DNA from: Gluconacetobacter sacchari
GTDB lineage: Bacteria > Pseudomonadota > Alphaproteobacteria > Acetobacterales > Acetobacteraceae
Assembly: GCF_014174255.1 (NCBI RefSeq)
Contig: NZ_JABEQJ010000030.1
Coordinates: forward strand, 1 to 56,075
DNA: 56,075 bases
Reading direction: 5' to 3'
Below the pieces are notes generated by a model. That model was not told the DNA's origin. It saw only the letters and a program-made list of their open reading frames with translations, and did no database searches. Shown one piece after another: positions 1-56,075 of this stretch; within the stretch, counting starts at the first letter, position 1, and every line of letters begins with the position of its first letter. The position numbers and the translations under genes were made by a program.

Positions 1-129
1 CGCACTCATCGGAACCCGCTCAATGGCAGCGACAATGAAATGCGCCATATCGTCCGCCGGAAGCCACGACTTCAGGTCAGGCGGCAGAAGATATGGCTGG
101 GATCGGTCAAACGGGATGAAACGGCTCAT
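1..129 (-). mobile_element. IS1182-type transposase, N-terminal fragment (runs off left edge)
   Basis: On the minus strand an ATG at 129 opens a frame beginning MSRFIPFDRSQPYLLPPDLK and staying open to the window edge (43 codons seen). This opening, followed by a conserved 'LPADDMAHFIV' stretch, is typical of the N-terminal domain of IS1182-family transposases. Only the start is visible, so it cannot be said whether the element is intact. The call rests on recalled family resemblance. Confidence 0.72.
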
Positions 130-182
130 CCCAGCATACTATACCCTCGCCACTTCAAAGGGTACCCCAACCCGACAGGCTG

Positions 183-560
183 CTAAAACATGCGAAAGTG
201 ATGACATGACGACTTGCGCGTGTTGAAGCATAACGCGCGTAATCCTTGACGAGCCTGCGGCATCCCGCTCTGTGGCATCGAACGCAAGGTTCGGCTGTCG
301 AGGATGGCCGCCGTGGGTTCTGCCTTGCGGCCGGAGGCCATGCGCAGCACAGCCCGCAGGTCAGAGGCCAGTGCTTCGAAGCAGCCTGCCTCTATCCGGC
401 GACGAGATTGCTGATAGACCGCCGACCAAGGCGGAAGGTCATCCGGCATGGCGCGTCAGGCCATCCCGTAGCGGATCACAGCGCAACCCGTTGAACAGTT
501 TGCGCAGATCATGCCGCCGCTGTTCCGCGTCCTCATGCATAAGAGCAGGGTTCCACGCCT
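183..560 (-). pseudogene. IS5-family transposase remnant, frameshifted and internally deleted
   Basis: Minus-strand translation gives pieces of a DDE transposase of the IS5 group in changing frames. First comes HEDAEQRRHDLRKLFNGLR (about 540-480), then a frame change and a TGA where a Trp codon is expected. A second piece starts MPDDLPPWSAVYQQS at 449 and runs to AILDSRTLRS near 280. After that the sequence jumps, in another frame, to what looks like the C-terminal end (RLVKDYARYASTRASRHVIT, about 263-204). The central catalytic part is therefore missing. The copy cannot make an active transposase. Confidence 0.7.
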
Positions 561-603
561 TCCGGGATGCGGCGGGTGAGGTTCGGTGTCGCCAGGCTTG
601 AAT

Positions 604-1500
604 TCAAGCGACCACGGCCAAGCCGGGCGACGCGCGCAAGCGGGCGATGTCGCGCGCCGGCGGTTCTCCGAAGTGGCGGCGATATTCGCGACTGAATTGC
701 GAGGCGCTCTCGTACCCCACGCGCAAAGCGGCGGTCGCGACGTCAACGTCCTGGACCAGCATCAGACTGCGCGCGTCCTGTAGACGGAGCTGCTTCTGGA
801 ACTGTAATGGCGTCATCGCCGTCACGGCGCGAAAATGCTCGTGGAGGCTCGACGGACTCATGCCCACTTCCGTGGCCAGCCGCTCGATGCTGAACCGGTC
901 GCGGAAGTTCTTTCCGATCCAGGCGATGGCGCGGCCGATCTGCGCGACCCGACCCTGACCGGAGGTGATGTGGTGCATCCTCGCGCCATCGGGGCCGGCG
1001 AGCAGGCGATAGAGAATTTCCTGCTCGGCAAGCGGCCCCAGCACGGGCAGTGCCGCCGGATCATCGAGCAGGCGCAGCAGGCGCAGCACCGCGTCGAGCA
1101 GGCCAGGGCTGGCGTCGGATACCATCTTGCCGATGGGCGGGGATGGCGTTTCCGGCGACGGTACGCGCGACGCCAACTCGCCCAGCATGACGGGATCGAA
1201 GTCGAGGTACAGGCAGAGATACGGGTTGTCAGGCGTCGCTTCGACCACATGGGCTATCGCCGGCAGGTCGTAGGTCACGACTCCATAGCGGCCCGGCGCA
1301 TATCGGAACATGCGGTCGCCCAGCGTGACCTCCTTCTGCCCCTGCGCGACGAAGCACAATTGCGGCCGGTAAACATTCGGCATCGGCATCGTCACGGTGG
1401 AGGATCGAACAAACGTCATGCGTTCGATGGGGGTGGCGTGGAAACCATCCTTCGAGACGTACCTTACGATTATCGCTGCAATTTCCCTCAGTGCTTCCAT
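604..1500 (-). CDS. AraC-family transcriptional regulator
   Basis: 298 aa from the preferred start at 1500; an in-frame ATG at 1536 is also possible. The N-terminal half resembles the AraC_N cupin-like ligand domain (RPQLCFVAQGQKEV, then RYGVVTYDLPAIAHV). The last hundred residues hold the two helix-turn-helix motifs of AraC/XylS proteins (FSIERLATEVGMSPSSLHEH and VATAALRVGYESASQFSREY). It is transcribed divergently from the aldo/keto reductase at 1672, which it probably controls, as is common for this subfamily beside oxidoreductases. The inducer is unknown. Confidence 0.88.
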   Translation of the reverse strand: MEALREIAAIIVRYVSKDGFHATPIERMTFVRSSTVTMPMPNVYRPQLCFVAQGQKEVTLGDRMFRYAPGRYGVVTYDLPAIAHVVEATPDNPYLCLYLDFDPVMLGELASRVPSPETPSPPIGKMVSDASPGLLDAVLRLLRLLDDPAALPVLGPLAEQEILYRLLAGPDGARMHHITSGQGRVAQIGRAIAWIGKNFRDRFSIERLATEVGMSPSSLHEHFRAVTAMTPLQFQKQLRLQDARSLMLVQDVDVATAALRVGYESASQFSREYRRHFGEPPARDIARLRASPGLAVVA

Positions 1501-1671
1501 GAATCCGATCATCGCACGCACACTGAAGCACGGCAACGAGAACCGGCCGTTCCCGGAGGATCAGGCAGAAATCTCGGCGCATTAGGCTCACGATTCGGCC
1601 GTGCCATGCATCACAGTGCCGGCGGCGCGTCGGCCATGCAAAGATTGCCGCAGAACAAGTATGGAGCAAAC

Positions 1672-2631
1672 ATGACAACCGAAAATCTGAATATCCCGCC
1701 GGTCGCACTGGGTACCTGGGCCTGGGGCGACGGCGGTGAGACTGGCGATGGCTATTTCGGCAGCAGCCTCACTCAGGCTGGCCTGGAAGAGGTTGCCGAC
1801 AAGGCGCATGCGGCTGGCTTTACCCTGTGGGATACCGCCGTGGTGTACGGCATGGGTCGTTCGGAAACCGTGCTCGGGGGCGTCCTGAAGCGCTTCGACC
1901 GAAGCGCCTACCAGCTCTCGACGAAGTTTACCCCGCAGGTCGCGGGAGAAGGCGACGATCCGGTCGCCGACATGCTGGAGCAGAGCCTGGCACGCCTCGG
2001 CACCGACTATATCGACCTTTACTGGATTCACAGTCCCGCGGACGTAGCGTGGTGGACTCCGCACCTGATCCCGTTGCTGAAGAGCGGGAAGGTCAGACAT
2101 GTCGGCGTGTCGAATCACAATCTGGGCGAAATCGAGCTTGCCGACCGGATTCTGGGCGAGGCGGGCTTTCGGGTCGAAGCTGTCCAGAACCACTATAGCC
2201 TTCTCTATCGCAGTTCCGAGCAGGCCGGCATCCTGGACCACTGCCGCAAAGAGGGCATTCGATTCTTCGCCTATATGGTGCTCGAACAGGGCGCGCTGAG
2301 CGGCAAGTACAGCCCCGAGAACCCGCTGCCGGAAGGCACCAACCGCGCGCAAGCCTACAATGGTATCCTGCCCCAGTTGAAGGCCCTGACGAACAAGCTT
2401 GCCGCGATCGGCGCGAAGCAGGGCGCAGCGGCTTCCGATGTCGCTATAGCCTGGGCGATCGCCAAGGGCACGACGCCGCTCATCGGCGTCACGAGGCCTG
2501 GCTACATCGATGGTCTGGCCCGGGCCATCAGCATAAGGCTCTCGGGCGACGAGATTGCGGAGCTGGAAGCTCTCGCTGACGCCGCACGCGTGAACACCTG
2601 CGGCTGGTGGGAAAAAGAGATGCGAGTCTGA
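1672..2631 (+). CDS. Aldo/keto reductase
   Basis: 319 aa and full length for the family, which reduces aldehydes or ketones with NADPH in a TIM barrel. The tetrad is visible: Asp and Tyr in LWDTAVVYGMG, Lys in LSTKFTP and His in YWIHSP. The C-terminal SDVAIAWAIAKGTTPLIGV matches the cofactor-binding strand region. The start at 1672 was chosen because the AraC gene diverges just upstream and homology begins there; the open frame upstream overlaps that regulator on the other strand. Substrate cannot be told from sequence. It may once have paired with the broken SDR gene downstream. Confidence 0.9.
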   Translation: MTTENLNIPPVALGTWAWGDGGETGDGYFGSSLTQAGLEEVADKAHAAGFTLWDTAVVYGMGRSETVLGGVLKRFDRSAYQLSTKFTPQVAGEGDDPVADMLEQSLARLGTDYIDLYWIHSPADVAWWTPHLIPLLKSGKVRHVGVSNHNLGEIELADRILGEAGFRVEAVQNHYSLLYRSSEQAGILDHCRKEGIRFFAYMVLEQGALSGKYSPENPLPEGTNRAQAYNGILPQLKALTNKLAAIGAKQGAAASDVAIAWAIAKGTTPLIGVTRPGYIDGLARAISIRLSGDEIAELEALADAARVNTCGWWEKEMRV

Positions 2632-2699
2632 GGCTCCGCTGTCTCGACGTCCTCGACCCTGCCACAGCGCGGGCGGTCGTCTCGTTCCGCCTGGGCGGC

Positions 2700-2865
2700 C
2701 GCAATCTTGACGGAGGACGGTCACGGCGAGGCATCGCCACCTCGGGGTCCGCGCTGCGACTGAAGGGAATGCAGCCCCGTGTCACGCGGCTGTCGCGCAA
2801 GGTGCTGATCGGCCTGGGCTCGGCCTCCGCCCTTGCGATCGCGGGCGCCATCGCGGTCTATGAAA
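2700..2865 (+). pseudogene. trbI-like conjugal transfer gene fragment
   Basis: The stretch reads SALRLKGMQPRVTRLSRKVL followed by one hydrophobic segment (IGLGSASALAIAGAIAVY) in the frame covering 2748-2864. A short basic cytoplasmic tail plus a single membrane span of this kind is how TrbI/VirB10-type mating-channel proteins begin. A possible TTG start near 2713 would need a frameshift. Homology ends abruptly at about 2865, where unrelated sequence follows. The remainder up to 2995 shows no recognisable gene. The assignment relies on a short N-terminal match only. Confidence 0.45.
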
Positions 2866-2995
2866 CATCGTCGTTGGCGCGACGGTTATTGGATATCCAG
2901 GTCGCCGCACAGCGTGCGTCGGTCCACCCACGTCGTTACGTCCCGGTTGGGCTTCAACAGACACCTTACGTCAGATTTAGTCGAGACTTCTACAC

Positions 2996-3530
2996 GTGAA
3001 CAATGCCGGCTACGGCTATTTTGGTGCAATCGAGGAGGGCGAGGAAGCGGGCGTCCACGCGATGTTCGAAACCAATGTCTTTGCGCCGTGGCACATGGCC
3101 AAGGCGGTGCTTCCGGGCATGCGCAGGCGCGAGCACGGTCACGTCGTCAATATCAGCTCGGTCGGCGGGATGGTCACCCATCCCGCTGTAGGCTTCTACC
3201 ATATGGCCAAGTTCGCGCTGGAAGGCTTCTCCGAGACGCTGGCCAAGGAGGTTGCACCATTTGGCATCGGCGTGACGGTTGTCGAGCCAGGCGCCTTCCG
3301 CACCGAGTTTCGCGGTATGTCAAGCAAGCAGTCGAGCATCCGCCTGTCCGCCTATGCCGCAACCGCGGGCAAGGCGCGCGATTATCCAAGCGGTTGAGGC
3401 GGACAGGCCGCCGCTGCATCTCGTGATCGGCGGGGACGCGCTCGACCAGATTCGAAAGAAGCTGATGGAACTGAACCGGGAACTCGACATCTGGGAAGAT
3501 CTCACGCGCAGCACGAAGTTCGCTGACGCG
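2996..3530 (+). pseudogene. Short-chain dehydrogenase/reductase, 5'-truncated with internal deletion
   Basis: The frame begins directly at the NNAGYG motif of classical SDR enzymes, so the upstream Rossmann part with the cofactor glycine motif is gone. The catalytic region follows (NISSVGG, then YHMAK replacing the usual YxxxK context), then VVEPGAFRTEF. Near 3385 the frame is broken: AYAATAGKARDYPSG* stops, while the expected C-terminus (IIQAVEADRPPLHLVIGGDA to RSTKFADAS) continues in another frame to about 3525. Part of the intervening segment appears deleted. No functional product is expected. Confidence 0.8.
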
Positions 3531-3638
3531 TCACCGCTTCCACCGTCGCGGCGAGCCTGGTCAGGAGTTATGGCAGGAGCGCGGGTTGCGCCGCCCGTTC
3601 GCTGACTGCGATTTGCTGACTGCGATGGACGAATGGCG

Positions 3639-3815
3639 TCAGAAGGTGGGGGCGGCCGGTTCCGGGTCCGGTTCCTGCTCGTCGATCGACAGGAGGGCCT
3701 GTTCCCTGCTGGAGAAGGGGCCAGCCAGAAGGATGGTGGTGCCATCCATGATGTACCACCCGTTCTCGCGGGGCGCGACGGGAGCGGTCCTGTCGTCAAG
3801 ATAGATCGCGATCAT
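3639..3815 (-). CDS. Small protein of unknown function (58 aa)
   Basis: ATG at 3815 is preceded by a good ribosome site (GAAGGAGCG, about 5 nt spacing). The product starts MIAIYLDDRTAPVAPRENGW, continues YIMDGTTILLAGPFSSREQA, and ends in an acidic, Pro-rich tail before TGA at 3639. It has no signal peptide or membrane span. It lies 51 bp after the DUF2934 gene on the same strand, so the two may be co-transcribed. I do not recognise a family. The hydrophobic/charged pattern and the ribosome site make it more likely real than chance. Confidence 0.6.
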   Translation of the reverse strand: MIAIYLDDRTAPVAPRENGWYIMDGTTILLAGPFSSREQALLSIDEQEPDPEPAAPTF

Positions 3816-3866
3816 CCGGGACGCTCCTTCATGGACGATCTGTCGGGGGCCGGCGGCCGAGGGCCG

Positions 3867-4202
3867 TCAGGTTTCGTCCTTCAGGGTCTTTTCTTCTTCC
3901 TGCCGGGTTGCGAAGGGGGTTTCCCGCTTGTCGTCCAGGGGATTCATGGAGCCGCCGGGATTGCCGAGATTGTCTTCCAGCCAAGCTTCCTCGATGGGCT
4001 GGCCGTTGGCGTCGAGAGGGACGGGCGAGGCGACCGGAATCTGCCCGGCATCGGCATTGAGTTCCATCCCGATCAGGTCGGACGCGGCTTCCATATAGGC
4101 GTCGGGGCCGGAGGCGGGCCTGCCGTCGGCGACCCACATTTCCTTTGCCTTGGCGAGAATGCGGGCGTCTCGTTCAGGGGAGGAGTCCAGCGGGTTTTCC
4201 AT
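3867..4202 (-). CDS. DUF2934-type small protein
   Basis: 111 aa. The N-terminal part (ERDARILAKAKEMWVADGRP, then an amphipathic helix) matches the DUF2934 pattern, in which short proteins carry an 'A..W...GRP' helix of unknown function. Such genes are frequent in rhizobia and acetic acid bacteria and are often linked to stress genes, but no biochemical role is established. It lies on the same strand, downstream of the encapsulin operon (65 bp gap), and upstream of the 58-aa gene. Confidence 0.7.
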   Translation of the reverse strand: MENPLDSSPERDARILAKAKEMWVADGRPASGPDAYMEAASDLIGMELNADAGQIPVASPVPLDANGQPIEEAWLEDNLGNPGGSMNPLDDKRETPFATRQEEEKTLKDET

Positions 4203-4267
4203 ATGTCCTGTCCTTGGGCATCGCCGGCATGAAACGCTTCATGCCGGGGTTTGTTGCGGGCGGGCGA

Positions 4268-5083
4268 TCAGGCGGCGGGGGCGGCGGGTTGATCGAGGGC
4301 GACGGTCGCCTCGCTGGTCAGGACGCGGAAGACGAAGCTCTCCTGGAGGTACAGTTCGACCGTTTCCGCGGTGTGCGACAGGTAGCCGATCGAGAAATCC
4401 TGCCCGACATCCAGCATCAGGTCGCCGCCGCGCATCGAGACGACGAATGCGCCCTCGATGGCCGGGGCCCAGATGATCTTTCCGTCGATCATGCTCTCGA
4501 TATGTTTGAGGATCGGGTAGCCGTCATCGTCGCCGCCGCTGACATTGGCATAGGCCTGCGCGCCGAGGACGATGGCATACGGGCCGTTGACGCCGGCCAG
4601 GCGCAGCGCGCCGAGGGCGGCGGCGAAGGCGCGGGGATAGTCCTTGGCCTGGGCGGGGAGCGCCAGGTGGGCGTTGGACGTGCCGTGGCGGATGCCCAGG
4701 ATGCCGGCCGCCGCGTAGCCGTCGAAAATCGCGCGATCCTCGGCGAAGGCGATCTGCCGGGCCGCGTCCTTGACCGGCTGCCAGTCGGAATCCAGCGAGC
4801 CGCGATCGACGGCATCGATTTCGGTGCGCAGCAGGGTGAAGGGCACGCGCAGTTCCACCAGCGGCAGGACCTCGCGCCGCAGGGCGCTGATGCCGGTGCC
4901 GGGGGCGTCGATCGGCGTGCCGCGCCCGGTGCCGATGCCGGCGAAGGCGGTGCCTTTCGGCTCCGGCGTGTCGACGACGCGGCGACCGGCCAGGTGACGG
5001 CGGATGGTGCGGGCGGCCTCGTCCTCGATCTGCGCCCAGGCCTCGCTGGAGATCGGGGCCAGGTGTTTGTGGAGATTGCTCAT
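4268..5083 (-). CDS. enc: Encapsulin shell protein (family 1)
   Basis: 271 aa, the usual length of family 1 encapsulins (linocin M18/HK97 fold). It starts MSNLHKHLAPISSEAWAQI and carries the conserved family features RVVDTPEPKG, AFAEDRAIFDGYAAAGI and SFVFRVLTSEATVAL near the end. Shells of this type are normally 60-subunit icosahedra about 24 nm across. The start codon lies one base after the stop of the DyP peroxidase gene (TGA-C-ATG), so the two are translationally coupled and form a cargo-shell pair. The C-terminus is Ala/Pro-rich. Confidence 0.95.
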   Translation of the reverse strand: MSNLHKHLAPISSEAWAQIEDEAARTIRRHLAGRRVVDTPEPKGTAFAGIGTGRGTPIDAPGTGISALRREVLPLVELRVPFTLLRTEIDAVDRGSLDSDWQPVKDAARQIAFAEDRAIFDGYAAAGILGIRHGTSNAHLALPAQAKDYPRAFAAALGALRLAGVNGPYAIVLGAQAYANVSGGDDDGYPILKHIESMIDGKIIWAPAIEGAFVVSMRGGDLMLDVGQDFSIGYLSHTAETVELYLQESFVFRVLTSEATVALDQPAAPAA

Positions 5084-5084
5084 G

Positions 5085-6179
5085 TCAGGTGTCCTTCCGG
5101 AGGGAGCCGATGCCCAGCGAGCCGTCCTGCGGGCCTGTGGACGGCTGATCGGTGGTGGGGGCGGAGGGAGGGGCGGGGGCGTCCATGTCCGGCGCGTTGT
5201 CGAGGAAGTCGCCGGTGGGGATGAAGAACAGCGCGCCGGTAACGGCGGTGCTGACATCCAGCAGCCGGTCGTAATTGCCGGGCGGGTTGCCGATGAACAT
5301 GTTCCGCAGCATCTGCTCGGTGCGCGCGGGAGAGCGCGCATAGCCGATGAAACAGGTGCCGAACTCGCCCTTGCCCACGTCGCCGAACGGCATGTTGTCG
5401 CGCACGATCTGGAGTTGCTGGCCGTTTTCCTCGATGTTGGTGAGGACGTTATGGGCGAAGCTGGGCTTGGCCGCTTCCGCCAGCTCGATATCCGACAGCT
5501 TTCGCCGGCCGATGATGCGTTCCTGCGTCTCGGTCGGGATGGCGTCCCATTTCTTCAGGTCGTGCAGGTATTTCTGGATGATGACATAGCTGCCGCCCGC
5601 GAAATCGGGATCTTCGTCGCCGACGATGGCCGCGTCGATCGCGGATTGTCCGGACGGGTTCTCGGTGCCGTCGACGAATCCGAGCAGGTCGCGCTCGTCG
5701 AAATATTTGAATCCGTGGATCTCGTCCACCACGCGACCGGCGCCTTCCAGCCTGGAGACGATGGCGGCCGCCAACTCGAAACAGAGATCCATCCGGGCGG
5801 CGCGGATGTGGAAGAGCAGGTCGCCCGGCGTGGCGGGGGCGTGATGCACGCCCCGGATTTCCTGAAACGGATGGAGATCGCGCGGGCGGGGCGTGCCGAA
5901 GAGTTGGTCCCATGCGCGCGAACCGATGCCGGTGACGCAGCTTAGCCTTCCGTCGGGGATGCGGAAGCCGACGCCACGGACGAGGGAGGAGAGGTCGCCC
6001 ATGAGGCCGCGGACCTGCGCGTTGATCGATTCGCTCTCATCCAGCGTCACGACGAGAAAGATCGCGGCCTGGGTCAGCTTCGCATCGACGGGTTGGGGTG
6101 TGGCCAATGAACTGGAACTCCCTGCCGACGGGCTCGTATGACATTCACTGCCCGCCAACATAGGCGGATGGCGCTTCAT
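5085..6179 (-). CDS. DyP-type heme peroxidase, encapsulin cargo
   Basis: 364 aa. The DyP signature GFVDG is at residues 167-171, the likely proximal heme His is H243 (FAHNVL) and the distal Arg is R260 (RDNMPFG). After the catalytic domain comes a flexible Pro/Asp/Ala-rich linker (about 325-350) and a C-terminal peptide DGSLGIGSLRKD (352-363). That peptide has the form of encapsulin cargo-loading peptides. It therefore probably sits inside the shell encoded just downstream and handles peroxide or oxidises an unknown reductant. The first 25-30 residues are low-complexity Ser-rich, so a later start is possible. Confidence 0.94.
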   Translation of the reverse strand: MKRHPPMLAGSECHTSPSAGSSSSLATPQPVDAKLTQAAIFLVVTLDESESINAQVRGLMGDLSSLVRGVGFRIPDGRLSCVTGIGSRAWDQLFGTPRPRDLHPFQEIRGVHHAPATPGDLLFHIRAARMDLCFELAAAIVSRLEGAGRVVDEIHGFKYFDERDLLGFVDGTENPSGQSAIDAAIVGDEDPDFAGGSYVIIQKYLHDLKKWDAIPTETQERIIGRRKLSDIELAEAAKPSFAHNVLTNIEENGQQLQIVRDNMPFGDVGKGEFGTCFIGYARSPARTEQMLRNMFIGNPPGNYDRLLDVSTAVTGALFFIPTGDFLDNAPDMDAPAPPSAPTTDQPSTGPQDGSLGIGSLRKDT

Positions 6180-6420
6180 GACAAGAGATCGGCGGTGGCT
6201 AAATAACCTGATCGATCACATATCCATCATCGTTATAATCTGTGCGCATAATGCCATAAGCAAAAGGTCTTGGACGCATCCGGCGCGCATGATCTAGCGA
6301 GACGGCGGCACATCATGGCATATCCGGTGAGACGGGCCGGAAGGCATGCCGCGGGAGCGGAAGCGCGCTTTCCGCGTTGTCCCGACGATGACGGATGTCC
6401 ACGCTTTTAGGAAACCATCG
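6180..6420. promoter_or_regulatory. Divergent promoter region between DyP/encapsulin and cydAB operons
   Basis: This 241-bp gap is clearly more AT-rich than its surroundings. It holds a perfect palindrome TGATCGATCA (6209-6218) and a TATAAT box (6234-6239) pointing towards cydA; no convincing -35 was seen. The palindrome resembles half-sites of Crp/Fnr-type regulators, which would suit both an oxidase and a peroxidase operon, but this is inference. Confidence 0.4.
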
Positions 6421-7854
6421 ATGCAGACCGCCCCCGACCCCGCACTGCTTCTCGCGCGCTTCCAGTTTGCCTTTACCGTGGGTGTCCATATCGTCTTCCC
6501 GGCCTTTTCGATCGGGCTGGCGGCGTACCTGGCCGTACTGGAGGGGGCGTGGCTGAGGACCGGGCGGCAGGTCTTTCTCGATCTCTACCGATACTGGATC
6601 AAGGCTTTTTCGATCGTTTTCAGCATGGGCGTGGTCTCGGGGCTGGTCATGTCCTACGAGTTCGGGACCAACTGGTCGGTCTTTTCGAGGAAAGCGGGGC
6701 CGATTACCGGTGTCCTGCTGTCGTACGAGGTCATGACCGCCTTCTTCCTGGAGGCCGGGTTCCTGGGCGTGATGCTGTTCGGCATGAACAAGGTCGGGCG
6801 GGGGCTGCATTTCGCGGCCACATGCTGCGTCTCGGTGGGGACGCTGATTTCGATGACCTGGATCCTGGCTTCGAATTCCTGGATGCAGACGCCGCGCGGC
6901 TATACGATCGACCCCGCCACCGGACGCTTCATGCCCGATGACTGGCTGGCCATCATCTTCAATCCGTCCTTTCCGTTCCGGCTGGTCCATATGGGGCTGG
7001 CGGCGTTTCTCTCGGTCGCGTTCGTCGTGGGGGCGACCGGCGCGTGGCATATGCTCAAGGCGCGGCGGGCGGGGGCGATTGCCAGCGAGCCGGTGCGGGT
7101 GATGTTCTCGATGGCCATGTGGATGGCGGCGATCGTGGCGCCCTTGCAGGTGTTGGCTGGCGATGCGCACGGCCTGAACACGCTGAAATACCAGCCGGTG
7201 AAGATCGCCGCGATGGAGGGCGACTGGGACACCGAGGGGCGGGCGCCGGAGATCCTGTTCGGCATTCCGAACATGAGGACGGAGCGGACCGACTATGCCA
7301 TACGGCTGCCGCTCGCGGGGTCGCTGATCCTGACGCACAGCCTGGACGGCAAGGTGCCGGGGATGAAGGATTTTCCGCGCGACCAGCGGCCGCCTTCGCC
7401 GGTCATCTTCTTCTCGTTCCGCATCATGGTCGGTCTGGCGATGCTGATGGTGCTGGTCGGGTTCTGGTCGCTGTGGCTGCGGCGGACCAGCGCGCTGTTT
7501 ACCAGCCCGGTCTTTCATCGGGTGGTGCTGTGCATGGCGCCCGCCGGCTTTATCGCGCTGCTGTGTGGCTGGGTGACCACCGAGGTCGGGCGGCAGCCCT
7601 GGACCGTCTATGGCCTGCTGCGGACGTCCGACAGCGTTTCGCCCATCGTACTGTCCAGCATGGCGGTGACGATGGCGGCTTTCGTGGTGGTGTATGTGAT
7701 CGTATTCGGGTCGGGGCTGGGCATCCTGCTGCGCCTGCTGGGGCGCGCGCCGGTGGAAGGCGAGCAGGGGGCCAGCCCCGCGCACCCGGCCGACGTGCTG
7801 GCGACGCATACGCATCCGGGGATCGCCGGCCCCATTCCCGGTGAAGGAGCCTGA
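6421..7854 (+). CDS. cydA: Cytochrome bd-type quinol oxidase subunit I (CIO-like)
   Basis: 477 aa integral membrane subunit that binds quinol and the three hemes and reduces O2 to water. The start at 6421 begins MQTAPDPALLLARFQFAFTV, as in the family. Visible motifs are the heme-ligand helix VGVHIVFP, FRLVHMG (H190), KYQP of the Q-loop (257-260) and GRQPW (390-394). The Q-loop C-terminal insert of E. coli CydA is lacking, which places it in the short-loop, cyanide-insensitive (CioA) group found in Acetobacteraceae. cydB follows after 3 bp. Confidence 0.95.
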   Translation: MQTAPDPALLLARFQFAFTVGVHIVFPAFSIGLAAYLAVLEGAWLRTGRQVFLDLYRYWIKAFSIVFSMGVVSGLVMSYEFGTNWSVFSRKAGPITGVLLSYEVMTAFFLEAGFLGVMLFGMNKVGRGLHFAATCCVSVGTLISMTWILASNSWMQTPRGYTIDPATGRFMPDDWLAIIFNPSFPFRLVHMGLAAFLSVAFVVGATGAWHMLKARRAGAIASEPVRVMFSMAMWMAAIVAPLQVLAGDAHGLNTLKYQPVKIAAMEGDWDTEGRAPEILFGIPNMRTERTDYAIRLPLAGSLILTHSLDGKVPGMKDFPRDQRPPSPVIFFSFRIMVGLAMLMVLVGFWSLWLRRTSALFTSPVFHRVVLCMAPAGFIALLCGWVTTEVGRQPWTVYGLLRTSDSVSPIVLSSMAVTMAAFVVVYVIVFGSGLGILLRLLGRAPVEGEQGASPAHPADVLATHTHPGIAGPIPGEGA

Positions 7855-7857
7855 GCC

Positions 7858-8877
7858 ATGATGGATTTCGCGCATTGGCTGCCGATCGTGTGGGCCGTCA
7901 TCCTGGTGGCCGCGATCAGCATCTATGTCATTCTCGACGGGTTCGACCTCGGGATCGGGATGTTGTTCGCGCTGGAACGCGACCGGGGGCGGCGGGATGT
8001 GATGGTCAATACCATCGCCCCGGTCTGGGACGGGAACGAGACATGGATGGTGCTGGGCGGCGCCGTGATGTACGGGGTGTTTCCCGGGGCCTATGCCACG
8101 CTGCTGCCGGCGTTCTACCTGCCGATCGTGCTGATGCTGCTGGCGCTGATCTTTCGCGGGGTGTCGTTCGAGTTCCGTGTCATGACGCGGGAGACGGCGC
8201 GGGAGGGGCTGTGGGAGATGGGTTTCCTGGCCGGGTCCGCCATCGCCGCGTTCAGCCAGGGGGCGATCCTGGGCGGGGTGATCCAGGGGGTGGCCATTAC
8301 CGACGGCGCCTTCAGCGGCGGCGCGCTGGACTGGCTGACGCCGTTCAGCGCCCTGTGCGGGGTGGCGGTGATGTGCGGCTATGCCCTGCTGGGCGCGACC
8401 TGGCTGGTGTGGCGGACGACCGGGGTGCTGGAGGCATCGTGCCGCCGGTGGGCCGGGCGGCTGGCCATCGCGCTGTTCCTGGCCATCGTCGCGGTCAGCC
8501 TGTGGACGCCGCTGCTGCATGCGCCCTATCTGCGGCGCTGGACCGACTGGCCGAATATCCTGTTCGTCGCGCCGGTGCCGGTGCTGGTCGTCGTGCTGGG
8601 GGGGCTGCTGGCCGCAGGCCTGCGGCGCGGCCATTCGCGGGTGCCGTTCCTGTGTGCCCTCGGCTGGTTCTTCCTGTGCCTTTCGGGGCTCGGCATTACC
8701 GTCTGGCCCTATGCCGTGCCGCCCAGCCTGACGCTGTGGGATGTGTCGTCGCCGCCGTCCAGCCAGTTCTTCCAGCTTGTCGGCACCGCCATCCTGCTGC
8801 CGATCATCCTGACCTATACCATTTATTCCTATCGCGTGTTTCGCGGGAAAGTGACGGAAGCCGATGGCTATCACTGA
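7858..8877 (+). CDS. cydB: Cytochrome bd-type quinol oxidase subunit II (CIO-like)
   Basis: 339 aa with eight or more hydrophobic helices. The family hallmark near the N-terminus is present (ILDGFDLGIGML, then PVWDGNETWMVLGGAVMYGV). It pairs with cydA immediately upstream. Its stop codon lies inside the next small gene (14-bp overlap), so translation of the oxidase and the small peptide is coupled. Confidence 0.95.
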   Translation: MMDFAHWLPIVWAVILVAAISIYVILDGFDLGIGMLFALERDRGRRDVMVNTIAPVWDGNETWMVLGGAVMYGVFPGAYATLLPAFYLPIVLMLLALIFRGVSFEFRVMTRETAREGLWEMGFLAGSAIAAFSQGAILGGVIQGVAITDGAFSGGALDWLTPFSALCGVAVMCGYALLGATWLVWRTTGVLEASCRRWAGRLAIALFLAIVAVSLWTPLLHAPYLRRWTDWPNILFVAPVPVLVVVLGGLLAAGLRRGHSRVPFLCALGWFFLCLSGLGITVWPYAVPPSLTLWDVSSPPSSQFFQLVGTAILLPIILTYTIYSYRVFRGKVTEADGYH

Positions 8878-9013
8878 CGTCGTACGGGGGAATGGCGACG
8901 GCGCGCCGAAGCGCCTGACGGCGCGGATCGGATGGTTCGTCGCGATCTGGGCGCTGAGCACGGCGGCGTTCTTCGTGGTGGCGTCGCTGCTCCACCTGAT
9001 CGTACCCCGGTAG
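8864..9013 (+). CDS. DUF2474/CydX-like single-span membrane peptide
   Basis: 49 aa, starting MAITDVVRGNGDGAPKRLTA and ending in one hydrophobic helix (IGWFVAIWALSTAAFFVVAS, then LLHLIVPR). It overlaps the end of cydB by 14 bp. Small one-helix proteins in exactly this position, of the DUF2474 type, accompany short-Q-loop bd oxidases and probably act as an accessory subunit like CydX of E. coli. The position, the overlap and the single trans-membrane helix are seen; the role is inferred. Confidence 0.8.
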   Translation: MAITDVVRGNGDGAPKRLTARIGWFVAIWALSTAAFFVVASLLHLIVPR

Positions 9014-9041
9014 CGAGGCCGGGGACCCTGGACCGGATCCG

Positions 9042-9491
9042 ATGATTTTCGACTTCGAGAGCGACTTCGCGGGCTCGCTGCGCTGTATCCCGATGATCGC
9101 GCGGCAGAAGCTCGATATCGCCGGCATCAAGCTGAGCCTGCGGCAATGGAGCCAGTTGTCGCGCGAGGGGCGCGGACGGCTTGCCGACCTGCGGTGCGGG
9201 ACGGCGGAGGAGCGGGAGGCCTATCGGGCGCTGGTGCTGTGCCTGATCGCCGCGCGGAGCGACGAGCCGCCGCGCTATCTGGCGACCGCCGATTTCGCGG
9301 ACTGGCGGGAGGCCGGCCGGATGCCCGATGCCGTGCGCGCGCAGGCGGACGCGGACGGCGTGCCGCCCCCGACGCCGGCGCAATGGGCGGCGTTGACACC
9401 GTTGCAGCGTTTTGCGCTGATCAAGCTCGCGCGCTCGCAGCATGAAAACGAGAATTTCGTCCCGGCCATGAGGGAATTCGGCGTCCTGTGA
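9042..9491 (+). CDS. NarM-like nitrate-reductase-associated protein
   Basis: 149 aa. The opening FDFESDFAGSLRCIPMIARQ, then KLDIAGIKLSLRQWSQLS, matches the 'nitrate reductase associated protein' family, whose cyanobacterial member NarM is needed for nitrate reductase activity. The C-terminal half (WAALTPLQRFALIKLARSQH) also fits. No nitrate reductase is present in the window. Instead the gene sits directly before a YdeP/FdhF-type molybdoenzyme, so it may be a maturation factor for that enzyme. It shares 4 bp with an alternative upstream start of the next gene. Confidence 0.78.
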   Translation: MIFDFESDFAGSLRCIPMIARQKLDIAGIKLSLRQWSQLSREGRGRLADLRCGTAEEREAYRALVLCLIAARSDEPPRYLATADFADWREAGRMPDAVRAQADADGVPPPTPAQWAALTPLQRFALIKLARSQHENENFVPAMREFGVL

Positions 9492-9529
9492 CGGACCCGA
9501 GGCGCGGCCGGCCAGAGGAGGATGATGTC

Positions 9530-11833
9530 ATGAGCAAAGAGAAGCCGTCGGAGTTCAAGCCGTATCATCATCCGGCCGGTGGCTGGGGGGCCGCGGGCGC
9601 GACCGCGAAGGTGCTGATGGAGCAGAGCGTGCTCGTCAAGGGCTCGCGGGGGCTGCTGGCCATGAACCAGCCGGGTGGCTTCAAATGCCCGAGCTGCGCG
9701 TTTCCCGACCCCGATCATCGCAAGACGCTGGAATTCTGCGAGAACGGCGCCAAGGCGCTGGCGCATGAAGCGACGAAGGCGCGGGTGACGCGTGACTTCT
9801 TCGCCCGGCACACCGTCACCGAGCTGATGCAAAAGAGCGATTACTGGCTGGAGATGCAGGGGCGGCTGACCGAGCCGATGCGCTATGACGCCGCCACCGA
9901 CAAATACGTGCCCGTCGCCTGGGACGATGCCTTCGCGATGATCGGACGGCATTTGCAGGCGTTGGACAGCCCGCACCTGGCGGAGTTCTATACCTCCGGC
10001 CGGACCGCCAACGAGACGGCCTTTCTCTACTCGATCTTCGTCCGTGAATTCGGCACCAATAACTTCCCCGACTGCTCGAACATGTGCCACGAGCCGACCA
10101 GCCGTGGGCTGCCGCCCGCGATCGGTGTCGGCAAGGGCACCATCGTCATGGCGGATTTCGAGCATGCCGAGGCGATCTTCGTCATCGGGCAGAACACGGG
10201 CACCAATTCGCCGCGCATGATGACGAACCTGGTGGAGGCGCGGAAGCGCGGCGTGCCGATCGTGCTGATCAACCCGATGCCGGAACGGGCGCTGATCCGC
10301 TTTACCGAGCCGCAGGACGTGTTGCAGATGGCGACGTTCGGCTCGACCCCGATTTCCAGCGAATTCGTCCATGTGCGCATCGGCGGCGACCTGGCGATCT
10401 TCAAGGGGATGATGCGGGCGCTCTTCGAGGCCGAGGAGCAGGGCGAGCGGGTCCTGGACCTGGAGTTCATCGCCCGACATACCGCCGGCCTCGACGCGCT
10501 GCGCGCGGATGTGATGGGCTGTTCGTGGGCGGAGATCACGAAGGTTTCGGGCGTGTCGGAGGAGCAGATCCGGCGGGTCGCGGAGATCTATAAACGGTCG
10601 AAGGCCACGATCATCTGCTACGGCATGGGGCTGACGCAGCACCACGAAGGATCGCGCCTGTTGCAGCAATTGGCGAACCTGCTTCTGCTGCGCGGCAATT
10701 TCGGCAAGCCCGGCGCGGGCATCGCGCCGATCCGCGGCCATTCCAACGTGCAGGGCGACCGCACCGTCGGCATCGACGAGAAGCCGACGCAGATCTACCT
10801 GGATCGGGTTCGCGATGCGTTCGGCTTCGAGCCGCCGCGCGCGCATGGGCACCATGTGGTGGAGGCGGTCGAGGCGATGGAAGCCGGCACCGCCCGGGTG
10901 TTCATCGGCATGGGCGGGAATTTCATCCGCGCGGTGCCGGATACCGATCGGTCCTATGATGCTATGCGGTCGCTGGACCTGACGGTGGGGATTGCGACGA
11001 AGCTGAACCGGGGACATCTGGTCCATGGCAAGGACGCGCTGATCCTGCCGGTGGTGGCGCGGTCGGAGATCATCCGCACCGCGGCGGGCGAGCAGTTCGT
11101 GACCATCGAGGATGCGATGGCGAACGTGACGGCCTCGCGCGGGGTGTTCGAACCCGTCAGCGAACATGTGCTGCCGGAGACGGAAATCGTCTGCCGGATG
11201 GCGATGGCCACACTGCCGCATTCGAAGACGAAATGGGCGGAGTATATGGTCGATTACGGGCCGATCCGCGACAAAATCGCCGAGGTCTATCCGGAGATCT
11301 ATGCTGATTTCTCGGAAAAGATCAAAAATCCGAAGGGCTTTCACCTGGATATCCCGCCGCGCCGGCTGGTATGGACGACGCCGAACGGCAAGGCGAACTT
11401 CCTGGTCTTTCCGGGCCTGGAGGTGAACCCGGTCGTCGCGGACCCCGCGATGCTGCGCCTGGCCACCATCCGGTCGCACGATCAGTACAACACCACCATC
11501 TACAGCAACAGCGACCGGTATCGCGGCGTCTACAACAATCGGCTCGTGATCTTCATGAACCAGGACGACATGAAGGATCGCGGGCTGGAGAGCGGCGCGG
11601 TGATCGGGCTGGAGACCTATAGCGACGACGGGGTGCGGCGCTATGTCGACGGGTTGACGGTGATCGACTATCCGATGTCGCGCGGGGCCATCGCCGGCTA
11701 TTATCCCGAACTCAATCCGTTGATGCCGCTGGGGTTCTTCGACGAGATCAGCGGCACGCCGGCCGCGAAGTCCGTGCCCGTCAAGGTGGTGGCCAGCGTG
11801 GCCTCGGCGGTGCCGATCCGGATCGCCGGGTAG
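9530..11833 (+). CDS. FdhF/YdeP-type molybdopterin oxidoreductase
   Basis: 767 aa from ATG 9530, chosen for its ribosome site (GAGGAGGATG) and homology; an in-frame start at 9488 overlaps the previous gene. The protein has the layout of the bis-MGD enzyme family: an N-terminal Cys cluster C53-x2-C56-x13-C70, the Cys-His pair C186-H187 (SNMCHEPTS) at the molybdenum-ligand position, IRGHSNVQGDRT, and a C-terminal dinucleotide-binding barrel. It is closest in memory to YdeP-like 'FdhF' proteins, whose substrate is uncertain. Only three N-terminal cluster cysteines were found. The fdhD gene downstream supports a formate-dehydrogenase-like cofactor. Confidence 0.88.
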   Translation: MSKEKPSEFKPYHHPAGGWGAAGATAKVLMEQSVLVKGSRGLLAMNQPGGFKCPSCAFPDPDHRKTLEFCENGAKALAHEATKARVTRDFFARHTVTELMQKSDYWLEMQGRLTEPMRYDAATDKYVPVAWDDAFAMIGRHLQALDSPHLAEFYTSGRTANETAFLYSIFVREFGTNNFPDCSNMCHEPTSRGLPPAIGVGKGTIVMADFEHAEAIFVIGQNTGTNSPRMMTNLVEARKRGVPIVLINPMPERALIRFTEPQDVLQMATFGSTPISSEFVHVRIGGDLAIFKGMMRALFEAEEQGERVLDLEFIARHTAGLDALRADVMGCSWAEITKVSGVSEEQIRRVAEIYKRSKATIICYGMGLTQHHEGSRLLQQLANLLLLRGNFGKPGAGIAPIRGHSNVQGDRTVGIDEKPTQIYLDRVRDAFGFEPPRAHGHHVVEAVEAMEAGTARVFIGMGGNFIRAVPDTDRSYDAMRSLDLTVGIATKLNRGHLVHGKDALILPVVARSEIIRTAAGEQFVTIEDAMANVTASRGVFEPVSEHVLPETEIVCRMAMATLPHSKTKWAEYMVDYGPIRDKIAEVYPEIYADFSEKIKNPKGFHLDIPPRRLVWTTPNGKANFLVFPGLEVNPVVADPAMLRLATIRSHDQYNTTIYSNSDRYRGVYNNRLVIFMNQDDMKDRGLESGAVIGLETYSDDGVRRYVDGLTVIDYPMSRGAIAGYYPELNPLMPLGFFDEISGTPAAKSVPVKVVASVASAVPIRIAG

Positions 11834-11848
11834 CGCCCGGAGGGATCG

Positions 11849-12655
11849 ATGTCCGTGCTGTTTCAGCCATTGCGTGTCACGGCGCTGGGGCGGCCGGACG
11901 AGGCGTTCGACCTGAACGTGGCCGACGAGGTGCCGGTCCGCCTGACCTTCAACGGGATCTTTCCTTATGGCGTCATGATGATGACGCCGGACGATCTGGA
12001 GGATTTCGCCGTCGGCTATTGCCTGACGGAGCGGATCGTGGGCACGCCGGCGCAGATACGGTCGGTCGTGGTCGGCGCGGCGGATGACGGGCTGACCATC
12101 GATGTGGCGATTGCCGGGGAAGCCCTGAGCGCGCTGATCAGGCGCCGGCCGCGCGTGCAGACGGGGCATTCCGGTTGCGGGATCTGCGGCAGCGACGAGA
12201 TTCCGTCCGGCGAGGGGGTGGGCGTGCCGGCGCTGCCCGCCGGCCCCGTGATCGCGATTGCGGCGGTGCATCGGGCATTGGACGAAGTTGGGACGTGGCA
12301 GACGCTGAATGCGGCGACGCGGATGGTGCATGCGGCCGCCTGGGCGGATCGCGATGGACGGATCGTGACGATCCGCGAGGATATCGGGCGGCATAACGCG
12401 CTGGACAAGCTGATCGGCGCGCGGGTGCGCGCGGGCGACGGGGGCGAGGGGTTTTGCCTGCTGACCAGCCGCTATTCGTTTGAAATGGCCGTGAAGACGC
12501 TGCGGGCGGGGATGGCGATCGTGGTGGCGATTTCCGCCCCGACCTATCGGGCCTGTCGGCTGGCCGAGGAGATGAACCAGACGCTGGTGGCCATCGCGCG
12601 CCGTGACGGGCAGGTCCTGTTCTGCGGGCGGGAGCGCCTTGTACCATGTTCCTGA
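11849..12655 (+). CDS. fdhD: Formate dehydrogenase accessory sulfurtransferase FdhD
   Basis: 268 aa. FdhD passes sulfur from a cysteine desulfurase to the molybdenum cofactor, which sulfurated formate dehydrogenases require. The sulfur-carrying CxxC is visible as C110-G-I-C113 (GHSGCGICGSDE). The conserved REDIGRHNALDKLIGA and LTSRYSFEMAVK motifs follow. It starts 15 bp after the molybdoenzyme and its 3' end overlaps the LysR gene by 10 bp, so it is part of the operon. Confidence 0.95.
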   Translation: MSVLFQPLRVTALGRPDEAFDLNVADEVPVRLTFNGIFPYGVMMMTPDDLEDFAVGYCLTERIVGTPAQIRSVVVGAADDGLTIDVAIAGEALSALIRRRPRVQTGHSGCGICGSDEIPSGEGVGVPALPAGPVIAIAAVHRALDEVGTWQTLNAATRMVHAAAWADRDGRIVTIREDIGRHNALDKLIGARVRAGDGGEGFCLLTSRYSFEMAVKTLRAGMAIVVAISAPTYRACRLAEEMNQTLVAIARRDGQVLFCGRERLVPCS

Positions 12656-13557
12656 GACAGCTTTATTATCTTCGGGAAATCGACAGGCTGCGGAGCTTCT
12701 CGAAGGCGGCCGAGGCCTGCAACGTGTCGCAGCCCGCACTGTCGCGCGCCGTCCGGCAACTGGAAGAGGAACTTGGGGTCGTGATCGTCGACCGCAGGAA
12801 GAAGGTCTTCGGCCTGACGGCGGAAGGCGTGCGTGTCCTGAAATGGGCGCACGATATCCTGCGCGGCGTGACGGAGATGCGCAGCGAGATCGCGCTGTTT
12901 CGGCAGGAACTGGTCGGCGCCGTCAAGATCGGCGTCATTCCGACGGCCGTGCATATCGTGCCGATCCTGCTGGCGGCGATAAAGGAGAAGATCGGCGATT
13001 TTTCAGGCGATGTGTCGGTGCTGCCGAATGCGGACATCATCGACCGGCTGGCCAGCAAGCAGCTTGATCTCGGGATCATGTATTACGACCAGTGCCCGCA
13101 GGCGCAGGCCTTTACCGTCCGGTCGCTGTACGCGGAGGAACAGGTGCTGGCCGGGACGACGGCTTTCGCCTTTCCCGACGCGCGGGAGATAAGCTGGGAG
13201 GAAGCCGCGCGATTTCCGCTGGCGTTGCTCGGCAAGGACATGCGCTGCCGCCAGCTTGTGGATATCGGGTTTCAGACCGCCGGAGTGGAGCCTGTCATTC
13301 GGCTGGAGACCGGGTCGCTGGAACTGATCCATGCCGAAATCATGCGTGGCGACCTGGTGACGATCCTGCCGCTGTCGTCGTTTCCCCTGCGGGTGCCGCC
13401 GGCCGGGCGCTTGCAGATGCGCAGGCTCACCGGATTCTCGCCCGGGGCGATCGGGCTGGTGCGGCTGAACGAGGCGCCGCCGTCGGATTTCGTCGACCGG
13501 GTCTGGTCCGTCGCGCTGGAGACGGATTTCCGCGAGGAGCTGGGCCGCCTGTGCTGA
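12646..13557 (+). CDS. LysR-family transcriptional regulator
   Basis: 303 aa. The N-terminal winged helix is clear (LRSFSKAAEACNVSQPALSR, then AVRQLEEELGVVIVDR). A periplasmic-binding-protein-like effector domain follows. It overlaps fdhD by 10 bp and is the last gene of the rightward redox cluster, so it is probably autoregulated with it. LysR proteins usually act on a divergent promoter; here the target could be the cyd promoter, but the sequence does not show it. Confidence 0.9.
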   Translation: MFLRQLYYLREIDRLRSFSKAAEACNVSQPALSRAVRQLEEELGVVIVDRRKKVFGLTAEGVRVLKWAHDILRGVTEMRSEIALFRQELVGAVKIGVIPTAVHIVPILLAAIKEKIGDFSGDVSVLPNADIIDRLASKQLDLGIMYYDQCPQAQAFTVRSLYAEEQVLAGTTAFAFPDAREISWEEAARFPLALLGKDMRCRQLVDIGFQTAGVEPVIRLETGSLELIHAEIMRGDLVTILPLSSFPLRVPPAGRLQMRRLTGFSPGAIGLVRLNEAPPSDFVDRVWSVALETDFREELGRLC

Positions 13558-13575
13558 CGGGCGAGGGGCATCCCG

Positions 13576-15363
13576 TCACGCGATGAGGCTGTCGGTCACG
13601 ATCCGGCCGCTCATGCCGTCGGTGATGCCGAGATCGGTCACGTGCGGGCCGGGATTGCAGGCGAGGCTGGCGCCGATCACCAGCTTGACCAGCGGGTAGG
13701 ACAGGCCGCTGGCCACCTCCAGTGACGCTTCGCGCAGGGCGGCGAAGCGTTCGGCGACCTTGTGCGGCGGGTCTTCCGACAGCAGGCCGCAGACGGGGAG
13801 GTCGAGCACGCTGAGGGGCTTGCCGCCGATCACCGCCGCCATGCCGCCGCCGCAGGCGATCAGGGCGTTGGCCGCGACCGCGAGGTCGGTGGGATTCCGG
13901 CCGAACACCGCGAGATTATGGCTGTCATGCAGGATGGTGGTGGCGAAGGCGCCGTGCCAGGTGCCCCAGCCCGCCAGCACCCCGAGGCCGGGCGGGCTGT
14001 TGGCGCCGTAGCGGTTGAAGACGGCCATGTAGATGCAGTCGTCGGGCAGCACGACCGCGCCGTCGCGCACCATGGCCTCGCGCTCCGCCCAGCGCGTGAA
14101 GCGCGGCGTGTCGACGGTGTGGATGCGGACGGTGGCGCCGTCGGCGATGCCGGGGACGGGGATGCGGAACATGTCCGCCGTGACCGGCGCCAGGTGCATC
14201 GTGCTGGTCGGCGCGGGGCAGGCGTCCGGGCGCAGGGGCACTGTCATGACGCCGTCGGCCGCGACCTCGCGGCCCGAGACGAAGACCCGTTCCACGGGGA
14301 AGCTGTCGAGATCGCCGAATACCACGAGGTCGGCCCGGCGGCCCGGCGCGACCAGGCCGAGATCGTTGCGCCTGAGCCAGCGCGCGGCGTTGAGCGTCGC
14401 GCAGCGCAGCACGTCGAGCGGCCGCATGCCCGCGCCGACCAGCAGGCGCATCAGCGCGATGATGCCGCCCCTGGCAGCCAGGTCGTCGGGGAAGATATCG
14501 TCGGTACACAGCGTGACGGTCTGCGGGACGTGACCGAGCTTTTCGAACGCATGCAGCGCCTCGATCGCCATCGCGGGGTGCGAGCCGCGGAGTTCGATCG
14601 TCATGCCCGCGCGCAGCTTGGACAGGGTGTCGTCCTCGCCCGTCAGTTCGTGGTCGGATTCCACACCGGCGGCGCAATAGGCCTGGAGCGGTGCGTCCTT
14701 CAGGTCTCGGGCGTGGCCGAAGACGGTCTTGCCGCTGTCGAGCCCCGCCTGGACGATGGTGCTCATATGCGTCGAGCGTTCGATGACGCCGCGCATGTCC
14801 ATGACTTCGGCGATGCCGATCACCTCCGGCCAGGACAGCATCTCGGACAGGGCGGAGGCGTCGAAGACGCTGCCCGAGCGCTCCAGCCCCGGAGCGGAGG
14901 GCACGCAGGACGGGGCCTCGACCAGGATGCGCAGCGGCAGGTCGCGCGAGGCCGCCACCGCCCAGCGCACGGCGTCCAGCCCGCCGACATTGCCGACCTC
15001 GTGCGGGTCCCAGCAGATGGTCGTCGTGCCCTGGGGGACGACGATTTCGGCATAGCCGCGCGGGGTGATCATCGAGCTTTCGATATGCAGGTGCGTGTCG
15101 ATCAGCCCCGGCGCCACGATCGCGCCGTCCAGCGGGACGATCCGCGCGGCGTCGGATCGGCTGGCGGACGGATGGACGCTGGCGATCATCGGGCCGACCA
15201 GCCCGATATCGGCCGCGCGCAGTTCGCCCGTGACCATGTCCGCCACCCGGCCGCCCGTGAGCAGGACGTCGAAGGGCAGCGTGCCGGACGCCGCGCGGAC
15301 GGCGCGGTCGCGCAGCGCGGGATCGTCGAGATCGGCGGCGGCCTTTGCGGGCTTGGAGGTCAT
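13576..15363 (-). CDS. ade: Adenine deaminase
   Basis: 595 aa, the normal length of bacterial Ade, which converts adenine to hypoxanthine and ammonia. The amidohydrolase metal motif is DTHLHIESSMITP, followed by QGTTTICWDPHEVGNV, and TLCTDDIFPDDL carries the conserved Asp pair. The C-terminal domain contains SHNLAVFGRN and ALIACGGGMA, as expected. It is the last gene of the leftward purine locus, 22 bp after the NCS2 permease, and converges on the LysR gene with an 18-bp gap. Confidence 0.95.
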   Translation of the reverse strand: MTSKPAKAAADLDDPALRDRAVRAASGTLPFDVLLTGGRVADMVTGELRAADIGLVGPMIASVHPSASRSDAARIVPLDGAIVAPGLIDTHLHIESSMITPRGYAEIVVPQGTTTICWDPHEVGNVGGLDAVRWAVAASRDLPLRILVEAPSCVPSAPGLERSGSVFDASALSEMLSWPEVIGIAEVMDMRGVIERSTHMSTIVQAGLDSGKTVFGHARDLKDAPLQAYCAAGVESDHELTGEDDTLSKLRAGMTIELRGSHPAMAIEALHAFEKLGHVPQTVTLCTDDIFPDDLAARGGIIALMRLLVGAGMRPLDVLRCATLNAARWLRRNDLGLVAPGRRADLVVFGDLDSFPVERVFVSGREVAADGVMTVPLRPDACPAPTSTMHLAPVTADMFRIPVPGIADGATVRIHTVDTPRFTRWAEREAMVRDGAVVLPDDCIYMAVFNRYGANSPPGLGVLAGWGTWHGAFATTILHDSHNLAVFGRNPTDLAVAANALIACGGGMAAVIGGKPLSVLDLPVCGLLSEDPPHKVAERFAALREASLEVASGLSYPLVKLVIGASLACNPGPHVTDLGITDGMSGRIVTDSLIA

Positions 15364-15385
15364 GTCCGGTTTTCCTCGGGGCAGT

Positions 15386-16774
15386 TCAGGAATGGCGCGC
15401 GAGCGCGCTGAGGAGCAGATACAGGGCCAGCAGCCCGTCCGTCAGCAGCAGGACGGGCGACAGGCGGATGCGCAGGGCGAGCGCCATGAACGTATAGGCG
15501 AACGCGCCCGCCGCAAGGCCGACGACCAGATTCCCCGTCGTGACCGTCAGCAGCATGATCAGGACCGCGCTGACCGTGTTTTCCAGCCTTGTGCAGTCGA
15601 GATGGCGGATGCCGTCCATCATCATCACGCCCACCATCACCAGCGCCGGCGTGGTCGCCTGGGGAGGAATGGCGGCGATCAGCGGCCACAGGAAGGTGGC
15701 GAGCGCGAACAGCAGCGCGACCAGGATCGGCGTGAGCCCGGTGCGGCCGCCGCTTTCCACCCCGGTCGCGGATTCGACATAGGCCGCGACCGTGGGGCTG
15801 CCCAGGCAGGCGCCGGCGATCGAGCCCAGGCCGTCCGCCAGGTAGGCGGCCCGCGCGTTGGGCATGCGCCCGGACGCGTCCATCAGCCCCGCGCGGCGCG
15901 TCACGCCGATCAGCGTCGCGGTCGCGGAGAAGAAATCGCCGAGAAAGAAATAGCCGGCCAGGGGAAGCGCGAGCGCGAGATGACTGGTAAAGGATGCGAA
16001 ATCGAAGCTCATCACGTAATCGGACGGCCAGGGGGGCGCCTGGACCAGGGCCGAGGGCAGGTGGGTCAGCATCCGCCCGTCCGCGCCGGGGACGACCAGC
16101 CCGATCAGCGTGACCGCCAGAATCGACAGCAGCAGCGCCGCCGGGACGCGCAGCAGGACCAGGACCGGCGTCACCAGCACCGCCGCGAAGGCCAGCATCA
16201 CCGCCGGGTGGCGCAGGTCGCCGAACTGGCCGGCGGGCGTCAGCAACCCGCCGCCGCGCAGGCCGATCTTGGCGATGAACAGGCCGAGGCCGCATTGCAG
16301 TCCGACCCGTATCGCCTCGGGGAAGGCCATCACCACATGTTCGCGCAGGCGGGTGGCGGAAAAGAGGGTGAAGGCGACGCCGCCCATCAGCACCATCACC
16401 AGAGCCGTGCCATAGGTCACGCCATGGCCGCCCGCGACCGCCATCGCGAAGACGGCGTTGGTGCCCATCGCCGGGGCCAGCGCCACCGGCAGCCGGCCGA
16501 TCAGCCCCATCAGGAGCGAGCCCACCATGGCCGCCAGCGCCGTGATCACGATCAGCGCGTGGCGGTCGGCCCCGGTGACCGAGAGGATCTGCGGATTGAC
16601 CACCACCACATACCCCATGGCCCCGAACGTGGTCAGCGCGGCCAGGATTTCCCGCCGCAGGGTGGTCGGTGGCGGATTGGACCGGTCGGGCGACAGGAAG
16701 CGCAGCAGCCCGGTGACGGGGGGCGCGAGGGGCGGGGAGCGGGTCAGCAGCGTTCTCCTGGAATCAGCGCGCAC
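15386..16774 (-). CDS. NCS2-family purine permease
   Basis: 462 aa with about 12-14 hydrophobic segments. It belongs to the AzgA/PbuG-type branch of NCS2 proton symporters for adenine, guanine and hypoxanthine: TTFGAMGYVVVVNPQILS at the start, then APAMGTNAVFA and GSPTVAAYVESATGVESGGR with the substrate-site Glu. It overlaps the nucleoside hydrolase by 11 bp and precedes adenine deaminase, so it most likely imports the bases that the hydrolase releases outside the inner membrane. Confidence 0.92.
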   Translation of the reverse strand: MRADSRRTLLTRSPPLAPPVTGLLRFLSPDRSNPPPTTLRREILAALTTFGAMGYVVVVNPQILSVTGADRHALIVITALAAMVGSLLMGLIGRLPVALAPAMGTNAVFAMAVAGGHGVTYGTALVMVLMGGVAFTLFSATRLREHVVMAFPEAIRVGLQCGLGLFIAKIGLRGGGLLTPAGQFGDLRHPAVMLAFAAVLVTPVLVLLRVPAALLLSILAVTLIGLVVPGADGRMLTHLPSALVQAPPWPSDYVMSFDFASFTSHLALALPLAGYFFLGDFFSATATLIGVTRRAGLMDASGRMPNARAAYLADGLGSIAGACLGSPTVAAYVESATGVESGGRTGLTPILVALLFALATFLWPLIAAIPPQATTPALVMVGVMMMDGIRHLDCTRLENTVSAVLIMLLTVTTGNLVVGLAAGAFAYTFMALALRIRLSPVLLLTDGLLALYLLLSALARHS

Positions 16775-17912
16775 AGGCCGCTGACGGGGCGGTGAAGCTT
16801 TCGGCGAACAGGCGGTAGAAGGCGGCCATGTCCACCGAAGTCACGATCCGCACCGTCGGCATATCCCGGGGCGACAGGGAAGGCGCGCGCGCATGCGCGC
16901 GGCCGTAGAACAGTCCGCGCGCCGTTTCCACATCCATCGTCGCTTCCCTGGACCCGGTGACGAGGTCCGGATGGATGGCGACGGCGGCCGTCAGTTCGTC
17001 CCACATCGGGATGCCGACCCGGGCGTAGCGGCTGAAATAGGCGGCCAGCGGGGTGGTGCCATGCGCCGCGCCGTCGCGCAGGGCCTGGGTCAGCGGCACC
17101 GCGAGGGTGACGTTGCCCAGGTTGGTGATGCTGGCCCACGGCGCGGTCAGCACGATATGCGCGGCCTCGGGGTCGAAGATCATGTTGAAATCGGTATAGA
17201 AATCGTGACCGTGCTGTTTTTCGAGATCGACCTGCGCGCCGTCGATGTCGATCAGGCCGCCCATGAAGACCAGCCCGCGCGCCAGCGAAACGAATGTGTC
17301 GTCCAGCCGGATGGCCTCGGCGAGATCGGTCAGCGGGCCGGCCGCGATGATCGTCACTTCATGCGGATGGCGATGGACCGCCTCGATCATCGCCTGGGCC
17401 GCCGAGGGGCCTTTCGGCAGGGGCGGGGCCGGCCCTTCGGCCATCGGCGGGATCAGGGACGGCTGGTCGGGGTGGCCGGCATGACGGGGGCTGGCGGACT
17501 GCCAAGCCCCCTTCCAGAGCAGGGGGCCGTATTGTGCCTCCCATGCCGACATTTCGGCGCGGGTACGCAGCAGTGGCCGGTTCGCGCCGAGATAGACGGG
17601 AATCAGGCCGCATTGCGTCTGTTTGAGGAAGGCGAGCAGATGGGCCGTGCCTTCGTCGCGCCAGGCATCGCCGGTGACCGTGCCGATTCCGAGCAGCTTG
17701 ACGTCGGGATCGGTGAGCAGCGGGTAGAGGGACTGGATATTGGTTTCGCCGGGACCGGAAAAATCGTTATCGAGAAAGACATAGTTCGGAGCGTCCGTGG
17801 AGGCGCGGGCGGATGCCGGGCCGATGGCAAGGCAGAGCGCCGCCAGGGCGTGGCGCGCCGCGCGGGCGCCGCGCCGCATGGCCGGCGCGGCCTTTCGTTC
17901 TGCGGTCTTCAT
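16764..17912 (-). CDS. Exported inosine-uridine-type nucleoside hydrolase
   Basis: 382 aa, longer than cytoplasmic members because of an N-terminal export signal (basic start, then ALAALCLAIGPASARAS). The calcium-binding N-terminal motif is read here as LDNDFSGPGETNIQSL instead of the usual DTDPGxDDA, so the family's Asp pair is altered. Other elements are kept: GLVFMGG, DFNMIFDPEAA and PMWDELTAAVA. Family members cleave ribonucleosides to base plus ribose. A periplasmic location next to a TonB receptor and an NCS2 permease suggests nucleoside scavenging. Confidence 0.85.
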   Translation of the reverse strand: MKTAERKAAPAMRRGARAARHALAALCLAIGPASARASTDAPNYVFLDNDFSGPGETNIQSLYPLLTDPDVKLLGIGTVTGDAWRDEGTAHLLAFLKQTQCGLIPVYLGANRPLLRTRAEMSAWEAQYGPLLWKGAWQSASPRHAGHPDQPSLIPPMAEGPAPPLPKGPSAAQAMIEAVHRHPHEVTIIAAGPLTDLAEAIRLDDTFVSLARGLVFMGGLIDIDGAQVDLEKQHGHDFYTDFNMIFDPEAAHIVLTAPWASITNLGNVTLAVPLTQALRDGAAHGTTPLAAYFSRYARVGIPMWDELTAAVAIHPDLVTGSREATMDVETARGLFYGRAHARAPSLSPRDMPTVRIVTSVDMAAFYRLFAESFTAPSAACAR

Positions 17913-17914
17913 GG

Positions 17915-20221
17915 TCAGAAACTATAGCGGATCAGGCCGCCCACGATGCGCGGATCGTTGATGTACCCGGTGTAGTTGTCGAAATCGAGCGCGCCGACCC
18001 CCACGACCTTGTTTGTGATGTTGCGGACGAAGACGCTGGCCTGGAGGTGGCGCTTCGTGTCCTCGAAGGCGAGACTGGCACCGCCCAGCAGCAGCGGGCG
18101 CCCCTCGAACTCGTAGGATTTGTAGAGCGTGAAAAATTCCTGGCTGCGCCAGGACCAGTCGCTGGACAGTACGAAACGCTGGGTTTCGTTGAGCGGTATG
18201 CGATAGGACACGTTGAGGTTGGCGATCCAGCGGGGCGCGTAGGGCAGCGCATTGCCGTTGATCTCGGCAAAGCCGGTGTGGGGATCGATCGGGTTCTGCA
18301 TGGTGCAGCCGACGCCGCAGGCCGAACTTTCCAGGCCTGGCGACTGGATTTCGGTGAAATTGTAGCTCATGTTCGCGTCGACCGAGAGGTTCTCGATCGG
18401 GTAGGTGACCGCGCTCCATTCGAAACCGCGACCCACGACGTGATCGGCGTTGAGCAGGCGGATCTGGTTCGAGGTGCCGCCCGCCGCCGTGAGCTGCATG
18501 TTCTTGGTGTCCCACATATAGGCGTCGGCGGTGAGCTGGACCCGGCCATGGGCCAGATTGGCCTTGTAGCCGATTTCGAACGAGGTGTTCCGCTCGGCCG
18601 AGGCGCGGGAGGTATGGTCGCCGCTGGTCAGGCGCCCCTGGAAGCTGGGGGCGAGGAAGCCGGTCGCGGCGCGGAAATAGACGCTCATGTCCGGCGTGAT
18701 CTTGTAGTTCAGCCCCACGTCCCAACTGATATTGTTCGACCGCGCGCTTTCGCTGGAGGCGATCGGGCCGTCGCCGCCCAGGGCGCGGGCGGCGCTGAAC
18801 CGCTTGAAATCGTAGGTATAGCGGACACCGGCCGAGAGGCTGAGCGACTTCAGGATGTCGTAGGAGGCCGAATCGAACACGCCGACCGAGTTCTCGTTCT
18901 GGCGCTGGTTGGCCAGTTCGGTCGTCTTCATGGTATTCGAATTGAAGTTGGCGTCGTAGTCGTCGAGAAATTCGTTGAAATAATAGACGCCCGCCTGATC
19001 GAAGAATTTTCCGGTCTTGATCGTGTAGGCGCGGAATTCCTGCGTGATCTGGCTGATCTTGGGCGCGGCGGTGCCGGTCTCCACGCTGAACGGCACGTTG
19101 CCGGGGCTGCCGCCGTCGATCGAGCCGATCGAATTCAGCGACCCTTCGGTCCAGGAACTGATGAATTGCAGGCCGACATGGCTGAAATTCTTGGTTGCCT
19201 TGATATGGCCGCCGGCGGTCGTCAGCGTCTGGGCGTTGTTGCCGTTCTGCGATACCTGATTGATGTCGTAGCCGGGCCGGATGCCCTGGTAGCCATGCTC
19301 GTACAGATTTGCGCGGAACACCGTCGCCGTGCCTTCGAGATGGCGGGCGTTGATCTCGAACAGGATGTTGGCCGTGTCGTCGATGGTGTACAGCCCCTGG
19401 AGGCGCCCGGCGATATCCTCGTACCCTTCCAGCCCCTTGCGCCAGCGGAAGCCGTCATAGGTGTTGCGCACCCAGTTGTCGCGCCGCTGGTTGATGATCG
19501 AGAGGCGGATGGCGAATTTGTGCGGTACCAGCACGACGTTGCCGACGCCCTGGGTGACGGCGGAGGAATAGGTGCCGTAGCTCTGGCTGATATAGCCGGT
19601 ATTGCGGTCTTCCGGCCCCCGGGAGTGAATGCTGATGACGCCGGCGGGCGTGTTGCGCCCGAACAGTGTGCCCTGCGGACCGGCCAGGACTTCGGTATTG
19701 GCCAGGTCGAACAGGGGGAAGGAGCGCAGCACCGGGTTGTCGAGCACCACGTCGTCGTAATACAGCGCCACCGGCTGGGCGGAATTGGTGTCGAAATTCG
19801 GATTGCCCAGGCCGCGGATATAGGTGCGCGGGAAGGTGCGGCCGAAGGAGGATTCGATGTTCAGGCTGGGCGTGCGGGCGGCCAGCGCGCGGATATCGTC
19901 GCCAGCCGCGGTCAGGGTCGCGATTTCGGACGATTTGATCGTGTAGACGGCGACCGGCACGTCGGTCAGTCGCTCGGTCCGGCGCCGGGCGGTCACGTTC
20001 AGGGCCTCTTCACGCGGGGCGACGGCGACCGGGGGGGCCGCGCGCACGCGCGGCATGGCACCGGACACGGGCGCCGGGGCCCGTGGGGCCGCCTTGTGCG
20101 GGGCCTTGTGCTGTGTGGAGGCGGCAAGCGCCGGGCCGCGTTCCATCCCCAGGACGGAAACGGATGCTGTCAACAGAAGAACCGAGCGTCCTGACCATTT
20201 CCTGGCTGGCGACATCGACAT
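17915..20221 (-). CDS. TonB-dependent outer-membrane receptor (putative purine/nucleoside receptor)
   Basis: 768 aa with a signal peptide (VLLLTASVSVLGMERGPALA). A plug domain follows (RRTERLTDVPVAVYTIKSSE, then AGPQGTLFGRNTPAGVISIH), and a 22-strand-type barrel ends in the aromatic terminal residue (GLIRYSF). Its stop is 2 bp before the exported nucleoside hydrolase start, so it heads that operon. TonB receptors import ligands too large or scarce for porins. Here the context points to nucleosides or a nucleotide-derived compound, which is inference. The N-terminal Ala/Pro/His-rich segment lies before the plug. Confidence 0.9.
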   Translation of the reverse strand: MSMSPARKWSGRSVLLLTASVSVLGMERGPALAASTQHKAPHKAAPRAPAPVSGAMPRVRAAPPVAVAPREEALNVTARRRTERLTDVPVAVYTIKSSEIATLTAAGDDIRALAARTPSLNIESSFGRTFPRTYIRGLGNPNFDTNSAQPVALYYDDVVLDNPVLRSFPLFDLANTEVLAGPQGTLFGRNTPAGVISIHSRGPEDRNTGYISQSYGTYSSAVTQGVGNVVLVPHKFAIRLSIINQRRDNWVRNTYDGFRWRKGLEGYEDIAGRLQGLYTIDDTANILFEINARHLEGTATVFRANLYEHGYQGIRPGYDINQVSQNGNNAQTLTTAGGHIKATKNFSHVGLQFISSWTEGSLNSIGSIDGGSPGNVPFSVETGTAAPKISQITQEFRAYTIKTGKFFDQAGVYYFNEFLDDYDANFNSNTMKTTELANQRQNENSVGVFDSASYDILKSLSLSAGVRYTYDFKRFSAARALGGDGPIASSESARSNNISWDVGLNYKITPDMSVYFRAATGFLAPSFQGRLTSGDHTSRASAERNTSFEIGYKANLAHGRVQLTADAYMWDTKNMQLTAAGGTSNQIRLLNADHVVGRGFEWSAVTYPIENLSVDANMSYNFTEIQSPGLESSACGVGCTMQNPIDPHTGFAEINGNALPYAPRWIANLNVSYRIPLNETQRFVLSSDWSWRSQEFFTLYKSYEFEGRPLLLGGASLAFEDTKRHLQASVFVRNITNKVVGVGALDFDNYTGYINDPRIVGGLIRYSF

Positions 20222-20311
20222 CTATTCCCTTGGGCTTGCGGTTTTCAGAACGCGGCGACTGCGCAATGTTGCGATATCGCATCTGATGGCGGCAAGTTTA
20301 ATTTTTATCAC

Positions 20312-21118
20312 TCACCGTTCTGAAAAACAGAACGCATCGGGCGGGGGGACCTTGGGGAACGCCCGCAGGAAATTGGCCGTCGTCCGGGCCGCCAGTCGCT
20401 CGATCGGGACGCCGCGCAGGCGGGCGAGGAACGCAAGCGTATGCACCAGATAGGCGGGTTCGTTACGCGTGTCGGTGTAGGGCGCCGGGGCGAGGGAGGG
20501 GGCATCGGTCTCGATGAGGATCCGGTCCTCGGGCAGGTGGGCCGCGATATCGTGCAGGGCCTCGCGGCCCTGGTGGGTCAGCAGGCCGGAAAAGGAGAGA
20601 TAATGCCCCATCTCGACATTCGCGCGGGCCAGCGCCGGGCCGCCGGAAAAGCAATGCATCACCACCGGGAAGCGGCCGCGTGCATCCTCGCGGCGCAGTA
20701 CGTCCTCCATCGCCGCGTCCTCGCCCACGGAATGGACGATCAGTGGAAGCTGCGTCCGACGCGCGGCGTCGACATGGACCAGGAGGTTGCGCATCTGGGC
20801 CGCCCATGGCGCGTCGGTCAGGATCCGGTCCAGCCCCACCTCGCCAATGCCCACGACCTTGGGATGCGCGGCGTGGGCCACGAGGTCCTCGGCCGTCACG
20901 TCCTGTTCCTCTCCGGCCCAGTGGGGATGCGTGCCGACCGAGACGAACACGTCCTCGGTCCCGATCGCGCGGGCCAGGACGCGCGCATGCTGGCGGACCT
21001 GGGTGCCGATGCTGACGAAGCGGCGGATTCCGACGGCGCGCGCGCGGTCCATGACGGCGTCGAAATCGGGCGCCAGTTCATCGAAATCGAGATGGCAGTG
21101 GCTGTCGGCAAGGATCAT
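20312..21118 (-). CDS. TatD-family metal-dependent hydrolase/nuclease
   Basis: 268 aa. ADSHCHLDF gives the HxH metal ligands, GEVGLD the Glu, and HSVGEDA, MHCFSGG and ETDAPSLAP the remaining ligands of TatD enzymes (3'-5' DNA/RNA exonucleases involved in repair or RNA decay). Its start overlaps the stop of the upstream amidohydrolase as ATGA (21115-21118). A nuclease beside nucleoside-salvage genes could supply substrates, but TatD genes occur in many contexts. The last codons form part of an inverted repeat (see 20317). Confidence 0.93.
   Translation of the reverse strand: MILADSHCHLDFDELAPDFDAVMDRARAVGIRRFVSIGTQVRQHARVLARAIGTEDVFVSVGTHPHWAGEEQDVTAEDLVAHAAHPKVVGIGEVGLDRILTDAPWAAQMRNLLVHVDAARRTQLPLIVHSVGEDAAMEDVLRREDARGRFPVVMHCFSGGPALARANVEMGHYLSFSGLLTHQGREALHDIAAHLPEDRILIETDAPSLAPAPYTDTRNEPAYLVHTLAFLARLRGVPIERLAARTTANFLRAFPKVPPPDAFCFSER
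20317..20333. promoter_or_regulatory. Inverted repeat upstream of the TonB-receptor operon
   Basis: GTTCTG-AAAAA-CAGAAC is a perfect 6-bp inverted repeat overlapping the tatD 3' end, about 95 bp upstream of the TonB receptor start. A further CAGAAC half-site lies at 20246-20251. It may be an operator for the receptor operon, or a weak terminator stem for tatD. Confidence 0.35.
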
Positions 21119-22413
21119 GAGAGTGCTCCGTCGCGCGGGGGTGCCAGGACCCGGGGCAGGCGTTGGATAAAGTCGGCCATGACGGCGAACGCGGCCCGGA
21201 CATCGGCGATGTCGACCCGTTCGTCGGGGTGATGGCTGACGCCGCCGGGACTGCGGATGAACAGCATGGCGGTCGGCACCCAGTCGCACATCATCATCGC
21301 GTCGTGCCCCGCGCCGCTGACCAGCCGCCGGGCGGGCAGCCCGCACGCCGTCATGCTGCGCGCCATGAGGGCCACCAGCCGGGGGTCGCACAGCGCGGGC
21401 TGGAATGCCTGATGGTCGGACAGCACGGCCTTTATCCCGCGTCGGGTGGCGATCCAGGCGATCCGATCCTCGATCGCGCGCAGGCCGTCGTCGAGGCATG
21501 CGCAATTGCCGGAGCGCAGTTCCACCGTCAGGGAGACCTCGCCAGGAATGACGTTGATCGCGCCGGGCCGGGCCTCGATCCTGCCCACGGTGGCCAGCAG
21601 GCCCTCCTGGCGTGCCGCCAGGGCCTCGACGGCGAGGACGATCTCGCTGCCGGCGGCCAGCGCGTCGCGGCGCAGGGAGGGGGGGACCGTGCCGGCATGG
21701 CCGGCAACCCCGTGCAGGCGGACATGAAAGCGGCGGATTCCCGCGATCGCTTCGACCGCCGCGACCGACAGGCCTTCGATATCCAGTACCGGACCCTGTT
21801 CGATATGGGCTTCGAAATAGGCGAGGATATCGCCCCTGGCGCGCGTGGCCTCGGGCAGGCGATCGATGTCCAGGCCCGCCTGGTGCATGGCCTCGCGCAG
21901 GGTGATGCCCGCCTGGTCGGTCATGGCGGCGACGGCGCCGTATGCCTTGCCCGCGAAAATCCGCGCGCCGAGCATGGATTGCGGGAAGCGCGAGCCTTCC
22001 TCGTCGCCGAAGCCCACGACCTCGATCGCGAAGGGGAGCCGCTGCCCGGCGGCGTGGAGGGCGGCGACGGATTCGATGGCGAGCAGGACGCCCAGCATAC
22101 CGTCGAACGCGCCGCCGTCGCGCACGCTGTCCAGGTGCGAGGCCAGGACCAGCGCGGGGGCACCGGGCTCGGCGGCCTCGTAGCGGCCGATCAGCGAGCC
22201 GGTGGCATCGCGGCGGGTGGACAGTCCGGCCTCCTCCATCCAGGCCGCGACGCGGGCCTGGGTGGCCAGGTGCGCGGGGCCCAGAAACGGGCGGAACAGG
22301 CCGCCCGCCATGTCGCTGTAGGGCGCTTCGGCCAGTTGCCGGCAGCGCGCGACCGCGCGTTCCGCCGCGTGTCTGGCGGTTGCTCTGGCGGCTGCGTCGC
22401 CATGGCTTGTCAT
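21115..22413 (-). CDS. Allantoate amidohydrolase / N-carbamoyl-amino-acid hydrolase family
   Basis: 432 aa M20-family metallohydrolase of the AllC/HyuC type. Metal-site motifs are ASHLDSVRDGGAFDGMLGVL, GDEEGSRFPQS, HIEQGPVLD and SGAGHDAM. Such enzymes hydrolyse allantoate (purine ring catabolism) or N-carbamoyl amino acids. The adjoining nucleoside and adenine genes favour a purine-derived ureide, but the family cannot be split by eye. It is the first gene of the leftward locus and is divergent from a LysR gene at 22602. Confidence 0.87.
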   Translation of the reverse strand: MTSHGDAAARATARHAAERAVARCRQLAEAPYSDMAGGLFRPFLGPAHLATQARVAAWMEEAGLSTRRDATGSLIGRYEAAEPGAPALVLASHLDSVRDGGAFDGMLGVLLAIESVAALHAAGQRLPFAIEVVGFGDEEGSRFPQSMLGARIFAGKAYGAVAAMTDQAGITLREAMHQAGLDIDRLPEATRARGDILAYFEAHIEQGPVLDIEGLSVAAVEAIAGIRRFHVRLHGVAGHAGTVPPSLRRDALAAGSEIVLAVEALAARQEGLLATVGRIEARPGAINVIPGEVSLTVELRSGNCACLDDGLRAIEDRIAWIATRRGIKAVLSDHQAFQPALCDPRLVALMARSMTACGLPARRLVSGAGHDAMMMCDWVPTAMLFIRSPGGVSHHPDERVDIADVRAAFAVMADFIQRLPRVLAPPRDGALS

Positions 22414-22601
22414 CGGTCACCTCGCCCCTGGTCGCGCGGGCGGGAACGCCCCGGCGGACGGAGCACCATAGAAATGCGGAAACGGCACGGGAAAGGGCAA
22501 AGTTTCGGACGTCATGTTGCCAATTTAAGTACACCTGCCGTAGACAATGGGCGGACGGCAGGCAGGCGGGGATGGCACCCGGGACGCCAAAGGAGGTGTG
22601 T
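22414..22601. promoter_or_regulatory. Divergent intergenic region, amidohydrolase / LysR
   Basis: 188 bp separate the two divergent start codons. The stretch around 22510-22545 is locally AT-rich (GTTGCCAATTTAAGTACA) and is the likely place for the promoters and a LysR-type binding site. I see no convincing symmetric box. Confidence 0.3.
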
Positions 22602-23582
22602 GTGGTTCTCCTTTCGAAATTCTCCCGCTATTTCCAGGAGATTGTGGCGTGCGGATCGATCCGGAAGGCGGCGGACGTGCTGAATATCGCGGCATCGGCG
22701 GTCGACCGGCAGGTTCTCAACGCGGAAGAAAAGCTGGGCATACGATTGTTCGACCGGACGCCGGGCGGCCTGCGCCTGACGGCGGCGGGAGAAGCGGTAT
22801 CGCACCAGATCGCCCGCTGGGCGCGTGACGAGATCACGCTGCACAGCCATCTGGAGGAACTGCGCAGCGGGACGGGGGGCGAGATCAGGCTGGCGGTGGC
22901 GGACGGGCCGGCGGCGAGTTTCATCCCCACCTTCGTCGAGCGGCTGAGCGCCGAGCGGCCCGGCCTGCGCTTCGGCGTGGTCGTCGGCAGCGCGGACATC
23001 GTTGCGGCGCTGGTGCGGAGCGGAAAGGCGGATATCGGCCTGACATTCGATCCGTCCTCGTTCGCCGGCCTGCGCATCGAAAGCCAGGCGGCCTCGCGCC
23101 TCGGCGTTCTGGTGCCGGCGGACCATCCGCTGACCCGGAAAAAAGGCACGTTGCATCTGGCGGATTGCGCGAATTTTCCCGTCATTGCCCCGGACGGCTC
23201 GACCGCGCTGGCCCAGATGGTCGAGCGGCTGTTCGCCGACGTGCCCCGGCCCTTCAATGTCGTGTTCACCTCGAACAATGTCGCGCTGCTGTGCGACATG
23301 GTGAAGCGGCGGATGGGGATCGCCTTCATGCGCGATCTGGACGCGTTCGGCCATTATACCGAGCAGGCGGTCTTTCTGCCGTTATGCGACATCAGGATGC
23401 CGCCGCAGCGGCTGTCGCTGATCGTGGCGGCGCAGCAGCCGCTGGCACCCGGGCAGGCGGCGATCCTGGCGGATATCGCGGCGGCGCTCGACGAACTCGG
23501 CGCGTCGCGCGGGCCCGCGGAAACCCGCCCCGGGTCTGCGCCGGCGGCGCGTCGGGGCAGGGGGAGGGCGGCGAAGGCGTGA
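22602..23582 (+). CDS. LysR-family transcriptional regulator
   Basis: 326 aa. The GTG at 22602 is preferred because AAAGGAGG lies 5-6 bases upstream and the LysR helix-turn-helix starts right after it (KFSRYFQEIVACGSIRKAAD, then NIAASAVDRQVLNAEEKLGI). An in-frame ATG at 22572 would add ten residues and place the ribosome site inside the coding region. The effector domain follows, with a basic Pro/Arg tail. It diverges from the amidohydrolase/purine locus and is its probable regulator. Confidence 0.9.
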   Translation: MVLLSKFSRYFQEIVACGSIRKAADVLNIAASAVDRQVLNAEEKLGIRLFDRTPGGLRLTAAGEAVSHQIARWARDEITLHSHLEELRSGTGGEIRLAVADGPAASFIPTFVERLSAERPGLRFGVVVGSADIVAALVRSGKADIGLTFDPSSFAGLRIESQAASRLGVLVPADHPLTRKKGTLHLADCANFPVIAPDGSTALAQMVERLFADVPRPFNVVFTSNNVALLCDMVKRRMGIAFMRDLDAFGHYTEQAVFLPLCDIRMPPQRLSLIVAAQQPLAPGQAAILADIAAALDELGASRGPAETRPGSAPAARRGRGRAAKA

Positions 23583-23610
23583 TCGGGGCGGGCGTTCCGT
23601 CGCAGGGGGT

Positions 23611-25623
23611 TCAAAGACGCTGTTTGAGAAACAGGAGCATTTCACGCAGATGTTCCGGGGGCGGCGCCGCGTGGGCCGGATCGGCCAGCAGGGTGGAAAA
23701 ATGGCGCAGGGCCGCCAGGTCGGCCTGGTTCTCCTCGGCTGGGGCGCGGTGGGGGGCCCGTTCGAGCCAGTTTGTGCTGGCGAGGCCGGCCAACTGGCGC
23801 AGGTGGAAGAGAATTTCCGTGCAGATCTTGAGGTTTTCCGAACGGCGGAGACCTTCGAGGCTGGTCTGCTGGCAGAGGATTTCGGCCTTGTTGGAGGTCG
23901 TGCCCGCCTGGCGGCGTGCCTGCTCGGTTTCGGCGCGGCTGTCCGCGCCGGTGGCGACGCGTGCCGCGTAGCGCAGATTGGCCATGAAGGCGCGGCTGAC
24001 GAGGGCGGGGAGCGACGCGGTGGATTTTTCCGGCCATAGCAGCAGGCAGGCGGCCATGCCGACCAGGCTGCCGATAATGTTGTTCTGCGCGCGGGCCAGG
24101 CCGAGCAGCCAGCCGGCGTCGGAACCGACGAGGTCGGTGACCAGGATGAAAAGCTGGGTCATGAAGGTGACGCACAGCGTGTAGTTGACGCCGCGCAGGG
24201 CGATGGTGGCGGCCGAGAGCGGAAAGATGAGGATCAGCACCAGCCATTTCGGGCAGAGCGTGCCGGCGATGGCGGCAAGGATGCCGCCCGCGACGCTGCC
24301 GGCGACGCGTTCGATGGTGCGGGAGAGCGTGGTGCTCATACCCGGCTGGGTGACGACCACGGCGGCCATCATCGCCCAATAGGCATAGGGCAGGCGCAGG
24401 CCGAACGTGATGCCGCCGGCGACCAGCACCGCGACCGACAGACGCCCGGCGTGGCGCAGGAGGACCGGGCTGAGTGGCTGCGACAGGGTGGAGGGCGTGA
24501 AGGGGGCATTGCCGTCGCCGGACGGGTTGCCGCCGGCCTGCCATGCGGTTTGCAGGTCGGTCAGGGCGGCGGCGTTCCAGGCGGCGGCGCGGGTGGACAG
24601 GGCATTGGCGTGGGCCGGGAGGCGGGTCAGCGCGCGGACATAAGGACCGGGACTGTCGGGGGCATGCCGGCCGCATGCGATGTCGCGCGCGATGCGTCGG
24701 AGGGCGGCGGCGGTGATGCGGATGACGCGGGCGGTTTCGGGCGGCAGGGGGGCGGAGAAGGCGGCGTGTTCGAAGGCGATGAGGGTGACGAAGATGCGGT
24801 CGGCGGTCTCGATCGCGGGCAGGAGGGCGGCGCGGGCCGGGCTGACCGGCGCGTCGCCGGGGAGTTTTTCGACCGATGAGCGGACCTGTTCGATGCGATG
24901 GCGGATATCGCGCCGCCAGGCGCTGAGTTCCTTCTGCCGGGTCGGCAGGCTGGCCCTCTGGAGGTGCGGCAGGGCGAGCAGGCGGAAGGCCATGCCGGCC
25001 TGTTCGCGAAACAGGGCGGCGCAGGCCTGTTTCTGCGGGGTGCAGGGATCGACCGGCCATGCCAGCAGGCAGATCAGCTTGGCCCACAGCACGCCGAGCG
25101 AGAACAGGCCGGCGAGGGTCAGCGCCCCCAGGGGTGTCCGGGGGTAGCAGATGGCGACGACGGCGACGATGGCGGCCAGCACGCTGACCTGAGTCGCGGC
25201 CGGACCTCGGACGCGAGCCAGTCCGCACAGGAACGCGCAGACGCCCAGCGCGGCGAAGGCGGCGGCGGTGTGGTAGCCCGCCAGGGTGGAGAGGGTGCCG
25301 GTGATGAGTGCGCCGGCCAGGCCGAAGGACGCCATGGTCCGGATCCGGGGGCGGAGCAGGCCGCCGGGGTCGGCCAGGCAGGTCCAGAACGCGGCGAAGG
25401 CGGACCAGGCCATCAGGGGCATGTCGATATGCCAGGCGACGAGCATCACCGTGCTGACGGCGACGCCGGCGCGCAGGCCCTCGCGGATGGCGATCTGTTC
25501 CGGGGCGATGGCGATGGCGCGCGCGCCGAGCCAATGGGTGACGACCGACGGCATCAACGTGTGGGCCATCGCCCCGAGAAAGCGGGGCCTGCGGCGACGG
25601 GCGGGGAGAAGGCGGTTTTTCAT
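23611..25623 (-). CDS. FUSC/AaeB-type aromatic acid exporter
   Basis: 670 aa. Two blocks of hydrophobic helices (about residues 45-200 and 400-540) are separated by a cytoplasmic helical domain. That is the layout of fusaric-acid-resistance/AaeB proteins, which export aromatic carboxylic acids with a membrane-fusion partner. Conserved FUSC phrases are seen (PYAYWAMMAAVVVTQPGMST, RTIERVAGSVAGGILAAIAG). No membrane-fusion or outer-membrane partner gene lies beside it. It is 84 bp downstream of the aldolase gene and may be the end of that transcription unit. Confidence 0.88.
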   Translation of the reverse strand: MKNRLLPARRRRPRFLGAMAHTLMPSVVTHWLGARAIAIAPEQIAIREGLRAGVAVSTVMLVAWHIDMPLMAWSAFAAFWTCLADPGGLLRPRIRTMASFGLAGALITGTLSTLAGYHTAAAFAALGVCAFLCGLARVRGPAATQVSVLAAIVAVVAICYPRTPLGALTLAGLFSLGVLWAKLICLLAWPVDPCTPQKQACAALFREQAGMAFRLLALPHLQRASLPTRQKELSAWRRDIRHRIEQVRSSVEKLPGDAPVSPARAALLPAIETADRIFVTLIAFEHAAFSAPLPPETARVIRITAAALRRIARDIACGRHAPDSPGPYVRALTRLPAHANALSTRAAAWNAAALTDLQTAWQAGGNPSGDGNAPFTPSTLSQPLSPVLLRHAGRLSVAVLVAGGITFGLRLPYAYWAMMAAVVVTQPGMSTTLSRTIERVAGSVAGGILAAIAGTLCPKWLVLILIFPLSAATIALRGVNYTLCVTFMTQLFILVTDLVGSDAGWLLGLARAQNNIIGSLVGMAACLLLWPEKSTASLPALVSRAFMANLRYAARVATGADSRAETEQARRQAGTTSNKAEILCQQTSLEGLRRSENLKICTEILFHLRQLAGLASTNWLERAPHRAPAEENQADLAALRHFSTLLADPAHAAPPPEHLREMLLFLKQRL

Positions 25624-25707
25624 CGGGCCGGAGCAGGAAGCGGGCCGCGGACCATATAGACAAATTCACAAAAAAGGGAGGGTGATGTGGCGGTTGTGGC
25701 GGGAGCG

Positions 25708-26481
25708 TCAGCGGAGATAATCCGGCTGTTCGCGGTCGAGCTTGCGGCGCAGGGCGCGCCAGACCAACTGGCCCTGGTCCGGATCGCCCTCGAACTGCGC
25801 GCGGGTGCGCAGCAATTTGTCTTCCGAGGGCAGGTGCAGCGGGGCGCCCGTCGATTGCGCGGAGACCTGGATGCGGCAGGCCTGTTCCAGGTAATAGGTG
25901 CGATAGAAGGCCTGCGCGACCGAGATGCCGACCGTCAGCAGCCCGTGATTCTGCAGGATCAGGGCGATATTGTCGCCCAGGTCGCGGACCAGCCGTTCGC
26001 GTTCGCTGAGATTGTCGTCGGCCGCGATGCCTTCGTAGGGGTGGAAGCCGACCCGGTTGTGGAATTCGACATTGATCTGGTTGAGCGGCAGCAGGCCGTT
26101 CTGCTGCGCGGCCACGGTCATGCCGGCCAGCGTGTGGGTGTGCATGACGCAGGCGGCGTCGGGGCGGCTGCGGTGGACGGCGGAATGGATCACGAAGCCG
26201 GCGGGGTTTACCGGCCAGCTCGTCGCCTGTTTCGGCAGGCCTTCGGCATCGACCACCACCAGCGAACTGGCCGTGATTTCCTCGAACAGCAGGCCGTACG
26301 GGTTGACCAGGAAGGTGTGGCCGGGGCCGGGCAGGCGGACCGAGAGATGGGTGTAGACCAGGTCCGTCATGTCGAACAGCGCGAGCAGCCGGTAGGCGGC
26401 GGCGAGATCCTCGCGCAGGGACTGTTCGTCCTGTCCGGCCGGTGGCGCGTCTTGTACGGCGGTGGATGAGTCCATGTTCAT
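25708..26481 (-). CDS. Class II aldolase/adducin family protein
   Basis: 257 aa from ATG 26481, which overlaps the stop of the oxygenase gene as ATGA. Class II aldolase zinc ligands are visible in [10 protein letters not shown] and in [10 protein letters not shown] further on. Members split or epimerise phosphorylated sugars (FucA, AraD), or act as decarboxylase/dehydratase-like enzymes. The neighbours (TIM-barrel isomerase, oxygenase) suggest a catabolic step on a sugar-acid-like or modified substrate. The exact reaction is not readable. Confidence 0.9.
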
Positions 26482-27530
26482 GCCTGCTGCGTTTTTCGCT
26501 TGAAATGACCGAATGTCGCGGTGCCGCGTGCGCCGGCCGGGAGAGCCAGCTCGCCCCGCTCGACCCTGCGGACCAGATATTGGTAGGTTTGCAGGGCCTG
26601 TGACCACATGTGATCGCCGATCCCGATCGTCTCGTATGCCTCGTCGCCCCTGGCGAAGGCCGGGAGGGGACGGATCTGGGTATGATAGTCGCAGGCGTAG
26701 AACAAGGGGAAGGAATAGCGTTCCTCCTTCACGCTGCGCACGCGGTGGGCGGTGGCGACGAAGGCGCCCGCCGTCATGACTTCCAGCATGTCGCCGATGT
26801 TGACCACGAACGTGCCGGGGATCGGCGGCGCGTCGATCCATGTGCCGTCGCCGTTCATGACTTCCAGCCCCGGCCGGTCGGCCAGCAGGATGGTGAAGCA
26901 TTCATAATCGGTATGGGCGCCGATGCCCGGCGCGTCGTGCGCCGCGCCGTCATAGGGATAATGGATCATCCGCAGTTTCGAGGGCGGGAATTGCGCCATG
27001 TCGTCGAACGCATTCTCCGGCAGGCCCAATGCCAGGGCGAAGCCCTGGAACAGCAGATGCCCCAGCGCGAACACGGCGCGGTAATAGGCCTCGGCCCGTT
27101 CGCGGAACAGGGGCACGTCCGGCCATGTATTGGGGCCCAGCAGCGGCGTGCCGGACAGGACCAGCGGATTGTCGGCCGGGACCTCGAACCCGATATCGAA
27201 GGCTTCCTTATGGTCCGGGCGGTCCTTGTTGTAGACCTCCTCGCCCTCGGGCACGAAGCCCTTATGGGTGGCGGAGGCGCCGATATAATGGTCCATCTTG
27301 CGGTCCAGGGGCAGCGCGAAGAAATCCTTCGCCGCCGCGCGCACGCCGTCGATCACCGCCTGGGGCACGCGGTGGCCGGCGATATAGAGGAAGCCGACAT
27401 CGCGGGCGGCGGCGCCGAGCCGGTCCGCGACCGCCTGCCTGTCGGCGGGATCGGCGGAATACAGGCCGGCGATATCGATGACCGGGATCGCGGTGAAGGC
27501 CTCGCGCCGGCCGGGGGGGGCTGTCGTCAT
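26478..27530 (-). CDS. Isopenicillin-N-synthase-like 2-oxoglutarate/Fe(II) dioxygenase
   Basis: 350 aa. The start at 27530 has an AGGAGA site and lies one base after the upstream stop; an earlier ATG at 27563 would overlap the upstream gene. The N-terminal DIOX_N domain ([23 protein letters not shown]) is followed by the jelly-roll iron site: His and Asp in [11 protein letters not shown], distal His in ATAHRVRSV and the co-substrate Arg in ERYSFPLFY. Such enzymes hydroxylate or desaturate small molecules. It is tightly coupled to the isomerase upstream and the aldolase downstream. Confidence 0.92.
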
Positions 27531-27531
27531 G

Positions 27532-28386
27532 TCAGGTCTCCTGGGAGGCGTGTTGGAATGCATTGAAATGCCGGCGTTCGGTTTCCGCGATCCAGCGGTT
27601 CAGATCCCACAAATCGGCCACCGGCGCGTTGGTGAAGGGCAGTGTGTGCAGGTAGCCGTCGGGGCCGCATTCCGGCGTCAGTGTCGTGATGCCATAGCCG
27701 CGCCTGGCCTGCGCGGCCCAGACCTGTGCCCAGACCCGCTGGTGGAAGGCGAGCGCCGCCGCGTATTCCGGCGCGCCGGGATGGGGGACCTGCGGACCCT
27801 GGTCGTAGCCGATGCGGGCCTGGATGTGATGGACGCGGTCGAGGAAGGCGGTGAAATCGTCCAGGGGGTCGTCGAGCAGCCGCTCGCAGGTGACGACCCA
27901 GTGGCTGATATCCAGCGTGAACGATGCGTCGGGGCATTGGCGCAGGACGTCCCGCGCGATCCATGGTGAGGACAGGATGCGCGCGCGGTGGGTTTCGAAC
28001 ACGCAGCGCAGTCCGGCGCTCTGCCCGATCTCGTGCGCCTGGTTGATGAAATCGGCCTGCTGGGTGGCGCACCAGCGGTCGTTGCCGCCCAGCACGTTGA
28101 CGAAGCGGGGCTGCATGACGGCCGCGCGGCCGAGCGCGTGGCGGAGGTCGGACAGGTGATCGGCCAGGGTGGCGCCCTGGCGGGGGATGACGCCGCCGCC
28201 GGTCAGGGCGATGGCGATCACGGGCACGCCCTCCTGTCGCAGGAGCAGGGCCTTGTCGGCCGCGTCCCGCGCGGTGTCGGGGATACGGGCCTCGATGCCG
28301 TCAAAGGCCGCGACCCGCATTTCCGCGATGATGGACGACCAGGGCCGGGGGTCGCCCCAGAGCGTTTTGAACAGTTCGAGACGCAT
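27532..28386 (-). CDS. TIM-barrel sugar phosphate isomerase/epimerase-like protein
   Basis: 284 aa of the AP-endonuclease-2/xylose-isomerase-like fold. Conserved metal ligands are suggested by [26 protein letters not shown] and TPECGPDGY. Enzymes of this class isomerise or epimerise sugars or inosose-like compounds, and some are dehydratases. It is followed after one base by the oxygenase and lies 22 bp after the TonB receptor stop, so it belongs to the leftward locus. Confidence 0.85.
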
Positions 28387-28408
28387 GGCGGCGGCCTTGT
28401 CTCCGGGC

Positions 28409-30670
28409 CTAGAAATTATAGCGCAGGTCGCAGCCGACCCAGCGTGGTGTCTGGATATACTGCACGCGGCTGTTGTCGCTGCCGGTGAAGGAATAGGTGT
28501 CGCCGTGCTGGTTCAGCATGTTGTCGACATACACGGCGGCCGTCCATTTGCCGGTCTTCGGTCCGACTTCCATCCGCAGGCCCATCGAGCCGATCTTGCT
28601 TGTCTTGCCGTTCGGGTCGCCCAGCGCCACCAGCATGTTGTCCTTCCAGGTGTAGCTGGCCTGCAAGGTCACGCGATAACGCTGCGTCACGTCGATGCCG
28701 TAGCGCGCGACCGCGCTCCACGAAAAGCGCGGCGCGAAGGGCAGGGCGGAATGGGAGGCCACGTTGCCCAGCAGCGGCAGGCCGCCGATGGAACTGACCG
28801 AACTGATGGTCTGCGCGTCGAGATAGGCGAAGGAACCGCGCAGGTCCAGGTTGGGCACCAGATCATGCAGCGTGCTGGACAATTCGCCGCCGCGCGTGCG
28901 CGCCCTGGGGATCAGGCCCAGGCTGAGCGACGTGATGTTGCGTGGCATCTCGGCCACGAACAGGGTCTGGCGGTTGTGATATTCGTAATCGAACAGCGAG
29001 CCTTCGATCTGCAACTTGTTGTGCAGCAGGCTGGTCTTGGCGCCGATTTCGTAGGCGATCAGGTTTTCGGGATGGACGTAGTCCAGCGCCTGGGGGGCCG
29101 TGACCGGCGCCGCGAAATAGGCGCCCGCCTTGTAGCCGTTGGAGATGGTGCCATAGACCAGCGTGCCCGGCAGGATCGTGTAGCGCAGGCCGACGCGGCC
29201 GGTCAGGCGCTCATAGTCATGGGTCTGGTCGACATAGGACAGGTGCGAGCCCGCCGTGCCGGTGACCGCGCCGGTATTGTCCACCGTTCCGCCGTTGAAG
29301 CCCCGTTCGTCATAGGACAGGCGGCCGGCGGCGATGAAATCCAGCCCCTTGACGATGTGTGTGACGGTGTTGACGTACAGGCCGGTCGAAAGATTCTGCT
29401 GGACGAAATGGTCGGTCAGGCTGGCGTTCGGCGAATCCAGGATAAAGGAGCGGTAGCTGGTATAGGCGCCGTTGATCTTGTCATAGGATTCATAGACGCC
29501 GACCGTCAGGTTCAGCCGCTTGGCCAGATTCATGCTGAGATGCATGTCGTGCGACTGCGCGATGGTCGTGTCGTTCCAGCGATAATCGCCGACATTGACC
29601 GATTCGCCATCGTAATTGTCGTAATCGTCGCGGCGGTAGAGATCGATGCCGGTGGCCGAGGTGAATGTGCCGAAATCGAAATTCCTGGTGTAGTTGATGC
29701 CGACGCCGCCGCCATTCTCCTTGCGCGAGGCGCGGTTGTCGCCGACATTCACCGCATTGTAATTGGCGTTCGAGCCCACGCTGATCGTGCGGTCGGGCAG
29801 GCCGTTGACCGCGTCGCCATTCACGTCCTGCGGCGAGACCGGAGTGCCCTTGTCGCGCGTGTAATGGATGTTCAGCATCAGCGACGAGCGGTCGTCGATG
29901 ACGAACTGGGTGAGGTTGCGCAGCGACAGGATGTCCTGCGCCCCGTAGCGCCGGCCGGTATGGATGTCGTGCTGCCAGCCCTCGCCATTGATGTAGCTGA
30001 AAGCGAAACGGTTGAAGATCCGATCGGTGACCGGCGTGTTGATGGCGCCGCGCGCGGTGTTGGTGGCGTAGCTGCTGTAGCCCCAGTCCAGGTAGCCGCC
30101 GAAATGACCGGTCGGCTTGACCGATTCGATGTTCATGCTGCCGCCGGTGGTGCTGCGGCCATATTCGAAGCCCTGGGGGCCTTTTTCGACGCTGACCGTC
30201 TGCACGTCGAACATCTGGCCGTTGTACAGCACCGGGTAGGGCGCGAAGACGCCGTCGATATAGATGCCGATCCCGCCCATGTTGGTGCCGATATAATCAT
30301 CCAGGCCTATACCGCGGATCGAGAAGATCGGCGTGCTGCCCGAGGTGGCGTTGACGGCGGTCACGCCGGGGATGAAGGCCGCGATCTCCTTGGGGCTGAC
30401 GATGTGCAGCGCCTGGAGTTCGCGACCGCTGAGCGTGTTGACCGTGTTGGCCATGGTATGGAACCGCGCCGTGCGCGCGCTGGTGACGGTGATGGCCTCC
30501 AGCGTCGGGCGCTGGGGAGCGTGGACGTGGCGGGGTGCGGCCCTGTGGGTGGCGGGGGCGGCATGCGCGGCGATGCTGCTGACCCCCGCCAGAAGCAGCG
30601 CGGAGAACAGGACATGCCGGTTCCTCTGTGTGATGGCGGTACGACAGGGGGAACTGGTGCGTGCTGTCAT
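28409..30670 (-). CDS. TonB-dependent outer-membrane receptor
   Basis: 753 aa with a signal peptide (FSALLLAGVSSIAAHA), a His/Pro/Ala-rich spacer and a plug domain (NTVNTLSGRELQALHIVSPK, later VEKGPQGFEYGRSTTGGSMN). The barrel ends with RWVGCDLRYNF. It probably brings the unknown substrate of the isomerase/oxygenase/aldolase locus across the outer membrane. It shares only general features with the receptor at 17915. A short inverted repeat, CAAAG-TTTA-CTTTG (30744-30757), lies upstream and may be part of its control region. Confidence 0.92.
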   Translation of the reverse strand: MTARTSSPCRTAITQRNRHVLFSALLLAGVSSIAAHAAPATHRAAPRHVHAPQRPTLEAITVTSARTARFHTMANTVNTLSGRELQALHIVSPKEIAAFIPGVTAVNATSGSTPIFSIRGIGLDDYIGTNMGGIGIYIDGVFAPYPVLYNGQMFDVQTVSVEKGPQGFEYGRSTTGGSMNIESVKPTGHFGGYLDWGYSSYATNTARGAINTPVTDRIFNRFAFSYINGEGWQHDIHTGRRYGAQDILSLRNLTQFVIDDRSSLMLNIHYTRDKGTPVSPQDVNGDAVNGLPDRTISVGSNANYNAVNVGDNRASRKENGGGVGINYTRNFDFGTFTSATGIDLYRRDDYDNYDGESVNVGDYRWNDTTIAQSHDMHLSMNLAKRLNLTVGVYESYDKINGAYTSYRSFILDSPNASLTDHFVQQNLSTGLYVNTVTHIVKGLDFIAAGRLSYDERGFNGGTVDNTGAVTGTAGSHLSYVDQTHDYERLTGRVGLRYTILPGTLVYGTISNGYKAGAYFAAPVTAPQALDYVHPENLIAYEIGAKTSLLHNKLQIEGSLFDYEYHNRQTLFVAEMPRNITSLSLGLIPRARTRGGELSSTLHDLVPNLDLRGSFAYLDAQTISSVSSIGGLPLLGNVASHSALPFAPRFSWSAVARYGIDVTQRYRVTLQASYTWKDNMLVALGDPNGKTSKIGSMGLRMEVGPKTGKWTAAVYVDNMLNQHGDTYSFTGSDNSRVQYIQTPRWVGCDLRYNF

Positions 30671-30743
30671 GATGTCTTTCCGTCCTGGATGATCTTGTTC
30701 CCATCCAAGAACGAAAAGGGGGATCGTTTCGTTGAGAAGGTTC

Positions 30744-30757
30744 CAAAGTTTACTTTG
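30744..30757. promoter_or_regulatory. Short inverted repeat upstream of TonB receptor
   Basis: CAAAG-TTTA-CTTTG lies in the 117-bp gap between the ABC ATPase gene and the receptor start. It could be an operator or a weak stem-loop; nothing else supports a choice. Confidence 0.25.
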
Positions 30758-30787
30758 TCGTCGTGCCGCGTGGCGTCGGCGAACGGG

Positions 30788-31546
30788 TCAGTGACGGATC
30801 ATCTGCGCGAGGAAAGCCTGCGCCCGGTCGGTGCGCGGGGCGGTGAAGAATTCCTCGGGCGGTGCGATTTCCAGCACCGCGCCCCGGTCCATGAAGACGA
30901 TGCGGTCGGCGATGTGGCGGGCGAAGCCCATTTCGTGAGTCACGCAGATGGTGGTGATGCCCTGTTCCGCCAGGTCGCGCATGATGCCGACGATACCGGA
31001 GATGGATTCCGGGTCCAGGGCGGCGGTGGGTTCGTCGAACAGGATGATCTCGGGGCTCATGCACAGGGCGCGGGCGATGGCGACGCGCTGCTGCTGGCCG
31101 CCCGAAAGCTGGATCGGGAATTTGCCGGCCTGTTCGGCGATACCGACCTGGGACAGGTAGCGCCGCGCCGTGGCCTCGGCGTCGGCTTTCGCGATGCCGC
31201 GCACCAGGCGCGGCGCCAGCGTGCAATTGTCCAGCACGCTGAGATGGGGGAACAGGTTGTAGTTCTGGAACACCATGCCGACCGCGCCGCGCAGCGCCGC
31301 GAGATCGGTGCGGTCGTCGATGACCCGGCCGTCGATCATCAGCACGCCGCTGTCATGCGGTTCGATGCGGTTGAGGCAGCGGATGAAGGTGGATTTGCCC
31401 GATCCCGACGGGCCGAGCACGACGACCTTCTCGCCCTTGCGGATGTCCAGGTCGATCCGGTCGAGGGCCAGATAGTCCTTGTAGAACTTGCTCAGGCCAC
31501 GGATCGAGATGCGGGCGGTGGGGTCGGGTGCGGTGCTATGCTGCAT
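30788..31546 (-). CDS. Polar amino acid ABC transporter ATPase (GlnQ-type)
   Basis: 252 aa. Walker A is GPSGSGKST, the ABC signature LSGGQQQR and Walker [15 protein letters not shown]; the Q-loop is [11 protein letters not shown]. The family is the GlnQ/HisP group of polar amino acid importers. The start at 31546 was chosen because homology begins there; it overlaps the fused permease gene by 11 bp, so both make one transporter. Confidence 0.94.
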
Positions 31547-33140
31547 CGGCGGATGCCTTGTTGCGGTCGGCCCAGACGAAGCGGCGCTCGATCCGCTTTT
31601 GCAGGAACAGGAAGAAGAAGACCATTGCGAGGTAGTAGACCAGGGCCGCGGCATAATATTCGGTGAACTGGAAGGTGCGCGCCACCTGGATCTGGGTCAC
31701 GGCCAGCAGTTCCTGCAACGAGATGACCGAGGCGAGCGAGGTCGTCTTCAGCAGGCTGATGAATTCGTTGATGGTGGGTGGCAGGGCGATGCGCAGCGCC
31801 TGTGGGAAGATGACGTGGCGATAGGTCTGCGCGGTCGTCATGCCCAGCGCGTCGGCCGCCAGCACCTGTCCGGGATCGACGGCGCGCAGGGCCGCGCGGT
31901 TGATTTCCACCTGGTAGGCGGATTCATTGATCGACAGAGACAGCCATGTCGCCAGGAACGGGGTGAACCAGCCCTCGCGGAAGATGGGAAAGAATTGCGG
32001 CAGGGCGTTCCAGATGAACAGGAGCTGGAGCAGGGTCGGCGCGCCGCGGAAGATGGCGACGTAGAAGCCGAGCAGCCTCTTGATGATCGAATCGCGGCCG
32101 TTCAGCTTCATCGCCATTGGAATTGAAATCACGATGGCCGTCAGGTGCGACAGCACGGCGATGACGAGCGTCAGGGCCGCGCCCTTGAGGAAGGCGGCGG
32201 AGAACAGGGCGCCGAAGAAGGTGGCGACATCGAAGCGCGAAGGGGCTTTGCCTTCGGTGAACACGCTTTGATGGTCGCCGGAGATGCCCCATTGCTTCGC
32301 CATCGCGGCGATCTCGCCCTGGCGGGTCAGCGTGTCGATCGCCTTTTGCAGCAGGGCGTCGTCGTGGGCATTCTTGCGGATATAGACGGCGAACTGGTGA
32401 AAATCCGGATAGTCGGGCGCCAGGATGATCGTGACCTTTCCGCCCAGTTGCTTCTGCCGGTAATAGAGTTCGACATCCTGGCTGACGAAGGCATGGACCC
32501 GGCCGATCAGGACCTGCTGCACCACCTGGTCCTCGGTCGGGTATTGTTGGAGGAGGATCGGTGGCCGGCCGGCGGCGCGCAGGCGATCATTTTCCCGCTC
32601 GATCTGCGCGGCGTAGCTGGTGCCGGACTGCACCGCCACGGTCTGTCCGGACAGGTCCGCCATTTCGCGGAGTTTCGGGGTGCCGACGCGGGCGACCACC
32701 ACCACGCCGGAGTCCAGGTAGGGCACCGCGTCGTAATTGCGCAGCCTGCCGGCCTGCCGCAGGACGCCGCTGATCACCATGCCGCAGCGCTGGGCGGAGA
32801 GGCTGGGGAACAGTCCCTCGAAATCCATCGTCTGGGGGACCAGGGTCACGTGCCAGTAGGCGGCCAGGCGCCGGGCGAGGTCGATATCCATCCCGGCCAG
32901 GGCATCGGTGTCGGACCCGTCGACGAATGTCATCGGGGGCAAGGTAGGGTTGGTACACAGCGTGAGCTGCCCGTCATGCACGAAGCCGGGGAGGTCTTCG
33001 GCCTGCGCCCGCGCGCCCGGCACCGCGATGGCGAGGGCGAACAGGGCCAGGGCCAGGATGTGGCGCAGGATGCGATCGGAGGCTGGCAGGGATCGGGAAG
33101 GCATGCGGGCAGACGGGCGGGGGTTCGGCAAACGGTCCAT
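31536..33140 (-). CDS. Fused ABC substrate-binding protein and permease (polar amino acid type)
   Basis: 534 aa combining two usually separate parts. Residues about 25-45 form a signal/anchor segment (ILALALFALAIAVPGARA). About 50-290 are a type-3 periplasmic binding domain (LPPMTFVDGSDTDALAGMDI; GISGDHQ near the end). About 305-520 are a HisM/GlnP-type permease with the EAA loop (AADALGMTTAQTYRHVIFPQ). With the ATPase downstream it makes a complete importer. The ligand is probably amino-acid-like; a guanidino compound is suggested by the divergent hydrolase gene at 33337. Confidence 0.92.
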   Translation of the reverse strand: MDRLPNPRPSARMPSRSLPASDRILRHILALALFALAIAVPGARAQAEDLPGFVHDGQLTLCTNPTLPPMTFVDGSDTDALAGMDIDLARRLAAYWHVTLVPQTMDFEGLFPSLSAQRCGMVISGVLRQAGRLRNYDAVPYLDSGVVVVARVGTPKLREMADLSGQTVAVQSGTSYAAQIERENDRLRAAGRPPILLQQYPTEDQVVQQVLIGRVHAFVSQDVELYYRQKQLGGKVTIILAPDYPDFHQFAVYIRKNAHDDALLQKAIDTLTRQGEIAAMAKQWGISGDHQSVFTEGKAPSRFDVATFFGALFSAAFLKGAALTLVIAVLSHLTAIVISIPMAMKLNGRDSIIKRLLGFYVAIFRGAPTLLQLLFIWNALPQFFPIFREGWFTPFLATWLSLSINESAYQVEINRAALRAVDPGQVLAADALGMTTAQTYRHVIFPQALRIALPPTINEFISLLKTTSLASVISLQELLAVTQIQVARTFQFTEYYAAALVYYLAMVFFFLFLQKRIERRFVWADRNKASADAA

Positions 33141-33208
33141 CCTTCGTGGGGCGGAATGGTCCGGCTGGCGCCAGCCGGATCGGGACCCTATACACCATTT
33201 CGGTTGGT

Positions 33209-33224
33209 TTTTGATTTGTCAAAA
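33209..33224. promoter_or_regulatory. Inverted repeat in the divergent transporter/hydrolase promoter
   Basis: TTTTGA-TTTG-TCAAAA is a perfect inverted repeat in the 196-bp AT-rich gap between the transporter (leftward) and the hydrolase (rightward). It sits about 70 bp from the transporter start and 110 bp from the hydrolase start. It is a reasonable operator for shared control. No regulator gene adjoins it. Confidence 0.4.
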
Positions 33225-33336
33225 CCCAAAGGGAACTCCACCAGATTTAAATCGCGCGGTCGGTGCCTTCGTCCTAGCTTACGGTCGAGAATGGGGTCTG
33301 ACGCCCATGACGGACGAGCGGAAGGAGAGAGGGTAC

Positions 33337-34209
33337 ATGACGTCGAACCGGTGGTTCATCGACAGCGAAACCGGCGAATTGTCGGATGTTCTTTTGTGCC
33401 CGCCCGACAATTACACCTGGATCCCCAGCAACGACATCGCGATCCAGACGATGGCGAAGGGCGCGCGGATCGACAGGGCGGCGCTGGCGGCGCAGTTCGG
33501 CGAACTGGTTTCGGCCCTGGAAGGGGCCGGCGTGGCCTGTCATTTCCTGCAACCGCGCGCGGGCATGCCCTATCAGGTCTATACCCGCGACAGTTCGCAG
33601 ACCACGCCCTGGGGGACCGTCGTCACGCGCCTGATGCGGCCCGAGCGCCGGGCGGAGGAAGGTGAGATCCGTACCTTCTTCCAACCCGACGAGATCTGGA
33701 AGAGTGCGAGCCAGGGCCATATCGAGGGCGGGGATATCCATATCATCCGCCCGGGCCTGGTCGTGGTGGGCGTGACGGGCGGCCGCACCGACGAGGCGGG
33801 CGCGCGCGAGTTCCTGGGCTGGTTCGAGGCCGCCGGATGGACGACGCGCATGATCCGTTTCCCGGAACATTTCCTGCATCTGGATGTCATTTTCACGATG
33901 GTGACGGAAAACCTCGCCATCGCCGCCATCGACGTGCTGGATGACGAGGATCTCGACTGGCTGCGCGGCCAGGGCATCCGGCTGCTGCCGGTCAGCTACA
34001 AGGAGGCGATGCGAGACATGGGCTGCAACGTGCTGGCGCTGGGCCGCGACCGGGTGGTCAGCCCGCGCCATTCGGTGCGGATCAACGAGATGCTGCGCGC
34101 CGAGGGGTTGACCGTGATCGACCCCGAACTGAACCAGTTCTCGCAGGGCGGGGGCAGCATCCATTGCATGACCATGCCGCTGCGGCGTGCCTCGCTCGTC
34201 ACAGGCTGA
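33337..34209 (+). CDS. Arginine deiminase/dimethylargininase-type hydrolase (amidinotransferase superfamily)
   Basis: 290 aa. The ATG at 33337 follows a GGAAGGAGAG site. Guanidine-modifying enzyme motifs are visible: YTRDSSQTTPWG near residue 90, IEGGDIHII with the guanidinium-binding acids, FLHLDVIFTM with the catalytic His, and the C-terminal nucleophile C277 in GGGSIHCMTMPLRR. Such enzymes hydrolyse arginine, methylarginines or other guanidines to ureido compounds plus ammonia or amine. It is transcribed away from a polar-amino-acid-type importer, so the pair may take up and degrade a guanidino compound. Confidence 0.85.
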   Translation: MTSNRWFIDSETGELSDVLLCPPDNYTWIPSNDIAIQTMAKGARIDRAALAAQFGELVSALEGAGVACHFLQPRAGMPYQVYTRDSSQTTPWGTVVTRLMRPERRAEEGEIRTFFQPDEIWKSASQGHIEGGDIHIIRPGLVVVGVTGGRTDEAGAREFLGWFEAAGWTTRMIRFPEHFLHLDVIFTMVTENLAIAAIDVLDDEDLDWLRGQGIRLLPVSYKEAMRDMGCNVLALGRDRVVSPRHSVRINEMLRAEGLTVIDPELNQFSQGGGSIHCMTMPLRRASLVTG

Positions 34210-34217
34210 CGACAAAA

Positions 34218-34242
34218 AGGCCCGCCCCGGTGGGGCGGGCCT
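34218..34242 (-). terminator. Intrinsic terminator for leftward rne transcription
   Basis: An 11-bp stem (AGGCCCGCCCC/GGGGCGGGCCT, loop GGT) is followed on the minus strand by TTTTT. It lies beyond the second hairpin at 34265, as seen from rne. The hairpin would also form in rightward transcripts, but there it lacks a U-run. Confidence 0.75.
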
Positions 34243-34264
34243 GTTAAATCGGCTTCTATCGGTC

Positions 34265-34300
34265 AAGGCCCCGCATCCGGCAAGGATGCGGGGCCTTTTT
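34265..34300 (+). terminator. Intrinsic terminator for the rightward hydrolase gene
   Basis: A 14-bp perfect stem (AAGGCCCCGCATCC/GGATGCGGGGCCTT, loop GGCAA) is followed on the plus strand by a T-run ending at 34300. It terminates transcription coming from 33337 and lies just before the rne stop codon. Confidence 0.8.
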
Positions 34301-34303
34301 CCG

Positions 34304-37264
34304 TCAGCGCCGCCACCAGCCGGTGCGGCGGGCCGGGGCGGGCGTGGCTTCGTCGATCACGGTCGGCTGCGCCGCCGGTTCGTCCGTCGTCGCGGCCTTG
34401 GAGGCCGGAGCGGCATCGGTCGCTTTCACGGCCTTCGCGCGCGCCGGAGCCTTGCGGACGCGCTTGGGCTTGGCTGCGGCCTCGCCCGTGTCGGTCGCCT
34501 CGGGAGGCGTGGCCTCGACGGCTTCGACGGGTGCGGCCTTGGCGGTCTTCGTGGTCTTGCGCGGCTTGGCGGCCGTCGCCGCGCGTGCGGCCGGCTTGCG
34601 ACCGGGCTTCTTCTTCTCCGGTGCTTCCGCGACGGGTTCGGCGACCGTCTCCACGGCCTCCACCGGCGCGGCCGGGGTTGAGTCTGCGACCTTGGCCGTG
34701 CGGCGGCGGCGCGTCCGGTGCGCCGGGGCGGGGTCTTCCTCCGTCACGGGCTCGGGGACCGGCACCGCTTCCACGGGGGCCGCGACCGGCTCCGCCGACG
34801 CCGGGAGTGCTGCGGGCTCGGCATCCGCATCCTTGCGGGCACGTGGGCTGCGACGGCGGCGGGGCTTGGGCGCCTCCTCGACCGGCGCGGCCTCGGACGT
34901 GCTTTCGGGCTCGGCTTCCACCACCACGGTCACTGGCACGGCCTCGGGTTCCGACACCGCCAGCGTTTCGGCGATATCGACGATCTCCGCCAGTTTTCCG
35001 GCATCCACGGCCGATTTGGCTTCGATGACCGGCTGCCGGGGCGCGGGGGCGACCGGCGGCAGGGATTCGGTCGATTGCTCGATCACGTCGAAGATGTCGA
35101 TGATGCCGTTGCCGAACGGATTGGCCGGCGTCGGACCGCGATAGGGGGCATCGACAAGCCGGGGCTCGCGCCGGTCGTTCCGGTCGCGTCGGCGGCGCGA
35201 CCGGTCGCGGCCATCATCCGTGCGCTCGCGCGGCGGCTCGGCTTCGACGGGCTCGGGCGACGCGACGACGGGTTCGGCGGTGTCCGCCTCGGACTCCTCT
35301 TCCTCGTCGCCGGCTTCGAGAAAGGTCGATTGCTGCGTGCCATCGGCCGGCCGCTCGCCGCTCCGCCGCCGCCGACGACGCCGGCGCCGCCGACGATGGT
35401 CGGTGCCGTCGTCGGTGCCCTCGGCGGTACGCGGAGCATCTTCGATGGACGCCGGGGCTTCGGCCTGGATCGGGATTTCGCGCACCACGGGGGGGGCCGG
35501 TTCGGTCTCGATCGTGGCTTCGACCTCGGCCTCGACCGGCTCGGGCAGGGCGGCGTGGACCACCGGTTCGAACCGTTCGGTCTGCGGGCGCACGCGTTCG
35601 ATGCGCAACTGGGGCGGCAACAGAGAAGCATCGGGCGAGAACACCACGCGCATCTTGTGCCGCTTCTCGATCTCGTCGAGCCAGGCGCGCTTGTTGTTGA
35701 GGACATAGAGCGCGATCTCGGCCGCCACATGGACCGTGATCTCGGCCGCGCGGCGGCGGGCGCCTTCTTCCTCGACCGCGCGCAGAACGTGCAGGGCGGC
35801 GCTTTCGGTGCCGCGGATGATGCCGGTGCCCTGGCAGTGCGGACAGGGGGTGAAGGAGGATTCGGTGATCGACGGCCGCAGGCGCTGGCGCGACATTTCC
35901 AGCAGGCCGAAATGCGAGATCGTGCCGACCTGGATCCGCGCGCGGTCGGTCCGCAGCGCGTCCTTCAGACGCCGCTCGACCATTCCGTTATGCTTGCGGC
36001 TTTCCATATCGATGAAATCGATGACGATCAGGCCGGCCAGGTCGCGCAGGCGCAACTGGCGGGCGACCTCGTCGGCGGCCTCCAGATTGGTGCGCAGCGC
36101 GGTTTCCTCGATATTGCGCTCGCGGGTCGAGCGGCCCGAATTGACGTCGATCGCCACCAGGGCCTCGGCCTGGTTGATGACCAGATAGCCGCCCGAGCGC
36201 AGTTGCACCGTCGGCGACAGCATCGAGTCCAGCAGGCCCTCGACGTTGAAATGCGAGAATAGCGGCTGGGCGCCGTCGCGCCAGCATTTCACCTTCGGCG
36301 CGCTCTGCGGCATCAGCATGCGCATGAAGTCGCGCGCCGATTTCCAGCCCGGCTCGCCATCCACCAGGATCTCGGTCACGTCGCGGGTATAGATGTCGCG
36401 GATCGCGCGCTTGATCAGGCTGGCTTCCTCGTAGATCAGCGCGGGGGCCACCGAATTCATCGTCAGGTCGCGGATGTCGTCCCACAGCCGCAGCAGATAT
36501 TCGCAGTCGCGCATGATCTCGGGCCGGGGGCGCTGGGCGCCGGCGGTGCGGACGATCATCGCCATGCCGCGCGGGATCTGCAATTCCGCGATCACGTCCT
36601 TCAGGCGCCTGCGGTCGGCGACCGAGGTGATCTTGCGCGAGACGCCGCCGCCGCGCAGCGAATTGGGCATCAGCACGCAATAGCGGCCGGCCAGCGAGAT
36701 ATAGGTGGTCAGCGCGGCGCCCTTGTTGCCGCGTTCTTCCTTGACCACCTGGACCAGCATGACCTGACGGCGCCGGATCACTTCCTGGATCTTGTAGTTG
36801 CGCAGGAAGCGGGCGATGCGGCGCTGGACCAGGCTCTCGTCGCCGGTATCGGTCTCGCCGCCGACGGTCTCGGGCAGGGGTTCGGCTTCGCCCTCGGGCG
36901 CGTCCTCGGCCACGGCGTCCGTTACGGGGGGCGCGTCGCCGGTGTCGTCTTCCGCCTGGGTTTCCTCGGTGCGGGCTTCCTCCTCCTGGAGGGCCAGCAG
37001 CTTTTCGCGGTCCGCGACCGGAATCTGGTAATAGTCGGGATGGATCTCGCTGAAGGCCAGGAAGCCATGGCGGTTGCCGCCATATTCGACGAAGGCGGCT
37101 TGCAGGCTCGGTTCTACCCGGATGACCTTGGCCAGGTAGATATTGCCCTTGAGCTGCTTCTTGGCCGACGCCTCGACGTCGTAATCTTCGAGCCTGTTAC
37201 CATCCATCACGACCACGCGGGTTTCTTCCGCGTGGGTCGTGTCGATCAGCATGCGCTTGGTCAT
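34304..37264 (-). CDS. rne: Ribonuclease E/G
   Basis: 986 aa endoribonuclease of mRNA decay and rRNA processing. The N-terminal S1 RNA-binding domain is split by an acidic insert, as in alphaproteobacteria (GNIYLAKVIRVEPSLQAAFV at about 40-60). The DNase-I-like catalytic part holds ALVAIDVNSGRSTRERN and AGLIVIDFIDM with the metal-binding aspartates. The Zn-link CPHCQGTG follows. The C-terminal third is a low-complexity Ala/Pro/Glu/Lys/Arg region with Arg-rich patches, probably the disordered scaffold for degradosome partners. Two terminators follow. Confidence 0.96.
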   Translation of the reverse strand: MTKRMLIDTTHAEETRVVVMDGNRLEDYDVEASAKKQLKGNIYLAKVIRVEPSLQAAFVEYGGNRHGFLAFSEIHPDYYQIPVADREKLLALQEEEARTEETQAEDDTGDAPPVTDAVAEDAPEGEAEPLPETVGGETDTGDESLVQRRIARFLRNYKIQEVIRRRQVMLVQVVKEERGNKGAALTTYISLAGRYCVLMPNSLRGGGVSRKITSVADRRRLKDVIAELQIPRGMAMIVRTAGAQRPRPEIMRDCEYLLRLWDDIRDLTMNSVAPALIYEEASLIKRAIRDIYTRDVTEILVDGEPGWKSARDFMRMLMPQSAPKVKCWRDGAQPLFSHFNVEGLLDSMLSPTVQLRSGGYLVINQAEALVAIDVNSGRSTRERNIEETALRTNLEAADEVARQLRLRDLAGLIVIDFIDMESRKHNGMVERRLKDALRTDRARIQVGTISHFGLLEMSRQRLRPSITESSFTPCPHCQGTGIIRGTESAALHVLRAVEEEGARRRAAEITVHVAAEIALYVLNNKRAWLDEIEKRHKMRVVFSPDASLLPPQLRIERVRPQTERFEPVVHAALPEPVEAEVEATIETEPAPPVVREIPIQAEAPASIEDAPRTAEGTDDGTDHRRRRRRRRRRRSGERPADGTQQSTFLEAGDEEEESEADTAEPVVASPEPVEAEPPRERTDDGRDRSRRRRDRNDRREPRLVDAPYRGPTPANPFGNGIIDIFDVIEQSTESLPPVAPAPRQPVIEAKSAVDAGKLAEIVDIAETLAVSEPEAVPVTVVVEAEPESTSEAAPVEEAPKPRRRRSPRARKDADAEPAALPASAEPVAAPVEAVPVPEPVTEEDPAPAHRTRRRRTAKVADSTPAAPVEAVETVAEPVAEAPEKKKPGRKPAARAATAAKPRKTTKTAKAAPVEAVEATPPEATDTGEAAAKPKRVRKAPARAKAVKATDAAPASKAATTDEPAAQPTVIDEATPAPARRTGWWRR

Positions 37265-37844
37265 TAAAAACGGAACTCCGGTATGCCCGCTCCGGCTGTC
37301 TGCCAGGCGTCCTCATGGGGGACGCGCCATTGCGACGGGGGGGAGGGGCAAAGATAGACATGGGTAACAAAACGACGGATCCGGAAGCCGTTGCGGCGAA
37401 ATCCGCGCAGATCATGCCCGCGCGCGCCCCATGTGACGTGCGCTGTGCCGGGCTGTCTGCGGACGCGGATCGCGTGGCGTTCATCCATCCTCATCAGGCG
37501 GTGACGCGCACCTGCGCGTGCGCGGTGCGGCGTCGGAATAAAGGGCGTCGTCATCCTGCGCCGGCCTTGCGGACGGGTGGAGCGGCATCCGTGGCCCGCG
37601 AAGCGGGGGCGGCCTGCCGGATGGGCCCGGTCCTGCCGGCCTTGCCGTTTTCCGGCACCGGCCGACGCGGACCCATCACGGCGTAAGCATGACCCAACTG
37701 GGGCCGCGCTGCAAGCGCTGTCGCTGTCTGGAATGAACGGCTGACGGCCGGTCTCAATGATCGCGCGCAAGCCTTTGAAATGCAGACGAAGGGGGTGAAC
37801 CCTGCTATCATCGGCGCCGGAAATGGCCATAAGGGGCGGTTTCG
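37265..37844. other. 580-bp intergenic region between rne and the amidase gene
   Basis: I find no convincing gene here. The left part is probably the long 5' untranslated leader of rne, as in other bacteria where RNase E controls its own mRNA through the leader. The right part holds the promoter of the amidase (AT-richer around 37770-37815). Open frames present lack family features. Confidence 0.4.
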
Positions 37845-38729
37845 ATGGTTGCAGATCATTCCGAAGGGGCGGCCGGCGGTCGCCGGGGGCGGCGGTCGGT
37901 CCTGCTGGCCACGCTGGGCGCGGGGCTTGCCGCGCGGGCCGGCGCGGCGGGAGCGGCGGCACACCGGACGGTGGCCCATCCCCGGCATGCGGCGCGGGCA
38001 CCGGCGATCGTGGGGCGGGCGGCGGCGCCGCTGCCGCTGGTCATGCTCGATCCGGGCCATGGCGGGAAGGATCCCGGCGCGATCGGGGTGTCCGGCACAT
38101 ATGAGAAACATATCGCCGAAGCCGCCGCTGCCGAACTGCAACGGCAATTGCTGGCCAGCGGCGCCTATCGCGTGGCGATGACGCGGGCGGACGACCGCTT
38201 CATCCCGCTGGAAGGGCGGGTGGAGATCGCGCATGCGCATAATGCGGCGCTGTTCATTTCGATGCATGCCGATGCGCTGACCGACCGTTCGGTGCGCGGG
38301 GCCAGCGTCTATACGCTGTCGGGGCAGGCGTCGGACGCGCAGAGCGCGGCCCTGGCCCGGACCGAGAACAGCGCGGACCGGTTCGGTGGCCCGCGCGTGC
38401 ATGCCAATTCGCCCGAGGTCGCGGCGATCCTTGCCAGCCTGGTGACCGAGGAGACGCGGCGGGGGGCCGCCCATATGGCCAGCAGCGTGGTGGAGGCGTT
38501 CCGGCCGCGGATCGGCCTGCTGACCCATCCGGCGCGTCATGCGGCGTTCGTCGTGCTGAAATCGGCGGATATTCCCTCGGTACTGGTCGAGATGGGATTC
38601 ATGTCGAACCGGATGGACGAGGCCGCGCTGCGCCAGGCGGGGCACCGGATGATGGTCGCGGGCGCGATGAAGCAGGCGGTCGACCGGTATTTCGCCTCGG
38701 CCGGCGGGGTGACGCGCCTGACGGGGTGA
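37845..38729 (+). CDS. N-acetylmuramoyl-L-alanine amidase (Amidase_3, Tat-exported)
   Basis: 294 aa. A twin-arginine type signal is seen (GRRGRRSVLLATLGAGLAAR), followed by an Ala/His/Pro-rich spacer. The zinc amidase domain carries VMLDPGHGGKDPGAIGV (His ligand), the Glu of SGTYEKHI, LFISMHADA (His) and the catalytic Glu in VLVEMGFMSN. This AmiC-type enzyme cuts the peptide from MurNAc during daughter-cell separation. No AMIN domain is present, so it is a short version. Confidence 0.93.
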   Translation: MVADHSEGAAGGRRGRRSVLLATLGAGLAARAGAAGAAAHRTVAHPRHAARAPAIVGRAAAPLPLVMLDPGHGGKDPGAIGVSGTYEKHIAEAAAAELQRQLLASGAYRVAMTRADDRFIPLEGRVEIAHAHNAALFISMHADALTDRSVRGASVYTLSGQASDAQSAALARTENSADRFGGPRVHANSPEVAAILASLVTEETRRGAAHMASSVVEAFRPRIGLLTHPARHAAFVVLKSADIPSVLVEMGFMSNRMDEAALRQAGHRMMVAGAMKQAVDRYFASAGGVTRLTG

Positions 38730-38813
38730 GACCGCGGCGGCGCGGTTGTCGCCGCATATCGTTCATCGGAGGCCTGTAGGGTTCGGCAACCCTGTGTCGT
38801 CATCCTCAATGGC

Positions 38814-39338
38814 GTGGGCAGCGTCGGGAAGAGTTCCGCTGCGCGGGTGCTTCTGGGCCTGCTGGACCGGCCGTTCCTGCATGTGGCGATGGACGATTTC
38901 ATCGGCATGCTGCCGCCCTGGGCGCATGATCATCCGGACGGTCTGCGGTTTCTTCCGGAGGTGCGGGGCGGGCACCCGTCGATCGCCATTCGCAGTGGTC
39001 CGATCATGGCGCGTGCCATGCGCGGCATGCGGCACGCCGTGGCCGCCATGGCGGGGCAGGGGAACGATCTGATCGTGGATGACGTGATGCTGGATGTGGC
39101 CGACGCGCGGGAGTATCGCACGCTGCTGGCAGGTTGCGATGCGCGGCTGGTCGGCCTGTTCGCGCCGCTGGCGGTTCCGGAGGCACGGGAACGCGCGCGC
39201 GACGGCCGCGCGATCGGCCTGCCCCGCTGGCAATATGACAGGATGCATCGGGGCATGCAGTACGATCTGGAACTGGATACGGCCGATTTGACGCCCGAGC
39301 AGGTTGCAAAGAGCATCCGCGACAGGCTGGCATTGTGA
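38814..39338 (+). CDS. Chloramphenicol-phosphotransferase-like P-loop protein, start codon unclear
   Basis: From GTG 38814 there are 174 aa, with MDDFIGMLPP, DLIVDDVMLD and ARDGRAIGLPRWQYDRMHRG resembling CPT-type kinases. That start would cut off the first strand and the first Gly of the P-loop. The frame remains open upstream to 38730 and reads RQPCVVILNGVGSVGKSS, a full GxxxxGKS loop. No ATG, GTG or TTG exists in that frame between 38730 and 38814. Either a rare start codon is used (ATC at 38802 is in frame) or the gene has lost its start. Function in antibiotic modification is not implied. Confidence 0.6.
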   Translation: MGSVGKSSAARVLLGLLDRPFLHVAMDDFIGMLPPWAHDHPDGLRFLPEVRGGHPSIAIRSGPIMARAMRGMRHAVAAMAGQGNDLIVDDVMLDVADAREYRTLLAGCDARLVGLFAPLAVPEARERARDGRAIGLPRWQYDRMHRGMQYDLELDTADLTPEQVAKSIRDRLAL

Positions 39339-39340
39339 TG

Positions 39341-39358
39341 CGCCCGCCATAGCGGGCG
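39341..39358 (+). terminator. Possible terminator after the CPT-like gene
   Basis: A compact stem CGCCCGC/GCGGGCG with a CATA loop lies 3 bp after the stop codon. Only a short T-run (CCTTTTC) follows further downstream, so termination may be weak. Confidence 0.45.
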
Positions 39359-39410
39359 GCCAATGGCCTTTTCTGTTGCAATCGATGGGGCGGCCTGTAT
39401 GGTGCGCGCC

Positions 39411-39524
39411 ATGGTAAACGCGATCACCATGACGGCAGGGCTGTCCGGCGCCAAGGCGCTGTTGGTGTCGCGCGCCCGCGATCGGGCGGGCCTCCTCCTT
39501 CGTCTTCGACTTATCTGCCCCTGA
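39411..39524 (+). CDS. Leucine-rich leader peptide of leuA (attenuation)
   Basis: 37 aa beginning MVNAITMTAG and ending GLLLRLRLICP before TGA. Five of seven consecutive codons near the end are Leu (CTC CTC CTT CGT CTT CGA CTT), and CTG TTG occurs slightly earlier. In-frame ATGs at 39399 and 39363 could lengthen it. Its position, 123 bp before leuA, and the Leu cluster just before the stop are what a ribosome-mediated attenuation leader shows. Promoter-like boxes TTGCAA (39376) and TATGGT (39398) would give a start of transcription almost at the ATG. Confidence 0.72.
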   Translation: MVNAITMTAGLSGAKALLVSRARDRAGLLLRLRLICP

Positions 39525-39566
39525 GCGTTCAGGGTCGGCGTGATGCCGGCGCGCCCAGGGGAGATG

Positions 39567-39610
39567 GCGGGAGCGATCCCGCATGCGAGGAGGCGGCGCC
39601 CATGTGGCGC
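39567..39610 (+). promoter_or_regulatory. Hairpins between the leu leader and leuA
   Basis: GCGGGA-GCGA-TCCCGC (39567-39582) and GCGCC-CATGT-GGCGC (39596-39610) are two stems downstream of the leader stop. They could be the alternative structures of an attenuator. Neither has a U-run, so control might act on translation or through Rho rather than by an intrinsic terminator. Confidence 0.4.
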
Positions 39611-39647
39611 TTGCAGGCGAACATTCCGGACCTGTCCGAGGTATTTC

Positions 39648-41228
<1,581 letters not shown>

Positions 41229-41257
41229 CAGCGGGGCGTCGCTGACTGATGGAGAGA

Positions 41258-41288
41258 CGGGACCTCCTGTGGGAGGTCCCGTTTTTTG
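41258..41288 (+). terminator. Intrinsic terminator of leuA
   Basis: An 11-bp stem ACGGGACCTCC/GGAGGTCCCGT with TGTG loop is followed by a run of six T (41283-41288). It lies 30 bp after the leuA stop and also close to the end of the convergent lipoprotein gene. Confidence 0.9.
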
Positions 41289-41300
41289 TGCCGTCCGGCG

Positions 41301-41702
41301 TTAGTAATCGTAATAGCCGGGAGGGGGCGGCGGAGGCGGCGGGGGCGGATAGGCCGGCTGCGCGTACGGTCCGTACTGTCCGTAGCCGGGCGCCGCGTAG
41401 CCGTTCGGCGGCGGGTAATAATAGGGACGCGGCCGCTGTCGGGGCGTGGTGGCGGCGCCGGTCGCCGCGCCGACCGCGCCGCCGGCCAGCGCACCGATCG
41501 CGGCACCCGGACCGCCGCCGGCCAGCGCGCCGATCGCGGCGCCGCCACCCGCGCCGATCAGGCCGCCGCCGATCGCGCGCTGGCCAGGATCGTACGGATT
41601 GCTGCACGCCGCCAGCGACAGCGCGAGCGCGCCCAGCGCCAGGACACCTGCCTTGCGGACGGGTCTGTGGGCCAGAGGGGGGGGAATGCGAAGAGAGGTC
41701 AT
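41301..41702 (-). CDS. Glycine-zipper lipoprotein (paralogue A)
   Basis: 133 aa. The N-terminus has a lipoprotein signal with lipobox LAAC (LALSLAACSNPYDPGQRA), so the mature protein begins at a lipidated Cys. A glycine zipper follows (GGGLIGAGGGAAIGALAGGG and a second repeat), a membrane-associating helix type seen in Rick_17kDa/OmpA-like surface antigens. The C-terminal third is Tyr/Pro-rich with ten prolines in a row near the end. It is a neighbour and paralogue of the gene at 41772. Likely an envelope protein of unknown role. Confidence 0.82.
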   Translation of the reverse strand: MTSLRIPPPLAHRPVRKAGVLALGALALSLAACSNPYDPGQRAIGGGLIGAGGGAAIGALAGGGPGAAIGALAGGAVGAATGAATTPRQRPRPYYYPPPNGYAAPGYGQYGPYAQPAYPPPPPPPPPPGYYDY

Positions 41703-41771
41703 GGGATTCTCGTGGTTTCAGGCCGGCACCCATTATGGGGCCGGCATGATGGGGGCGATGACGACCGCGAC

Positions 41772-42047
41772 TCAATAACCCGAATTGTAACGGCGCGGCG
41801 GCGGATTGGGGGTGGTGGCGGCCCCGGTTGCGGCACCGACCGCGCCGCCGCCCAGCGCCCCGATCAGCGCTCCCGTGCCGCCGCCGGCCAACCCGCCGAT
41901 CGCGGCCCCGCCGCCCGCGCCGATCAGCGCGCCGGTTCCGGCACGGGCGCCGGGATCGTACGGATTGCCGCAGCCCGCCAGCGCCAGAAGTCCGGCGCCG
42001 AACAGGGTCGCCCGGGTGAAGTGAGAGACAGTGATGCGGATCGTCAT
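41772..42047 (-). CDS. Glycine-zipper lipoprotein (paralogue B)
   Basis: 91 aa from ATG 42047 (GAAGAAG site upstream). The lipobox is LAGC (LLALAGCGNPYDPGARA) and the glycine zipper is GALIGAGGGAAIGGLAGGGT. The Pro/Tyr tail of its paralogue is reduced to PNPPPRRYNSGY. The shared N-P-Y-D-P-G motif after the Cys and the tandem arrangement point to a local duplication. Function unknown; probably outer-membrane associated. Confidence 0.82.
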   Translation of the reverse strand: MTIRITVSHFTRATLFGAGLLALAGCGNPYDPGARAGTGALIGAGGGAAIGGLAGGGTGALIGALGGGAVGAATGAATTPNPPPRRYNSGY

Positions 42048-43486
<1,439 letters not shown>

Positions 43487-43562
43487 CGGCGGGCGGAATG
43501 CGGAGGGCCGAGGCGATGGACGTCCGGCGGGATGACGGGTGTGACTGGCGCGGATATGCACG

Positions 43563-44486
43563 ATGCCCGGCGAATCCGTCATGATTCCGCTGTCCATCCC
43601 TCTGCGGCAGGCGCTGGACCGGCTGGTTCTGCCCATTCTGATCGTCGCGGCGCTGGGGATCATCCTGCTGGGGCAGGCCAATCGCGCCCTGACCGAGCGG
43701 GTGCGCATGGGGTTGGCCGATATCCTGGCCCCGGCGTACGAGCTGGTCGCGTGGCCGCAGGAACAGGCGCGGGCATTGCTGGACCGCATGCGTGACATGG
43801 GCCGGATCGAGGCCGAAAACCAGCGTCTGCGCACCGAAAACGCCAATCTGCGGCACTGGTACGACGTGGCGGCCGCGCTGGTGGACGAAAACGCGGCCTT
43901 GAAGGCCAATCTGCACTGGATGCCCGATCCCGCGCCCTCGTTCGTCACCGGCCGGGTCGTTCGCGATACCAGCGGCCTGTATGCGCGCAGCGTGCTGGTG
44001 GCGGCCAATGTCGAGGCGGGAATCCATAAGGACGGAATCGTGCTCGACGGGTCGGGCATGGTCGGGCGGGTGACCGAGATCGGTAGCCGGTCGGTCCGTG
44101 TCCTGCTGATCACCGATGCGTCCAGCCGCATACCGGTCAGACTGGAAGTCAGTCACGGGGCCGCTATAATGGCCGGTGATAATTCGGGTAGCCCTCGCCT
44201 TATCTACTATCCTCAGGACAATCCCCCGATCGAGGGAGAACGTGTCGTCACCAATGGCGAGATCGATACAATGCCTCCGGGCCTGCCTGTCGGGCAGATC
44301 CATTATCTTCGGCCAGGCCAGCCGGTCGTTATCCCCTTCGCGTCGCTGGGGCATCTCGACATTGTCCGGGTCTTCGATTATGGCCGCTCGACTGTCGTTC
44401 CTCCCGACGCGCCGGGGCGGATTCCGCTGCGCCGGCCGACCGATTCCTTCACAGTTCCGTTTCCCTCCCCACTTGGCCGTGGATGA
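43563..44486 (+). CDS. mreC: Rod shape-determining protein MreC
   Basis: 307 aa. One N-terminal membrane span (LVLPILIVAALGIILLGQAN) is followed by a periplasmic coiled coil (about 65-115, heptads around RIEAENQRLRTENANLR) and the MreC beta-barrel domain (VRVLLITDASSRIPV, GLPVGQI). It bridges MreB/MreD to PBP2 in the elongation complex. An alternative start is at 43581. mreD follows after 12 bp. Confidence 0.95.
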   Translation: MPGESVMIPLSIPLRQALDRLVLPILIVAALGIILLGQANRALTERVRMGLADILAPAYELVAWPQEQARALLDRMRDMGRIEAENQRLRTENANLRHWYDVAAALVDENAALKANLHWMPDPAPSFVTGRVVRDTSGLYARSVLVAANVEAGIHKDGIVLDGSGMVGRVTEIGSRSVRVLLITDASSRIPVRLEVSHGAAIMAGDNSGSPRLIYYPQDNPPIEGERVVTNGEIDTMPPGLPVGQIHYLRPGQPVVIPFASLGHLDIVRVFDYGRSTVVPPDAPGRIPLRRPTDSFTVPFPSPLGRG

Positions 44487-44498
44487 GAGAGTGCATGG

Positions 44499-45062
44499 AT
44501 GACGCCCGACCAGGCCCCAGAGTTCCAGGCGGGTATCCAGCCCCGGACCAGCCTGTGGCGGCGGCTGGACATGCTGTCGCGTCGCGGCCTGCCCGCCGTG
44601 CTGACCGGGGTGGCCGTACTGCTGCTGTCCGCGCCGTTCGGCGTGCCGGGGCAGGCGGAGTTGCTGCCGGGTGTCCTGCTGTCGTCCGTCTTCTTCTGGT
44701 CGGTGTTTCGTCCGGCGTCGATGTCGTCGCCCATCGTGTTCCTGCTGGGGGTGCTGGTCGATCTGCTGGGGTTCGGACCGCCGGGGGTGATGCTGCTGGT
44801 GGTGCTGCTGGTCCATGGGGTCGCGCTACTGGGCCGCTATGGGTTCGCGCGCGTGCATGTCCTTGTGCTGTGGCTGGTGTTCAGCGGCGTGTCGCTGGGG
44901 GCGACGGTGCTGCAATGGGGACTGATCTCGGCGTTGTCCCTGCGTCTGGTAGCGATTCCCGCCTTTGCTTTCCAATGGGCGCTGGGGGTGGGCGTGTTTC
45001 CGCTCCTGTGCGTGGTCTTCACTGGTCTTGGGCGTTCGATCGCCAATCCGGATCGGGCCTGA
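44499..45062 (+). CDS. mreD: Rod shape-determining protein MreD
   Basis: 187 aa with five or six hydrophobic helices (GLPAVLTGVAVLLLSAPFGV and more). The family motif region is recognisable as FLLGVLVDLLGFGPPGVMLL. It is a membrane partner of MreC. Sequence conservation in this family is low, so position between mreC and the PBP2 gene is the strongest evidence. Confidence 0.9.
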   Translation: MTPDQAPEFQAGIQPRTSLWRRLDMLSRRGLPAVLTGVAVLLLSAPFGVPGQAELLPGVLLSSVFFWSVFRPASMSSPIVFLLGVLVDLLGFGPPGVMLLVVLLVHGVALLGRYGFARVHVLVLWLVFSGVSLGATVLQWGLISALSLRLVAIPAFAFQWALGVGVFPLLCVVFTGLGRSIANPDRA

Positions 45063-45099
45063 TGGCGAGGCCCGATTTCGCGCGGACCCGGATGGCACG

Positions 45100-47013
45100 A
45101 TGATGGGACGGCGCAGGACCTTGCAACGTCTGATGTCGCGGCCCGACGCCGATACGCCGTCGCGCGGGGTCTTTACCCGGCGCGCGCTGGTGGTGCTGGG
45201 CGCCCAGATGGCGGCGTTCGGGCTGCTGGGGCATCGGCTGTACGGGTTGCAGGTGCTGGAGGGCGATCATTTCGCCCGCATGGCCGAGAATAATCGCGTC
45301 AGCCGCCGTCTGATCGCCCCGCCGCGCGGGCGGGTGGTCGACCGGTTCGGCATTGCGGTGGCGTCGAACAAGGTCAACTGGCGGGCGCTGCTGTTGCCCG
45401 AGGAGACCAGCGACATACCGGGCACGCTGGATCGTTTTTCCGCCCTGGTGCCGATCGAGGCCCGGGACCGGGCGCGCATCGAGCGCGAGGTCCGGCACAA
45501 GCGGCGCTTCATACCGGTGCTGCTGCATGATTTCCTGTCCTGGGACGACATGGCGCGGATCGAACTCAACGCGCCATCGCTGCCTGGCGTGCTGATCGAT
45601 GTCGGGACCACGCGGAATTATCCGTTCGGGCCGCTGATGGCGCATGTGGTGGGCTATGTCGCGCCGCCGGGCGACAAGGACGTGGCGCAGGACCAGACGA
45701 TGGCGCTGCCCGGGATGCGGGTGGGCCGCGCGGGCATCGAGCAGACGCAGGACGGATTGCTGCGCGGGCAGGTGGGCGCGGTGGAGGTCGAGGTCAACGC
45801 GGTCGGTCGCCTGATGTCCGAACTGTCGCGCGACGAGGGGCAGCCCGGCGACGAAATCACCCTGACCGTCGATTCGGGCTTGCAGCAGGCGGTGCTGGGG
45901 CGGATCGGCGACCAGTCGGCCAGCGCGGTGGTCATGGATTGCCGCAACGGCGAGGTGCTGGCCATGGTCAGCAACCCGTCCTTCGACCCTTCGCTGTTCG
46001 ATAGCGGGGTCAGCCAGGCGCAATGGCAGGAATGGACGAGCGATCCGCGCACGCCCCTGATCAACAAGGCGGTGGCTGGTGTCTATCCGCCCGGCTCGAC
46101 CTTCAAGCCCGCGGTGGCGATGGCGGCGCTGAAGGCGGGGACCCTGTCGCCGACCGACAGGATCTTCTGCCCCGGCTATCTTGATGTGGGCGGGACGCGC
46201 TTCCATTGCTGGTCGCGCTACGGCCACGGTTCGATCACCCTGCGGGAAGGGCTCAAATATTCCTGCGACGTGTTCTTCTACGAAGTGGCGCGGCGCACCG
46301 GCATGGATGCCATCGCCGCCGCGTCGCACAGTTTCGGGCTGGGCACCAACCTCGATATCGAGTTGCCGCATACGCGCGCGGGGCTGATCCCTACCCCCGA
46401 ATGGCGGCGGGCGCACGGCCAGCACTGGAATGGCGGCGACACGATCGTCAGCGGCATCGGCCAGGGGTTCGTGCAGGTGACGCCGTTGCAGCTTGCGACC
46501 TATGTTTCGCGGATCGCCAGCGGGCGGGCAGTGCAGCCGCACCTGGTGCGATCGGTCTCCGGCCGGCTGGCCGATGGCACCGATAGCGCTCACTGGCCGG
46601 CGCTGGACATGCCGGAGCCGTTCCTGGCCCAGTTGCGGGCCGGCATGTACGCCGTGGTCAACGAGGAGCGCGGTAGCGCGCCCAAGGCGCGCCTGGATAT
46701 TCCGGGCGTGCAGATGGCCGGAAAGACCGGGTCGGCCCAGGTGCGTCATGTCTCGCGCGCGTTGCGCGAAAGCGGGCATTTCGATTCGTCGGCGCTGCCG
46801 TGGGAATATCGGCCTCATGCGCTGTTCATCTGTTTCGCGCCGTATGACGCGCCGCGTTATGCGGCGGCCGTCGTGGTCGAACACGGCAACGCGGGCGCGG
46901 CGGTTGCTGCCCCGCTGGCCCGTGATATCATGACCGACACGCTGACCCGCGACCCGTCCAACCGCAAGGAGCCGCCAGGCCAGGTGGTGGCGGAAGTCGA
47001 GGACTTTCAATAG
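45100..47013 (+). CDS. mrdA: Penicillin-binding protein 2 (transpeptidase)
   Basis: 637 aa. One N-terminal span (ALVVLGAQMAAFGLLGHRLY) precedes the PBP dimerisation domain (RGRVVDRFGIAVA). The transpeptidase domain shows the active-site Ser in PPGSTFKP, YSCDVFFY for the second motif and AGKTGSAQV for the KTG triad. It cross-links new peptidoglycan during elongation, with RodA as the glycosyltransferase encoded next. The start at 45100 (tandem ATGs) follows mreD by 37 bp. Confidence 0.96.
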   Translation: MMGRRRTLQRLMSRPDADTPSRGVFTRRALVVLGAQMAAFGLLGHRLYGLQVLEGDHFARMAENNRVSRRLIAPPRGRVVDRFGIAVASNKVNWRALLLPEETSDIPGTLDRFSALVPIEARDRARIEREVRHKRRFIPVLLHDFLSWDDMARIELNAPSLPGVLIDVGTTRNYPFGPLMAHVVGYVAPPGDKDVAQDQTMALPGMRVGRAGIEQTQDGLLRGQVGAVEVEVNAVGRLMSELSRDEGQPGDEITLTVDSGLQQAVLGRIGDQSASAVVMDCRNGEVLAMVSNPSFDPSLFDSGVSQAQWQEWTSDPRTPLINKAVAGVYPPGSTFKPAVAMAALKAGTLSPTDRIFCPGYLDVGGTRFHCWSRYGHGSITLREGLKYSCDVFFYEVARRTGMDAIAAASHSFGLGTNLDIELPHTRAGLIPTPEWRRAHGQHWNGGDTIVSGIGQGFVQVTPLQLATYVSRIASGRAVQPHLVRSVSGRLADGTDSAHWPALDMPEPFLAQLRAGMYAVVNEERGSAPKARLDIPGVQMAGKTGSAQVRHVSRALRESGHFDSSALPWEYRPHALFICFAPYDAPRYAAAVVVEHGNAGAAVAAPLARDIMTDTLTRDPSNRKEPPGQVVAEVEDFQ

Positions 47014-47083
47014 CCTTATCCCACGGGCCCCGCATCGATGGACGTTCGTGCGGTGTCGCGGGCGATGACGCGGGACCGAGAGT

Positions 47084-48235
47084 ATGAATTTTCAGAAGCG
47101 CCTTCTGCGCGCCGAACCCAATTTTCGTATCCTGGCCAAGCTCTGGCAGGTCAACTGGCTGTATGTGCTGTTGATCTGCGCCTTGGCCATGGTGGGGTAC
47201 GGCGCGCTTTATTCCGCCGCCGGCGGCTCCTCCCGTCCGTTCGCCGGGCCGCAGACCATTCGCTTCGCCATCGGGCTGGTGATGATGGTGTGTGTGGCGC
47301 TGATGAGCCCCCGGGTGCTCACGCGGCTGGCTTGGCCGCTCTATGGGCTTTCGCTGGTTCTGTTGGCTGCCGTGCTGCGCGTGGGGCATGTGGGCAAGGG
47401 GGCGGAACGATGGCTGATCGTTGGCGGCTTGCAGATCCAGCCGTCCGAACTGGCCAAGATCGCGTTGGTGCTGGTGCTGGCGACCTGGTTTCATCGCGTC
47501 AGCTACCGGCGCATGGTCAATCCGCTCTATCTGCTGCCGCCGGCCGCCATGGTGTTGCTGCCGGTGGGGCTGGTGCTGAAGGAACCCAATCTGGGCACGG
47601 CCGTCATTATCGGCGTCGTTGGGGCGACGATCTTCTTCGGCGCCGGAATGCGGCTGTGGCAGATCGCGCTGTTGCTGGTGCCGGTGCCTTTTCTGGGCAA
47701 GATCGCCTACAGCCATCTGCATGACTACCAGAAGGCGCGCATCACCACCTTCCTGAACCCCGAGAGCGACCCGCTGGGGGCGGGATACAACATCATCCAG
47801 TCGAAGATCGCGCTCGGCTCGGGCGGCATGTGGGGACAGGGCTATCTGCATGGCACGCAGGGGCAGTTGAACTTTCTGCCTGAAAAACAGACCGACTTCA
47901 TCTTCACCATGATCGCCGAGGAGTGGGGCTATGTCGGCGGGATCGCGGTGATCGGGTTGCTGACGCTGATGGTGATCGGGGGCATGCTGATCGCGATGCG
48001 CAGCCGCAACCAGTTCGGGCGGCTGCTGGGGCTGGGGATCGCGACCAATTTCTTCCTGTATTGCGCGGTCAACCTGTCGATGGTGATGGGGACGATTCCG
48101 GTTGGCGGCGTGCCGTTGCCGCTGATTTCCTATGGTGGTTCGGCCATGCTGACGGTGATGTTCGGCTTCGGCCTGCTGCTGTCCGCCTGGGTGCATCGCA
48201 ACGATCATTTCGGCGAGGCCGGGGACGGCGCGTGA
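47084..48235 (+). CDS. rodA: Peptidoglycan glycosyltransferase RodA
   Basis: 383 aa SEDS protein with about ten helices. Conserved features are GAERWLIVGGLQIQPSELAK, LVLKEPNLGTAVII, QTDFIFTMIAEEWGYVGG (with catalytic-region acids) and PVGGVPLPLISYGGSAML. It polymerises glycan strands with PBP2 encoded upstream. Its stop codon overlaps the GTG start of the DUF3293 gene (GTGA). Confidence 0.96.
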   Translation: MNFQKRLLRAEPNFRILAKLWQVNWLYVLLICALAMVGYGALYSAAGGSSRPFAGPQTIRFAIGLVMMVCVALMSPRVLTRLAWPLYGLSLVLLAAVLRVGHVGKGAERWLIVGGLQIQPSELAKIALVLVLATWFHRVSYRRMVNPLYLLPPAAMVLLPVGLVLKEPNLGTAVIIGVVGATIFFGAGMRLWQIALLLVPVPFLGKIAYSHLHDYQKARITTFLNPESDPLGAGYNIIQSKIALGSGGMWGQGYLHGTQGQLNFLPEKQTDFIFTMIAEEWGYVGGIAVIGLLTLMVIGGMLIAMRSRNQFGRLLGLGIATNFFLYCAVNLSMVMGTIPVGGVPLPLISYGGSAMLTVMFGFGLLLSAWVHRNDHFGEAGDGA

Positions 48236-48690
48236 CCGGCCTGCGGCCGGTCGACGCCGCGACCGCGCGTGCCTATCGGCGTAGCCTGTATCGCGCGGGC
48301 GGGATCGCGATACGGGTCGGGCAGCGCCCGATGGCGGACGATCCCGGCGCGCCGGCCTGGTGGCGGCACGGTGACGTGGTGTTCGTCAGCGCGGCCAACC
48401 CGGGCGGCCGCCGACGGCCCGAGGGATGGAACCGGCGGCGGATGCGCGTGTTGGCTGGCCATGTGGCGGGGTGCGAACTCCATGAGGGCGAGGGCAGGCT
48501 GGGGCAGTGGTCCGAACCGCTGTTGGCCGTGCGCCTGCCATTGGCGCGCGGGCGGGTGATTGCACGGCGGTTCGGGCAGAATGCTGTTGTGCTGGTGCGG
48601 GGGGGAGGCCCGGCGCGGCTGGTGTTTCTTGCGAGCCCCGCCCAGCGGTGCGGCTGGGCGGGGGATATATTCAGCCTTCGATCTGGCTGA
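48232..48690 (+). CDS. DUF3293-like protein
   Basis: 152 aa from a GTG that overlaps the rodA stop. The protein is basic and soluble, and begins MTGLRPVDAATARAYRRSLY. The pattern DVVFVSAANPGGRRRPEGWN, then an Arg-rich helix, a 'W-x-E-P-L-L-A-V' strand and RRFGQNAVVLV, resembles DUF3293, a small domain of unknown function. Its 3' end overlaps the end of glyS on the other strand by 20 bp. It is coupled to the elongasome operon only by position. Confidence 0.75.
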   Translation: MTGLRPVDAATARAYRRSLYRAGGIAIRVGQRPMADDPGAPAWWRHGDVVFVSAANPGGRRRPEGWNRRRMRVLAGHVAGCELHEGEGRLGQWSEPLLAVRLPLARGRVIARRFGQNAVVLVRGGGPARLVFLASPAQRCGWAGDIFSLRSG

Positions 48691-50731
48691 AATCCGCGAT
48701 CAGCACCGTCATGCGCCGCAGTTCGGCCAGCAGGCGCAGCCGGTTCAGGCGGAGTTCGGCACGGTCGGCATTGACCGTGACGGCCTCGAAGAAGCGGTCC
48801 AGCGCCGGCCGCAGGCGCGCGGCCTCGCGCATTGCGTCCGTATAACGTTCATCGGCGATGGCAGCCTCGACGGCGGGAATGACGTCCAGCAGCATGTTGG
48901 CCAGCTCGCGTTCCTCGGGCTGTTCGTACAGCGTCGGGTCGGGCGTGCCCTCATGCGGGCCGTCCTTGCGGTCTTCGATCCGCAGGATGTTGGCCGCGCG
49001 CCTGGTCGCCGCCAGCAGGTTTTTCCCGTCATCGGTGGCGAGCATGGCTACGAGCGCGTCGGTGCGAGCCAGCAGCCGGGTGATGTCGCTGTCTTCATTG
49101 CCGCTGGAAATCGCGGCCAGGATGTCGTGGCGGGCGCCTTCGGCGCGTAGTTGCACGCGCAGGCGCTCGGCCACGAAGCCGGGCAGCAGCGCCAGGTCCG
49201 GCGCGTCGCGCAGGGCGGAGGGCAGGGCGTCGGCCGCCAGCACGAAGAGCCGGACCAGATCCAGCCGCAGTGCGTTCTCGCGGATGATGCGGATGGCGCC
49301 CAAGGCGGCGCGGCGCAGAGCGTAAGGGTCGCCCGATCCGCCGGGTTTTTCGCCCGCCGCGAAGAAGGCGGTCAGGCTGTCGAGCTTGTCGGCCAGGGCC
49401 ACCGCGATCGAGACGGGGGCTGTCGGCACGCCGTCGGTCTGGCCGCGCGGCATGTAATGCTCGGCGATGGCGGTGGAGACGGCAGCGGGTTCGCCGTCAT
49501 GCCGGGCGTAGTATGACCCCATCACGCCCTGAAGTTCGGGGAATTCGCCCACCATGCCGGTAGTCAGGTCGGCCTTGGCGAGCCGGGCTGCCCGCTCGGC
49601 CTCCGCGGCTGGAGCGCCCACCATCGGCGCCAGCAGGCCCGCCAGGCGGACGATGCGGCGCACGCGCGCACCCTGGCTGCCAAGGGTGGCGTGAAAGACG
49701 ATGGCATCCAGCGCCGCGACCCGGCTGGCCAGGGGGCGGGAGCGGTCCAGGTCCCAGAAATGTCGGGCGTCGGCGAAGCGGGCACGCAGCACGCGTTCGT
49801 TGCCCGCGATGGTCAGTGCGCCACCGTCCTCGGGTTGCAGGTTGGCGACGAAGGCGAAGCGCGGCGCGGGCGAGCCGTCGTCGCGGACCAGGGCGAAATA
49901 GCGCTGGTTGACGCGCATCGACACCTGCATGACTTCGGGCGGAAGGTCCATGAAGGTGTCGTCGATCCGGCCGAGGAATGGGACGGGCCATTCGGTCAGG
50001 CCTGCGACTTCATCCACCAGGCCGGGGTCGGCGACGACGCGCAGGCCCTCTTCGGCGGCCAGGCGGGCGGTACCGTCCGCGATCAGCGCGCGGCGTTCCG
50101 CCGCATCCACCAGAACCTGCCGGGCGCGGAGACCATCGCGCCAATCGCGGGTGCCGGTCACGGGGAAGGCGGCAGGTGCGGTGAAGCGATGGCCTTCGGT
50201 CAGTCGGTCGGCGCGCAGGCCGTGGCCGTCATCCTCGCCGTCCACCAGGGCGGCATCGACGACCTCGCCATCCAGCAGGCACAGGATGCGACGCAGTGGC
50301 CGGACCCAGGTGAAGGCGCTTCCGTGACCCCAACGCATGGATTTGGGCCACGGAAAGCGGCGTAGCAGGGGTGGCAGGATTTCGGCGACGCGGGTGGCCG
50401 CGTCGACCGGCGAGATGGTGCGGTTCAGCACCCAGAAACCGTTCTCCAGCACGAGGTCGTCCTGGGTGACACCATGCTTGCGCGTAAAGCCGGCGAGCGC
50501 CTTTTCGGGCGCGCCGTCGCGCGGGCCGCGTTCGGCGATGGTCGTGCCGGGGACCGTGCCGTCCAGCGTCAGGGACAGGGCAATGCGGCGGGGGCCGGCG
50601 AAGGCGGTGGCGTCGCGCGGGTTCAGCGGGGCCAGAGCTTCCGTTACCAGCCGCAGCAGGTCGTTCGCCCCGCTTGCCTGCATGCGCGCGGGAATTTCCT
50701 CGGAGAACAGTTCGAGCAGAAGTTCGGGCAT
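48671..50731 (-). CDS. glyS: Glycyl-tRNA synthetase beta subunit
   Basis: 686 aa, the normal size. It starts MPELLLELFSEEIPARMQAS and continues with the family blocks FTWVRPLRRILCLLDGEVV, TEWPVPFLGRIDD and DKLDSLTAFFAAGEKPGGSGDPYALRRAALG. The C-terminal anticodon-binding region is present. It works as an alpha2-beta2 enzyme with GlyQ, whose stop is 3 bp upstream of this start. Confidence 0.97.
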   Translation of the reverse strand: MPELLLELFSEEIPARMQASGANDLLRLVTEALAPLNPRDATAFAGPRRIALSLTLDGTVPGTTIAERGPRDGAPEKALAGFTRKHGVTQDDLVLENGFWVLNRTISPVDAATRVAEILPPLLRRFPWPKSMRWGHGSAFTWVRPLRRILCLLDGEVVDAALVDGEDDGHGLRADRLTEGHRFTAPAAFPVTGTRDWRDGLRARQVLVDAAERRALIADGTARLAAEEGLRVVADPGLVDEVAGLTEWPVPFLGRIDDTFMDLPPEVMQVSMRVNQRYFALVRDDGSPAPRFAFVANLQPEDGGALTIAGNERVLRARFADARHFWDLDRSRPLASRVAALDAIVFHATLGSQGARVRRIVRLAGLLAPMVGAPAAEAERAARLAKADLTTGMVGEFPELQGVMGSYYARHDGEPAAVSTAIAEHYMPRGQTDGVPTAPVSIAVALADKLDSLTAFFAAGEKPGGSGDPYALRRAALGAIRIIRENALRLDLVRLFVLAADALPSALRDAPDLALLPGFVAERLRVQLRAEGARHDILAAISSGNEDSDITRLLARTDALVAMLATDDGKNLLAATRRAANILRIEDRKDGPHEGTPDPTLYEQPEERELANMLLDVIPAVEAAIADERYTDAMREAARLRPALDRFFEAVTVNADRAELRLNRLRLLAELRRMTVLIADFSQIEG

Positions 50732-50734
50732 GAC

Positions 50735-51607
50735 TTATTCCTCGCCAGCCAGCCATGCGTCGCAGCAGCGACGGGCCAGGGCCCGCACGCGGCCGATATA
50801 GGATGCGCGTTCGCTGACGCTGATCACGCCGCGCGAATCCAGCAGGTTGAACAGGTGACTGGCCTTCAGACACTGGTCGTAGGCGGGCTGGGCGATGCCG
50901 GCTTCGGCCAGGGCAGTCGCCTCGCGCTCGGCATCGATGAAATGGCGATGCAGTATTTCGGTATCGGCGAGTTCGAAATTATGGCGCGAATAATCCCGCT
51001 CGGCGCGCAGGAACACGTCGCCATAGGTCAGTCCCTGACCGTTGAAATCGAGGTCGTAGACATTTTCGACCCCCTGGACGTACATCGCCAGACGCTCCAG
51101 CCCGTAAGTCAGTTCGGTGGACGGCAGCACCGTGGGAATGCCGCCGACCTGCTGGAAATATGTGAACTGCGTCACCTCCATGCCGTCGCACCAGACTTCC
51201 CACCCCAGTCCCCACGCGCCGATCGTGGGATTTTCCCAATCGTCCTCGACGAAGCGGATGTCGTGCTCCAGCGGATCGATGCCGATGGCGCGGTAGCTGT
51301 CCAGCAGCAGCTTCTGGCTTTCCTCGGGCGTCGGCTTCAGCAGCACCTGGTACTGATAGTAATGTTGCAGCCGGTTCGGATTTTCGCCGTACCGTCCGTC
51401 GGAAGGCCGGCGACAGGGTTGGACGTATGCGGCTTTCCACGGCCGCTTGCCCAGTGCGCGCAATGTGGTGTGCGGCGAAAGCGTGCCGGCCCCGACCTCG
51501 GTATCGTATGGTTGCAGAATGGCGCAGCCCTGTGCGGACCAGAATTGATGCAGTTTCAGGATCAGGTCCTGAAAGGACAGGGGACGAGGCGCGGAGGCCG
51601 GGACCAT
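50735..51607 (-). CDS. glyQ: Glycyl-tRNA synthetase alpha subunit
   Basis: 290 aa from ATG 51607. The opening [20 protein letters not shown] is followed by [13 protein letters not shown] and [20 protein letters not shown]. The class II motifs include [19 protein letters not shown]. The open frame extends 94 codons further upstream but without homology, so the internal start is used. It forms an operon with glyS. Confidence 0.97.
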
Positions 51608-51791
51608 GGACAGGGATGCTCCGGGTAAGCGATGGAAAACGCGTGCCATCCGGCACGCACAGGGGCCGCACCATACAGCCATGATGCGTGGATCGAAAGG
51701 CGGGGCATGACATGGCGGTGCGGGGTTGCGAAATCCATGCGCACACGCCACATCTAAGGCTGGCACTCTTGTCGGAGACAGGACGGAAACG

Positions 51792-52520
51792 ATGAATAGC
51801 GAAGAACGCGACCTGATTACGAAGTTCGTCGCCCGGGTGGGGGGAGCGCCGCAGGGAGGCTTCGGCAGCGTGCCCGCCACGACGCCCAATCTGCCGCCGA
51901 TCGATCCGGAGGCCGATCAGTTTATCGGCCAGATGTTCCAGCAATATCCCGAGGCGCGCTACCGTGTCACGCAGATGGCGGTGGTGCAGGAGGCGGCGCT
52001 GGTGGCGGCGCAGAATCGTATCCAGCAATTGCAGTGGCAGCTTCAGCAGGCGCAGCAGGCCATGCAGGCGCAGCAGCGCCCCGCCGGCGGCGGTGGCCTG
52101 TTCGGCGGCCTGTTCGGCGGTGGCCAGCGTGCGCAGTCCGCACCTCCTCCGGGCTGGGGCCAGCAGGCGCCTCCGCCGCCACAGCCGCAGCAGGGCTATC
52201 CGATGGGCATGCAGCCCGGCATGTTTCCGGCGCGTGGCACGGGCTTCCTGGGGTCGGCCCTGACGACCGCGGCTGGCGTCGCCGGCGGCATGATGGTTGG
52301 CAATGCCCTGACGGACCTGTTCAGCGGTCATCATGACGCGGGCGGTTTCGGCGGCGGTATGGGTGGCGAGACCGTCATCAACAACAATTACGGCGCCGCG
52401 CCCGGCGGCGATCCGTTCGGGGGGGGTGGGACGGATGTCGATCCGGGCTTCGATGCCGGCGGTGGCGGCGACGGCGGCTTCGGTGGCGATTGGGGTGGTG
52501 GCGGCGACGATAATTTCTGA
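51792..52520 (+). CDS. DUF2076 protein
   Basis: 242 aa. The N-terminal part ([40 protein letters not shown]) matches DUF2076, followed by a Gln-rich helix (about 70-100), a Gly/Pro/Gln-rich middle, one hydrophobic Gly/Ala segment ([20 protein letters not shown]) and a Gly/Asp-rich tail ending GGGGDDNF. Family members are small periplasmic or membrane-linked proteins of unknown role. A GGACGGA stretch lies before the start. A terminator follows at 52551. Confidence 0.85.
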
Positions 52521-52550
52521 ACCGCTCCTGTTTCGAAAATAATGGAAAAG

Positions 52551-52574
52551 CGGCCGGAAACGGCCGTTTTTTTT
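52551..52574 (+). terminator. Intrinsic terminator of the DUF2076 gene
   Basis: CGGCCG-GAAA-CGGCCG with a stable GAAA tetraloop is followed by eight T residues (52567-52574). Flanking AAAA before the stem can pair with the T-run. Confidence 0.88.
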
Positions 52575-52622
52575 ATGTTCTGGACGATAATTGCGCTTCT
52601 TTCTCACTTTGCTGTGAGGGGG

Positions 52623-52728
52623 ATTGATGAAAAACATGAATTAGTGTTATTCAGAAATCGGCCGCTAAGGCCATTTCCTCTGTGTCGTCTCATCCGCGGG
52701 AAACCGGGGCCGTCAGGTCCCGGTTTTT
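52623..52728 (+). ncRNA. Possible small RNA or leader ended by a second terminator
   Basis: Between the DUF2076 terminator and the next gene there is no reading frame, yet another intrinsic terminator is present: AAACCGGG/CCCGGTTT (52701-52726) followed by T-rich sequence. The AT-rich stretch from 52623 (TTGATG and later TATTCA) could be a promoter, giving an RNA of roughly 70 nt with an internal GGCC-containing hairpin (near 52660-52675). It could equally be a tandem terminator or leader. Confidence 0.35.
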
Positions 52729-52834
52729 CCGTTTGGGGATCCGTTTCCGATCTCAAACATTCGGGAGGGTGGAACATTGCGGTTTTCGGGGCGTTTGCCT
52801 GTCAGGCCACAACGTTTCGAGAATGGAGAGGCTC

Positions 52835-53194
52835 ATGTCCATCACCGACTCAGCAACGAAGCTTGGCGATTTCCTGACCGGGGCCCGTTATGACCATTCG
52901 GGCCTGGTGAGCGCGATTCATGAATATCTGGACGGCGTGAAGCGCGAATACGGGCTGAATGGCTTCGCCGAGCGCGCCGCCGCCGCGGGCTATGGCGATA
53001 TCGTCGCGCGCTGGAAGGCTGACGACACCGCCGGTCCGATGACCGAGGAGATGCTGCGGGCCCTGGTCGCGCAGCCGGATCTGGACCGTTTCGCCGAACA
53101 GACCGGCCTGTCGGAGTCGGCCGTGGTCACGATCCTGGCGAGGCAATTGCCGATCGTGATCTACAAGCGGGCGCATGCGGTCGAACCGCACTGA
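52835..53194 (+). CDS. YidB/DUF937-like small protein
   Basis: 119 aa. ATG 52835 is preceded by GGAGAGG. The second half (GFAERAAAAGYGDIVARWKA, PMTEEMLRALVAQPDLDRFA, then EQTGLSESAVVTILARQLPI) follows the YidB pattern: an 'A..G.gd.v.sW' helix, a 'i...ql..al....l..la...Gls' helix pair and a final amphipathic helix. The usual Gly-rich N-terminal part is replaced by a short charged segment. Function unknown. Confidence 0.7.
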   Translation: MSITDSATKLGDFLTGARYDHSGLVSAIHEYLDGVKREYGLNGFAERAAAAGYGDIVARWKADDTAGPMTEEMLRALVAQPDLDRFAEQTGLSESAVVTILARQLPIVIYKRAHAVEPH

Positions 53195-53254
53195 TCTTGA
53201 CATGGTGAATGGGTACAGGCGGGGTGAGAGGAATAGCCAAAAGGGAAAAACGGT

Positions 53255-54064
53255 GTGCTGATTCGTGCCGGTTATGACATTGCCCTGACGGTTCAGGCAC
53301 CTACGCCGATGGTTCTGATGCTGGAGGTCCATCCGGATCGTGAGCCGGACCTGATGACATCCCAGGTGCCGATCTTCGACCCGCCCGTCGCCACGCAGCG
53401 CTATCTCGATGGATACGGCAATCGTTGCACTCGGTTGGTGGCTCCACCGGGCACGTTGCGCACCAGCCTGTCTTTTCTCATCGCCGACAGCGGGCTGCCC
53501 GACCGGTGCATGCCCGGCGCGCGGGAAGTGCCGGTGGGGGACCTGCCGGCGGATTGCCTGCTGTTCCTGATGGGCAGCCGGTATTGCGAGACCGATCTTC
53601 TGTCCTCCGTCGCCTGGTCGCTGTTCGGCCATCTGGCGCCGGGGTGGGGGCGTGTGCAGGCGATCGTCTCGTTCGTCCACCAGCATATCCGCTTCGACTA
53701 CCAATTGGCGCGGCCGACCCGCACCGCCTACCAGGCCTATCAGGAGCGGGTGGGGGTGTGCCGGGACTATGCCCATCTGGCGGTGACGTTCTGCCGCTGC
53801 ATGAATATCCCTGCGCGGTATTGCACCGGCTATCTGGGGGATATCGGGATTCCGCCGGTCGATTATCCGATGGATTTCTCGGCCTGGTTCGAGGTCTGGC
53901 TGGAGGGGCAGTGGTTCACCTTCGACGCACGTCACGACACGCCGCGGATCGGACGGATCGTGATGGCGCGGGGACGCGATGCGGTGGATGTCGCGCTGAC
54001 GACGACCTTCGGCCCCGCTGTGCTGTCCAACTTTTTCGTGGCGACCGACGAGGAGATCGGCTGA
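53255..54064 (+). CDS. Transglutaminase-like cysteine peptidase family protein
   Basis: 269 aa from GTG 53255. The N-terminal bacterial transglutaminase domain is followed by the core: VGVCRDYAHLAVTFCRCMNI contains the catalytic Cys. The usual His-Ala-Trp site is read here as MDFSAWFEVW, so Ser stands where His is common, while the following FTFDARHDTPRIGRI retains the Asp and a His. I recall related alphaproteobacterial proteins with the same Ser, so this may be a subfamily trait rather than inactivation. Reaction unknown. Confidence 0.82.
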   Translation: MLIRAGYDIALTVQAPTPMVLMLEVHPDREPDLMTSQVPIFDPPVATQRYLDGYGNRCTRLVAPPGTLRTSLSFLIADSGLPDRCMPGAREVPVGDLPADCLLFLMGSRYCETDLLSSVAWSLFGHLAPGWGRVQAIVSFVHQHIRFDYQLARPTRTAYQAYQERVGVCRDYAHLAVTFCRCMNIPARYCTGYLGDIGIPPVDYPMDFSAWFEVWLEGQWFTFDARHDTPRIGRIVMARGRDAVDVALTTTFGPAVLSNFFVATDEEIG

Positions 54065-54106
54065 AAAGCCGTTCCTGGTTCGTCTCGCGCCCCATTTGGG
54101 AAATAT

Positions 54107-54389
54107 TGGTGAGCCGGGAGGGACTCGAACCCTCGACCATTCGATTACGTACCACTTCGGCTTTCGCCGCCCCGAGGGTTCGTGGTCTGGACTTTATCTT
54201 CACCATAGGCCGAAGCCGTTAGGTGGACCTTGTCAAGTCTCTACACCTTCCATCTTGCGATGGCTTGGCTCGGTATTGGCACGACCCAGAGGTCAGAGCG
54301 TTCACCGAGTTTAAGGTCTGTTCCACAGCCCGTTTCCCGACCGCGCTCCCATTGAAAGTCGAATGCTCTACCGACTGAGCTACCGGCTC
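54107..54389 (-). tRNA. tRNA-Lys(UUU), interrupted by a group I intron
   Basis: Exon 1 is 54389-54355 (35 nt) and exon 2 is 54147-54107 (41 nt). Joined, they give a 76-nt tRNA: acceptor GAGCCGG/CCGGCTC, D arm GCTC-AGTCGGTA-GAGC, anticodon stem TTCGA/TCGAA with loop CTTTTAA (anticodon TTT), T arm GAGGG-TTCGAGT-CCCTC and encoded CCA end. The intron lies between anticodon positions 2 and 3. Without removing it, the stem TTCGA has no partner. The gene has its own promoter at 54407. Confidence 0.93.
54148..54354 (-). ncRNA. Group I intron (Azoarcus/IC3-like), 207 nt
   Basis: The intron follows a U and ends in G, as group I splicing requires. The exon CUUU can pair with intron GGAG (bases 6-9), giving the splice-site U-G pair. 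Core elements are visible: CTCGGTGAA and ACCGAGCCAAGC (Q/P6 side), P7 formed by GACTT (54239-54235) and AAGTC (54194-54190), and the S-like AAGATAAAGTCC. GNRA loops occur in CGGGAAACGGG-, CCATC-GCAA-GATGG and CGGC-GAAA-GCCG stems, plus GGC-TTCG-GCC. Its size is close to the Azoarcus tRNA-Ile intron. It has no open frame for a homing endonuclease. Confidence 0.9.
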
Positions 54390-54406
54390 TCACCAATGCG
54401 GCCTCT

Positions 54407-54433
54407 CTTATAGGGCTTGATCTGAAAGGGCAA
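54407..54433 (-). promoter_or_regulatory. Promoter of the tRNA-Lys gene
   Basis: On the minus strand TTGCCC (54433-54428) and TATAAG (54412-54407) are spaced by 15 bp and lie about 20 bp before the tRNA 5' end. The spacing is slightly short but the placement is typical. Confidence 0.5.
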
Positions 54434-54489
54434 GCCCATAGATGGCGTGCCGTGGCCCCCCTATATATATATAAGGTACCGCTGCGCGC

Positions 54490-54750
54490 TTAGAGGTCCA
54501 ACGTCAGCCGCTTCCATTCATGGCAGAGCAAGACGGATAGGGGCCTGACGCGGTGCCTGCGACACCTCAAGGCATCTCGGACCTCAGCCATGGTCTTCGT
54601 GCCATCAAGCGAATCGAGCCTGACGATTCGCGTCTCATGGCATCTCTGACAGTGAGCCTTTAGCTGCCAGTCCTTATAGGTCGCGACTCGACTCGCCAGG
54701 ACAAACTGGCGTTCCTCTTCTTTCTTACGTTGTGACACCGCATGGCCCAC
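54490..54750 (-). CDS. Small Cys/His-containing protein of unknown function
   Basis: 86 aa from GTG 54750; a second GTG four codons later is possible. The chain is basic and soluble, with HCQRCHETRIVRL near residue 33 and LRCRRHRVRPL near 62. The cysteines and histidines are spaced like a small zinc ribbon. No family is recognised with certainty. It lies in less GC-rich DNA to the right of the tRNA-Lys gene and is followed by an AT repeat (TATATATATATA near 54463-54474). Confidence 0.5.
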   Translation of the reverse strand: MGHAVSQRKKEEERQFVLASRVATYKDWQLKAHCQRCHETRIVRLDSLDGTKTMAEVRDALRCRRHRVRPLSVLLCHEWKRLTLDL

Positions 54751-54791
54751 GATGAGAACATATCATGAACACACGAACTGCGCCAGAACGA

Positions 54792-54823
54792 GAAACGGCC
54801 TGGGGAATTCCCCAGGCCGTTTC
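54792..54823. repeat. 32-bp perfect palindrome
   Basis: GAAACGGCCTGGGGAA is followed directly by its exact inverse complement. The stem is long enough to act as a bidirectional transcription terminator, although neither side has a good U-run, or it may be an operator or the trace of an inserted element. It lies 42 bp upstream of the small Cys/His gene start. Confidence 0.7.
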
Positions 54824-55220
54824 CGGTACGTCATGATAGATAATGGTCGGTGTGCCGCATGATGCAAATGGTCACGCGGGCGATCACAACCGCCCTCTGC
54901 AAAATCAGGATCAGGCGCGCCTTCTTCACCGGATCTATCGCCGAACCATCAATAGCCCGCCGAAGAACGGATTCGAAGACCGAGAGCAAAAATGGGATGT
55001 GTTGTAAATTTGTTATAGTATTACAGAGGACCCGGGGGTCACCCGCCCTTCAAACTTGTATTCATCCAAGCCTCCCATCATAACGCTTGGCGTTCGCACC
55101 GTTCGCGAACAAGGCCCAGACGCCCTTTCCAGTTGGTGCGCGCTTCCGCGACGTTCAAGGGCTCAACGAAAACTTTCTCGTGCCACTGGAGGTTGGATTC
55201 CAAGGTTGGAAGGCTCGGGA
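54824..55220. other. About 400 bp without recognisable gene, between accessory genes
   Basis: Short frames exist here (for instance at 54850 and 55087, plus strand), but none shows a family motif, good ribosome site or consistent codon use. The local sequence around 55000-55025 is AT-rich. The stretch may hold the decayed remains of mobile DNA. Confidence 0.35.
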
Positions 55221-55892
55221 TCAGTCGGCGGCCTTAGCAGGCGGAGATACCGCTCGCGCTATCTGGTAGCCCTTAGTTGTTAAACGATATGATTTCCGGA
55301 GCCAGCTATTCGTAGCATCCTCTATGTCTTCTCCGTATTCCACACATCCTCTGTCCATGAGAGATTCAGCGGATAGCTTAATGTCTGCTCGTTCGTAGTG
55401 ACGAGACGTATGATGTTCGACGGACTGCCCAATATCATCGAGATCTATTGGAACAGAAATCATGGCTTCATCAGATTGGTGTTCGTACAATGTGCTCATA
55501 ACTAGAGCATCTATAGAATTGAACTTGCGAATAAGATCAAACCATTCAGTTCTGATTCTTCTATCTTGCCCTGCCATGACTCTAGCGATCAAAGCTGCCC
55601 ATAGCTTTTGAAGCTCTTCGCGATCCTCTTCCATAGCAGGCTCAAGGACTTCCTTGGCGAGTGTCGCAGACAGATCATCAACGCGCTTCTGCCCCTTTAT
55701 CATCTCTTCTGCCAACTCGAACTCGTGTCGAAGATTCTTGAGGCGATTGCACCGGATCAAAGGATCCGTCCAGAAGCCTTTGACCGTCTCATAAAGGGCC
55801 TGCTGAAGTCCTGGCACTGCGTGAACAATCGCGCCAACGGCCTTGGCCGAATGTTCAATGGCTTCGGGGTCTAAAGTGGTGAGATCGCTCAT
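55221..55892 (-). CDS. Abi-alpha (DUF4393) family protein
   Basis: 223 aa from ATG 55892, which has a GGGGGAGG site at good distance; ATG 55907 in frame lacks one. The chain begins MSDLTTLDPEAIEHSAKAVG and contains the family region PLIRCNRLKNLRHEF, later AMEEDREELQKLWAALIARV with the 'EED.EL..LWA.L' signature. A winged-helix-like C-terminal part (SYRLTTKGYQIARAV) follows. Abi-alpha proteins are linked with phage abortive infection in other hosts. Codon use is clearly less GC-rich than in the rest of the window, pointing to acquired DNA. No second defence gene is visible before the window ends. Confidence 0.75.
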   Translation of the reverse strand: MSDLTTLDPEAIEHSAKAVGAIVHAVPGLQQALYETVKGFWTDPLIRCNRLKNLRHEFELAEEMIKGQKRVDDLSATLAKEVLEPAMEEDREELQKLWAALIARVMAGQDRRIRTEWFDLIRKFNSIDALVMSTLYEHQSDEAMISVPIDLDDIGQSVEHHTSRHYERADIKLSAESLMDRGCVEYGEDIEDATNSWLRKSYRLTTKGYQIARAVSPPAKAAD

Positions 55893-56075
55893 GGTATCCT
55901 CCCCCATGAGATTGGCTTGGATTCCACGGTTGGAAAAGCCCCGGCCTTCGCAGACCAGGGCTATCCCGGAAATCTCACACGGGAAGGTGCATCGGGCTCT
56001 GAAATCGGCGAAAGTTCTTGTTGGAAAAGCAAAATCCGCGAGCGAGGCCAGAGACCCGATGCAGACAGAGTGTAG
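55893..56075. other. Right edge, upstream of the Abi-alpha gene
   Basis: The promoter of the Abi-alpha gene should lie here. A plus-strand frame is open from about 55940 to the edge (KVHRALKSAKVLVGKAKSAS and on), but no start or family can be assigned. Confidence 0.25.

Follow-up and report, generated by a model that had tools for sequence, protein, structure and literature searches.

Why would a bacterium keep a 207-nt insert in the middle of the anticodon of a tRNA-Lys gene, and where did that insert come from? The question is raised by the window, as we call the whole stretch of 56,075 nt of Gluconacetobacter sacchari DNA (NZ_JABEQJ010000030.1) analyzed here.

An insert in the anticodon of tRNA-Lys(UUU)

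The gene lies near the right end of the window, and its parts are the following.

54355..54389, minus strand: 5′ exon of tRNA-Lys(UUU), tRNA positions 1-35 (35 nt, ending ...CUUU)
54148..54354, minus strand: 207-nt insert, a predicted group I intron, with U35 before it and U36 behind it; last base G
54341..54354, minus strand: start of the intron with the internal guide GGGAG (small fold, a prediction)
54179..54314, minus strand: conserved catalytic core, the basis of our covariance model R1
54107..54147, minus strand: 3′ exon of tRNA-Lys(UUU), positions 36-76 including CCA (41 nt)

ARAGORN folds the joined exons (54389-54107, minus strand, spliced) into a 76-nt tRNA-Lys(ttt). Without its intron option it finds no tRNA in the window, and with introns allowed it mislabels the gene as SeC. 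A splice-site script finds a U before the 5′ splice site, a G closing the intron, and exons that rebuild the gene. The script itself demands that U and that G, and the independent check is ARAGORN on the joined exons. A small fold predicts a P1 helix in which the guide GGGAG pairs with the CUUU of the 5′ exon, with a G.U pair at the splice site. A preliminary description of this DNA had proposed that a group I intron interrupts the tRNA-Lys(UUU) anticodon, and most of it holds up well: the coordinates and the 207-nt length are right, the exons make a tRNA-Lys only with the insert removed, the insert ends in G between U35 and U36, and its internal guide corresponds to the predicted P1.

The Rfam model RF00028 matches 54365-54171 (minus strand) over its full length (model positions 1-253) with 30.0 bits and an E-value of 7.8e-6 for the 501 bp searched. 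The Rfam gathering score is 50, and thus a default Rfam scan of this intron reports nothing; our RF00028 searches were run in E-value mode instead of with the default gathering cut-off. In the 4.83-Mb genome of the window (G000) the intron is one of two matches up to an E-value of 10 (E = 1.7e-5). The other, at 36.3 bits and also below the gathering score, is inside a tRNA-Arg(CCU) gene on contig C14. The covariance model R1, built from 11 tRNA-intron cores, gives the window intron 138 bits, a score in which the window sequence is itself one of the 11. These results support the insert being a group I intron, presumably a self-splicing one. For annotation, the consequence is that such tRNAs look missing when introns are not searched.

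A broken host gene and a prophage

We compared the locus with other genomes of the genus (G010, G001, G004, G006, G011 and G012 among them). The intron-bearing tRNA-Lys is found in only 2 of 14 genus genomes, G000 and G010, and in both the host's own gene is broken. In all 12 of the other genomes, searched with a 341-bp probe, the two halves of the tRNA-Lys are adjacent, in G004 because another element rebuilds them. The uninterrupted site in G001, G006, G011 and G012 reads ATTCG-ACTTTTAAT-CGAATGG. In G010, the host 5′ half (C3:114897-114935) enters foreign DNA after ATTCG-ACTTTTAAT, which makes attL, and the foreign DNA ends about 39 kb further on at TATTTA-ACTTTTAAT-CGAATGG, where the host 3′ half makes attR. 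From the comparison of the junctions with the uninterrupted site, the common core is therefore 9 bp around the anticodon (ACTTTTAAT). The host tRNA-Lys is not rebuilt at any of the junctions (attL and attR in G010, attL in G000). The G010 element begins with a tyrosine integrase gene (phrog_1, 6.4e-22; PF00589, 5.9e-8) and also encodes tail sheath, tail tube and head-tail genes, so that we read it as a prophage of about 39 kb. Inside its right end, about 120 bp from the attR core, there is an intron-bearing tRNA-Lys(UUU), 96% identical to the window copy over 325 bp.

In the genome of the window, contig C20 ends in the host flank and a tRNA-Lys 5′ half, ...ATTCGACTTTTAAT followed by AGCTCACAAG, the same attL as in G010. 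The window itself holds the other side.

54097..54771, minus strand: 95% identity to the right end of the G010 prophage over 676 bp (intron tRNA, upstream region, small ORF)
54490..54750, minus strand: 86-aa ORF without a Pfam or PHROG match, in DNA that is also present at the right end of the element in G010 and in G004
55221..55907, minus strand: 228-aa ORF, Abi_alpha (PF14337, abortive infection), in the prophage remnant
55961..56075, no strand assigned: 115-bp repeat (99%) of the C20 end, just inside the attL remnant; both contigs stop here
53255..54064, plus strand: host flank with a transglutaminase-like gene, found behind the uninterrupted tRNA-Lys in G001 and near it in G012

The apparent host flank directly adjoins the intron copy, 42 bp before the transglutaminase gene, and this means that a separate host 3′ half is gone, probably lost by recombination between the two 3′ halves. 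The contigs of G000, in which the element interior is unassembled, have no match to the G010 integrase. Without an integrase relative and without a host 3′ half, the G000 host now appears dependent on the intron-bearing copy. Judging by these junctions, the host's own tRNA-Lys(UUU) is the broken one on C20, and the window copy came with the element that broke it. The same insertion is present in a related genome (G010), and a second, uninterrupted tRNA-Lys(UUU) is not found in G000, where the 44 uninterrupted tRNAs of the assembly comprise one Lys(CUU) and no Lys(UUU). It follows that AAA decoding should depend on the intron copy and AAG decoding not necessarily, so that the earlier claim that all lysine decoding depends on splicing is kept for AAA and goes too far for AAG.

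The broken gene is rare. Among 100 genomes sampled from the family, the exact 5′-half pattern occurs in 28, of which 27 are intact and the broken one is G000; no intron core lies within 700 bp of any of the 28 matches. A prophage in IMG/VR (L501, integrase at 88%) has no intron tRNA in its 35-kb record, but as the trimmed record of the G010 prophage misses its own too, this absence is uninformative.

Could this be just a chromosomal tRNA intron like that of tRNA-Arg(CCU), unrelated to any element? Introns of that sort are certainly around: C14 has one, and C14-type RF00028 matches are present in each of the 14 genus genomes (12 are assigned to Arg(CCU) by ARAGORN, a typing that leaves out G002 and G010). 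But the Lys copy is in 2 of the 14 genomes, both with a broken host gene, and the 676 bp shared with the G010 prophage end, together with the attL/attR structure in G010, make this reading very improbable.

The Abi_alpha gene next door (55221..55907) brings up a different role for the intron, that of guarding the tRNA from anticodon nucleases (PrrC-like, acting on tRNA-Lys(UUU)) or of regulating tRNA supply. In a paper on tRNA-dependent lysogeny (Guerrero-Bustamante and Hatfull 2024, PMC10865867; statements on this and the other cited papers refer to excerpts of their text), phage tRNAs are treated as a counter to tRNA-degrading defenses, and PrrC is named. On the other hand, splicing leaves the tRNA with an ordinary anticodon loop, and one would reason that it is cut like the others; the link with broken tRNA genes is also left unexplained. 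We give this reading hardly any credence.

The explanation that we favor, and that we think rather probable, is that the window gene is the rescue tRNA of an integrated element, in which the intron would hide the essential copy from the integrase and splicing would restore the tRNA. We have a broken host gene with the same break point in two genomes, an intron copy borne by the element, no other tRNA-Lys(UUU) found, and, as described below, recurrence elsewhere. The tyrosine integrase of the element would recombine at ACTTTTAAT, a short core within the anticodon loop of the one tRNA-Lys(UUU) gene that the host had. Because the att site of the element carries the core only, the host tRNA-Lys is destroyed, and the element supplies its own tRNA-Lys(UUU) as a replacement. 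A hypothetical uninterrupted rescue gene in G010 would share with the host target the 17-bp anticodon stem-loop (TTCGACTTTTAATCGAA), and would thus itself be an integration site. The intron, whose insertion point falls inside the 9-bp att core, splits that core in the DNA, so that the replacement gene would no longer be an attB; self-splicing would then rebuild the anticodon in the RNA, leaving a gene hidden from the integrase yet functional. In G000, where a remnant of the element is left, the host would be relying on the intron-bearing copy.

Intron-bearing tRNAs in other genomes and in phages

There is a simpler reading in which the rescue is real and the intron is a passenger: what the element took over from a chromosome would be a tRNA-Lys with its group I intron already in place, and that intron would have no hiding role at all. 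We consider it possible, if somewhat doubtful. It explains the anatomy equally well, group I tRNA introns sit in the anticodon loop anyway, and close relatives of the intron do exist in chromosomes. Over about 300 bp, the intron-bearing tRNA-Lys(UUU) genes of Acetobacter peroxydans, Gluconobacter sphaericus, L281 and L301 have 89.5-91.2% identity to the G010 copy, and neither the integrase nor the sheath protein of G010 has a match in the 8-kb stretches around them. More generally, no element is seen in the chromosomal stretches with an intron-bearing Lys(UUU) (Acetobacter, actinobacteria, G034). Such genes without a visible element mean that the element may have captured a gene already holding its intron. 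G. sphaericus also has a tRNA-Lys half broken at the same base, with the intron copy on another contig.

In an intron tree, the window, G010, A. peroxydans, G. sphaericus, L281 and L301 form one group, with the phage contig L081 beside it. The intron of Gordonia phage Daredevil is placed, on a weakly supported branch, close to Lys(UUU) introns of actinobacterial chromosomes, another point for the passenger reading, and L250, an alphaproteobacterial MAG, falls elsewhere. (The tree leaves out rows with N, introns longer than 320 nt and scores below 14, and keeps 10 each of CAU and Leu(UAA).) The tree placement together with the two insertion points (34/35 and 35/36) suggests more than one intron entry.

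What the passenger reading fails to explain is an enrichment of intron copies beside broken genes. A genome-contig scan aimed at this 3′-exon type listed 120 matches, of which 88 loci have a splice reconstruction score of at least 13; the script gave nothing for 22 and a score below 13 for 10 more, and it also missed Daredevil. The 88 loci among the matches listed comprise 59 CAU, 17 Lys(UUU), 4 Lys(CUU) and 8 others. The preliminary description could not place Lys(UUU) as a host, and this does not hold: introns there are not rare, with at least 17 of the 88 reconstructed genomic loci, in genera that include Microbacterium, Acetobacter and Gluconobacter among the matches listed. We observe that 9 of the 88 listed loci (L197, L229, L250, L257, L258, L273, L282, L295, L300; 8 CAU and 1 CUU) have a broken 5′ half of the same type, ending in the anticodon stem-loop, within 600 bp upstream. 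The test considered same-orientation copies on both sides, and all positives are upstream. No broken half was found within 600 bp at the remaining 79, which include all 17 Lys(UUU) loci, a point against the explanation that we favor. In three further CAU loci (L203, L224 and L270, the first two from Pseudomonas) the cut is in the T arm. As a control, 1 of 132 intronless tRNAs with at least 300 bp upstream in the fetched genome loci has a broken half (Fisher p = 0.0013, ignoring relatedness, and with only 4 CAU among the 132). The exception, L427 1029-1105 (G066), is a tRNA-Met(CAU) that has no intron and lies about 155 bp downstream of a broken CAU 5′ half; it comes from the same MAG as L250 and is perhaps itself an intronless rescue.

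In nine of these genomes nothing but the broken half matches the CAU 5′ pattern exactly. The tRNA(CAU) of the intron loci is probably tRNA-Ile, and an integrase gene stands behind the intron-bearing copy in L257, G189 and L203. In L250, a tRNA-Lys(CUU) 5′ part of 47 nt is followed 120 bp on by the intron-bearing copy; neither an integrase nor a host 3′ half is seen in its 7.9-kb contig. Behind the broken tRNA and intron copy of L273 and L258 there are defense-like genes (HsdM methylases; ABC-3C CTD9).

A second count comes from 120 genomes of the order of Undibacterium pigrum, which we take to be Burkholderiales. The exact CAU pattern occurs in 49 of them, in 50 places. For 45 intact genes, none has an intron core within 700 bp, while each of the four broken halves, in 3 genomes (one of them the seed), has an intron core or an intron-bearing tRNA less than 700 bp behind it; the remaining place is itself an intron-bearing gene. 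Both counts, 9 of 88 listed loci vs. 1 of 132 and 3 of 3 broken-half genomes vs. 0 of 45 intact genes, argue against a passenger.

In G189:C4 (L563, reverse complement ~1253-2000) two tRNA(CAU) 5′ halves with different element ends stand in tandem, followed by the intron tRNA and an integrase. The order is suggestive of serial integration, with a second element entering the rescue gene of the first. We dropped this case as proof that an intron-free rescue can be hit: the join sits just where an intron would start, so that the hit gene may or may not have had one.

Phages provide a second kind of evidence. Daredevil has a tRNA-Lys(UUU) with a 238-nt group I intron at 34/35 (L059 2994-3305), separated by 567 bp from the integrase gene start; it is absent from the annotation of the record and was found by ARAGORN. 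Between the integrase and this tRNA there is a 16-bp core, CGGACTTTTAATCCGC. The spliced stem-loop is that of 3 of 11 Lys(UUU) genes of Tsukamurella order-mates and one base off in 4 of 11, the Gordonia host gene being outside our data. In section 10 of PMC10865867, as excerpted, Daredevil is listed as without a tRNA of its own and forming clear plaques. The gene is there, which revises the published case, and the clear plaques, as if it were not rescuing, speak against the intron tRNA working well. A further phage contig, L081, has an integrase, an 8-bp core and a tRNA-Lys(CUU) with an intron.

How do rescue tRNAs without introns compare? Bantam, SpeedDemon, Mollymur, DatBoi, OneUp and BrutonGaster have integrases 51-54% identical to that of Daredevil. 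The first five carry an intronless tRNA-Met/Ile(CAU) that keeps the 9-bp core, with stems unlike the att arms. BrutonGaster, with its Daredevil-like integrase, has an intronless tRNA-Lys in which a flipped 31-39 pair spoils the core (TCTTTTAAA). In the Lys tRNAs of three mycobacteriophages (Cain, and, as presumed rescue genes, Loadrie and Tourach) the stems are different but the core is kept in 3 of 3 cases. Thus 8 of the 9 intronless, in part presumed, rescue tRNAs examined keep the 9-bp core (5 of 6 in phages of Gordonia and 3 of 3 in those of Mycobacterium). We rejected the rule that rescue copies must lose the core; hiding it is not obligatory, and is one way among others. That intronless rescue tRNAs function in mycobacteriophages, as excerpted from PMC10865867, favors the passenger reading. 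Against it, the G010 rescue stem-loop is identical to its target (the only intron-bearing rescue with a known host target), and the Daredevil stem-loop has 16 bp in common with the att core of that phage. The intronless ones show differences in the stem or in the core; the cases are few and related, with Gordonia targets outside the data.

Integrase adjacency was also rejected as a general rule for phage-borne intron tRNAs, being found in 2 of 214 viral stretches, one of them Daredevil; the stretches are short, and the HMM, built from few seeds, gave the Pfam-recognized integrase of L203 only an E-value of 5e-4. When viral contigs were searched for a further copy of the anticodon stem-loop in its spliced form, Daredevil was the sole clear positive (the long matches in L095 and L075 are the gene itself), and G032, with an integrase beside an intron tRNA-Leu, has no second stem-loop copy in its stretch.

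The same searches returned other introns. Viral contigs (L064-L183, L304-L397) have group I introns in Leu, Lys, Asn, Arg, Thr, Glu and other tRNAs, mostly with no integrase in the stretch. The 595-kb phage LR756511 (L060, 1368-2154) has a tRNA-Leu(UAA) intron of about 700 nt with, by eye, an HNH-like reading frame. In the marine phages KT997847 and HTVC120P (L061, L062) an intron-core match has on either side a reading frame annotated as capsid protein, so that the capsid gene probably holds a group I intron. The conserved part of the intron matches 1265 plasmid records, among them pCTX-M3 (L004 2888-3186), with an intron-bearing tRNA-Leu(UAA) near aac(3)-IId. The best plasmid matches (L003, L004) turned out to be other tRNAs (Thr, Leu) and not tRNA-Lys.

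Returning to the rescue gene hidden by its intron, one can extend the idea, more tentatively and with somewhat less than even confidence, to introns in general acting as DNA camouflage of essential tRNAs against the integrases of their own or rival elements, with the intron gene outlasting the decayed element as the only copy. If true, camouflage would explain group I introns fixed in chromosomal tRNA-Lys and tRNA-Ile(CAU) without homing endonucleases, and would offer a route for tRNA introns to spread and become fixed.

Comparison with known systems

Canonical tRNA-targeting elements (compare PMC4383910) carry a long att copy that restores the tRNA at attL, and a rescue gene is not needed. 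Such an element is found in G004, in the same tRNA-Lys target and with an integrase 46% identical to that of G010; it rebuilds the tRNA at the left junction, and the 341-bp probe finds no intron-bearing Lys copy there. In G010 and G000, unlike in G004, the host tRNA is not restored, and the 5′ half enters element sequence after ACTTTTAAT.

Bacterial group I tRNA introns (compare PMC3984707, PMC4033280 and PMC5733544) are known from tRNA-Ile(CAU), Arg(CCU), Leu(UAA) and fMet. The window intron is like them in its length of about 200 nt, its place in the anticodon loop, the U before it, the G at its end and the same conserved core; it differs in its host, a tRNA-Lys(UUU) split at 35/36, and in being borne by an element. 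PMC5733544, as excerpted, also gives the name 'group I introns' to inserts of 22-49 nt in tRNAs of cyanobacteria, tRNA-Lys among them, which we judged too short for a group I core to be a precedent. The phage-borne tRNA introns reported here contrast with the statement in PMC3984707 (2014, as excerpted) that all phage group I introns observed until then were in protein genes. Group I tRNA introns and tRNA-dependent lysogeny are each known already; the link between them provides a testable function for an intron usually thought neutral.

Randau and Söll proposed that disrupted archaeal tRNA genes resist integration (cited in PMC4390854, as excerpted). Here too the disruption would make a tRNA gene unusable as attB; their proposal concerns an archaeal host defense, whereas ours concerns the element's own replacement gene, with a self-splicing intron. 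Sinorhizobium prophages (PMC11476347, PMC12429752, as excerpted) are likewise alphaproteobacterial and have a substitute tRNA; unlike in the present case, 'intron' occurs 0 times in both main texts. In the open-access literature (titles and abstract openings, among the matches listed) we found no group I intron in a phage rescue tRNA.

The closest system is tRNA-dependent lysogeny, known mainly from actinobacteriophages, in which, following the excerpts of PMC10865867, a core of about 10 bp lies in tRNA-Lys-TTT, the host gene is destroyed, and a phage tRNA complements it; experiments there show that mycobacteriophages need the phage tRNA. The excerpts also speculate that a second plasmid may integrate into a plasmid's own tRNA gene, that is, that a rescue gene can be a target. 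In a word search of that paper, 'intron' occurs in one reference title only. G010 shares with this system a tyrosine integrase, a short core in the anticodon, a host tRNA that is not rebuilt and the supply of a cognate tRNA. Unlike in the systems of those excerpts, the rescue tRNA of the window and G010 carries a group I intron inside the core, and the host is alphaproteobacterial; with the survey, integration with an intron-bearing rescue tRNA would extend to Alpha-, Beta- and Gammaproteobacteria. By its sequence, then, the arrangement is tRNA-dependent lysogeny in what appears to be a new form, one in which the intron of the rescue tRNA splits the att core.
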